This document shows positions 1 through 37,626 of a DNA stretch of 37,626 nucleotides, one piece after another. Location: positions 1 to 37,626 of the forward strand of contig JAFONX010000038.1 in NCBI GenBank assembly GCA_017418275.1, given 5' to 3'. Both the position numbers and the translations under genes were made by a program. Under the pieces are notes generated by a model, which saw only the letters and a list, made by a program, of their open reading frames with translations, was not told the origin of the DNA and did no database searches. How positions within the stretch are numbered: position 1 is the stretch's first letter; every line of letters begins with the position of its first letter. Source of the DNA: Candidatus Saccharimonadota bacterium. GTDB taxonomy: Bacteria > Patescibacteriota > Saccharimonadia > Saccharimonadales > Saccharimonadaceae.

Positions 1-1
1 G

Positions 2-1639
2 AAAATTGTTTTACCAAACGGTGGGGAATACCAGATTTCTGGTACAGGCTACGACACTCACGGTGGCGTGACGGGTAACGTTATGGAATACGCCGAGGAA
101 ATTGCTTTGATGGGCGCAATTAATAATGAGGCGCGCGAAGACAACGGTAAATTCTTTGGTGACTCGATCGATATTGCCTTTAAAGTTTTAGCGAAGAAGC
201 TCAAAACCGATACGTCGCAGCTAACAACCCTCGAAACAATCCCTTACGAATCCGAGAATAAGTATTCTGCGGTGTTTTTTGAGCGGGCGGGGAAGGCCTA
301 CTGTACCGTAAAAGGATCGCTCGAAACGGTCTTTGACTTCTGTGATAAGGTTAATTTCTCTAAGTCGAAAAGTCTTACTAAGCTCGAAGCGCAGAATGAG
401 GCGTTGGCAGGAGATGGCTACCGCGTAATTGCGCTTGCAAAGGGCGAAATCAAAAAGCAAGATCGCTATTCAGCCAAGGATATCAAAGGTCTGACCTTTC
501 TCGGTTTGGTCGCCTTTATTGACCCGGTGCGCGAGGAAGCAAAAAAGTCTGTCTTACAATGCTACAAGGCAGGTATAAAGGTTTTGATGATAACGGGCGA
601 CCATCCACTTACGGCACTCTCGATCGCGAAGGATTTAAAGATTGCTTCTAATGCGGAGCAGGTTGCTAACGGTGACGAGGTGCAAAAATATTACGGTCAG
701 GACGAACGCGCGTTTGATGAATTTGTAGCATCAAAGACCGTCTTTGCGCGTGTTACTCCTTTACAAAAGCTGAATATTGTCGAATCGCTGAAACGCCAAG
801 GTGAGTTTGTAGCTGTGACGGGTGACGGTGTGAACGATGCGCCAGCCCTGAAAAGTGCGAATATTGGCGTGGCGATGGGGAGCGGTACGGATATTGCGCA
901 CGAGACCTCGGATATGATTATTATCGACGATAATTTTACTTCGATTGTCTCTGGCGTCGAAGAGGGGCGCATTGCCTATGCAAATATTCGCAAGATTCTC
1001 TTCTTCTTGCTTTCATGTGGGCTATCAGAAGCAGTATTCTTTTGCTTAGCGGTATTTCTAGGAATGCCAGCGCCACTAACGGCCGTGCAATTCCTCTGGC
1101 TAAATATCGTGACGGACGGCCTACAAGACATTGCGCTCTCGTTCGAGCGAGGCGAGTCGGACATTTTGAATCAACCACCGCGCGACCCGAAAGAATCTAT
1201 CTTTGATAAAAGTCTCTTTGCGCGCATACTGAGTAGCGGTGCAATCATGTCCGTAATCGTGTTTGTGGCTTGGAGTGTAATGATTAATCAGCTCCACTTT
1301 GGACTCGAATCAGCACGTGGCTATGCGCTGTGTCTGATTGTATTCCTGCAAAACCTCCATGTTTTAAACTGCCGTAGTGAAAAACACTCCCTCTTTAGTG
1401 TGTCGCTCCTCAAAAATCCAATCGTCATTCTTACTATTATTGGTAATATCATTCTGCAAATTGTCGTCATGGAATTTGGGCCACTTTCACACCTGCTCGA
1501 TGCAGTCTCAATTCCGCTGCCGCATATTGCTATCCTCTTTGCGATTTCGCTCATAATTTTGCCAATCATGGAGCTCCTGAAGCTGGTGTTTGGATATTTC
1601 TCGGGCAAGAAAAAAGCCCCCGAAGGGGCAGCAAAGTAA
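2..1639 (+). CDS. P-type cation (Ca2+-type) ATPase, 3' portion
   Basis: This is the C-terminal ~545 residues of a P-type ATPase; the reading frame is open to the left window edge, so the actuator domain and the phosphorylated DKTGT motif lie outside. Visible parts are the end of the nucleotide-binding domain, the hinge/P-domain motifs MITGDHP and VTGDGVNDAPALK, and several C-terminal membrane segments. The M6 signature NIVTDG keeps the Asn, Thr and Asp that bind Ca2+ in SERCA-type pumps. In M5 the Glu is kept (GLSEAV), but the position equivalent to the second M5 ligand Asn reads Gly. Calcium or a related cation export is therefore likely, but the ion is not proven. The last codons overlap a terminator serving the convergent gene. 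A GTG lies at 68 but is internal, not a start. Confidence 0.93.
   Translation, partial: KIVLPNGGEYQISGTGYDTHGGVTGNVMEYAEEIALMGAINNEAREDNGKFFGDSIDIAFKVLAKKLKTDTSQLTTLETIPYESENKYSAVFFERAGKAYCTVKGSLETVFDFCDKVNFSKSKSLTKLEAQNEALAGDGYRVIALAKGEIKKQDRYSAKDIKGLTFLGLVAFIDPVREEAKKSVLQCYKAGIKVLMITGDHPLTALSIAKDLKIASNAEQVANGDEVQKYYGQDERAFDEFVASKTVFARVTPLQKLNIVESLKRQGEFVAVTGDGVNDAPALKSANIGVAMGSGTDIAHETSDMIIIDDNFTSIVSGVEEGRIAYANIRKILFFLLSCGLSEAVFFCLAVFLGMPAPLTAVQFLWLNIVTDGLQDIALSFERGESDILNQPPRDPKESIFDKSLFARILSSGAIMSVIVFVAWSVMINQLHFGLESARGYALCLIVFLQNLHVLNCRSEKHSLFSVSLLKNPIVILTIIGNIILQIVVMEFGPLSHLLDAVSIPLPHIAILFAISLIILPIMELLKLVFGYFSGKKKAPEGAAK
1608..1629 (-). terminator. Intrinsic terminator of the 151-aa membrane protein gene
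   Basis: On the minus strand a GCCCC/GGGGC stem (1616-1629) with a four-base loop is followed by six U. It lies inside the last codons of the convergent ATPase gene, so that coding sequence doubles as the terminator. Confidence 0.8.
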
Positions 1640-1686
1640 AGAACAAGGGTGTTGGGCGTCCATATGGGCGCCCGGGTTTGTTGGGG

Positions 1687-2142
1687 TCAGGGATCATCGA
1701 AGTCGGAAAGGTCTCCGAAATCGAGCGAAGACTCGTCTGAGTTGTCGCTACCATCAAAACCGGAAAGGTCTCCGAAATCGAGCGAGAATTCGTCCGAGTC
1801 GTCATCGTCACGGATGTTCGGTCTTGCTTCGGCAGTGAAGACTCTTCTAGATCCGTTCGGTCCGAAGAAGTCTCTAACCGAGAACGCTATTAGGTATCCC
1901 CATGCGAGGATTAGCGCAATCAGCAAGACTACCGCCGAGAAGCGGCTGACACCGTAAAAGAAGTTAAATACGCCGTACCAGAACGTAACTTTGCTGGTAC
2001 AGGCAAGCCTTAACACCCAAAACAGTATCATGGCTGCCATGGCGACCAAAAAGGCTATTAAGAGCTTCGGGCGTAAATCCGCCACGAAGAGCTCACCCTT
2101 CTCTGTGCCCAACTTTTTGAACATCTTTTTAAACTTCTCCAT
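1687..2142 (-). CDS. Two-TM membrane protein with acidic tandem-repeat tail
   Basis: A 151-residue protein I cannot assign to a family. It has a basic N-terminus, two hydrophobic segments (about residues 28-47 and 62-86) and a highly acidic C-terminal tail. The tail carries two near-identical 19-residue units built on SLDFGDLS, matched at DNA level by a 25-bp perfect repeat (1704-1728 and 1761-1785, period 57 bp). The start is supported by a strong SD (GGGAGGTGG) and a TTGACC-17-TATAAT promoter upstream. The gene ends in TGA, evidence that UGA is a stop here. Both termini probably face the cytoplasm, which would make the acidic tail cytoplasmic; this is inference. Confidence 0.8.
   Translation of the reverse strand: MEKFKKMFKKLGTEKGELFVADLRPKLLIAFLVAMAAMILFWVLRLACTSKVTFWYGVFNFFYGVSRFSAVVLLIALILAWGYLIAFSVRDFFGPNGSRRVFTAEARPNIRDDDDSDEFSLDFGDLSGFDGSDNSDESSLDFGDLSDFDDP
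1704..1785. repeat. Two-copy 25-bp direct repeat, period 57 bp
   Basis: Identical 25-bp copies at 1704-1728 and 1761-1785 lie within the acidic tail of the 151-aa protein. The period is a multiple of three and encodes duplicated 19-residue units. Confidence 0.9.
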
Positions 2143-2180
2143 ATTTTTCCACCTCCCTTAGAAATATGAAGATACTGTAT

Positions 2181-2209
2181 ATTATAGCATATTTTAAGCA
2201 AAAGGTCAA
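2181..2209 (-). promoter_or_regulatory. Sigma70-type promoter of the 151-aa gene
   Basis: Minus strand: -35 TTGACC (2204-2209), a 17-bp spacer and -10 TATAAT (2181-2186). Followed by a leader with a strong SD before the ATG at 2142. Confidence 0.85.
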
Positions 2210-2226
2210 TACGACAGAGTGGTTAT

Positions 2227-2258
2227 AAAGAAAAAGCCCTACAGAAAACTGTAGGGGG
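2227..2258 (-). terminator. Intrinsic terminator of the 62-aa gene
   Basis: Minus strand: a perfect 8-bp stem CCCTACAG/CTGTAGGG with a four-base loop (2237-2256), followed by CTTTTTCTTT, just past the stop codon at 2263. Confidence 0.92.
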
Positions 2259-2262
2259 ATGC

Positions 2263-2451
2263 TTAGAGAAAGAATCCAATTATGGCTAGCAAGATAATAG
2301 CTGTAATGAAGCCTATCTTGAATCCGTTCGTCCAAGCCTTCAGTGCAAACTTGATGATGCCGAAGCCTAGCCAAAGGATGAAGGCTATCAGCAGCAACAC
2401 GGGATGCGAGATTATTACGCATAATGCGATTAAAAAGATCAACTCGAGCAT
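2263..2451 (-). CDS. Small hydrophobic membrane protein (62 aa)
   Basis: A 62-residue, almost wholly hydrophobic protein with two predicted membrane helices (about residues 3-30 and 44-62) and a short basic connector (KFALKAWTNGFK). No family recognised. Despite its size it is very likely a real gene: it has a perfect consensus promoter, an SD-like GAGAGGGG 8 nt before the ATG and a perfect intrinsic terminator directly after the stop, so it is its own transcription unit. An overlapping reading frame of 119 codons on the same strand is less credible because it lacks such signals. Confidence 0.82.
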   Translation of the reverse strand: MLELIFLIALCVIISHPVLLLIAFILWLGFGIIKFALKAWTNGFKIGFITAIILLAIIGFFL

Positions 2452-2487
2452 CTTTTACGCCCCTCTCGAAAATATGAGTACGTTGCA

Positions 2488-2516
2488 ATTATAACGTATT
2501 ATTACGCTTATGTCAA
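2488..2516 (-). promoter_or_regulatory. Perfect consensus promoter of the 62-aa gene
   Basis: Minus strand: TTGACA (2511-2516), exactly 17 bp, then TATAAT (2488-2493). All twelve consensus bases match, suggesting strong expression. Confidence 0.92.
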
Positions 2517-2576
2517 TAGCGTGCGGGGTAACCTATATCTATAAAATAAGGTATAATTTTAAGAAAAGGAGGTGAG

Positions 2577-3860
2577 ATGGCGGAGATAAAATGTCCAAAA
2601 TGCGGTACTACCTTTAAGGTTGACGATGATAGTTATGCAGATATTTTGAGCCAGGTGCGCGGCGCGGAATTCGAGAAGGAATTACACAATCGCTTAAGCG
2701 AGAATGCAAAACAGGCTGAAGCGGATAAACGTTTAGCACTGGCGGAGCAAGCCAGTAAAAACGAGCGCGAGAATGCTAAAAACAGCGCAGATTTACAAAA
2801 AGAGCTATCTAAAAAAGAGCGCGAGATTAGTGAACTTCAAGCTAAAAATGCCAAAGAAGTGGCAGAACTTCGTGCACAAATTGCGCAGGCAGAAATCGCA
2901 CAAAAGCTAGCCGTTTCGGAGGCGACGGCACCTATCAAGCAGCAACTCGATAAGCTGCAAAACGAGCTTGAAATCCACGATGACCGGGCGAAGCAAAATG
3001 AAGAAACTATCAAAATGCAGGCTAAGCTCCGTGAGGCTTCGCTAGTTTCTAAATATGACAATGAAATTAAGTTCAAGGACGAAGAGATTGAGCGTCTCAA
3101 AGATATGAAGGTGCGCCTGAGTACTAAAATGGTGGGCGAAACTTTGGAGCAACACTGTCAAAATGAATTTAATCGCCTTCGTGCCACGGCCTTCAAGAAT
3201 GCTTATTTTGACAAGGATAACGATGCGCGCTCGGGTAGTAAAGGTGACTTTATCTATCGCGAGAATGATGAGGCTGGCAACGAGATTATCTCGATTATGT
3301 TCGAAATGAAGAACGAAAACGAAACGACCGCTACAAAGCATAAAAACGAAGATTTCTTTAAGGAACTAGACAAAGATCGTCGCGAAAAGAAATGCGAATA
3401 CGCTGTGTTGGTGACGATGCTTGAGGCTGATAGCGAATTATATAACACTGGTATCGTGGATGTTTCCTATAAGTTTGACAAGATGTATGTGATTCGTCCG
3501 CAATTCTTTATTCCGATGATTACGCTTCTGCGTAATGCGGCGCTAAATGCTCAGGCCTACCGCGCAGAGCTTGCGGCAGTGCGTGCGCAAAACATCGATA
3601 TTTCGAAATTTGAAGAAAACATGGAAGCTTTCAAGGCGGGCTTTGCGAGGAATTATGAGCTAGCTAGCAAGAAATTTAAAGATGCAATTGATGGCATCGA
3701 CAAGACAATTGCGCAGCTGCAAAAAACGAAGGACGCCTTACTATCGAGCGAAAACAATTTACGTCTTGCCAATAATAAAGCGAGTGATTTGACTATCAAG
3801 AAACTTACACGTGGCAATCCGACCATGGCGCAAAAGTTCGCGGATTTGAAACAGGAATAG
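2577..3860 (+). CDS. DUF2130 domain protein
   Basis: A 427-residue protein of the DUF2130 family. It opens with half a zinc ribbon (CPKCGTTF, residues 5-12; only one Cys pair is seen), continues with a long coiled coil rich in Ala, Lys and Glu (about 25-180), and ends with the DUF2130 core (about 185-400). The core contains KGDFIYRE and IMFEMKNEN followed by [17 protein letters not shown] downstream D then E-x-K arrangement resembles PD-(D/E)XK nucleases; a nuclease role is inference and not shown. The start is preceded by AAAGGAGG only about 4 nt from ATG, with a TATAAT at 2552-2557. It stands alone, with no obvious operon partners. Confidence 0.85.
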
Positions 3861-3894
3861 TATTAGTCTCCGGGCAATAATGTATTGCTTATGT

Positions 3895-3900
3895 TAAAAT
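3895..3900 (+). promoter_or_regulatory. Leaderless-type promoter (TGTTAAAAT)
   Basis: Extended -10 TGT-TAAAAT ends 7 nt before the ATG at 3908, leaving no room for an SD. Confidence 0.7.
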
Positions 3901-3907
3901 ATTATTA

Positions 3908-4096
3908 ATGAAAGACGACCACGAACGCGGAACGCATACTATTCTTGGGATTGTGATCGCTCTAGCTATAGCTCTGATTTTTGTCGCTTTTTATAAAGTA
4001 GCCGTCAATAATCTAGATGCCGGTAATCGGCGGACTGAAATTATCGATAATGCTGTCGATGGCGAATACCTTGTGAACAGTCCAGATTCAAAGTAA
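3908..4096 (+). CDS. Small single-TM protein (62 aa)
   Basis: A 62-residue protein with a short charged N-terminus (MKDDHERG), one hydrophobic helix (about residues 11-30) and a polar C-terminal tail. No family recognised. The start is set by an extended -10 box ending 7 nt upstream, the spacing seen for many genes here, which predicts a leaderless mRNA. It ends in a bidirectional terminator shared with convergent nusA. Confidence 0.65.
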   Translation: MKDDHERGTHTILGIVIALAIALIFVAFYKVAVNNLDAGNRRTEIIDNAVDGEYLVNSPDSK

Positions 4097-4121
4097 TAAC
4101 TCTTTAAGAATATTTAATCAA

Positions 4122-4156
4122 AACAAAAAACCGCTAGTTTGAATAGCGGTTTTTAT
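4122..4156. terminator. Bidirectional terminator between the 62-aa gene and nusA
   Basis: AACCGCTA/TAGCGGTT stem with a 7-nt loop, flanked by an A run on the left and a T run on the right, so it works for both convergent genes. Confidence 0.9.
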
Positions 4157-4163
4157 GAGTGTT

Positions 4164-5303
4164 TTATTCTTCTTCGCCGTCGTTAGATTCGTTGTCGTCT
4201 GGTTCGATGTCTTCGCTTTCCTCAAGCGCAGAGAGCAGGCTATCTTCGACATTTGAGCGCTTCTTCTTTTCTGGAGCTTTAGCGACTTCGATGGCTAAAT
4301 CGTAGCCTGTAAGCTCGGAAGCAAGACGCACGTTCTGACCAGAGCGGCCAATCGCGATTGACTGCTGTTCTTTGTCGACGTATACCGTAGCCTTTTTGCC
4401 GTCGATTTCGACTTTCTGGATTTCAGCTGGGCTTAAAGCTTCGCGGATGTATTCGGAGGCGTTGTCGCTCCAGTTGATAATATCAATTTTCTCGCGATCG
4501 CCAATTTCATTCATGACAGCTTGAACACGTACGCCGCGGCCGCCAACGAAGGTGCCGACTGGGTCGATGCCAGGAATTGTGGCAGAAACGGCGATTTTGG
4601 TGCGACGACCAGCTTCGCGTGCGATGCCACGGATTTCGACACTACCGTTGTCGACTTCTGGGACTTCCTGACGGAAAAGATGTTCGACAAATTCTGGGCA
4701 AGCACGGCTTAAAATCAAAGCAGCCCCACGCTCGCCGCGGTCGATATTCTTGATATAGACTTTAAGGCGGCTACCAACGCTGTAATGTTCGCCAAAAATC
4801 TGCTCAGAACGTGGCATAATACCAGTAGCTTTGCCGAGGTCGATGCGAACCACTTTTGGTTCGACGCGGGCGACAGTACCGGTGATAACGGTGCCGATTT
4901 TGTCTTCATAAGCAACCAACATTGCGTCGCGTTCGGCGTCGCGCAGACGCTGAATAATAACCTGCTTTGCAGTCTGAGAAGCAACGCGACCAAAATCCTC
5001 CACGTCGTGTTCTTCTTCGACGGTCTCGCCAATTTCCTTGCCTTTAGCTTCGGCCTGTGGGATTTCGGTGGCAGGATTATAGCCAACGCCATCTTCGATG
5101 ACTTCGCGAATCACAAAAGCCTTAGCCTTGCCGGTGTTAAGATCGAGTTCGCAACGTACGTTCATATCGCGGTCGCCCTCTTCACGGCGCCAAGCAGCAG
5201 CGATCGCCTGCTCAATGATCTCGATAATGGTCTCTTTTGGAAGATTCTTTTCTTCGGCAATGACGTCGACCATGCTAATCATTTGTTTAATATCGAATTG
5301 CAT
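4164..5303 (-). CDS. nusA: Transcription termination/antitermination factor NusA
   Basis: NusA binds RNA polymerase and nascent RNA and modulates pausing, termination and antitermination. The 379 residues show the N-terminal polymerase-binding domain (about 1-125), an S1 domain (VITGTVARVEPKVVRIDLG), and KH1 and KH2 domains (GTFVGGRGVRVQAV; IAIGRSGQNVRLASELTGY). A strongly acidic tail follows (DIEPDDNESNDGEEE). This is close to the length of other short bacterial NusA proteins. rimP and infB, the usual neighbours, are absent on both sides; the gene is monocistronic between its own promoter and a bidirectional terminator. It has an AAGGA SD and a roughly 90-nt leader with a small hairpin just upstream of that SD. 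It is divergent from rnj. Confidence 0.96.
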   Translation of the reverse strand: MQFDIKQMISMVDVIAEEKNLPKETIIEIIEQAIAAAWRREEGDRDMNVRCELDLNTGKAKAFVIREVIEDGVGYNPATEIPQAEAKGKEIGETVEEEHDVEDFGRVASQTAKQVIIQRLRDAERDAMLVAYEDKIGTVITGTVARVEPKVVRIDLGKATGIMPRSEQIFGEHYSVGSRLKVYIKNIDRGERGAALILSRACPEFVEHLFRQEVPEVDNGSVEIRGIAREAGRRTKIAVSATIPGIDPVGTFVGGRGVRVQAVMNEIGDREKIDIINWSDNASEYIREALSPAEIQKVEIDGKKATVYVDKEQQSIAIGRSGQNVRLASELTGYDLAIEVAKAPEKKKRSNVEDSLLSALEESEDIEPDDNESNDGEEE

Positions 5304-5320
5304 AATTCCTTTCTGATTCT

Positions 5321-5336
5321 CGCTAATCTTCTAGCG
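5321..5336 (-). other. Hairpin in nusA leader
   Basis: CGCTA-(6 nt)-TAGCG inverted repeat in the 5' leader of nusA, ending about 8 nt before the AAGGA SD. It could influence ribosome access; no conservation data available. Confidence 0.4.
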
Positions 5337-5394
5337 CACGAATCGGCTTAAAAATACCGCCTCTTTTCGAGCCGGTCGTATTCTGTATGCTTTT

Positions 5395-5423
5395 AGTATA
5401 AATGAGTCAAGGAATAATGTCAA
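5395..5423 (-). promoter_or_regulatory. nusA promoter
   Basis: Minus strand: TTGACA (5418-5423), 17-bp spacer, TATACT (5395-5400). Confidence 0.9.
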
Positions 5424-5460
5424 CTACTAAGCCTGAGCCGTTATGTATAGAGCCTCGCGA

Positions 5461-5489
5461 TTGACAAAGCTAAGGGGCTTTGATATAAT
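5461..5489 (+). promoter_or_regulatory. rnj promoter, perfect consensus plus extended -10
   Basis: TTGACA (5461-5466), 17 bp, TATAAT (5484-5489), with TG at the extended -10 position (5481-5482). The divergent -35 boxes of nusA and rnj lie under 40 bp apart. Confidence 0.93.
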
Positions 5490-5529
5490 AACACGTAGCA
5501 AATAAATTCTTTACGCAACACATTTTGCA

Positions 5530-5545
5530 CTCCATCCTTGTGGAG
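5530..5545 (+). other. Hairpin in rnj 5' leader
   Basis: CTCCA-(6 nt)-TGGAG inverted repeat in the roughly 95-nt leader of rnj. A leader hairpin upstream of an RNase gene could serve autoregulation; this is only a suggestion. Confidence 0.35.
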
Positions 5546-5589
5546 ACTGAGTTTTGAGTGTCAAAGTGATAATTGAAAAGAAGGAGAAC

Positions 5590-7758
5590 ATGGAGAATAA
5601 AAAGAAAGCAGAGGAGGCACGTCGCGCAAAGCTACTTAAGATGCGCGCAGAACGGCTTCCGAATATTAAAAAACAATTTGAAGAAAATCAGAAAAGAAAT
5701 TTTAATGCCAATTTTGCGCCTGGTGGCAAAGACGAAAACTTGGTAAAGAATTCCAAGACTCGCAAGACCACTACAAAAACAACCGCAAAGAAAGCTGATA
5801 CAAAAGCTAAAACTACGAAGGCAGGCAAAAATGCCAAGACTGAGAAAAAACAGCTTACGCCGGCTCAGGCGCACAATGTTGCGCTTGGCGTTTCGACGCG
5901 TAAGGGCGAGATGGTTCATCATCAGCGCATGCTAAGCCAAGATGTGAACGCTCAGGCTACTCAGCATATTGTTGGTATTCCAGTTAACAAATCTCGTTAC
6001 AACGGCTACAAGGGTCAGCAAGTTACAATGAGCCAGATTCGTTCGGCTCGCCCACATAAAGATGCTGTGCGTGTCATTCCAATTGGCGGCTTGGGCGAAT
6101 TTGGTATTGGTAAGAATATGACTGCCTTTGAGTATCAGGGTGAAATTATCCTGATTGATATGGGTACACTTTTTGCCGATGCGGATTATCCAGGTGTTAA
6201 CTATATGGTGCCAGATTGTAAGTGGCTCGATGACAACCGTGACAAGGTAAAAGCAATCCTCTTTACGCACGCTCACCTTGACCATATTGGTGCCTGTAAA
6301 CATCTTTTGCCTTACTTTGGCCCGCTTGTACCGATTTATGCTACGAACTTTACTATTGGTATGATCAAGAAGCAGATGTCTGAGGTTCCGGATGTGCCAG
6401 AGATGAACTACCAGATTGTAGACCCATTCGAGCATAAAGACATTCGGGTTTCCGAGCATTTTAGCGTGGAGTTTGTCCATACGCTACACTCGATTCCAGG
6501 TAACGCTTCGATTGTAATCCGTACACCAAACGGCAATATCTTGGTTTCGGGCGACTGGCGCTTTGAAACAAACCCAATGGATACGCCAGCAGATTATGAT
6601 CGCCTGCTCGAAATTCAGCAGAAGGAAGGCTATGCCTTGCTTTTGAACGAGTCGACAAACATCGATACGCCAGGTACGCATCCACACAGCGAATATGATG
6701 TAGGTGAAAACCTTGGCAAGATTATGGATCACTATGCTACAGGCCGTATTGTAATTTCCTGTTTCTCGAGCCAGGTAAAGCGTATTGAGTCAGTACTGCG
6801 CGAGGCTTTTGAACGCGGTCGCAAAGTTGCTTTTGCAGGCTTCTCAATGATTAATAACGTTGAAGTTGCACTTCGCGCGAAGGCTATCAAAGTACCGAAA
6901 GACACTGTCATGAAGATGGAAGACATTATTAAGCTTCCAGATGAAAAAGTCACAATTGTTTGTACTGGTTCGCAGGGCGAAATGAATGCGGTTTTGAATC
7001 GCATGGTAACCGGTCAGCACCGCTATATTAAGATTAAAGCTAGCGATACAATTGTTTTCGCCTCGAACCCAATTCCGGGCAACGAGCCAAAAGTCACTTC
7101 GACGGTTGGCGGTTTGCTCCGCGAAGGCGCACAGGTGATTCAAAATGGTAAGACTCACCTTACAAACATTGGACCGATTCATCTCTCTGGTCACGCTTAT
7201 TACGAAGACCATGTGAAGTTTGTGACAGATATGAAGCCGAAAAACTATATGCCATACCACGGCGAATTCTATATGCTCGAGCATAATGCCGAGATGGCAG
7301 AAAATGTCGTCGGTATCAATCGCGACAATATTATTGTGGCGGATGACGGCGATATTGTAGAACTTATGCCAGACCAGACAATTCGTAAGAATGGCCGTAT
7401 TCACGTTGGTAATAAGCTTTACGATGATGCCGATCAGCAGGTCAATGAGGCGGTTGTCAAAGATCGTATTCATATCTCGCGCGAGGGCATCTTCGTAGTG
7501 GTTCTGACAATCAACAAAAAGACTGGTCGCCTCGTAAAGACTCCAGATATTGTGTCGCGCGCCTTCATCTATCTTGATGATTCTGAGGAACTCATTGGCA
7601 AGATTCGTCACTATCTCCGCACGAAAGCCGAGCATAGCAAGGGAAGCGATGCGGATCTTAAAGCTCTCAAAGACGAGATTAAAGAAGATGTTACGCACAT
7701 TCTCTTTGATGCAACTGGGCATACGCCGATTGTAATCCCTGTCATTAATAGGGTTTAA
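5590..7758 (+). CDS. rnj: Ribonuclease J
   Basis: Metallo-beta-lactamase/beta-CASP ribonuclease with 5'-exo and endonuclease activity in mRNA decay and rRNA maturation. The metal-binding HAHLDH motif starts at about residue 227. The beta-CASP region contains the SGDWRFE and CTGSQGE motifs, followed by LSGHAY and MPYHGEFYMLEHN. The protein is about 722 residues, longer than the usual ~550, because of an N-terminal extension of roughly 130 residues rich in Lys, Thr and Ala that is probably disordered and may bind RNA. The start chosen is the ATG at 5590, 3 nt after AAGGAG; an in-frame TTG at 5554 would add 12 residues but has no SD. Confidence 0.95.
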   Translation: MENKKKAEEARRAKLLKMRAERLPNIKKQFEENQKRNFNANFAPGGKDENLVKNSKTRKTTTKTTAKKADTKAKTTKAGKNAKTEKKQLTPAQAHNVALGVSTRKGEMVHHQRMLSQDVNAQATQHIVGIPVNKSRYNGYKGQQVTMSQIRSARPHKDAVRVIPIGGLGEFGIGKNMTAFEYQGEIILIDMGTLFADADYPGVNYMVPDCKWLDDNRDKVKAILFTHAHLDHIGACKHLLPYFGPLVPIYATNFTIGMIKKQMSEVPDVPEMNYQIVDPFEHKDIRVSEHFSVEFVHTLHSIPGNASIVIRTPNGNILVSGDWRFETNPMDTPADYDRLLEIQQKEGYALLLNESTNIDTPGTHPHSEYDVGENLGKIMDHYATGRIVISCFSSQVKRIESVLREAFERGRKVAFAGFSMINNVEVALRAKAIKVPKDTVMKMEDIIKLPDEKVTIVCTGSQGEMNAVLNRMVTGQHRYIKIKASDTIVFASNPIPGNEPKVTSTVGGLLREGAQVIQNGKTHLTNIGPIHLSGHAYYEDHVKFVTDMKPKNYMPYHGEFYMLEHNAEMAENVVGINRDNIIVADDGDIVELMPDQTIRKNGRIHVGNKLYDDADQQVNEAVVKDRIHISREGIFVVVLTINKKTGRLVKTPDIVSRAFIYLDDSEELIGKIRHYLRTKAEHSKGSDADLKALKDEIKEDVTHILFDATGHTPIVIPVINRV

Positions 7759-7764
7759 AACTAA

Positions 7765-7797
7765 AATCCCCTCCAAGACGTGAGGGGATTTTTATTG
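7765..7797 (+). terminator. rnj terminator
   Basis: AATCCCCTC/GAGGGGATT stem (7765-7790) followed by TTTATTG. Its 3' end abuts the -10 box of truB. Confidence 0.9.
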
Positions 7798-7803
7798 TAT
7801 AAT
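7798..7803 (+). promoter_or_regulatory. truB leaderless-type -10 box
   Basis: TATAAT 8 nt before the truB ATG, starting immediately after the rnj terminator T-tract. Confidence 0.75.
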
Positions 7804-7811
7804 ACTTGCAA

Positions 7812-8459
7812 ATGGAAGAAATAATTTTCGTAGATAAGCCAGCCGGCATTACGAGTTTTGGTGCTGTGGCGCGCGTGCGTCGGATTTTGAGTGAGCGCGC
7901 AGGCAAAAAAGTGAAAGTTGGTCACACTGGCACACTTGATCCTTTTGCGACTGGACTCCTGATTTTGATGGCAGGCAAAGCAACGAAAAAAGCGATGGAA
8001 TTTACGAAACTAGACAAGGTTTACGAGGCAACAATTTGTCTTGGCTCGGTCTCAACCACGGGCGATCCAGAAGGTGAAATATCTGAAACTGGCATTGAAA
8101 TTCCGGATTTAGAAACAATAAAAGAGGCGACAAAAAGTTTTGTTGGTAAAATTCAACAAACTCCACCGGCCTTCTCGGCTATCAAAATCAACGGCCAACG
8201 TGCCTATAAACTTGCGCGCCAAGGTAAGGCGGTTGAGATGCCGAGCCGCGAAGTCGAAATCTATTCGTTGGATATCTTAAGCTACGAAAAACCTTATCTC
8301 AAAATCCGCACCCATGTGAGTAGTGGTACCTATATTCGTACGCTCGCCGAAGATTTAGGCAAAAAGCTCGGTTGTGGCGCCTATACGAAAGAGCTTCGCC
8401 GCACGCAAATCGCGGACTATAAGATTGACGAAGTTCAACTCTTCGATTTGCCGGCCTAA
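7812..8459 (+). CDS. truB: tRNA pseudouridine(55) synthase TruB, no PUA domain
   Basis: TruB isomerises U55 in the T-loop of tRNAs. The catalytic aspartate is D43 in GHTGTLDPFATGLL, and KPAGITS, KVYEA, QTPPAFSAIKI and SGTYIRTLAEDLG follow in family order. At 215 residues it is much shorter than the ~300 of E. coli TruB and ends directly after the catalytic domain, so the C-terminal PUA-like domain is missing. The ATG at 7812 is chosen because TATAAT ends 8 nt upstream; the in-frame TTG at 7806 would place the start closer to the -10 than the transcription start. It is followed within 21 nt by prfB. Confidence 0.95.
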   Translation: MEEIIFVDKPAGITSFGAVARVRRILSERAGKKVKVGHTGTLDPFATGLLILMAGKATKKAMEFTKLDKVYEATICLGSVSTTGDPEGEISETGIEIPDLETIKEATKSFVGKIQQTPPAFSAIKINGQRAYKLARQGKAVEMPSREVEIYSLDILSYEKPYLKIRTHVSSGTYIRTLAEDLGKKLGCGAYTKELRRTQIADYKIDEVQLFDLPA

Positions 8460-8464
8460 TAAGA

Positions 8465-8470
8465 TATAAT
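8465..8470 (+). promoter_or_regulatory. prfB leaderless-type -10 box
   Basis: TATAAT in the truB-prfB gap, 9 nt before the ATG at 8480. Confidence 0.7.
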
Positions 8471-8479
8471 TAAATCATT

Positions 8480-9583
8480 ATGTTTGACATCCAGAAGCGA
8501 CTGGGCGACTTGAAGGAGGAATTTGCCAAAATTTGGCAACAGCTCGATATTGATATGCGGCTTTTTGAGATGTCGACGCTCGAAGAAGAAGTGGCCGTGC
8601 CGGAAATTTGGAATAATCCTGAAGAGGCACGTCTCAAAACCACTAAACTCGCCAACCTCCATGACGAGCTTGATGAATGGCTACTTTTAAAAACTCAGCT
8701 AGAGGATATTTCTGGGCTAATTGAGCTTAGCGCTGACGACGAAGGGTTACTGGCTGAAATTAATGAACAGATTACGGCCATGGATGAAAAATACCAGAAA
8801 CTCCGACTCGGGCTACGCTTTACGGGGCGCTTTGACCACAATGATGCAATTCTGCGTATTACTTCTGGAGCGGGCGGCACGGAAGCGATGGATTGGGCTG
8901 GCATGCTGGAGCGTATGTATTTGCGCTTTGCGGAACGCAATAATATTGAAGCGAAAATTCTCGAGCGTACTGCGGGGGAAGAGGCTGGCATAAAAACTGT
9001 CGTCATGGAAATGAATGGGCGTGACGCTTACGGACGTCTCAAATCTGAGCACGGCACGCATCGTTTAGTGCGTCTCAGTCCCTTCAATGCGGACCATTTA
9101 CGTCAGACCTCTTTTGCGGGCGTAGAGGTTTTGCCGGCGATTCGGGATGACTCAGAAGTCAAAATAGACCCGAAAGACCTGCGCATCGATACTTACCACT
9201 CGGGTGGACACGGCGGTCAGTCAGTCAATACGACAAACTCCGCCATTCGTATTACACATATTCCGACCAATACAGTTGTGGCGATTCAAAACGAACGTAG
9301 TCAGTTACAGAACAAAGAAAAAGCCATGGAAATTCTGCGTGGCAAGCTTCAGCAAATGATGGACGAACAGAATGCCGAGTCGGTCAATGAGCTCCGTACG
9401 GGCGAATCTGCTTCGTGGGGGCAGCAAATCCGTAATTACGTTCTGCATCCGTATAAACTCGTCAAAGATACGCGCACAAAATACGAAGAAACCGATGCAG
9501 ATGCGGTGTTGGATGGAAACATTGAAGGCTTTATTGATGCATATTTGGATTACAACCTGAAAGGGCAGACATTTGGCGAGTAA
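8480..9583 (+). CDS. prfB: Peptide chain release factor 2
   Basis: RF2 terminates translation at UAA and UGA. The stop-codon recognition tripeptide is SPF (residues 200-202), typical of RF2 and not of RF1 (PxT), and the catalytic GGQ lies at about residues 245-247. Length (367 residues) is normal. The reading frame is continuous: the programmed +1 frameshift (CUUUGAC near codon 25) that autoregulates many prfB genes is absent. RF2 fits UGA being a stop and argues against a UGA=Gly CPR lineage. Downstream ftsE has its own -10 box; prfB-ftsE-ftsX adjacency also occurs in Firmicutes. Confidence 0.96.
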   Translation: MFDIQKRLGDLKEEFAKIWQQLDIDMRLFEMSTLEEEVAVPEIWNNPEEARLKTTKLANLHDELDEWLLLKTQLEDISGLIELSADDEGLLAEINEQITAMDEKYQKLRLGLRFTGRFDHNDAILRITSGAGGTEAMDWAGMLERMYLRFAERNNIEAKILERTAGEEAGIKTVVMEMNGRDAYGRLKSEHGTHRLVRLSPFNADHLRQTSFAGVEVLPAIRDDSEVKIDPKDLRIDTYHSGGHGGQSVNTTNSAIRITHIPTNTVVAIQNERSQLQNKEKAMEILRGKLQQMMDEQNAESVNELRTGESASWGQQIRNYVLHPYKLVKDTRTKYEETDADAVLDGNIEGFIDAYLDYNLKGQTFGE

Positions 9584-9590
9584 TATCGCT

Positions 9591-9601
9591 TATGTTATAA
9601 T
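9591..9601 (+). promoter_or_regulatory. ftsE leaderless-type extended -10
   Basis: TATG-T-TATAAT, with the hexamer at 9596-9601, 6 nt before ATG 9608. TTGGCG at 9573-9578 is a partial -35. Confidence 0.78.
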
Positions 9602-9607
9602 TTTAGT

Positions 9608-10579
9608 ATGATATTGCTCGATAATGTTACTAAGTATTATCCGGGAGATAAGGCTCCGGCTTTGGACCAGATTAATCTTTATATCGAGCCAAAAGAATTC
9701 GTCTTCTTGGTTGGTAAATCTGGTGCTGGTAAGTCCACTTTTATCAAGATGCTTACGCGCGAAGAGAAGCCGACCTCTGGTAAGGTCATGGTTGGTGGAA
9801 TTGATTATACCTATCTACGTCGCAGACATATTCCGCATCTTCGCCGTCGCCTTGGCGTGGTGTTTCAGGATTTTAAACTTTTGCCGAACCGTACTGTCTA
9901 CGAAAATGTCGCCTTTGCGCTTGAGATTGTCGGCGTATCGAATGCTGAAATCCGTCGTACCGTGCCAAAAGTGCTTGAACTCGTCGGCCTTGCAGATAAA
10001 GGCGATAGATTCCCATCGGAGCTTTCGGGCGGTCAGCGTCAGCGCGTAGCGATCGCACGTTCAATGGCGCGCCAGCCAAAAATCCTGATCGCGGATGAGC
10101 CTACAGGCAACCTTGATCCGGAAACCTCCTGGGGTATCGTGCGCTTATTGGAGGAAATTAACAACTTCGGTACAACTATTCTTGTTACGACTCATGACGA
10201 AAATATTGTTAATCAACTTAAGCGCCGTGTTGTAACGCTAAAAGATGGTAAAATTGTCGGCGATCAGAAGAGCTATGGCCATTACGATCTTGACGCGACT
10301 GGCCGAAATCGTATCATCAAGCACACGATTGCCGCTTCGATGCCTGTTGAGTCCACCGTAGAAGACATTCGTCGCGCAACCAATTCATCGCGTAGAATTA
10401 TTACGAAACACAACGACGTTACGATGGAGCCTCTCGGTGGTCCAGCCTCGATGCATAAAGATATGGATGTAACGAGCCCGAATATTAAAGGACCAGTCGT
10501 AAGTTCGAGCGTTGGGCAGAACACCAAAAAAGCTTCGCAAGAAGCCAAACCGGTCCCGAAACGTAGAATTGTAAGATAA
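9608..10579 (+). CDS. ftsE: Cell division ATP-binding protein FtsE
   Basis: ABC-type ATPase that pairs with FtsX to drive conformational activation of peptidoglycan hydrolases at the septum. Walker A GKSGAGKS is at 36-43, the ABC signature LSGGQRQR at about 139-146, Walker B with DEPTGNLD follows, and the H-loop is in TTHDE. The core (about 220 residues) matches FtsE. A C-terminal extension of about 100 residues, basic and Ser/Pro-rich and ending KPVPKRRIVR, is not usual and is probably disordered. No SD; a TGTTATAAT box ends 6 nt upstream. It leads the ftsE-ftsX-hydrolase unit. Confidence 0.95.
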   Translation: MILLDNVTKYYPGDKAPALDQINLYIEPKEFVFLVGKSGAGKSTFIKMLTREEKPTSGKVMVGGIDYTYLRRRHIPHLRRRLGVVFQDFKLLPNRTVYENVAFALEIVGVSNAEIRRTVPKVLELVGLADKGDRFPSELSGGQRQRVAIARSMARQPKILIADEPTGNLDPETSWGIVRLLEEINNFGTTILVTTHDENIVNQLKRRVVTLKDGKIVGDQKSYGHYDLDATGRNRIIKHTIAASMPVESTVEDIRRATNSSRRIITKHNDVTMEPLGGPASMHKDMDVTSPNIKGPVVSSSVGQNTKKASQEAKPVPKRRIVR

Positions 10580-10608
10580 AAAACTAAAAACAGATAAACA
10601 ACACTACT

Positions 10609-11667
10609 ATGGGAAAAGATTTAGGAAAAACAACTGATAGGCCCGCCGATATGCAGCCGACTAAGCTGACGAAAAAGCAGGAAGCGGCCGCTAGTAAAAG
10701 TCGCCTCAAGCGGATTACTAAGGCTAGACGCCACTCGATTCGCACGAATAACCGTGTGATTAAATATGGCGCAAAGAGTTTTGTGCGTAATGCTTGGCTG
10801 AGTCTCGCCGCGATTGCGATGATGACAATTACGCTTGTTGTTTTGGTCGCAACTGTTGTAGCTACAAATGTATTAGGCACGGCCATTAAGCAAGTTGAGA
10901 ATCAGGTCGATTATTCGATTTATATTAAACAGACCGCTACGACTGACCAGATTGCAAATATCGTTTCGCGTATGGAAGCGCTTGATAGTGTGACCGAGGT
11001 AAAATCTAAGTCGCCAGAAACGAGCAACGACGAAGCGATTAGAAAAATGATCAAAGACAACAATATTACCGACGCGGACAATATTAAAGTGCTTTATCAG
11101 GCGCCAAATATGATGCCTTGGATTTTAAACGTCAAGGTTACGGATATCGATGATACGACCGAACTTGAAAACTTTGTAGACAATGATTCTTCGATGCGTA
11201 ACATGCTAGACGCAAAGGAACCAACCTACAAATCTGAAAACCGTAATACTGTAAACCGCATCGCTGGCATTATGAATCGCATTCGCTTGGTTGGTTTAGC
11301 AGCCGCGGGCGTGTTTGCGATTATCGCAATTTTGGTTGTCTTTAATACGATTCGTATGTCAATCTTTAACCGCAAGGAAGAGATTTATATGATGCGTCTC
11401 GTAGGCGCAAGCCGCTGGTTTATCATCGGGCCGTTTGTGGTAGAGGCTTCATTCTACGGGATTATTTCTTCGATTGTTGCGGCGTTGGTTGGCTTCTTTG
11501 GAACCTTCGCACTCCGCGATCCAATCGGTTCGGCACTGATGGATCCAACCATCGAACTTATGCGTAATAATTGGCTCTATCTTTCGGCGGCAATTATGAT
11601 TATCGGTATTATGATTGGCGTTATTTCCGCGCTCCTTGCGACCCGTAAATATGTAAAGGTAAGATAA
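10609..11667 (+). CDS. ftsX: Cell division protein FtsX (permease-like)
   Basis: Membrane partner of FtsE that relays ATP hydrolysis to extracytoplasmic hydrolases. The 352 residues comprise a basic cytoplasmic N-terminus of about 60 residues, TM1 (LAAIAMMTITLVVLVATVVA), an extracellular domain (about 90-215), and three C-terminal membrane helices separated by IRMSIFNRKEEIYMMRLVGAS, a motif typical of FtsX. It starts 29 nt after ftsE with no SD, so it probably relies on the ftsE transcript. Its stop overlaps the next start as TAATG, implying translational coupling to the CHAP protein. Confidence 0.94.
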   Translation: MGKDLGKTTDRPADMQPTKLTKKQEAAASKSRLKRITKARRHSIRTNNRVIKYGAKSFVRNAWLSLAAIAMMTITLVVLVATVVATNVLGTAIKQVENQVDYSIYIKQTATTDQIANIVSRMEALDSVTEVKSKSPETSNDEAIRKMIKDNNITDADNIKVLYQAPNMMPWILNVKVTDIDDTTELENFVDNDSSMRNMLDAKEPTYKSENRNTVNRIAGIMNRIRLVGLAAAGVFAIIAILVVFNTIRMSIFNRKEEIYMMRLVGASRWFIIGPFVVEASFYGIISSIVAALVGFFGTFALRDPIGSALMDPTIELMRNNWLYLSAAIMIIGIMIGVISALLATRKYVKVR

Positions 11668-12827
11668 TGAAACAGAATTTTCTCACACTTAAGCAAAAGA
11701 CGAGCATTCTGCTCGCATTCCTGTCGTTGTTTACAAGTTTTTCGCTCATTACTAGTGCTTATGCTGATGAGTTAAGCGAAGTAAACGAGCAGATTACGGC
11801 GCTTAATGCGGAAATTGACGTTTTTAATCAAAAACTCGCCGAGCTAAATAAACAAGCCGGAGATATTAAGACAGAGATTGAGCGTCTTAGTATTGAACAA
11901 GATAAGCTTCGTAAAGAGATTGAACTTAAGCAAGCCGAGCACGATCGCCTTGTACTTGAAATCGAATCGACTAAGAAGCGCATCTCAGATAACAACGAAG
12001 CGATTGGTTATGCGATTGCTCAGTATTATTACAGTGAAGAAAACTCAACAATTGAACGTCTGGCGTCTTCGAATAGCTTTTCAGCCTTCTTGGACCAGGA
12101 GGTAAACCTGTCCTCAATTTCGGATACTTTGATGGGGATCGTAGAGGAGAATAAGCGACTCGAAGCGGAATTAAACAAAGAGAAAGAGAAAGCCGAACAG
12201 GTGCTCGCAGATTTGGATGCTCAGAAAGAACAGCTCGTCGCTAAGGAAAACGAGCAAAAGCAACTCCTCGCAATCAATGAACGCAACGCTGACGAAGTGC
12301 ATGGTATGAAGAGCCAAAAAGACGAGCAGATGTCCGAGCTTCGTCGCAAACAACAGGAACTTCTTGCTGAGAAATATAAGAACAGCGGCGCTAGTATCGC
12401 GATGACGGGCGACCCGGCTAAGGGTGGTTATCCGTATAGTGGCGTATGTCCGGACTATCAGGATGCCTATGCGGATCCGTGGGGTATGTATATTTGCGAA
12501 TGTGTTAGCTACGCGGCTTGGAAGGTTGATCAAGCCTACGGCAATATGCCTTACTGGGGCGGTCGTGGCAATGCGAACCAATGGCCAGCAAACGCACGCG
12601 CAGCAGGTATTACGGTTAGTTCGGTGCCAAAAGCGGGCACAGTTGGTATCGATACGAGTGGCTACTATGGTCACGCGGTTTGGGTTGAAGCGGTGAGCGG
12701 TGATGGCTCTCAGGTCTACATCTCGCAGTATAACGCTTGGAACGCCGCCACGAATTATTCTTGGGGCGAATACTCGGAACAGTGGGTTGGTGCCGGCGCC
12801 TTTGTCTACATTTACTTCGGTGGATAG
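11667..12827 (+). CDS. Secreted coiled-coil CHAP-domain peptidoglycan hydrolase (PcsB-like)
   Basis: A 386-residue secreted protein that fits the FtsEX-controlled PcsB/CwlO type. It has a signal peptide (about 1-33, cleavage probably after AYA), a long coiled coil (about 35-240) and a C-terminal CHAP domain (about 250-386). The catalytic residues seen are Cys in CECVSYAAW, His in YYGHAVWVE and an Asn in SQYNAW. In streptococcal PcsB the coiled coil docks onto FtsX and the CHAP domain cleaves peptidoglycan; the TAATG overlap with ftsX supports the same pairing here. An intrinsic terminator follows. Confidence 0.92.
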   Translation: MKQNFLTLKQKTSILLAFLSLFTSFSLITSAYADELSEVNEQITALNAEIDVFNQKLAELNKQAGDIKTEIERLSIEQDKLRKEIELKQAEHDRLVLEIESTKKRISDNNEAIGYAIAQYYYSEENSTIERLASSNSFSAFLDQEVNLSSISDTLMGIVEENKRLEAELNKEKEKAEQVLADLDAQKEQLVAKENEQKQLLAINERNADEVHGMKSQKDEQMSELRRKQQELLAEKYKNSGASIAMTGDPAKGGYPYSGVCPDYQDAYADPWGMYICECVSYAAWKVDQAYGNMPYWGGRGNANQWPANARAAGITVSSVPKAGTVGIDTSGYYGHAVWVEAVSGDGSQVYISQYNAWNAATNYSWGEYSEQWVGAGAFVYIYFGG

Positions 12828-12840
12828 AAAAAGATTTTTC

Positions 12841-12869
12841 AAAAGAGCCTCGTTTGAGGCTCTTTTTTA
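12841..12869 (+). terminator. Terminator of the ftsEX-CHAP unit
   Basis: GAGCCTC-GTTT-GAGGCTC stem (12845-12862) followed by a T6 run. Confidence 0.93.
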
Positions 12870-12881
12870 TCTCTTGTGGCG

Positions 12882-12890
12882 TGCTACAAT
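12882..12890 (+). promoter_or_regulatory. Leaderless-type extended -10 of the S41 peptidase gene
   Basis: TGC-TACAAT (hexamer 12885-12890), 6 nt before ATG 12897. Confidence 0.75.
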
Positions 12891-12896
12891 ATACTT

Positions 12897-14192
12897 ATGT
12901 CTAGTGCGAACAATAATGAACATAATCTTGCGTCCGAAGACCTTGCAAAGGCTAAAAACGGACATATTGTTAAAAAAAGCGAGGATTCACAGTCGAACAA
13001 TCCCTACAACGAACCAATCGGCTTTAAAAAGATTCAACTTACAACCACAATTATCTGTTGTTTTGTAACGCTTATTGTCGGCTTCTTCATCGGTAAAAAC
13101 TGGTACAAGATTGAAGCGGATGTCAACTTTTCTCGCGTCAATAAGGGCGAGATAGATTTCAGTAGTCTGAATGATGTTTACTCTTTGCTTGCCGAAAATT
13201 ATGATGGTGATTTAAATACTTCAAAAGTTATCGAAGAGGCAAAGCGTGGCCTCGTGAATGCCGCAGGTGATAAATATACCTACTACATGACCACGGCTGA
13301 AGCCGAAGAGTTTAATAAGGACCTCGAGGGCGACGTCGGCGCTGGTATTGGTGTCGAAATTGGTGAGCGTGATGGCTATACTAAGGTGCTTCGCACGACC
13401 GAAAACAATCCTGCGCGCCGCGCCGGAGTGCTGGCTGGCGACATTATCTACAAGGTGGGCGACGAGGATGTCTCGGCGCTTGGCGTTGATGAAATCTCAA
13501 AGCGTCTCCGTGGTCAAGAGGGCACGGAAGTAACCTTTACAGTTGTACGCGATGGCGAAGAAAAGACCTTTACGGTTACGCGCGAAAAAATTAACAACGC
13601 CTCGGTTTATGTAACTTATCGCAATGGTGGCAAAACGGCGGTTCTGATAATTTCTCGCTTCGACAGTGACACCGGCACGCTCGCACGTCAAAAAGCAGCT
13701 GAAATTAAGAGTAAAGGCTGCGAAAAGGTGATCTTGGATTTGCGTGGTAATGGCGGTGGTTACGTGTCGGCCGCACAAGATGTTGCCTCGCTCTGGCTTG
13801 ACGGCGATTTAGTTTATGAACAGCGTTCAAAGAACGGGTATCAGGACGATAAAGGCTATGCTCGTACGGGCGGTGCACTCTTTAAAGATATGAAGACTGT
13901 TGTGTTAATCAATGGCTCTACGGCCTCAGCGTCAGAGATTGTTGCGGGCGCGCTTCATGATCATGGCAAAGCGACTCTCATTGGTGAAAAGAGCTATGGT
14001 AAAGGTAGCGTTCAGGCGCTTGAAAAACTGCGTGACGGTTCCGTGCTTCGCGTTACAATTGCAAAATGGTATACGCCAAACGGCAATAATATTAACGGTG
14101 ATGGTATCGAGCCAGATAAAAAGGTTGAGCGCACTTTCGAACAGATCAATAAGGAACAAGATCCACAGCTCGACGCCGCACTCGCATTCTAG
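12897..14192 (+). CDS. S41 family C-terminal processing peptidase
   Basis: Membrane-anchored Ser/Lys protease of the CtpA/CtpB type. It has an N-terminal cytoplasmic stretch, one TM (TTTIICCFVTLIVGFFIG), a substrate-cap region, a PDZ domain (GAGIGVEIGERDG through ISKRLRGQEG) and the S41 catalytic domain with GNGGGYV, catalytic Ser in STASASEI and Lys in EKSYGKGSVQ. The 431-residue length is normal. The ATG at 12897 is preferred over the upstream GTG (12876), which lies before the -10 box TACAAT. A CtpB-type peptidase also lies beside ftsEX in Bacillus, so processing of division or wall proteins is plausible. Confidence 0.94.
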   Translation: MSSANNNEHNLASEDLAKAKNGHIVKKSEDSQSNNPYNEPIGFKKIQLTTTIICCFVTLIVGFFIGKNWYKIEADVNFSRVNKGEIDFSSLNDVYSLLAENYDGDLNTSKVIEEAKRGLVNAAGDKYTYYMTTAEAEEFNKDLEGDVGAGIGVEIGERDGYTKVLRTTENNPARRAGVLAGDIIYKVGDEDVSALGVDEISKRLRGQEGTEVTFTVVRDGEEKTFTVTREKINNASVYVTYRNGGKTAVLIISRFDSDTGTLARQKAAEIKSKGCEKVILDLRGNGGGYVSAAQDVASLWLDGDLVYEQRSKNGYQDDKGYARTGGALFKDMKTVVLINGSTASASEIVAGALHDHGKATLIGEKSYGKGSVQALEKLRDGSVLRVTIAKWYTPNGNNINGDGIEPDKKVERTFEQINKEQDPQLDAALAF

Positions 14193-14200
14193 AGATTATT

Positions 14201-14230
14201 ACCTGCTATCCTTTGGGGTGGCAGGTTTTT
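14201..14230 (+). terminator. Terminator after the S41 peptidase gene
   Basis: ACCTGC/GCAGGT outer stem with a further paired inner part, followed by TTTTT. Confidence 0.88.
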
Positions 14231-14233
14231 CTA

Positions 14234-14262
14234 TGCTATACTGTATTAAGTAATTAAGGAGG
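14234..14262 (+). promoter_or_regulatory. Promoter and SD of the DUF4868-like gene
   Basis: Extended -10 TGC-TATACT (hexamer 14237-14242), then AAGGAGG (14256-14262) only 3 nt from ATG 14266. A leadered gene, unlike most of its neighbours. Confidence 0.6.
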
Positions 14263-14265
14263 CAA

Positions 14266-15345
14266 ATGGAGGAAGTATCGGAAGAGGCGGCAGTGGTAGA
14301 AACGACAGAAACTACCGAAAATGCCGCACCAGAGACGAGCGAGGCTACTGCTCAGTCTACGTCTAATTCTTCATCATCGAACAATTTTGATGTTTTTCAA
14401 TGGGCAAACAATATCGACGAAATCAAGAACAATGTTTCGGTCGAGCTTTTCTTGTTTAATAAGAATTATGCGCCATACAAGGTGCGTTATTCTGAGGGTT
14501 TAACTCAGACCGTTAAAGCAATGTTTATGCTCGAGGCGGTGGACTATGTTGTAAAAGAGGCGGAAAAAGGTCTCGAATGTCGCGACTATGAGTTAAGCGA
14601 TGGCGAAGATAAAGTTATTTATAAGATTCCACTCGAAAGAGTCGAACGCGCCGAATCGCTCATTCATCTTATTGAACACGAATATAAAGATATTAATTAT
14701 TTCACGGATAACGAGTACGAGTTTAAGCGCATCAAAGGTATTGTCGCACGTTTTACCTATCCTGGCGACGAGGGTCCAGAATCCTTCTATATTGCAAAGA
14801 ATTTGGCGGCTAGCTCGGCACTCAAGGGTAAGGTTAGCTGGGAGCTTAACGGCGAAAGCTTTGAACCGCTCACGGCGGATATTGCCATTAAAATGCCAGA
14901 GGGCAACGAAACTGCTATCGTGAACGGCAATATTGTCATCTTTAATCAGGGCAAGTTCGAAAAGCTCTTCCAGTACGATTATAAGTCTCAGCTCATCTCC
15001 GAACAGAAGGCAAAGGAGCTTCAAGAAGCCTACAGGCTTAGCTTCCCAGAAGGTCTTACTCTGAACGCTCTTCTCGAAGATAAAAAGCCACTCGTCAAGA
15101 AACTTCAAAACGTCGAAATCGGCGCCATGAAACAGGATGAGCTCTTGGATTACGCGGATGAAATGCAGCTCGAGCTTATGACGGACGACCAAGGTCAGAT
15201 TATTATCATGGACGATAAAGACCTCGGCATGTTTGTAAATCTCTTAAACGAGGATTACTTTGTTTCGCCAGTCAACGGCAAACGCTACGAAATTAAGAGC
15301 AAGAAATTGCTCGACGAGCCCGAAGGCGAACCACCACGCGGCTAG
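14266..15345 (+). CDS. KwaB-like DUF4868 domain protein (orphan)
   Basis: A 359-residue cytoplasmic protein. The first ~40 residues are a low-complexity Glu/Thr/Ser tail. The rest resembles DUF4868, the domain of KwaB from the Kiwa anti-phage system: an alpha/beta N-terminal half, then IVIFNQGKFEKLFQYDY, a helical stretch with LPEGL-like spacing, and the closing pattern NLLNEDYFVSPVNGKRYEIKSKKLL. The assignment is from memory of the family pattern and needs a profile search. In Kiwa, KwaB acts with the membrane protein KwaA; none of the adjacent genes looks like KwaA, so this copy is an orphan and may have another role. It has an SD and its own terminator, so it is a single-gene unit. Confidence 0.6.
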   Translation: MEEVSEEAAVVETTETTENAAPETSEATAQSTSNSSSSNNFDVFQWANNIDEIKNNVSVELFLFNKNYAPYKVRYSEGLTQTVKAMFMLEAVDYVVKEAEKGLECRDYELSDGEDKVIYKIPLERVERAESLIHLIEHEYKDINYFTDNEYEFKRIKGIVARFTYPGDEGPESFYIAKNLAASSALKGKVSWELNGESFEPLTADIAIKMPEGNETAIVNGNIVIFNQGKFEKLFQYDYKSQLISEQKAKELQEAYRLSFPEGLTLNALLEDKKPLVKKLQNVEIGAMKQDELLDYADEMQLELMTDDQGQIIIMDDKDLGMFVNLLNEDYFVSPVNGKRYEIKSKKLLDEPEGEPPRG

Positions 15346-15352
15346 AAGCTAG

Positions 15353-15384
15353 AAAAATCGCTCAAATTGCTGGGCGATTTTTTG
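15353..15384 (+). terminator. Terminator after the DUF4868-like gene
   Basis: ATCGCTCA/TGGGCGAT stem with a 6-nt loop followed by a T6 run. Confidence 0.9.
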
Positions 15385-15415
15385 TACTTCAAAATGCCTA
15401 ATAGGGGGCTTGCGG

Positions 15416-15421
15416 TATAAT
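15416..15421 (+). promoter_or_regulatory. Leaderless-type -10 box
   Basis: TATAAT 6 nt before ATG 15428. Confidence 0.75.
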
Positions 15422-15427
15422 AAGCTT

Positions 15428-15844
15428 ATGGCAAATATTAAATATTCTCATAAAAATATTAAAATTTCTTGCGTATTTGTGTCTGTAATTCTTGTATTAA
15501 TAACTTTAGGCTTGGGTGCAACTACGGTATATGCAGCGTATTATGGCAGAAATGAGATAAGAAATACTTCTGGAATTTTTTCGGCTCCAGATGGTTGTTA
15601 TGGAAATTTAATGGAAAAGCCAGATGTAATTGATACCAATGCGGGTACTTATACTAGAGATGATTGTATGGTTATTCGTAATACAACAGACGTGATGATT
15701 GAGACGGATTTTCAGCACGCAAAAACCAGAACTCACATAACCGTTACGGTGCTGCTTGTAGCTACAATCCTATCATTGGTTGTAGATTTGGTTTACTTCT
15801 CGCTACTTGGTACTCGCTTGCCGGATCTTGCAAAGAATAAATAG
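15428..15844 (+). CDS. Two-TM membrane protein of unknown function
   Basis: A 138-residue protein with two hydrophobic helices (about 14-37 and 104-127) enclosing an external loop of about 65 residues. The loop has two cysteines (in DGCYGN and DDCMV) that could form a disulfide. No family recognised. The ATG at 15428 is favoured by the TATAAT 6 nt upstream; an in-frame TTG at 15410 would precede the -10 box. It is flanked by terminators on both sides, so it is monocistronic. Confidence 0.72.
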   Translation: MANIKYSHKNIKISCVFVSVILVLITLGLGATTVYAAYYGRNEIRNTSGIFSAPDGCYGNLMEKPDVIDTNAGTYTRDDCMVIRNTTDVMIETDFQHAKTRTHITVTVLLVATILSLVVDLVYFSLLGTRLPDLAKNK

Positions 15845-15851
15845 TGAAAAT

Positions 15852-15880
15852 AGGGCGCTACTAAAACTGGCGCCTTTTTT
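15852..15880 (+). terminator. Terminator before tatD
   Basis: AGGGCGC/GCGCCTT-type stem (core GGCGC/GCGCC) followed by T6; the tatD -10 box starts 3 nt later. Confidence 0.85.
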
Positions 15881-15882
15881 GA

Positions 15883-15888
15883 TATAAT
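15883..15888 (+). promoter_or_regulatory. tatD leaderless-type -10 box
   Basis: TATAAT 7 nt before ATG 15896. Confidence 0.75.
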
Positions 15889-15895
15889 TATCTGT

Positions 15896-16639
15896 ATGTT
15901 AGTCGATTCGCATTGTCACTTGCATGATGATTTTCCTATTCCGGTCGACGAGGCGCTTAAGAAGAGCCATGAAAACGGCGTAGATAAAATCATTGTTATT
16001 GGTACTTCTCCAGAAGATTCAGAGAAGGCCTGTGTTTTTGCGGGCGAACATGAAGAGGTTCATTGGACCTTTGGTTATCATCCAGAAGAGTATGATGGAG
16101 ATAAGGCGAAACTCGAAAAAGACCTCAACGATGCGAAGACTTTCCTGAGCGACCCAAAGCTTGTTGGCATTGGTGAGATTGGTTTAGATTATCATTTTCC
16201 GCCTACAGATAAGAAAGCGCAGATTTTCCTCTTAGAAAACATGCTTCAGATTGCGCAGGACATGAAATTGCCGGTTAGCTTCCATGTGCGTGACGCTTTT
16301 GAGGATTTTTGGCCGATTTTTGACAACTTTAAGCTCGTTCCGTCGGTTTTACATTCTTTTACGGATTCCGAGGAAAATATCGAGCAGGGCTTGAAGCGAG
16401 GCTTGTATTTTGGCGTGAATGGCATTGCGACTTTTGCAAAAATCGCCCATCCGCCAATCGAGAGAATTGTGCTAGAGACAGACGCTCCCTTCTTGACACC
16501 GAAGCCATTTCGTGGTAAAATAAATGAATCAGCATTTATTCGGAATATTGCCGAATGGGCTGCAGAATACTATAATTTAAGCCTCGACGAAGTGGCTAAA
16601 ATTACCACCCAAAACGCCGAGCTTATCTTTAAAATATAG
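15896..16639 (+). CDS. tatD: TatD family metal-dependent deoxyribonuclease
   Basis: TIM-barrel metal-dependent hydrolase, usually a 3'-5' DNase. Metal ligands visible in family order are HCH (residues 6-8), Glu in GIGEIGLDYHF, His in FHVRDAF, His in VLHSFTD and Asp in VLETDAPFLTP. Length (247) is slightly short because the segment between GVNGIATFAK and VLETDAP is abbreviated. It heads a run of closely spaced genes: two small ORFs, then the cysteine desulfurase and mnmA, with gaps below 10 nt or overlaps, so they probably share its transcript. Confidence 0.93.
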   Translation: MLVDSHCHLHDDFPIPVDEALKKSHENGVDKIIVIGTSPEDSEKACVFAGEHEEVHWTFGYHPEEYDGDKAKLEKDLNDAKTFLSDPKLVGIGEIGLDYHFPPTDKKAQIFLLENMLQIAQDMKLPVSFHVRDAFEDFWPIFDNFKLVPSVLHSFTDSEENIEQGLKRGLYFGVNGIATFAKIAHPPIERIVLETDAPFLTPKPFRGKINESAFIRNIAEWAAEYYNLSLDEVAKITTQNAELIFKI

Positions 16640-16648
16640 GGAGAATCT

Positions 16649-16876
16649 ATGGAAGAAAATGCTTTTTTCAGAATTCCGACCAGCGGCAGTCTTTCTGGCG
16701 CCACCTCTGCAACGGTAGCTACGATTGCGCCCGTCGAATTGAATTCTGCCCCATTGAAAGTTGAAACACAAATTAAAACGCAAGCCGCGCCTAGCCCAGC
16801 AAGTATCTATGATGAGTTGAGCGCGATTTCCGAGGAAGTAATCGCATGCAGAAAAGCGGTCTTGGAAAGAATCTAA
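16649..16876 (+). CDS. Small protein of unknown function (75 aa)
   Basis: A 75-residue protein with a Ser/Thr/Ala/Pro-rich, probably disordered first part and a short C-terminal helix (YDELSAISEEVIACRKAVLERI). No family recognised. It starts 9 nt after tatD with a GGGAG SD and overlaps the next ORF by 31 nt in another frame, so both probably belong to the tatD-mnmA operon. Confidence 0.6.
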   Translation: MEENAFFRIPTSGSLSGATSATVATIAPVELNSAPLKVETQIKTQAAPSPASIYDELSAISEEVIACRKAVLERI

Positions 16877-17214
16877 GTAAGTTCAAAAAGAAGCTTACAA
16901 TTAAGGCGGATGCGCGTAAAATGCGCCAGCTTGAAGCGGAGCGTAATTTAATTAATGCGGAATCTGCTCTTGGCCGCGGTCTTTTTGGTCAGGTTGCGCC
17001 TGGTCATCAGCGCGAATTTTTCTGCTTGCAGAAAAATGTCTGGCTTTGGTATGAAGATGGTCAAACAATCCGCTATGAGGTTCGCAAAGACGGCGTTTAT
17101 AAAAAGGTAGACGACGGCAACTATCGTAAGATCGATGGCGTTGAACTCTCGCATTTTCGTGATGCTACTAAGGCTTATCTTGAACTCGTTAAAGCAAATA
17201 TTTATAAGGGCTAA
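16846..17214 (+). CDS. Small basic protein of unknown function (122 aa)
   Basis: A 122-residue protein with a basic N-terminus (about 1-30, many Lys/Arg) and a compact beta-rich C-terminal part containing REFFCLQKNVWLWYEDG and IRYEVRKDGVYKKVDDG. I suspect a protein conserved in Saccharibacteria but cannot name a function. The start overlaps the previous gene by 31 nt and has a GAGG SD-like element about 9 nt upstream. The stop is 2 nt from the GTG start of the cysteine desulfurase, suggesting coupled translation. Confidence 0.68.
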   Translation: MQKSGLGKNLSKFKKKLTIKADARKMRQLEAERNLINAESALGRGLFGQVAPGHQREFFCLQKNVWLWYEDGQTIRYEVRKDGVYKKVDDGNYRKIDGVELSHFRDATKAYLELVKANIYKG

Positions 17215-17216
17215 TT

Positions 17217-18374
17217 GTGATTTATCTTGATCACGCCGCCGCAACTCCGCTCTCGAAGCATGCCTTCGAAGAGATGAAGTTGTATTTTGATGCCGATTTT
17301 TTTAATCCGTCCGCGGCTTATTTGCCGGCACAAAAAGTTCGACGTCAATACGAAGCGGCCAAGGATCAAATCGCGCATATAATTGGCGCGAAGGGTGCAG
17401 ATTTGGTGATGACTTCAGGTGCGACCGAGTCGATTAATCTTGCTTTTTCGACGATTCGTCCAGGTGCAAAGATTTTGATTTCGGCCGCTGAACATCAGGC
17501 GGTACGTGCCTGCGCCGAGCGTTGTGGTAATTGTGAAACAATCAAGATCGATAAAAACGCCCGTCTTGAGTTAGAAGATTTCCAGAAGAAGCTGACTGCG
17601 GAGACTGAATTTGTCTCGGTTTGTTTGGTTTCGAGTGAGATTGGCACGATTCAGCCGATCAGTGATATAGCGCGAATGGTTGCTACGGAGCGTCAGCGTC
17701 GTGCCTTGGCAGGCGATGATCGCCCACTCTATTTTCATTGTGACGCCTCACAAGGCTTGGGCTTGATGGAAGTGAAAGTAGCACGTCTGGGCGTGGATTT
17801 GCTTACCTTGAATGCGGCAAAAGTTTATGGCCCAAAGGGAATCGGTGCGCTCTATATTGGTCATGGCGTAAAAATCAGTGCGCAGTCGGTTGGCGGCGGG
17901 CAGGAAATGGGGCTTCGCTCGGGTACAGAGAATGTACCGGCGACGATTGCCTTTGCGACAGCCTTGACTGATGCGCAGAATCATCTTTCGGCAGAGAAGA
18001 AGCGTCTACAAAACCTCAAGAAAATTCTTGTTAAAAATCTTGAAACAATTCCGAATATCGAATTTCATGGTAACCCTAAGACTCAGTTGCCAAGTTTCGT
18101 CTCCTTCTCGGTGCCAGGCATTGATGCGGAGCGTATGATTTTTGCGCTCGAGGACAAGGAGATTTATCTTTCGACCGGCGCGGCCTGTGCGGCTAGTAAG
18201 GGAGAAAAATCGCCAACATTGAAGGCGATGGGTTTGAATGATGCTGCGATTGCGGGTTCGCTTCGTATCTCGATGGGCAAACTTAATGACGAAGAGAATA
18301 TTAAGCAAGCGGCTGACGCAATTTGTAAAGTGATTGCTACCGAGCAAGCTCGTCTCGAGAGGAGTAAAGCGTGA
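17217..18374 (+). CDS. Cysteine desulfurase (NifS/IscS family)
   Basis: PLP enzyme that moves sulfur from cysteine onto an active-site cysteine. Visible are YLDHAAATPL, TSGATESINLA, the PLP-stacking His in SAAEHQAV, Asp in HCDASQG, and the Schiff-base Lys in NAAKVYGPKG; the usual SGHK reads NAAK, so the His before the Lys is lost. The catalytic Cys is in STGAACAASKG. Length (385) is normal. GTG start 2 nt after the previous gene; the stop overlaps the mnmA start. No IscU, SufB or other scaffold is nearby, so sulfur delivery to MnmA for tRNA thiolation is the most likely job. Confidence 0.94.
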   Translation: MIYLDHAAATPLSKHAFEEMKLYFDADFFNPSAAYLPAQKVRRQYEAAKDQIAHIIGAKGADLVMTSGATESINLAFSTIRPGAKILISAAEHQAVRACAERCGNCETIKIDKNARLELEDFQKKLTAETEFVSVCLVSSEIGTIQPISDIARMVATERQRRALAGDDRPLYFHCDASQGLGLMEVKVARLGVDLLTLNAAKVYGPKGIGALYIGHGVKISAQSVGGGQEMGLRSGTENVPATIAFATALTDAQNHLSAEKKRLQNLKKILVKNLETIPNIEFHGNPKTQLPSFVSFSVPGIDAERMIFALEDKEIYLSTGAACAASKGEKSPTLKAMGLNDAAIAGSLRISMGKLNDEENIKQAADAICKVIATEQARLERSKA

Positions 18375-19393
18375 GTAAAGTCTTTCTAGGTATGTCTGGC
18401 GGTGTTGATTCGGCTGTATCGGCCTATCTTTTGCGCGAAGCGGGTCACGAGGTTGTTGGCGCTTATATGAAGAACTGGTCCAAGAATCTTCCAGGCATGA
18501 AGTGTCCTTGGGCGGAGGATTTGGCAGACGCCAAGCGTACGGCTGTGAAGCTCGGCCTAGATTTTCGAGTTTTTGATTTTGAAAACGAATACAAACAAAA
18601 AGTTGTAGATTATATGATTGCCGAATACAAGAAGGGTAACACGCCGAACCCGGATATTATGTGCAATCAGGAGATTAAGTTTAAACTCTTCGCCGAAACA
18701 GCTTTTGAACAGGGTGCAGAATTGATTGCAACAGGGCATTATGCGTGCACGGACGGTAAGAATCTTCTTCGTGCCGTCGACGATAATAAGGATCAAACCT
18801 ACTTCCTTTATCGTATTTCGGCAGATGTGATTCCAAAGATTCTTTTTCCGGTTGGTGAGATGAAGAAGCCGGACGTAAAGGCTCTAGCGGAGAAAGTCGG
18901 TCTGTCTGTTGCGCGCAAGCCTGAATCAATGGGCGTCTGCTTTGTGGGTGAAGCTAATATCAAGGATTTTTTGGGCGAATTCGTCGAAACGAAGCCGGGT
19001 GAAATTCGCGAAATTGAGACCGAAAAGGTGCTTGGCTATCATGATGGCGCAATCTTTTATACGCTTGGTCAGCGCCACGGTCTCGGGCTTAAAACTGGCC
19101 TGCCGTATTATGTCGTAAAGAAAGATATGGGCAAGAATATTGTTTATGTCTCGCAGAATTTAAACTCGCTATCGCTCTGGAAAAAAGAAATCGAGCTCAA
19201 AGACATTATTATTCGAGGCGAGCATAATCTGACAAAGCTGCAAGCACGTATTCGTCACCGCGCACCGCTTATTTCAGCGAAGCTTGAAGGCAATAAACTT
19301 ATCTTTGCAGATGAACAAAAATCTCTTACGCCGGGTCAAAGTGTCGTCCTGTATGATGGAGACATTTGTATTGGCGGCGGCATTATCGCATAA
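18371..19393 (+). CDS. mnmA: tRNA-specific 2-thiouridylase MnmA
   Basis: ATP-dependent enzyme that adenylates and thiolates U34 of tRNA-Lys, -Glu and -Gln. The PP-loop is GMSGGVDSA (residues 7-15). Catalytic cysteines are present in PDIMCNQEIKF and in MGVCFVGE, and the C-terminal beta-barrel (LGQRHGLGL, IRHRAPL, TPGQSVVLY) is complete. At 340 residues it is close to normal. Its GTG start overlaps the stop of the cysteine desulfurase (GTGA), a strong sign that the two act together. It ends at a bidirectional terminator. Confidence 0.95.
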   Translation: MSKVFLGMSGGVDSAVSAYLLREAGHEVVGAYMKNWSKNLPGMKCPWAEDLADAKRTAVKLGLDFRVFDFENEYKQKVVDYMIAEYKKGNTPNPDIMCNQEIKFKLFAETAFEQGAELIATGHYACTDGKNLLRAVDDNKDQTYFLYRISADVIPKILFPVGEMKKPDVKALAEKVGLSVARKPESMGVCFVGEANIKDFLGEFVETKPGEIREIETEKVLGYHDGAIFYTLGQRHGLGLKTGLPYYVVKKDMGKNIVYVSQNLNSLSLWKKEIELKDIIIRGEHNLTKLQARIRHRAPLISAKLEGNKLIFADEQKSLTPGQSVVLYDGDICIGGGIIA

Positions 19394-19425
19394 AATATCC
19401 CAGAGCTAATCTGGGATATTTTTTA
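19393..19425. terminator. Bidirectional terminator between mnmA and the metallophosphoesterase gene
   Basis: AATATCCCAG/CTGGGATATT stem with a small loop, A-rich on the left and T6 on the right, overlapping the stop codons of both convergent genes. Confidence 0.9.
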
Positions 19426-21486
19426 TAGTTCTACAAGCCAATCGTCTTGTGGATAATATTGTTCAATGCTTGTAAGTGGTACTTGTTCAATGTCGAAACT
19501 ACTATCTTTGTGAGTTGTAATTAAAGTTGCGCCGCGTTGTTTAGTGTCGCGTGCGATACCTGGCATGGCGAGATAGTCAATACTCATGCCGTAGGTCAAA
19601 CGAATGCCTTTGTATTCAATCGAAGTATTATTGTAGTGATCATGACCACAGAACATGCCCTTGGTGCTACCGAGCTCGACGGCCGTATTGAATAGTTTAC
19701 TAGGATGATCTGATACATCCATCACCTCGTCGTTATTTTCGCCGAAATAGTATTTTACCTCGCTGCTACCTTGTTGATATAAATCATAAGCCGTCACGTA
19801 TTCTTGTAGTGGAATATGGAAGAATACAAGCGAAGAAATCGTATAACCTTCCTTTTGGTTAAGGTCTTCAATCTGTTTCTTGTACCACGCGACCTGATCA
19901 TCGTGAATGTAGTCGTAAGTATTAAAGCCTTCACCTGTATAGGCATTCGAGTCGATAATTACAATTGCTTGGTTAAGTGAACCGTCTTTGTTGCGTAGCT
20001 CAATAAGCTGGTTATTGCGCCCTGTAATATCTGGCTGAACGTATGGATATAGCAAGGTTTTGCTAGACTTGTAGGATAAAGATTTGTAAACCTCTTTCAA
20101 ATCAACTTCGCTTGTAGTGGCGTAGCTTTCGGTATCGTGGTTGCCATAAGCAAAAGCCCACGGAATACCGAGGTTGCGCATAAAGCTAGCAAACTGTTGT
20201 ACAGGAGCGGTGTTATTGAATGAGAACGATGAATAACCGACTGGGAAGGTTAAATCGCCGGTAACAATTACGAAGTCTGGCCTTGTATGGTCGATTAGTT
20301 TGTAGACTGCCTGAAGGGCCTGCATGTCACGACGGTAAGAGATTGGTCCGCCGCCAAGATGAATATCTGTAAGCTGTAGGATTTTGAAATCATCCTCGGT
20401 CATAGTAATTGTATAAACGCCCGTATCGTCGTTATACTCAATCTCACTCTGATTGTTTGAAATGTTTGGACGCGAATTAATGTATGGCTGGGTTAGCCAG
20501 TAATCGCGCGATAAAACCGCGTAGCCACCAACGACAATTACTACAACGCTTACGATTGCTACGGCAATTTTGTTGATTCGGGTTTCTTTGTAGCAATAAC
20601 TCTTTTTGCTGGAATAAAAAATCGCTAAAGCAATCAGGTCAAAGATGACTTGTAATACAACAACCGGATTCACAACAAAAACCTTGTCGAAGAGGTAGAA
20701 GATAAAAATTGCAGAAAGCCAGTAAATGCTACAAAAAATTAAGGATTTGAGGTAGTTGTTCCAGAAAATCTTGCGCTTTGCGAGCGTAGCTTTCTGGAAA
20801 ATGAAGTGCGTGATGCGCATATTCTTAATCGCAAAGAAAAGTGGTAGGGAAACGACCAAGAAGACACTCGCGAAATAGCTCGCTAACTGTACAATCTTGA
20901 GATTAAGGCTAATATTAATAACGTTCGTAATTGCGCCACCTAAGACCGCAAAAAACACAAACAACCAGAAGGTCGAACGCACTGTGTATTTATCGAAAGA
21001 TTTGCGGATATGATCATAGCTATCGAGTGAGAAGAAGCGCGAATCGTCGTCTGAGCGTTCGTAAAGAATAAAATCTACAATCGCGAATGCGGCGCAAAAA
21101 ATCGAAGCCGCTAGAAAGAGGGGACTAAAGTTGGCGAGCGTTTCCAAGAATAAACCTATGGCGGCAAGTCCAAAAAATGTAGTCGTATAGATATGAATAC
21201 GTTCGCGACGGAAGTGTTTAAGGTAAAGTGCTTCATCGGCGACATCTTCACTCGAAGTCCAGGATTTTACATCCTCATTTGTATATCCAGCAGCTTTTGC
21301 GAGTAACTCTAATGAACTGTATTTCTTTACAATCCTCGAGAAGGCAATGCGTTTAGGATTTTTTTCTAGGAGCTTATTATACTCCTTAGTGATTGTTTCG
21401 AGGATTATTGTTTTTGCGGTTTCGGCCTTGGTCGAGAAAGGGATTTCTTCAAAGAAACTTTCAATATAGTTGTTGATTACACTCAT
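19423..21486 (-). CDS. Polytopic membrane metallophosphoesterase
   Basis: A 687-residue protein. The N-terminal ~90 residues are soluble and helical; about 95-330 hold roughly seven membrane helices; the C-terminal half is a calcineurin-like phosphoesterase that would lie outside the cell if the helix count is right. Metal-binding motifs appear in order: TDIHLG, TGDLTF, YGNHDTE, FFHIPLQ and CGHDHYNN. The substrate is unknown; related secreted enzymes act on phosphodiesters, lipids or nucleotides. Near-leaderless start: a TATAAT lies 11 nt upstream and no SD is seen. Divergent from the 21563 gene. Confidence 0.88.
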   Translation of the reverse strand: MSVINNYIESFFEEIPFSTKAETAKTIILETITKEYNKLLEKNPKRIAFSRIVKKYSSLELLAKAAGYTNEDVKSWTSSEDVADEALYLKHFRRERIHIYTTTFFGLAAIGLFLETLANFSPLFLAASIFCAAFAIVDFILYERSDDDSRFFSLDSYDHIRKSFDKYTVRSTFWLFVFFAVLGGAITNVINISLNLKIVQLASYFASVFLVVSLPLFFAIKNMRITHFIFQKATLAKRKIFWNNYLKSLIFCSIYWLSAIFIFYLFDKVFVVNPVVVLQVIFDLIALAIFYSSKKSYCYKETRINKIAVAIVSVVVIVVGGYAVLSRDYWLTQPYINSRPNISNNQSEIEYNDDTGVYTITMTEDDFKILQLTDIHLGGGPISYRRDMQALQAVYKLIDHTRPDFVIVTGDLTFPVGYSSFSFNNTAPVQQFASFMRNLGIPWAFAYGNHDTESYATTSEVDLKEVYKSLSYKSSKTLLYPYVQPDITGRNNQLIELRNKDGSLNQAIVIIDSNAYTGEGFNTYDYIHDDQVAWYKKQIEDLNQKEGYTISSLVFFHIPLQEYVTAYDLYQQGSSEVKYYFGENNDEVMDVSDHPSKLFNTAVELGSTKGMFCGHDHYNNTSIEYKGIRLTYGMSIDYLAMPGIARDTKQRGATLITTHKDSSFDIEQVPLTSIEQYYPQDDWLVEL

Positions 21487-21497
21487 GATTAATGCTA

Positions 21498-21503
21498 ATT
21501 ATA
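21498..21503 (-). promoter_or_regulatory. -10 box of the metallophosphoesterase gene
   Basis: Minus-strand TATAAT, 11 nt before the ATG, giving a leader of only about 4 nt. Confidence 0.6.
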
Positions 21504-21544
21504 GCAGTTTTGGCGAACTGTTACGGATGCATTTAAAGCGTTTA

Positions 21545-21553
21545 TGTTAAAAT
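21545..21553 (+). promoter_or_regulatory. Leaderless-type extended -10
   Basis: TGT-TAAAAT (hexamer 21548-21553), 9 nt before ATG 21563. Confidence 0.68.
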
Positions 21554-21562
21554 AAACTTAAT

Positions 21563-22201
21563 ATGAATAAATCCGTGGGCAAATCTAATAGTACAAAAGC
21601 ATCAAAAACTACAAAAAAGCAAAGCGCAAAATCTACAACAAAAGTTGCGCCAAAAACCACTTCGAAAATTAAGGAGAAAAAGAAAAACTTCTTAAATATC
21701 GGCATCAAGAACGACAATAATGTCTTAATAATTTGCGTTGTAATTATTGCAGTAATACTGGTTATAGCATTGTTGGCTTCTGCAATTAAGAATCGTAAAG
21801 TTGATATTGAGGCTGATTTAACAATTGCGTCCGCCAGCACGAGTTGTGACCTAATTGTGCGCGAAGATGACGGCACGCGTCCGGCAAGTGGCAGCACAAT
21901 CGTTGTCAAAGATTCGAAGTCTTACCGTGATATGCTTAGTCAGTATAGCTATCTCAAGAAATTCAATCTTTCTGAGCCGAAAGATTTTGGCGAAGCAAGT
22001 TACGTTTATATCTACTCGGTAGATTCTATCAGCGATGATGGCTTAAGGCTTGGTAACGTTAACATTCAGAACAAAAACGTAAATATTGAATTGAAGTACG
22101 ATAGTGATAAGGCAATTGATTGTGTAAATGCTCATCTCTTTGTAGTCCGAATTAACGACAAGAATGTCGAAAACGCTAACTTTAGCACTGTCGAAGATTA
22201 G
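21563..22201 (+). CDS. Single-TM surface protein with Lys/Thr-rich N-terminus
   Basis: A 212-residue protein of unknown family. Residues 1-50 are rich in Lys, Thr and Ser and presumably cytoplasmic, residues about 55-76 form a TM (VLIICVVIIAVILVIALLAS), and the remaining ~135 residues would face outside with two cysteines (STSCDL, AIDCVN). The next gene also encodes a single-TM surface protein and each has its own -10 box. Confidence 0.7.
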   Translation: MNKSVGKSNSTKASKTTKKQSAKSTTKVAPKTTSKIKEKKKNFLNIGIKNDNNVLIICVVIIAVILVIALLASAIKNRKVDIEADLTIASASTSCDLIVREDDGTRPASGSTIVVKDSKSYRDMLSQYSYLKKFNLSEPKDFGEASYVYIYSVDSISDDGLRLGNVNIQNKNVNIELKYDSDKAIDCVNAHLFVVRINDKNVENANFSTVED

Positions 22202-22213
22202 GCCTGCTCAGCG

Positions 22214-22219
22214 TATAAT
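22214..22219 (+). promoter_or_regulatory. Leaderless-type -10 box
   Basis: TATAAT 9 nt before ATG 22229. Confidence 0.68.
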
Positions 22220-22228
22220 AGAAATATC

Positions 22229-22984
22229 ATGACGAAGAAGAAAACTGAGCCTGTCAAGACTACGACTAATAATTCTAAAGCGTTGACTATTTTAGCAATT
22301 ATAATTGGATCATTATTGGTCCTAGCTGGATTAGCTCTCGTAATTGTAAAGCTGATCGAAGCCGACCAGGAGCCGTCAGATTGCTGTGCTGTGTATCCTC
22401 CTAGTACTCCATCATATCCTGCGCCTTCTGATCCTGGTTTAGAAAAAAAGAAACCGATTCTTTATCTTTATCCAGAAAAAGAAACCGAAGTAAGCGTGCG
22501 TTTTGCTCGTCCAGAACTTCTCACAACGACTTACCCAAAATACAACAACGAATGGAGAGTTGTAGCACAACCAAACGGCGACTTACGTGATATCGAGGGT
22601 AAATACTATTACGGCCTCTACTGGGAAAAACGAGAAGATTACAAGGAGTTCAGCGACGGTTTCTATGTCGAAAAAGACAATGCGACCGAATTCCTTGAAG
22701 AAAAGCTAGAAATTCTCGGTCTCAATGATCGCGAGCGCAACGAATTTATTATGTACTGGCTACCTATCCTCGAAAAGAACGAAAAGAGCTTTGTACATTT
22801 TGAACTTACCGATGAGTTGCAAGCTGAAAACGCGCTCATTATTTCTCCTGCGCCGGACTCGCTTTTGCGTATTGATATGACAGTTCAAAAAATTGAAGAA
22901 GATCCAAAACTCCCAGAACAGAAATTACCAAGCTTCGAGCGTAAGGGTTTTGCGGCGGTAGAATGGGGTGGCGTTAGCCGATAA
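22229..22984 (+). CDS. Membrane-anchored KPILYLYPEKETEV-type surface protein
   Basis: A 251-residue protein with a basic N-terminus, one TM (about 19-43), a Pro/Ser/Cys-rich linker and a C-terminal domain. The domain opens KKPILYLYPEKETEVSV and continues with TTYPKYNNEWRV, PNGDLRD, YYYGLYWEK, EFIMYWLPILEKNEKSF and LIISPAPDSLLRIDM. I recognise this motif set as a widespread uncharacterised bacterial family, but I know of no assigned biochemical function. The anchor and linker place it on the outer face of the cell. Confidence 0.78.
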   Translation: MTKKKTEPVKTTTNNSKALTILAIIIGSLLVLAGLALVIVKLIEADQEPSDCCAVYPPSTPSYPAPSDPGLEKKKPILYLYPEKETEVSVRFARPELLTTTYPKYNNEWRVVAQPNGDLRDIEGKYYYGLYWEKREDYKEFSDGFYVEKDNATEFLEEKLEILGLNDRERNEFIMYWLPILEKNEKSFVHFELTDELQAENALIISPAPDSLLRIDMTVQKIEEDPKLPEQKLPSFERKGFAAVEWGGVSR

Positions 22985-22994
22985 GTCTACAAAC

Positions 22995-23025
22995 AAAAAC
23001 CGCCCTAATTTGGGGCGGTTTTTCT
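22995..23025. terminator. Bidirectional terminator
   Basis: ACCGCCC/GGGCGGT stem flanked by an A run and a T run, between convergent genes ending at 22984 and 23024. Confidence 0.9.
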
Positions 23026-23269
23026 ATTTTGCTACGCTTTTAATGTCTTGTAGTTCAAAGCGATAGTTTTGTTTAATATCGGGGTATTTTTCGTGGTCGA
23101 CTTCGCTAAGGAACATCTCTTTTGGTCTTGCCCAGAGCTCGCCCTTGCCGTAAAGCTGGCGATAGATGACGAGTTCTTCGCAAGTTTCAGAGAACTTTGC
23201 TATATCTACAACAATATAATGATCGCCTTTAAAATGTTTGTAGACGCCATTAACGACGAGTTTATTCAT
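23024..23269 (-). CDS. DUF1653 domain protein
   Basis: An 81-residue protein matching DUF1653: [46 protein letters not shown]. The function of this small beta-rich domain is not established. Its start overlaps the end of the DJ-1-like gene by 8 nt, so translation is coupled and the two probably form one transcript. Confidence 0.88.
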
Positions 23270-23801
23270 ATTGGATGCCTTCTTCGACTTGCGACAGAGC
23301 TCCCGGCTTCAGTGTCTTAATAATTTCGCGCGCAAATTCAACAGATGCGTTCATGGCGCGCGCGGTAATTACGTTGTCATTATGTACAACTGGAGTGTTT
23401 TGGTATGTGCCGCCAAAGCTATCACTCTCGAAGCCTGGGTAGCAAGTGTATTTCTTACCGTTAAGGATGCCGAGCTTGCCAAGAAGGCTAGGTGCAGCAC
23501 AGATTGCGCAACAGAGTTTACCGGAAGCGTTATGGGCTTTTAAAACTTCTTGGAGCGGAGCAAAGTTTGTAAGGTTTTCCGTACCGCGTAATCCGCCAGG
23601 GAGAATAAGAGTGTCGTAATCTTCGGCTTTAAAATCATTCCAGGTTAAATCGCATTCGACTGGGATACTGTGGGAACCTACGACCTCATTAGAATTGGTA
23701 ATCGAAACGGTTCTGGTCTCCAGACCGGCGCGCCGAAGCATGTCGGTTGGCACGATGGCTTCACCTTCTTCGAAGCCGTCTGCATAAAATATCGCTATCA
23801 T
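23262..23801 (-). CDS. DJ-1/PfpI family protein
   Basis: A 179-residue DJ-1/ThiJ-type protein with a flavodoxin-like fold. The conserved Glu is in DGFEEGEA (about residue 11) and the nucleophile-elbow Cys in CAICAAPS. Reported activities in this family include chaperone, protease and deglycase or glyoxalase functions, the deglycase role being debated. The ATG at 23801 is chosen over in-frame upstream codons because [15 protein letters not shown] is the usual family start and a TACAAT box lies 6 nt upstream. It is followed by the overlapping DUF1653 gene and is divergent from the MFS-like gene. Confidence 0.9.
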
Positions 23802-23807
23802 ATCTAA

Positions 23808-23813
23808 ATTGTA
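23808..23813 (-). promoter_or_regulatory. Leaderless-type -10 of the DJ-1 gene
   Basis: Minus-strand TACAAT ending 6 nt before ATG 23801. Confidence 0.75.
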
Positions 23814-23839
23814 CAACGATTTATGGGGAGTAAATAAGG

Positions 23840-23845
23840 TATAAT
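23840..23845 (+). promoter_or_regulatory. Leaderless-type -10 of the MFS-like gene
   Basis: TATAAT ending 6 nt before ATG 23852. The two divergent ATGs are separated by only 50 bp. Confidence 0.77.
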
Positions 23846-23851
23846 ATAAGC

Positions 23852-24997
23852 ATGAGCGATAATGCAAAGCATTTTGATGCCTATGTTGTAATCTCGACCT
23901 TTGGCCGTTCCCTGATGGAAGCCTTTATTCCCGTAATTATGTACAAATCGGGCTATGAGTTGCATAGTATTGCATATTACTATATGCTGATGAATCTGAT
24001 TTCTTTCGGCATAACTTATCCTCTTGCGCTTCTATCGAAAAACTATAGCAATCGTATTTTAGCTACAATCGCTATCTTTGCGTATATTGGTCTACAATTC
24101 GCTTTGCCATACCTCGACGGCTCGTCCGAAATAATTGTTGTAATTGCAGTCTTGTATGCATTGTATCGGCGTTGCTATTGGCAATCGCGCCGTTTCTATT
24201 CTTTGCATATTGTGCGCAAGAAACAGATTGGTAAAGCCTACGCGATTCTTAGTATTATTAATCAGTTAAGCGTAATGGGGGCAACCTTCGTAGGTGCGGT
24301 TTGTCTGGATTCGCTAGATATGAACACGCTAATTATTGTCTCGGGTGCGATAATGTTTGTCGGTTTAATCCCGCTCTATCGTATGAAACTTGCACATGAG
24401 AGAAACACGGTAAAACTCAATCTCGGCAAGGCTTTCCGGCTGATTCCGGCGCGCGATTTGATTATTTTTGGTACTTTTGAAGCCTTGAATGTTGTGCGCT
24501 TTTTATTCCCGATTTATATTGTAATGTACGTTAAAGACAATTATCAGTCGGTCGGGATAGTGACGGTTATTACGGATTTGGCCATTATAGTCTTTAGTTA
24601 TATTTTTGGTAAACGTCTAGATAGGACCAACAAAGATTTCTTGCGACTTAGTACTTTACTGGTTGTGACCGTCTTTGCGGTTAAAGCATTTTCAGGAAAT
24701 CCAATTTTGTATCTTATTTCCTTCCTTGAGGGATTTATGACCAAGATGCACGAGATTGCCGTACAACGCAAGTTCTTTGAGCTTAGTAAAAAGTATGAAT
24801 ACAATAATTACAACCTCGCTTACGAAATGGCGTTAAATTTTTTCCGCCTTTTGATTGCAACTTTAATCTTTGTTATTCCAGTAGATATTCGCACGGCAAT
24901 TTTAATATCTTTAGCCATCATGGGTATATCAATTTTCATAAACTACAAAAAACCAAGAATTAAAGATTTTGACGAATCAGCTTGTATTGAAGAATAA
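23852..24997 (+). CDS. MFS-like polytopic membrane protein
   Basis: A 381-residue integral membrane protein with about 10-12 hydrophobic helices, a central loop (RMKLAHERNTVKLNLGKAFRLIP) between two halves, and repeated short basic cytoplasmic loops such as YRRCYWQSRR, where MFS proteins have their motif A-like segments. The two-half layout fits a major facilitator transporter. No substrate can be inferred. It is divergent from the DJ-1/DUF1653 pair through a 50-bp intergenic region, so co-regulation is possible. Confidence 0.72.
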   Translation: MSDNAKHFDAYVVISTFGRSLMEAFIPVIMYKSGYELHSIAYYYMLMNLISFGITYPLALLSKNYSNRILATIAIFAYIGLQFALPYLDGSSEIIVVIAVLYALYRRCYWQSRRFYSLHIVRKKQIGKAYAILSIINQLSVMGATFVGAVCLDSLDMNTLIIVSGAIMFVGLIPLYRMKLAHERNTVKLNLGKAFRLIPARDLIIFGTFEALNVVRFLFPIYIVMYVKDNYQSVGIVTVITDLAIIVFSYIFGKRLDRTNKDFLRLSTLLVVTVFAVKAFSGNPILYLISFLEGFMTKMHEIAVQRKFFELSKKYEYNNYNLAYEMALNFFRLLIATLIFVIPVDIRTAILISLAIMGISIFINYKKPRIKDFDESACIEE

Positions 24998-25033
24998 ACA
25001 AGAGATTTTTAACTACAACTCAGCAAAAGTATA

Positions 25034-25066
25034 TACAATAGCTAAATAGCAACTTTAAGAAAGGAG
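25034..25066 (+). promoter_or_regulatory. Probable -10 and SD of the beta-helix protein gene
   Basis: TACAAT (25034-25039) with no clear -35, followed by AAAGGAG 6-7 nt before ATG 25072. Confidence 0.45.
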
Positions 25067-25071
25067 CTTTT

Positions 25072-26496
25072 ATGGAAGAAACACAACAAGCGATTACGGA
25101 GTCGCAAGGTGAGAAGCCAAAGTTCGATAAGAAGCTAATCGGGATTATTGCGCTTTGTGTTTTTGTAATTGGCGCTGGTATTGCGGTTGTAATTGCGATT
25201 ATTAGTGGCGCACAAACGGTTTCGACAGGCGTCGATGGCATCGAAATTACGAGCGGCGGAACCTATACTATCTCGGATGATATCTCAAGTGGTTCGGTGA
25301 TTGTTCGGGCTGACGGGGCGGATGTGAATCTGGTTTTGGATGGCGTTTCGATTAAAAATGCGAGTGGTCCGGCAATTTTCATAGAGTCTGCTGGCGACGT
25401 AACTATCGAGTTAAAAGGGGAAAATAAAATCACCGCTACGGCAACGAAAGACTATAATGGCGCTATTTACTCTAAATCGGATTTAATTCTTTCGGGTGAC
25501 GGTTCACTCGAGATTAGTTCAACAATTGACGGAATTGTAAGTAAAGACGATTTGAAAATTGACGACGGTACTTTTATCGTAAACGCAAAAGATGAGGGGA
25601 TTGTAGGTAAGGATTCAATTACAATTAATGGCGGCGACCTTACGATTACGGCTACGAACGGGCATGGTCTAAAGACTTCGAATGAAGAAAAGAAGGGGGA
25701 TATGGAGATTGCTGGCGGCAAGATCAGTATTAATTCCGGCACAGATGGTCTACATTCGATTGCGAATATTAGAATTTCTGATGGAGTTATTACAATTTCA
25801 GCGGGAGATGATGGCATTCATGCGGATTCGACAGTCACAATCGATGGTGGCACAATCAATGTTGTAAAATCCTATGAGGGAATTGAGGGTGGCGAAATTT
25901 CCGTAAATAACGGAGATATTAAGGTTGTCGCTTCGGACGACGGTTTAAATGCGGCAGGTGGCTCAGATAATACTAAATCTAAAGCCAGCTCTTTCTCTGG
26001 CGATACGAGCAAAGCCATTACAATCGCCGGCGGCAATGTTTATGTTGATGCGAGTGGCGACGGGATTGATTCGAACGGCAATATTTATATTTCTGGTGGC
26101 ACGACCTACGTGGATGGCCCCACAAACAATGGAAACGGCGCGATGGATTATGGCGATGGTGGTTGCGAGTTTGTGATTACGGGCGGTACCCTGGTTGCGG
26201 TTGGTTCATCTGGTATGGCGGTCAATGCAACATCGGCCGAACAGGTGAGCGTCTTAATGAACCTAAGTGGCTCATATTCGGGGGCTTTGAGTTTTGGCAC
26301 AATTAATTATACGCCTAGCAAGACTTATAATTCGGTCCTAATCTCTTCGCCGGAGCTTAATATTGGAGATAGCTACACGCTCACAATAGGCGAGAAGAAG
26401 ATTCAAACAACTACAATCACGAATAGTATTACAAATACCGGTACAGCCGGCATGACGCCTGGTATGGGGCAAGGTCGCCAAGGCGGCATGCGCTAA
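25072..26496 (+). CDS. Membrane-anchored beta-helix protein (Cthe_2159/DUF4353-type carbohydrate-binding)
   Basis: A 474-residue protein: a short cytoplasmic N-terminus, a TM (about 24-45), a long repeat region (about 60-440) and a low-complexity Gly/Met tail. The repeats are short beta-strand turns such as SGGTYTISDD, VNLVLDGVSIKN, GDVTIELKGEN, SITINGGDLTI, DDGIHADSTVTIDGGTI and GNVYVDASGDGIDSNGNIYI. This is the pattern of Cthe_2159, a calcium-binding right-handed beta-helix that binds acidic polysaccharides. Asp/Gly-rich turns suggest metal binding. For an epibiont, attachment to a host cell or to matrix polysaccharide is a reasonable guess, not shown. Confidence 0.85.
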   Translation: MEETQQAITESQGEKPKFDKKLIGIIALCVFVIGAGIAVVIAIISGAQTVSTGVDGIEITSGGTYTISDDISSGSVIVRADGADVNLVLDGVSIKNASGPAIFIESAGDVTIELKGENKITATATKDYNGAIYSKSDLILSGDGSLEISSTIDGIVSKDDLKIDDGTFIVNAKDEGIVGKDSITINGGDLTITATNGHGLKTSNEEKKGDMEIAGGKISINSGTDGLHSIANIRISDGVITISAGDDGIHADSTVTIDGGTINVVKSYEGIEGGEISVNNGDIKVVASDDGLNAAGGSDNTKSKASSFSGDTSKAITIAGGNVYVDASGDGIDSNGNIYISGGTTYVDGPTNNGNGAMDYGDGGCEFVITGGTLVAVGSSGMAVNATSAEQVSVLMNLSGSYSGALSFGTINYTPSKTYNSVLISSPELNIGDSYTLTIGEKKIQTTTITNSITNTGTAGMTPGMGQGRQGGMR

Positions 26497-26500
26497 CAAA

Positions 26501-26530
26501 AGAGAGCCCGTTCGATGCGGGCTCTCTTCG
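26501..26530 (+). terminator. Terminator-like hairpin after the beta-helix gene
   Basis: 10-bp stem AGAGAGCCCG/CGGGCTCTCT with a 7-nt loop; only a weak T-tract follows. A second inverted repeat (26539-26567, arms AACATCCA/TGGATGTT) lies between this gene and the convergent ATPase gene. Confidence 0.7.
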
Positions 26531-26572
26531 TGTGCACGAACATCCACCGACTAGGTCGATGGATGTTTAGGC

Positions 26573-28162
26573 TTATTTAAATAGTGACTTAATAATCTTG
26601 TTGGTTAGACTTCGGCCAACGGCACTACTGGAGCTACCAATTAAATTACCAATCGCGCGCTGACGGTACTTATCCATTTCTTTTTCCGTCGAGCTTTTCT
26701 TGGTCGTCTTTGTGGCGCTTGGTTTTTCTTCTATTACAGGAGCCGCCACGGTTTGTCTGCCGTTCTTTGTGGCTTCAAGATATTCTGCATAAGTCTGTGG
26801 CTTACTAGTCGGAGCTGTCTGGGCGGCATTGTATTGCGCTACGGTCGAAGCGGGAGCCGTTGCGATCTCTTCCGCCTCGGCTTTCATTTTTTGAATAATC
26901 TCGAAGGCAGACTCTGGGTCGACCTCGGTATCATATTTACCGGCAAGCGGACTGGCGTTAATGATCTTATTTCTTGCCATATCGTCCAAAACACCCATCT
27001 GGCTCTGCGGCGGCAGAATTGTGACGCGTTCTACAATTGTAGGGGCGCCCTTCGCGTCCTGGAAGGAAACTAAAGCTTCGCCCGTACCAAGCTCGAGGAT
27101 TGCCTGCGCAGTATCGAACTCCGGATTCGTGCGGAAAGAATCTGCGCTCGCGCGTACAATTTTCTGTTCGGCTGGCGTATATGCGCGCAAAGTGTGCTGA
27201 ATACGGTTACCGAGCTGCGACATTACTTCGTCCGGGATGTCGGTCGGACGCTGTGATGCGAAATATAAGCCGATACCGTGCGAGCGAATCAATTTTACGA
27301 CTTGCGTAATGCGCTTGAGTCGGTAACTTGGCATGCCATTAAATAACAAATGCGCCTCGTCAAAGAAGAACACGAGTCTTGGCTTGGCTTGATCGCCGAC
27401 CTCTGGTGTGCTGGCAAACAGGGTAGTCAAAAGCCAGAGCAAGAAACTTGCGTACAGGTCTGGATTCTGGAAGAGTTTTACGGAGTGTAAGATATTAATC
27501 ATACCGCGACCGTCAGAATCTTGAACGAAGAAATCATTAATATCGAGTGCTGGTTCGCCAAAGAATTTACCTGCGCCCTGGTTTTCGAGTGTTAAAAGAC
27601 TTCGCTGAATTACGCCAATGCTCTGTACGGTAATGTTGCCATACTTTGTATTGTATTTACTTCGATTCTCGGCTACATATGCCAAAACCGCACGTAAATC
27701 TTCGAGATTAATAAGTCTTAGTCCTTCGTCTTCGGCTACTCTGAAAGCAATCGCGAGATTGCCTTCTTGTGCTTCGGTGAGACCGAGCATGATCGAAAGG
27801 ATTTCTGGTCCTACCTGCTCGACGTTCGCGCGAACTTGATGACCGTGCGTGCCATACAAATCCCAAAAACGCACCGGAAACGATTTTGGTTCGAAATCGT
27901 CAAGCTTGAGATTTTTGACACGTTCTGTGACGTTTTCGTTCATTTCGCCAGCCTGCGCGGTGCCAGCTAAGTCGCCTTTAACGTCTGCCATGAAAACTGG
28001 CACGCCTGCATCAGAGAAACTCTCCGCCATTACCTTGAGCGTGATAGTCTTGCCTGAACCGCTCGCGCCCGTAATTAAGCCATGTCGGTTCGCCATCTTG
28101 GGTAAAATACAAAGCTCTTTTTTGTCGCTTTTGCCTACTAGAATTTTATCGTTCAAAAACAC
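26573..28162 (-). CDS. HerA-like (DUF853/YjgR) ATPase
   Basis: A 529-residue P-loop ATPase of the HerA/FtsK-like fold, DUF853 type. Walker A GASGSGKT is at residues 32-39, Walker B in RLVFFFDEAHLLF, and the conserved sensor/arginine-finger region is in RSHGIGLYFASQRPTDIPDEV followed by LGNRIQHTLRA. The C-terminal ~100 residues are Ala/Thr/Lys-rich linker and a short tail. HerA relatives pump DNA or act in repair, but the cellular role of DUF853 proteins is unclear; no NurA partner is nearby. GTG start with AAGGA about 9 nt upstream. Confidence 0.9.
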   Translation of the reverse strand: MFLNDKILVGKSDKKELCILPKMANRHGLITGASGSGKTITLKVMAESFSDAGVPVFMADVKGDLAGTAQAGEMNENVTERVKNLKLDDFEPKSFPVRFWDLYGTHGHQVRANVEQVGPEILSIMLGLTEAQEGNLAIAFRVAEDEGLRLINLEDLRAVLAYVAENRSKYNTKYGNITVQSIGVIQRSLLTLENQGAGKFFGEPALDINDFFVQDSDGRGMINILHSVKLFQNPDLYASFLLWLLTTLFASTPEVGDQAKPRLVFFFDEAHLLFNGMPSYRLKRITQVVKLIRSHGIGLYFASQRPTDIPDEVMSQLGNRIQHTLRAYTPAEQKIVRASADSFRTNPEFDTAQAILELGTGEALVSFQDAKGAPTIVERVTILPPQSQMGVLDDMARNKIINASPLAGKYDTEVDPESAFEIIQKMKAEAEEIATAPASTVAQYNAAQTAPTSKPQTYAEYLEATKNGRQTVAAPVIEEKPSATKTTKKSSTEKEMDKYRQRAIGNLIGSSSSAVGRSLTNKIIKSLFK

Positions 28163-28271
28163 TAAAATAATTCCTTGTTTACTGTTCTAATAATACCATC
28201 GAAGGTATTCGGATTGGCTGTTTTCAACAATCACCAAAACTTATAGACCATTCATGCTAAGATTGAGACTG

Positions 28272-28300
28272 TTGACATAATCGATAGAGTATAGCATAAT
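28272..28300 (+). promoter_or_regulatory. Promoter of the 175-aa gene
   Basis: TTGACA (28272-28277), 17-bp spacer, CATAAT (28295-28300), implying a leader of about 80 nt. Confidence 0.75.
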
Positions 28301-28389
28301 ATAAAAATGTTCTTACGAGTTTGCGGACCAATAGGATAAAACCTAAGGCAATCTCTGAGGATAAAATTATATAGAGGGTGGAATTTGTC

Positions 28390-28917
28390 GTGTCATTGTT
28401 CTTTAGTTACTCAAATTTAAACGTTGTACCGGTTAATGATTTGCAGGGAAGGGCGGCCGCTCAGGCCTTTATCGGTCTTAATCCCTTTAAGGACATTACT
28501 CTTAATGGGAGCGGTTATCGGATGTATTTAGCAACTGAGACCGACCCGTCAAAAATGGTATTTCCCGTAGGGTGGTATACGGCGAAGGGTTATCTTCGCA
28601 ATAAACACACCTCGACGGGCATATATTCCGAAATTCCAATTTTTGATAATTTGGGGCATATGTGGTACGGTTGCAGCCCAATGCGGAGCGCGGATCAGGT
28701 GGCAGGTAAAGACTTTTCAGTCTCGACATTAATGGATGTCATTATTGCTATGAATCCGAACTGTGAGATGACGGGGCTGCGCACGCTTACCTTCAGAAAG
28801 AGGCCTAAAAGCCTTAACATTATAGAAGGTTGGGAAATTACGATGGGTGGCAATATCTTCCGTCCGCGTATTATACTCTCGTCTGGTACCAACGTACTCA
28901 CGATCATTATCCGCTAG
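28390..28917 (+). CDS. Protein of unknown function (175 aa)
   Basis: No family recognised. The protein looks soluble and mixed alpha/beta with no signal peptide, Gly- and aromatic-containing loops (GWYTAKGYLRNKH, LGHMWYGCSP) and a beta-rich C-terminus (RPRIILSSGTNVLTIII). The GTG at 28390 is preferred because AGAGGGTGG lies about 9 nt upstream; an in-frame GTG at 28378 sits inside that SD. A consensus-like promoter, a long leader and a perfect terminator make it a complete single-gene unit, a good argument that it is real. Confidence 0.65.
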   Translation: MSLFFSYSNLNVVPVNDLQGRAAAQAFIGLNPFKDITLNGSGYRMYLATETDPSKMVFPVGWYTAKGYLRNKHTSTGIYSEIPIFDNLGHMWYGCSPMRSADQVAGKDFSVSTLMDVIIAMNPNCEMTGLRTLTFRKRPKSLNIIEGWEITMGGNIFRPRIILSSGTNVLTIIIR

Positions 28918-28926
28918 TACATTGCT

Positions 28927-28958
28927 ATCCCCCAAGCCGTTGGCGTGGGGGATTTTTC
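28927..28958 (+). terminator. Terminator before alaS
   Basis: ATCCCCCA/TGGGGGAT perfect 8-bp stem with an inner GCC/GGC stem, followed by a T5 run. Confidence 0.93.
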
Positions 28959-29002
28959 TGTCTTTTTAACCTGTTTTGAGGCTCGCTATATCTGTAAAAA
29001 TA

Positions 29003-29011
29003 TGTTAAAAT
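29003..29011 (+). promoter_or_regulatory. alaS leaderless-type extended -10
   Basis: TGT-TAAAAT (hexamer 29006-29011), 7 nt before ATG 29019. Confidence 0.73.
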
Positions 29012-29018
29012 ATTCGCC

Positions 29019-30893
29019 ATGAAAGCAAGTGAAGTTAGACAAAAATATCTCGAGTTTATGAAATCTAAAGGCCATGTGCAGATTGCGCCAGCCGCCTTGG
29101 TGCTCGAGAATGATCCAACTACACTTTTTACGGGCTCTGGCATGCAGCCGTTGATGCCTTATCTTCTTGGCAAAAAACACGAGGATGGCACTCGTTTAAC
29201 GAATTCTCAGCCATGTCTCCGCTTGCAGGATATCGATGACATTGGCGATCCGCGCCACTCGACCGTCTTCGAAATGCTTGGTAACTGGTCGCTCGGTGAT
29301 TACTTCAAAGAGGAACAAATCCGCAACTTCTTTACTTTCTTGACGCAGGAAATTGGACTAAATCCAGAAAAGATCTATGTCACTTGTTTTATTGGCTCCG
29401 AAAAATATGGGATTCCGCGCGATGATGAAGCTGCTTCAATCTGGCAGAAAGTTTTTGCTGAGGTAGGTATTGAAGCGAAGATCGCCGAAATTGATACGGC
29501 CGAGAATGGCGACAAGCGTGGTATTGAGCCGGGCGAGCGCATCTTTTTCTATAACGACAAGGAAAACTGGTGGTCTCGTGGCGGCGGTATCGAAACTACG
29601 CCGATTGGCGACCCATGCGGTCCAGATTCCGAGGTCTTCTATGACTTTGGCGAGGATAAGCAGGATGTCGAAAAATACGGCAAAAGCCACCCAGCTTCTG
29701 ATGGCGCGCGCTTTATGGAGATTGGTAATCAGGTCTTCATGCAGTATCGCCGCATGGAAGATGGTAGTTTTGAAGAACTCGAACAAAAGAACGTCGACTT
29801 CGGTTCTGGCCTCGAGCGTGTGACGGCTGCCAGTATCGATTCTTTTGATATCTTCCAGATTTCACTCTTGAAACCAATTATCGATAAGCTTGCCGAAATT
29901 TCTGGTAAGGCTTACGAAAGTAATACTTCTGAAATGCGTATTATCGCTGATCACTTGCGTGGCGCCTATCTTTTAACTGCGCAGGGTCTCGTGCCGAGTA
30001 ATAAACAACATGGCTACGCGCTTCGTCGTATTATCCGCCGTGCGATTTTAAAAGCCTTGAACCTCGGTATCGAGCAGAACTTCCTCGAGGAAGTTTTGCC
30101 GGCTATCGCTGAAAATTACAAGGATTTGCCAGATAGTATTTTAACGAATCGTAATGATGTCTTGTCGGTATTAAGCAAGGAAGAACAGGCTTTCCGCCGT
30201 ACGCTCAACCGCGGTATTAAAGAGCTCGGTAAGCTAAAGGAAGCTGGTCTGACCGGCAAAGAAATCTTTATGCTTCAGGATACTTATGGCTTCCCGATGG
30301 AGCTTTCGGTCGAAGAGGCATATCGTCAGGATATTGAGCTGAGTGAAAACTGGCGTGCTGAATTTGACGCCGCTTTGGAAGAACAGAGAAACCGCTCAAA
30401 GACGGCCAGTAAAGGTATGTTTAAAGGTGGTCTCGAGGATCATGGCGAAATGTCTACGAAGTATCACACGGCAACGCATTTATTACTCGCGGCTATTCAA
30501 AAATTGATTGATTCTGAGAGTTATCAGCGCGGTTCGAATATTACCGCCGAGCGCATGCGCTTGGATTTCGCCTGTGATCATAAGCTAAGCAAGGAAGAAT
30601 TGCAACGGCTCGAAGATCAGGTTAATGAATGGATTCAGGCTGACTTGCCAGTTCAGTTTGCAGAATATGATAAGGAACATGCTCGCAATGAACTGAAAGC
30701 GCACGGTAGCTTCTGGGAGAAGTATCCAGAAAAATTGACGGTCTATACGATTGGTGACTGGGATGAGCCAACTTCGCGCGAAGTTTGTGGTGGTCCTCAT
30801 GTTGAGCATACTGGCGTATTAGGTCATTTCAAGATACAGAAAGAAGAAGCCAGCTCGGCTGGCGTACGCCGTATAAAGGCTATCTTAGAATAA
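29019..30893 (+). CDS. alaS: Alanyl-tRNA synthetase, short form lacking C-Ala
   Basis: Charges tRNA-Ala. The class II catalytic domain (about 1-240; TTLFTGSGMQPL, STVFEMLGNWSLGDYFK, GGGIETTPIGDPCGPDSE) and the tRNA-recognition helices are followed by the editing domain, with its zinc/catalytic motifs HTATH (HxxxH) and CGGPHVEH (CxxxH) intact. The protein ends at 624 residues, right after KEEASSAGVRRIKAI, so the C-Ala/DHHA1 region present in the ~870-residue form is absent. A clean stop, strong terminator and no downstream in-frame remnant argue for a natural short form, as reported for CPR bacteria. Confidence 0.96.
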   Translation: MKASEVRQKYLEFMKSKGHVQIAPAALVLENDPTTLFTGSGMQPLMPYLLGKKHEDGTRLTNSQPCLRLQDIDDIGDPRHSTVFEMLGNWSLGDYFKEEQIRNFFTFLTQEIGLNPEKIYVTCFIGSEKYGIPRDDEAASIWQKVFAEVGIEAKIAEIDTAENGDKRGIEPGERIFFYNDKENWWSRGGGIETTPIGDPCGPDSEVFYDFGEDKQDVEKYGKSHPASDGARFMEIGNQVFMQYRRMEDGSFEELEQKNVDFGSGLERVTAASIDSFDIFQISLLKPIIDKLAEISGKAYESNTSEMRIIADHLRGAYLLTAQGLVPSNKQHGYALRRIIRRAILKALNLGIEQNFLEEVLPAIAENYKDLPDSILTNRNDVLSVLSKEEQAFRRTLNRGIKELGKLKEAGLTGKEIFMLQDTYGFPMELSVEEAYRQDIELSENWRAEFDAALEEQRNRSKTASKGMFKGGLEDHGEMSTKYHTATHLLLAAIQKLIDSESYQRGSNITAERMRLDFACDHKLSKEELQRLEDQVNEWIQADLPVQFAEYDKEHARNELKAHGSFWEKYPEKLTVYTIGDWDEPTSREVCGGPHVEHTGVLGHFKIQKEEASSAGVRRIKAILE

Positions 30894-30905
30894 AGTATCA
30901 GAAAG

Positions 30906-30928
30906 AACCGTCCGAAAGGGCGGTTTTT
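30906..30928 (+). terminator. alaS terminator
   Basis: AACCGTCC-GAAA-GGGCGGTT stem-loop with a GNRA tetraloop and a U run. Confidence 0.93.
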
Positions 30929-30951
30929 GGTGCAAAAATACAGTCTACGCT

Positions 30952-30976
30952 GTAAATAATACAACAGATTATTTAC
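30952..30976. promoter_or_regulatory. Perfect 9-bp inverted repeat, candidate operator
   Basis: GTAAATAAT and ATTATTTAC arms (30952-30960, 30968-30976) separated by 7 bp. It ends just upstream of the predicted -35 region of the HD gene, whose likely extended -10 is TGC-TACCAT (30995-31003). The AT-rich symmetry and spacing fit a dimeric regulator site better than a terminator, as no T-tract follows. Confidence 0.5.
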
Positions 30977-31040
30977 CTCTGTTCTTATCTGTCGTGCTAC
31001 CATAAGCATAAGGGGGAGCACATTGAAAGGGTGATTATGA

Positions 31041-31760
31041 ATGCTCAAAAAAGATTATTCCACTACAGCAAGATACGACTCGGTTTGGGACAAGTATAAA
31101 ACTCTGATGTGTCTGCACGCGATTCGCCGGACCGGTGTTAAAAATCACGGTATTTGTACTGCGCCTCTCTATCTGGCTGATCAGAACGTCCAGGAGCACT
31201 CGTATCTCGTGACTGCATTAGCGGTCATTTTGTATGCGACATTTGAGGAACTTCAGCAATATTTTCCGCCGAACTATATCGAGATTATGCTATTTCATGA
31301 TGCTGGTGAGACGAAGATTGGTGACATTGCGGATGACGGCGCGGCTGATGCTGTGAAATATAAGGACGACCGAGAGTACGAGTTCATGTGTGATTTTGTT
31401 AAAGATTTTGAGTCAGAGATTGGCAATAACGTGCTTTCTGGCTTCATTGAGTTTCAGAAGAAACACACTATTCTCTACATGGTCGATAAGCTCGAGTGGA
31501 TTCTGTTCACAGCCTACCTGACGCCGAGTGGCGATGCAGGTAGTCTGAACTACAAGGAATCGCATCTTGGGCTGACCGAGCAGGATAAGCATGCTATCGA
31601 GGCAACTGGTGGCTCCTACCGTACGGTTGACGCGATGGTAGTGCATTTCCTGGAACATACGCACGGAATTGAAGGCAGAGATATTATGATAGATCTCATT
31701 AAGGCGGTCTATAGGAACATCGACGGCTTTGTTCCGGATTTCGTTGACAAACTGTATTAA
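31041..31760 (+). CDS. HD-domain phosphohydrolase
   Basis: A 239-residue protein with the HD metal-binding set: His in QEHSYLV, His-Asp in LFHDAGETKIGDI and Asp in YMVDKLEWI. The arrangement resembles HD-type nucleotidases such as YfbR (5'-deoxynucleotidase), but the substrate is not certain. In an organism likely to scavenge nucleotides, a nucleotide-phosphate role would make sense. The start is preceded by AGGGTG about 8 nt upstream; a competing ATG at 31037 is in another frame and closed. A perfect inverted repeat upstream suggests specific regulation. Confidence 0.82.
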   Translation: MLKKDYSTTARYDSVWDKYKTLMCLHAIRRTGVKNHGICTAPLYLADQNVQEHSYLVTALAVILYATFEELQQYFPPNYIEIMLFHDAGETKIGDIADDGAADAVKYKDDREYEFMCDFVKDFESEIGNNVLSGFIEFQKKHTILYMVDKLEWILFTAYLTPSGDAGSLNYKESHLGLTEQDKHAIEATGGSYRTVDAMVVHFLEHTHGIEGRDIMIDLIKAVYRNIDGFVPDFVDKLY

Positions 31761-31777
31761 TCCCCCCTAATAATTCA

Positions 31778-31806
31778 CCCCTGGCTACAAGGCCGGGGGA
31801 TTTTCT
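31778..31806 (+). terminator. Terminator of the HD gene
   Basis: CCCCTGGC/GCCGGGGG stem (31778-31785/31792-31799, one G-U pair) followed by ATTTTCTT. Confidence 0.8.
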
Positions 31807-31822
31807 TGCATGAAAATAAATA

Positions 31823-31831
31823 TGTTAAAAT
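31823..31831 (+). promoter_or_regulatory. Extended -10 promoter of the small RNA
   Basis: TGT-TAAAAT (hexamer 31826-31831), the same box as before alaS, but no start codon follows at leaderless spacing. Predicted transcription start about 31838. Confidence 0.6.
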
Positions 31832-31837
31832 ATAGAC

Positions 31838-31910
31838 ATAAGAGCGCAGCTCTAGGAACTGTGCTCAAAAGGGTTGTTTGAGCCTTCGCCTAACGGCGTT
31901 GGCTCTTTTT
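31838..31910 (+). ncRNA. Candidate small RNA (about 73 nt)
   Basis: Between a clear -10 box and an intrinsic terminator there is no plausible ORF, but three hairpins: AGAGC-GCA-GCTCT (31841-31853), GCTCAAA-7nt-TTTGAGC (31863-31883), and a terminator stem GAGCC..CGCC-TAAC-GGCG..GGCTC followed by T5 (31880-31910). The 3' arm of hairpin 2 overlaps the 5' arm of the terminator by four bases, so they are alternatives. The next gene (31983) has its own -10 box, so this is more likely a free RNA than a leader. No known RNA family recognised. Confidence 0.55.
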
Positions 31911-31967
31911 ACGCTTCATCACTCGGATACTTAGCGTAACTCCTACTCTCCACCATTTGAGGCAGAT

Positions 31968-31976
31968 TGCTATAAT
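31968..31976 (+). promoter_or_regulatory. Leaderless-type extended -10
   Basis: TGC-TATAAT (hexamer 31971-31976), 6 nt before ATG 31983. Confidence 0.77.
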
Positions 31977-31982
31977 AAAACT

Positions 31983-32219
31983 ATGTTTCAACCTCAAAGC
32001 CCAGAAGAAATTGAAAGACTTGTCAAATCTATTGCAAAGCGTCTTGCGCAAAACAAAGGCCTCGAGCCAGAACAGTTTTATGATAAACTTCAGCCGCTAA
32101 TTGATGAGGCGGTTGAATGGCAAACGCAAAATCCCACCAAAAGTGCGTATGGGAATTTTCGCGTTGACCTGAAGGCTAAGTATTTGATGCAGGAATTACT
32201 ACGCGAAGCATTGCAATAA
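31983..32219 (+). CDS. Small helical protein of unknown function (78 aa)
   Basis: A 78-residue, probably all-helical soluble protein (SPEEIERLVKSIAKRLAQ; EQFYDKLQPLIDEAVEWQ; KAKYLMQELLREAL). No family recognised. The start is set by the extended -10 ending 6 nt upstream. It follows the candidate small RNA and precedes a two-copy repeat. Confidence 0.68.
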   Translation: MFQPQSPEEIERLVKSIAKRLAQNKGLEPEQFYDKLQPLIDEAVEWQTQNPTKSAYGNFRVDLKAKYLMQELLREALQ

Positions 32220-32227
32220 AAAAGAAG

Positions 32228-32309
32228 GCTTGGCCTGCTATCCGATGACCACAGGTCGCCAACTTTTCAATCGCTAAGCTTGGCCTGCTATCCGATGACC
32301 ACAGGTCGC
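32228..32309. repeat. Two perfect copies of a 32-bp repeat, period 50
   Basis: Copies at 32228-32259 and 32278-32309 are identical over 32 bp and separated by 18 bp. Each contains a CCTG/CAGG pairing. Around the second copy lie 11-bp arms (about AATCGCTAAGC / GCTTAACGATT, one mismatch). Read on the minus strand, the distal copy is followed by a run of T, so it could act as a terminator for the minus-strand pseudogene. With two copies and an 18-bp spacer it does not qualify as a CRISPR array. Confidence 0.85.
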
Positions 32310-32326
32310 TTAACGATTTTATTATA

Positions 32327-32559
32327 TTACTTCTTACTGATAGCTTCAAGGCCGTGTGCCTTGCTAATGATTAATAGACTTTTGACTCGTCTGGACTGTC
32401 TGTAGCGGTTTACTAGGGCTTTGATGCATTTATATTTCTTTGAGTATTTGTTGGGCGTATTAATTCAATATCGAATCCTTGAGAGAGCAGAAAAGAGATG
32501 CCATCTTCTTCTCGTCCATAAAAAATAGTTTTATTTCGAATTAATACACCTTTTTTCAT
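32327..32559 (-). pseudogene. Frameshifted small gene (about 77 codons)
   Basis: From an ATG at 32559 the minus strand encodes 48 residues (MKKGVLIRNKTIFYGREEDG..., ending at a TAG near 32412). In another frame the sequence continues sensibly from about PNKYSKKYKCIKALVNRYRQ to AHGLEAISKK and a TAA at 32327-32329. The total of 233 nt is one short of 78 codons, so a single-base deletion near 32450 would explain it. No start codon precedes the second part. A TACTAT box ends 7 nt before the ATG, the leaderless spacing used elsewhere here. No family recognised; sequencing error or programmed frameshifting are alternatives. Confidence 0.5.
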
Positions 32560-32667
32560 GAAAGAAATAGTATCGCAGATGAACTAAAAAGCTAAGCATA
32601 AATATGATATTTTTGACAAATAGAAACAACCATGGTGTTTCGTATGAATAAAACGCTCATTCTAATG
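32560..32667. other. Gene-free AT-rich stretch
   Basis: Apart from the TACTAT box of the frameshifted gene (32567-32572), no convincing ORF or hairpin is seen before the RNA promoter at 32668. Confidence 0.5.
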
Positions 32668-32676
32668 TGCTATAAT
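32668..32676 (+). promoter_or_regulatory. Extended -10 promoter of the structured RNA/operon
   Basis: TGC-TATAAT (hexamer 32671-32676). With the 6-nt gap typical here, transcription starts at G32683, the first base of the 16-bp closing helix. Confidence 0.72.
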
Positions 32677-32682
32677 TAAAAT

Positions 32683-32814
32683 GTCTTAAGCTATATCAAT
32701 AAAGTCGGATTTTACTATGCTTTCGCCGGAGAAAAACGGCACCGCATAGCAGAAGTTCGGCGAACAGTCCGATTTTTGTGATATGGCTTAAGACACCTTG
32801 CGGTGTCGTTTTTT
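32683..32814 (+). ncRNA. Structured RNA with 16-bp closing helix and terminator (candidate leader/attenuator or free RNA)
   Basis: GTCTTAAGCTATATCA (32683-32698) pairs over all 16 bases with 32779-32794 (one G-U). Inside, 32701-32709 pairs with 32768-32776 (9 bp, core TCGGA/TCCGA). This leads to a junction with two further hairpins: CTATGC/GCATAG (32715-32720/32744-32749) capped by GCCG/CGGC, and GTTC-GGC-GAAC (32755-32765). An intrinsic terminator GACACC-TTGC-GGTGTC plus T6 (32792-32814) shares its first three bases with the closing helix. 28 nt later comes the ATG of the operon's first gene. It matches no RNA I know (not SRP RNA, tmRNA or RNase P). Confidence 0.65.
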
Positions 32815-32841
32815 ATTAATAAAGCCGCGGAGAGGAAAAGG

Positions 32842-34110
32842 ATGGGCAGAGGTAGTAGAAGCCGAGCTAAAAGAAATAAGCGAATGCTAAAGAAAATAGC
32901 GGTTATTGCTGGAATTGTAGCGGCAATAGGAACTGTCTTTTGTCTCTTGGCGCTAGTTGTCGTAAGTGATAATAATGGCACGTGCTCCGCGGTTGGTCTG
33001 AAAGGTGGCATAGCTGGCTGCAAACAAGACAAGAGATATGTTTTTGACAATATTTATTTTGTTGTAGGTAATACTAGCAATACTCCAGCCCCATATCTTT
33101 CGGATACGGTACTGAAATATGTAAGGAATAGTAGCTTAAGGAAAAATCCTAGAATTAAACTCTTTTCGGTTGCGAACAGAGAAACGATTAGCTTCAAGAA
33201 TAATATAGACATAAACGAAGAGGAAGAGACCGAAGATACGCTCTCTAGGATTAAGGGAATTAAAAACGACCTAGAGACATCGATTACGGCGGAACCTAAA
33301 ACGGACGGTGCTCAGTATTATGAAACTATAGTGCGCGCTGGAAAAGCGATCTTGAGTGATTCTGAGAGCAATGAGAAATCGATTATTATTGTAATTGGTT
33401 CTGGACTGTCCGATGGCGGAATACTGAATTTTTCTAGTGGTGAATTGCTCAGCCTTGAACCCGAAGAAGTTGTGAGCTTGCTTGAAAATAAAAACGCCAT
33501 AGACGAGGAATCTCTTAAGGGAGTGCAGATATTATGGACTGGCGTGGGGTTGACTAGCGAACCTCAAGCCGAGCTCTCTGCTCCTGATAAAGCAAGGGTT
33601 GAGAATATATACGATAGTGTCCTTAGGGCCTCCGGAGTAAAAAAGCTGGATTTTGATGATGGTGCGGATGAAAATTTACAAAGCATCTCTACATCTAAGG
33701 TGGTCAAAACTACTCCAACTGCTGACGAGTGTTATTTTTGTACGACTCGTGAGTTTGGGAGCGAAGAGCTAGGTTTTGCTGCTGATTCATACGAAATAAG
33801 TAATGAATCGAAGCTTTTAGAGATATCTCAGAGGCTTGAAGCGGATATGAAAAATACAAATGGAAGAGTAGTGGCCGTAACTGGGTATAGGGCTCGCGCG
33901 TATTGTGGTGATGATAGACAGTTACCGCTTCAAATGAATCGTGCCAAAGAAGTAAGGAACTTTATAATTAATCATACGAACATTGGCGCCGAAAGAGTTG
34001 AGGCTGTTGATGGCGGTATTGGTCCGAACGATGAATGCGAAAGCAGTGGCGTAGTGGACGAGTCAATAGCGGTCAAGAATAGAATTGTAAAAATTAAAAT
34101 CGAGAGATAA
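32842..34110 (+). CDS. Membrane-anchored VWA-like/OmpA-like protein
   Basis: A 422-residue protein with a very basic N-terminus (GRGSRSRAKRNKR), one TM (about 19-40), an extracytoplasmic domain with VWA-like features (VFDNIYFVVGNTS; IIIVIGSGLSDGGILNF; GVQILWTGVGLTSEPQ) and a C-terminal OmpA-like domain (VVAVTGYRARAYCGD...MNRAKEVRNFIINH...NRIVKIKIE) that could bind peptidoglycan. The GSGLSDGG...WTGVG order resembles proteins I associate with Actinobacteria. The start chosen is ATG 32842 with GGAGAGG 6 nt upstream. First gene of a tight operon preceded by a structured RNA. Arginine codons are often AGA/AGG, unlike the core genes. Function unknown. Confidence 0.78.
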   Translation: MGRGSRSRAKRNKRMLKKIAVIAGIVAAIGTVFCLLALVVVSDNNGTCSAVGLKGGIAGCKQDKRYVFDNIYFVVGNTSNTPAPYLSDTVLKYVRNSSLRKNPRIKLFSVANRETISFKNNIDINEEEETEDTLSRIKGIKNDLETSITAEPKTDGAQYYETIVRAGKAILSDSESNEKSIIIVIGSGLSDGGILNFSSGELLSLEPEEVVSLLENKNAIDEESLKGVQILWTGVGLTSEPQAELSAPDKARVENIYDSVLRASGVKKLDFDDGADENLQSISTSKVVKTTPTADECYFCTTREFGSEELGFAADSYEISNESKLLEISQRLEADMKNTNGRVVAVTGYRARAYCGDDRQLPLQMNRAKEVRNFIINHTNIGAERVEAVDGGIGPNDECESSGVVDESIAVKNRIVKIKIER

Positions 34111-34112
34111 GA

Positions 34113-34856
34113 ATGGCGTCAAATGAGGTTTATATCGGAAAGTATATATTTAGCGCAAAAGACATTACGCTGAGTATGCCGATTAGGATAAGAAACTATT
34201 TAATAGCTACTTTTGGCGCAAACGATTTTTACAGAAGGTTTTGTAAAAAGAATGGTATTGATCTTCCGTTGAGAAACGATGTTCATTGGAGCTTGCCCGA
34301 AGAATATAATGTTGAGCACGTCGTGATAGATAGGTTGGGCGAAAGTCGGGACAGAATAATATCTGCTTTTCATGAAATCTATGTCCAGACACAATCTGAT
34401 CTGGAAGATGCTACTGCTGCTCAGAAAAGAAGAGTCGAATCGCAAGAAAAATATCTTGAACTTGAGCGAGCGAAATTGGAACAGTATATATCGGACAGGC
34501 AAAAGTCAAAGGATGCGCAAGAGCTGATATTTTTAGACTCGAAGATAAAGACCCAAGAATCGCTCGTTAGTAACCAAGAGTTTTTGCTCGATGAAATGGA
34601 AGCGGAGCTGTCTCGGTATGAGAGTATAGAAGAGATAAATTTCGAAAACTGGAATGATCAACTTAAAAATATTGAAGATGAAATAACGAGCGAGACTTTC
34701 AAGTTTATTATGAGGTTAGGTCGAAAAGTCAAAAAGAAACTTAGTTACTCCGAATTTCAGTACATAAAACCAGAATACTCCGAAAAAGTTCATATGATCG
34801 TGCAGATGTCGAAGCCTTCGATTGTGCATAAGGCTAAAGTTAAAAAAGTAAAATAG
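34113..34856 (+). CDS. Coiled-coil protein of unknown function (247 aa)
   Basis: No family recognised. Residues about 1-80 look globular (IGKYIFSAKDITLSMPIRIRNYLIATFG), about 80-200 form a long, highly charged coiled coil, and the C-terminus is basic (SIVHKAKVKKVK). No signal peptide or TM, so presumably cytoplasmic. It starts 2 nt after the OmpA-like gene and is followed 7 nt later by another coiled-coil gene, so the products are probably made together and may form a complex with the membrane proteins of the operon. Confidence 0.7.
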   Translation: MASNEVYIGKYIFSAKDITLSMPIRIRNYLIATFGANDFYRRFCKKNGIDLPLRNDVHWSLPEEYNVEHVVIDRLGESRDRIISAFHEIYVQTQSDLEDATAAQKRRVESQEKYLELERAKLEQYISDRQKSKDAQELIFLDSKIKTQESLVSNQEFLLDEMEAELSRYESIEEINFENWNDQLKNIEDEITSETFKFIMRLGRKVKKKLSYSEFQYIKPEYSEKVHMIVQMSKPSIVHKAKVKKVK

Positions 34857-34863
34857 GGGTACC

Positions 34864-35337
34864 ATGAGAGAAGTTAAGATTAAGAGTAAATATGACGAGG
34901 ACGAGTCATTCGATTATAAGGATACTCCTAAGATTTTTAAATCCGTAACTAATAAAACAATCCAGCGTCTGAGAAATTTTTGTTTAAAAAGAAACAAAAT
35001 TGAGAGTAAAGATGAGTGGAAGACCGGTACGCTAAAAGCGATGCTGGAAAGTGTTGCTGGGCGTTTTGAGCCGGCCCATCAGAGACTAGTAGGGGATTAT
35101 TCTTCTAGGCTGTCAAATCTGGAGAATGCGTATGTGTCTGGGGTTGCTGACTTGAATGCTCAGATAATCGAATTTGAGTCTCAAATAAATGAGCATACTA
35201 TACTTTTTGAAGAATATTCGAGGTTGTATAAGAAAATAATTAAAGAAGACCTGCCAGCTGACCTCGCTTTTGATACTCGGAAGCTAGAGGAGATAAAAGC
35301 GGATTGTAATAAATTGGAGGAGCGAATTAATGGATAA
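34864..35337 (+). CDS. Coiled-coil protein of unknown function (157 aa)
   Basis: No family recognised. A charged N-terminus (KIKSKYDEDESFDYKD) is followed by helical segments and a C-terminal coiled coil (about 75-155; NLENAYVSGVADLNAQIIEFESQINEH, KLEEIKADCNKLEERI). GGGG occurs 6 nt before the ATG. The end overlaps the start of the next gene by 8 nt, implying coupled translation with the four-TM protein. Confidence 0.68.
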   Translation: MREVKIKSKYDEDESFDYKDTPKIFKSVTNKTIQRLRNFCLKRNKIESKDEWKTGTLKAMLESVAGRFEPAHQRLVGDYSSRLSNLENAYVSGVADLNAQIIEFESQINEHTILFEEYSRLYKKIIKEDLPADLAFDTRKLEEIKADCNKLEERING

Positions 35338-36112
35338 TGAATATAAGGATTATGAATTTCCTGTTCAAAATGTCATAACTATTATAGTATGTTTTGCTCT
35401 AGCCGTACTGGACATGATGTTTTTATATAAGGCTCTTCAGAGGGTCGCAGGTTCTATTCTGGGTAGCACTGATCAGGCCGGTATCTTTATGATTGTTGCA
35501 TTTATTATCGCTACAGTGGCTAACTATACGGCATATAAATGGGGCCAGCAAAACGGAAAGAGAATGGCGAAGAAGGCTATCAATAAGCATAGCCTCGGTT
35601 CATTTGTTGCATGGGCGGCAATTGGTATTTCTTATTTTGTAATAAGGGTCATAGACTTGACCAAGTCGATGGAAAACGGAGAAACGAATATTGTCGGACA
35701 TATCGTAGTTATGGGTATCTTGGCAATTTCGTATATTGGCACCGGGGCATTAATCCAATCGTCCGCACGGGAGATATTTGATGCAGAATTATCGGCTATT
35801 CGTAAAGCTAAGAAGAGATTCGAGAAAGCAAATGAGGACTTGGCGGATAGTTATGCAGACTTGAAAGAATCAATCGGCATTTTAAAAAGCTATGATATTA
35901 ACTATAAAACTCTTGATGTGCAGTATAGGAAGTGCTTAACATCCATGATTCGTACAGAGAATGCCACTATGTCGGTGATAGTTGGAAGAATGTTGGCGAA
36001 ACACAGCGATATTAACCCTAAACTTGCGGATGAAATATTGAAGGAAGTTATTAATGCAAGAAATGATAAATGGCTAGAGCAAGAGGTGGCAAAAAGTGTC
36101 AAGGGTATGTAA
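35330..36112 (+). CDS. Four-TM protein with cytoplasmic coiled-coil tail
   Basis: A 260-residue protein with hydrophobic helices at about 15-37, 50-69, 88-108 and 120-143, joined by a basic cytoplasmic loop (KWGQQNGKRMAKKAINKH), then a C-terminal helical tail of about 115 residues with coiled-coil character (AELSAIRKAKKRFEKANEDLADSY). No family recognised. The loop between TM2 and TM3 is too short for a MotA/ZorA motor subunit. GGAGGAG lies about 8 nt before ATG. It may be the membrane hub that the coiled-coil proteins of the operon attach to. Confidence 0.7.
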   Translation: MDNEYKDYEFPVQNVITIIVCFALAVLDMMFLYKALQRVAGSILGSTDQAGIFMIVAFIIATVANYTAYKWGQQNGKRMAKKAINKHSLGSFVAWAAIGISYFVIRVIDLTKSMENGETNIVGHIVVMGILAISYIGTGALIQSSAREIFDAELSAIRKAKKRFEKANEDLADSYADLKESIGILKSYDINYKTLDVQYRKCLTSMIRTENATMSVIVGRMLAKHSDINPKLADEILKEVINARNDKWLEQEVAKSVKGM

Positions 36113-36809
36113 GGACCTAGATAGTCCAATTGAGGATTTCTTCATAATTTGCGGTGCCATCGCCTTTGTTGCTCTATGTGTGTTTGGGATTGTCTATGCT
36201 GTTCGTTGGGTAAGCTACAACGTTCGAAATTCACAAAAGGATAACCCTTCGGTTATTAGCGAAGAACCGGGCGGGTCGAATCAGGCGTTGCCAGAAGCCG
36301 CACCGAATAATGAGGGACAACAGGGGCATGATTCTGGTGATTCCACGGAGGTTTTAGAACCGGATGGAATCCCGCACTTTGCAGTCTCGCATGTTCGTGA
36401 TGGCGATACGATTGAAGTGCTATATGGCGATAATCAGACGCAGGCTATTCGATTGATAGGTGTAGATACTCCTGAAACAGTGCATCCGGAGAAGCCAATT
36501 GAGTGCTTTGGCCCGGAAGCCTCTGATTATACAAAACAAAAACTCCTAGGCAGGGATGTTGGAGTAGAACTTGATAGCTCGCAGGGTGAATACGATAGTT
36601 ATAATAGAATCTTGGCCTACGTTTATTTAGATGGCGAAAACTTTAATCTAGACCTGATAAAGAATGGCTATGGTTATGAATATACCTATGATACGGCATA
36701 TAGATACCAAAAAGAGTTTAAGGAAGCTGAAGGATATGCAATGACGAGAGGTCTGGGGCTTTGGTCTAGTTGCGAGAATGTGTCACCAGTAAATATTAGT
36801 GCTTTTTAA
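36096..36809 (+). CDS. Membrane-anchored thermonuclease (SNase-like)
   Basis: A 237-residue staphylococcal-nuclease-type enzyme on an N-terminal TM anchor (about 15-38) and a Pro/Gly/Glu-rich linker (about 45-90). The catalytic domain (about 93-230) keeps the Ca2+ and active-site residues: Asp in VRDGDTIEV, Arg, Asp, Thr and Glu in IRLIGVDTPET, and Arg in YNRILAYVYLDG, followed by ELIKNGY-like and TRGLGLWS motifs. With the basic segment after the TM (RWVSYNVRNS) the orientation is uncertain, but external placement is usual and would allow cleavage of DNA or RNA outside the cell. GTG start overlapping the previous gene by 17 nt, with AGAGGTGG upstream. Confidence 0.88.
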   Translation: MSRVCKDLDSPIEDFFIICGAIAFVALCVFGIVYAVRWVSYNVRNSQKDNPSVISEEPGGSNQALPEAAPNNEGQQGHDSGDSTEVLEPDGIPHFAVSHVRDGDTIEVLYGDNQTQAIRLIGVDTPETVHPEKPIECFGPEASDYTKQKLLGRDVGVELDSSQGEYDSYNRILAYVYLDGENFNLDLIKNGYGYEYTYDTAYRYQKEFKEAEGYAMTRGLGLWSSCENVSPVNISAF

Positions 36810-36821
36810 GGAATAGGAATA

Positions 36822-37172
36822 ATGATTGCGAGTGATTATATTGGCGGATTAGTAATAGTTCTAGGCATTGTTGCTGTTTGGCTGATAGGATTCTTCTGTA
36901 CGATTCACAAACATGATAAGGAGCTTAAACAGAGATCTAGCCTAGAAAAGATAGCGATTCTTTTACAGTATGAGGGTGCGAGCGTTACGAAAAGCGAGGC
37001 GTATACGCTAGCGTTTTCAAGATTAGTGAACATATTCTATCTTTCGCTAGATTCAGAGATGAAGAAATATAAGCTAGAAGATACTAATGCGGCTTTTGCG
37101 GAAAAACTAGAATCTAATCAAGAATTTAGACGAAGACAGATCGCCGTAATTATGGGTGTAATTATGGGGTGA
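36822..37172 (+). CDS. Single-TM protein, N-terminal part of an interrupted gene?
   Basis: A 116-residue protein with one TM (about 7-28) and a charged helical part (SSLEKIAILLQYEGASVTKSEAYTLAFSRL), ending IMGVIMG at a TGA (37170-37172). The frame stays open without interruption after the TGA for another 109 codons, covering the 95-codon ORF at 37215. Either this gene carries a nonsense mutation, the TGA is read through, or two separate genes happen to share a frame. AGGAAT lies 6 nt before the ATG. No family recognised. Confidence 0.62.
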   Translation: MIASDYIGGLVIVLGIVAVWLIGFFCTIHKHDKELKQRSSLEKIAILLQYEGASVTKSEAYTLAFSRLVNIFYLSLDSEMKKYKLEDTNAAFAEKLESNQEFRRRQIAVIMGVIMG

Positions 37173-37214
37173 ATATGTTCTTCTAGTCAGCACGGAAAGA
37201 AGAAGAGCGCGGAG

Positions 37215-37502
37215 GTGTTTTGGGCTGATGAGATAAAAAAGACGTCGATAGACAGAAAAGATATAACGATTATGAAGAAGGCATATGATGCATCGATAAG
37301 GTGGTGCGCTGATGGGCTAGATCCTTACGATTTGAGTGGTGGCTTCGTGATTAACTGTATGCTAGGGCATTACAACAAAGTGTCGGCAAAAGACATGCCA
37401 GATTTGGCTCAAATGACGATTCTTCTGAAGAGCGTACAAGAGACTATTAAGACGTATAGACTGGTCATTGGAACGGCTATTATGGCTGGTGAGTATAAAT
37501 AA
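37215..37502 (+). CDS. C-terminal part of the interrupted gene, or small separate protein
   Basis: A 95-residue helical, soluble-looking segment (EIKKTSIDRKDITIMKKAYDASIRW; DMPDLAQMTILLKSVQETIKTY). The GTG at 37215 has no spaced SD (GGAG directly abuts it), and the frame continues upstream without a stop to the TGA at 37170. So this may be the C-terminal half of one ~226-residue protein rather than an independent gene. No family recognised. No terminator is seen after the stop. Confidence 0.45.
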   Translation: MFWADEIKKTSIDRKDITIMKKAYDASIRWCADGLDPYDLSGGFVINCMLGHYNKVSAKDMPDLAQMTILLKSVQETIKTYRLVIGTAIMAGEYK

Positions 37503-37561
37503 TATTAACAGGCAAATATCCTTCCGCCCCGCACGCATGAGTGTTGGTAAAATAATTACTA

Positions 37562-37573
37562 CTATTCGAATAG
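37562..37573. promoter_or_regulatory. 12-bp palindrome CTATTCGAATAG
   Basis: Perfect palindrome 41 bp upstream of the -10 box at the window end; possible operator, no further support. Confidence 0.3.
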
Positions 37574-37610
37574 CTGCTGGATTATGGAAGCATTTTCGGA
37601 ATAGAAAAGG

Positions 37611-37619
37611 TGTTATAAT
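37611..37619 (+). promoter_or_regulatory. Extended -10 at the window edge, next gene probably leaderless
   Basis: TGT-TATAAT (hexamer 37614-37619) followed by six bases and then A37626. At the 6-nt spacing used here, A37626 would be the first base of an ATG. Confidence 0.6.
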
Positions 37620-37626
37620 ATACCTA

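Follow-up and report, generated by a model that had tools for sequence, protein, structure and literature searches.

The window, one whole contig of 37,626 nucleotides (37.6 kb) from a fragmented 812-kb genome in 38 contigs, raises the question of whether a structured RNA and the tight gene cluster behind it form a single new system of the Saccharibacteria and, if they do not, what each of them does. Saccharibacteria are tiny epibiotic bacteria, and little is known of how their genes are regulated on the host cell. Based on comparison with other genomes of the family, all of them MAG assemblies, we hold with moderate confidence that the window joins two units: a riboswitch-like attenuator RNA, as 5' leader, and an operon of five genes (A–E) for an accessory envelope complex. 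The features are listed below by their positions in the window.

32668..32676, forward strand: putative extended −10 promoter TGC-TATAAT, read from the sequence, 6 nt ahead of the RNA start
32683..32815, forward strand: whole leader RNA, a new family by its fold (z −6.9), covariation, family matches and lack of an Rfam match
32683..32693, forward strand: 5' strand of P1, in which 8 of the 11 pairs are changed on both sides
32722..32728, forward strand: 5' strand of the upper stem, UUCGCCG-type, with 5 of the 6 counted pairs changed on both sides and 76% paired
32737..32746, forward strand: apical-loop strand CGGCACCGCA (the 'AT' strand), complement of the terminator 3' arm
32758..32764, forward strand: 3' strand of the upper stem, CGGCGAA-type, identified by the covariation of that stem
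32784..32794, forward strand: 3' strand of P1, whose last three bases (GAC) are common to the terminator stem
32792..32814, forward strand: intrinsic terminator GACACC-UUGC-GGUGUC with U-tract
32799..32808, forward strand: terminator 3' arm UGCGGUGUCG, able to pair with either of two mutually exclusive partners
32842..34110, forward strand: gene A, with an N-terminal transmembrane (TM) helix, a Rossmann/vWA-like middle and a C-terminal OmpA-like domain
34113..34856, forward strand: gene B, coiled coil
34864..35337, forward strand: gene C, coiled coil that two relatives (L038 and L039) carry as a fusion to the N-terminus of D
35330..36112, forward strand: gene D, four TM helices with a long helix at the C-terminus
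36096..36809, forward strand: gene E, N-terminal TM anchor followed by an SNase domain that is predicted to be extracellular
36822..37172, forward strand: gene F, small single-TM protein
37215..37502, forward strand: ORF G, either the rest of F (the more probable case) or a small gene of its own

The original prediction described a structured RNA followed by a tight operon of seven open reading frames, and the coordinates agree with the spacing that it gave: A and B are separated by 2 nt, B and C by 7 nt and E and F by 12 nt, and C overlaps D by 8 nt and D overlaps E by 17 nt. The best start of A is the ATG at 32842, preceded by GGAGAGG. Since F and G lie in one frame with a single TGA between them and no other stop in the intervening 42 nt, they may be one broken gene, and the count of seven is doubtful at that end. 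The contig ends 124 nt past G. Neither F nor G was seen in the other loci; A–E were borne out as a conserved unit to which these two do not belong.

The leader RNA of 133 nt has a folding energy of −54.2 kcal/mol (z −6.9, 0 of 200 shuffles), so that the structured RNA stood as predicted, and the RNAs of relatives reached z-scores of −7.8, −6.9 and −7.4. Upstream of gene A, one genome (G003) carries a nearly identical RNA, another (G321) a clear relative, and a third (G226) an RNA of the same architecture and wholly different sequence. Rfam 15 gave no match in the window at the gathering score, and none credible at E-values up to 5 either there or in three relatives; no such leader is mentioned in the titles and abstracts of the open-access papers found on Saccharibacteria noncoding RNAs and riboswitches. 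The layout is uniform among the 20 strong matches, in which a TATAAT-like box is followed by an RNA that mostly begins with GUCU, a hairpin, the terminator and usually an open reading frame after 20–80 nt, and most members of the family have a TGN-TATAAT-like box at the same place. The two-sided changes in P1 were counted in an alignment of 31 RNAs, and P1 varies even among the copies within one genome, with 36–38% identity over the first 25 nt. A further helix, P2, in which the loop strand would pair with an upstream strand, fits the window and was dropped, as it is not retained in all clades. An origin from a virus, phage or plasmid was likewise rejected, since A has no match in IMG/VR or phages, D none in plasmids and the RNA pattern none in IMG/VR.

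Through a strand of 10–13 nt, the apical loop of the RNA can pair with the 3' arm of the terminator. Across the 31 aligned RNAs, 99.4% of cells in this helix are paired, a value reached by 0 of 500 shuffles, and three pairs are changed on both sides; moreover, each loop matches its own arm so closely that the true assignment was better than all 5000 permutations over 16 distinct arms. Examples of such pairs are CGCGGUGUCC with GGACAUCGCG, CCUUGCGGUGCC with GGCACCGUAAGG, and GAAUGGUUGUCG with CGACAACCAUUC. The terminator stem has at least 5 pairs in 47 of 54 RNAs, the covariation of the terminator hairpin taken alone being weak. In every RNA compared (53/53) the loop-arm duplex is stronger than the terminator hairpin, at a mean of −19.8 vs −8.1 kcal/mol. 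In most copies the terminator lies 20–80 nt before the first open reading frame, and there is no room for a second promoter. A conserved structured RNA with a terminator stands directly upstream of genes, and two exclusive helices are conserved within it; an attenuator is built in just this way, with a single 3' arm for which two conserved partners compete.

We propose that the leader would be transcribed from the extended −10 promoter and would fold into the long hairpin, presenting the loop strand of 10–13 nt in its apical loop. Pairing of this strand with the arm, as a pseudoknot with P1, would block the terminator hairpin and allow transcription to enter the operon; if the loop were instead occupied or sequestered, the terminator hairpin would form and the operon would be off. 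That the RNA acts in cis, that control runs in this direction and that a ligand, a protein or another RNA sets it are steps that we infer. Given that the loop-arm duplex is the stronger of the two in all 53 RNAs, transcription may by default read through the terminator, an occupied loop being the exception; conversely, the loop-arm helix, with the U-tract after it, could itself terminate transcription.

The original prediction had treated the RNA as a part of the system, which did not hold up. A first covariance model, built from three copies, matched many genomes that have no A–E operon; its reverse-strand and weak matches came from the near-palindromic hairpin and mostly disappeared with a second model. 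At a cut-off of E ≤ 1e-4 the second model found the RNA in 77 of the 295 family genomes and in 30 of 61 genera, with up to 11 copies each, the E-values being rough and the genus labels the tool's own. A phylum-wide draw added two genomes outside the family, with weak matches only. The genes behind the RNA include T4SS pilins, a Tsp45I-type restriction enzyme with its methylase, another DNA methylase, an NHL-repeat protein and a DUF4352 protein, and in two genomes (G047 and G260) many copies stand ahead of genes for large, paralogous surface proteins, every copy having a self-complementary P1 of its own. In the genus of the window the RNA follows alaS and, in contigs that extend far enough, precedes a pilM-like gene, and the cargo differs by genome. 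The RNA is therefore an independent leader family, undescribed and absent from Rfam, that precedes many unrelated genes and stands directly upstream of A in only 4 of 13 operons. At about one copy per genome this placement would be far above chance. Most likely, the RNA is a transcription attenuator or riboswitch-like leader of accessory envelope genes, and its presence before many unrelated surface and defence genes suggests a shared on/off control.

Other explanations of the RNA have to be weighed against this one. Having its own promoter, a strong terminator, a compact stable fold and multiple copies per genome, the RNA might be a free-standing small RNA acting in trans, with the downstream genes expressed by leaky read-through and not targeted; we consider this unlikely, as an open reading frame mostly follows within 20–80 nt on the same strand, in two genomes the gene behind most copies, where enough downstream sequence is available, encodes a paralogous surface protein, and a free RNA has no need for two exclusive partners of its terminator arm. 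Less likely still is a processive antitermination element in the manner of HK022 put or EAR, by which the polymerase would ignore later terminators in long operons. A compact, structured, promoter-proximal RNA before a terminator does recall put (PMC9378689), but direct pairing with the terminator arm is not needed by put, which also differs in size (PMC9378689), and many of the cargos here are short single genes. The wide variety of cargo, and the finding that in at least two genomes of one genus (G003 and G035) different cargo accompanies the RNA at one position, with alaS on one side and a pilM-like gene on the other, could also mean that the DNA encoding the RNA is a recombination site or insertion module for cargo exchange, conserved through recombination and not for regulation. 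This we judge very unlikely: compensatory changes in the helices, like the fixed place of the promoter, are constraints at the level of RNA, and a P1 that differs among the copies of one genome is unlike an exchange site. Least probable of all, to the point of being nearly dismissed, is attenuation by a leader peptide, in which the position of a ribosome on a short translated open reading frame would set the terminator; some members do have an ATG and a stop codon around the loop strand, but no frame is conserved, and open reading frames that span this strand occur in each of the three (in 25, 16 and 14 of the 53 RNAs).

Turning to the operon itself, the synteny of genes A–E extends to about 12 other Saccharibacteria genomes. 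The profiles of A and D match the identical 11 of the 295 family genomes, in four genera and always adjacent, and another genome of the window's genus preserves the order A-B-C-D-E at protein identities of only 20–33%. With two more loci from a named collection, in which the relatives are all Candidatus Saccharibacteria and several come from ruminant gut, there are 13 operons in all, one of which ends at a contig edge after C. Gene A is always present, B is present in all but one locus (L040), and C and D are present wherever the contig allows, as a single fused gene in L038 and L039. Weak matches of the A profile in five further genomes (G070, G436, G034, G035 and G465) were fragments and were set aside. 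The predicted co-occurrence of these genes elsewhere was thus found, and B, C and D matched none of the known modules for secretion, phage, plasmid or defence functions; these results support A–E as a conserved, hitherto undescribed envelope operon.

Protein A had been described as VWA-like and OmpA-like, and the second half of this description is the firmer. Its C-terminal domain is OmpA-like by profile and by fold (Z 12–15), including a match to ZorB (8vvn_B, Z 12) that covers the C-terminal domain alone, and the OmpA match in Pfam fell below threshold. The wall-binding Arg is retained (R367) and the Asp of 'GYTD' is aligned to Ala, so that the domain may have a ligand other than diaminopimelate. 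In the middle of the model, strands and helices alternate as in a vWA domain, with GNTxNS at the position of the vWA DxSxS; the fold-match list for whole A was taken up by matches to the OmpA domain, and a vWA-like middle is suggested by the β/α order of the model. An alignment of 11 A proteins revealed no conserved acidic residue in the TM helix. A probably spans the membrane and holds the cell wall via its OmpA-like domain.

Of the partners of A, B has no TM segment in the window and two N-terminal ones in some relatives; Pfam gave no matches for B and C and only weak ones for D, and with NCBIfam, PHROGs and PADLOC B and C again stayed without a match, as did D apart from unconvincing ones. 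The four-TM protein with a coiled-coil tail was recovered in the model of D, as four predicted TM helices followed by a helix of 73 residues, at modest to low confidence (pLDDT 68, pTM 0.36). Neither sequence comparison with the PDB nor, with this low-confidence model, fold comparison (Foldseek, E ≤ 0.001) gave a useful match. Cation-efflux proteins in G027, G042 and G020, returned as relatives of D by a single-sequence search, were rejected: no operon was present at the two loci read, and the matches were gone with a two-row profile. An hhalign match (E 1.3e-6) supports homology between C and the N-terminus of the fused C-D protein, and the fusion in two genomes suggests that C and D probably form a complex. 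D with C, and usually B, would then make up a coiled-coil assembly of membrane and cytoplasm, a complex and topology that we infer.

The membrane-anchored nuclease was confirmed in E, which is an SNase by Pfam (E = 7e-25), has the catalytic Arg/Glu/Arg of staphylococcal nuclease in place as judged by eye, and begins with an N-terminal TM helix. Keeping in mind this helix, the positively charged start of many members and their conserved cysteines, the nuclease is probably outside the cell. Several E proteins end in an apparent sunset domain, with profile support for one of them (L032). As an obligate effector of the system the nuclease did not survive comparison: no SNase follows in L033 and L038, and in L039 a small protein named by eye as excalibur-like stands in its place, so that the nuclease is not essential to the unit.

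Our best reading is that A–E encodes an accessory envelope complex in which E is a membrane-tethered extracellular SNase, and that in some genomes the operon has come under an RNA switch that also serves other surface and defence genes. Its likely roles are to cut foreign DNA at the surface, in defence or competition, or to degrade host or environmental DNA for nucleotides; the patchy distribution and fast divergence of the operon would fit defence, competition or a host-specific interaction better than a core nutritional pathway, and scavenging is possible. A narrower version, in which A–E is a dedicated anti-phage system of Zorya-like logic, with a wall-anchored membrane complex that senses entry and a nuclease as effector, appears rather doubtful to us. 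The likeness of the OmpA-like domain of A to the C-terminal domain of ZorB, the scatter over four genera and the presence of the same leader family before restriction-modification genes speak for it; the lack of a conserved acidic residue in the TM helix of A, of any recognised ZorA kinship for D and of a convincing PADLOC match other than the SNase speaks against it, as does a nuclease that is dispensable and probably faces outward.

An RNA switch this widespread, standing ahead of surface, pilin, restriction and nuclease genes, would offer a handle on host-associated control, and its ligand would name the signal for such control; the loop-arm design makes simple predictions that are testable in vitro without culture of the organism. 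Tentatively, the RNA could be a new riboswitch class of the Saccharibacteria, in which one signal (e.g. host contact or nucleotide status) switches on the accessory envelope, secretion or defence genes behind each copy, a reading we find possible though not probable; were it true, A–E would be one regulated envelope machine of an undescribed kind. Where a genome has about ten copies ahead of paralogous surface proteins, the RNA could set which of these is made. The operon is also a new target for studying the encounter of these cells with foreign or host DNA at the cell surface.

Among known regulators, the fluoride and preQ1-I riboswitches are terminating leaders that set a pseudoknot against a terminator. 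The leader described here shares with them a structured leader, the exclusive pairing of the terminator 3' arm and a short gap to the first gene; it differs from them in that the loop strand pairs with the terminator arm directly over 10–13 bp, in being almost confined to one bacterial family and in having no Rfam match. The loop sequence GGCACCGC is similar to UGGNACCGCG of the T-box, a likeness that is a lead only. In T-box leaders (RF00230) this element likewise takes part in a terminator switch, but neither stem I nor a specifier is seen here, the loop sequence varies with the arm in other clades, and no RF00230 covariance match was found in the window or in three relatives. The put RNA of HK022, of about 70 nt and with two stem-loops, works without protein factors (PMC9378689). 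Like put and EAR, our leader is a cis RNA near a promoter that may let the polymerase pass a terminator; unlike them, it pairs with the terminator arm directly, and it differs in size and fold.

As for the operon, it shares with Zorya (ZorA-ZorB plus a nuclease) a TM protein with an OmpA-like anchor, a multi-TM partner with a long helix and a nuclease in the operon. It departs from Zorya in that A has no conserved acidic residue in its TM helix, PADLOC matched no ZorC, ZorD or ZorE effector in the window's operon and the nuclease is an SNase that is probably extracellular; the low-confidence model of D gave no MotA- or ZorA-like match in Foldseek at E ≤ 0.001. Membership in Zorya was rejected on the missing acidic residue and effectors, and Kiwa was rejected because KwaA matched D at no better than E 0.005 and PADLOC found no KwaB in the operon. 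For E, the closest known relative is the staphylococcal thermonuclease family of membrane-anchored SNases, with which it shares the full catalytic set and the N-terminal TM helix, some of its relatives having a sunset domain in addition; unlike that family, E sits within a conserved envelope operon.

At the loci L117–L134, which belong to three Saccharibacteria genomes (G047, G260 and G329), the leader RNA is present in about 10 copies per genome, and most of the copies with enough flanking sequence precede paralogous surface proteins that carry a signal peptide or a transmembrane segment. Among the leader copies of these loci the terminator arm is identical, and the basal stem P1 varies from copy to copy. 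With such an arrangement, a cell could perhaps express its surface proteins selectively, one at a time.

Other hairpins were observed upstream of gene A, which encodes the OmpA-like membrane protein of the operon. In genome G319, a hairpin unlike the leader RNA lies 5' of this gene (L032 4496–4660); an internal strand is complementary to the sequence preceding a U-tract at 13 of 14 bases, as counted by eye, and there is no clear local terminator stem. This hairpin is a possible distant member of the leader RNA family. At another A operon (L045 3600–3832), a hairpin preceded by a TATAAT box and followed by a terminator occurs immediately 5' of the start codon, yet this upstream element has no sequence resemblance to the leader RNA family; layouts of the attenuator type may therefore be common here. 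Further along the G319 locus (L032 8258–9061), the SNase protein ends in a 'sunset' domain, which in NCBIfam is also described as a variant tail of the ribosomal proteins L17, L4 and L20.

Between F and G, the small ORFs after the SNase gene, a single TGA and 42 stop-free nucleotides were found in a shared frame (window 37170–37214), and the split may represent an assembly error, a broken gene or two genes. Upstream of the window's leader RNA, immediately past a small ORF (31983–32219), the 32-nt repeat GCTTGGCCTGCTATCCGATGACCACAGGTCGC occurs as two identical copies spaced 50 nt start to start (32228–32309), the only copies in the genome. Elsewhere (L096 4008–5897), the leader RNA is directly followed by a Tsp45I-type restriction-modification pair, complete with both restriction enzyme and methylase.
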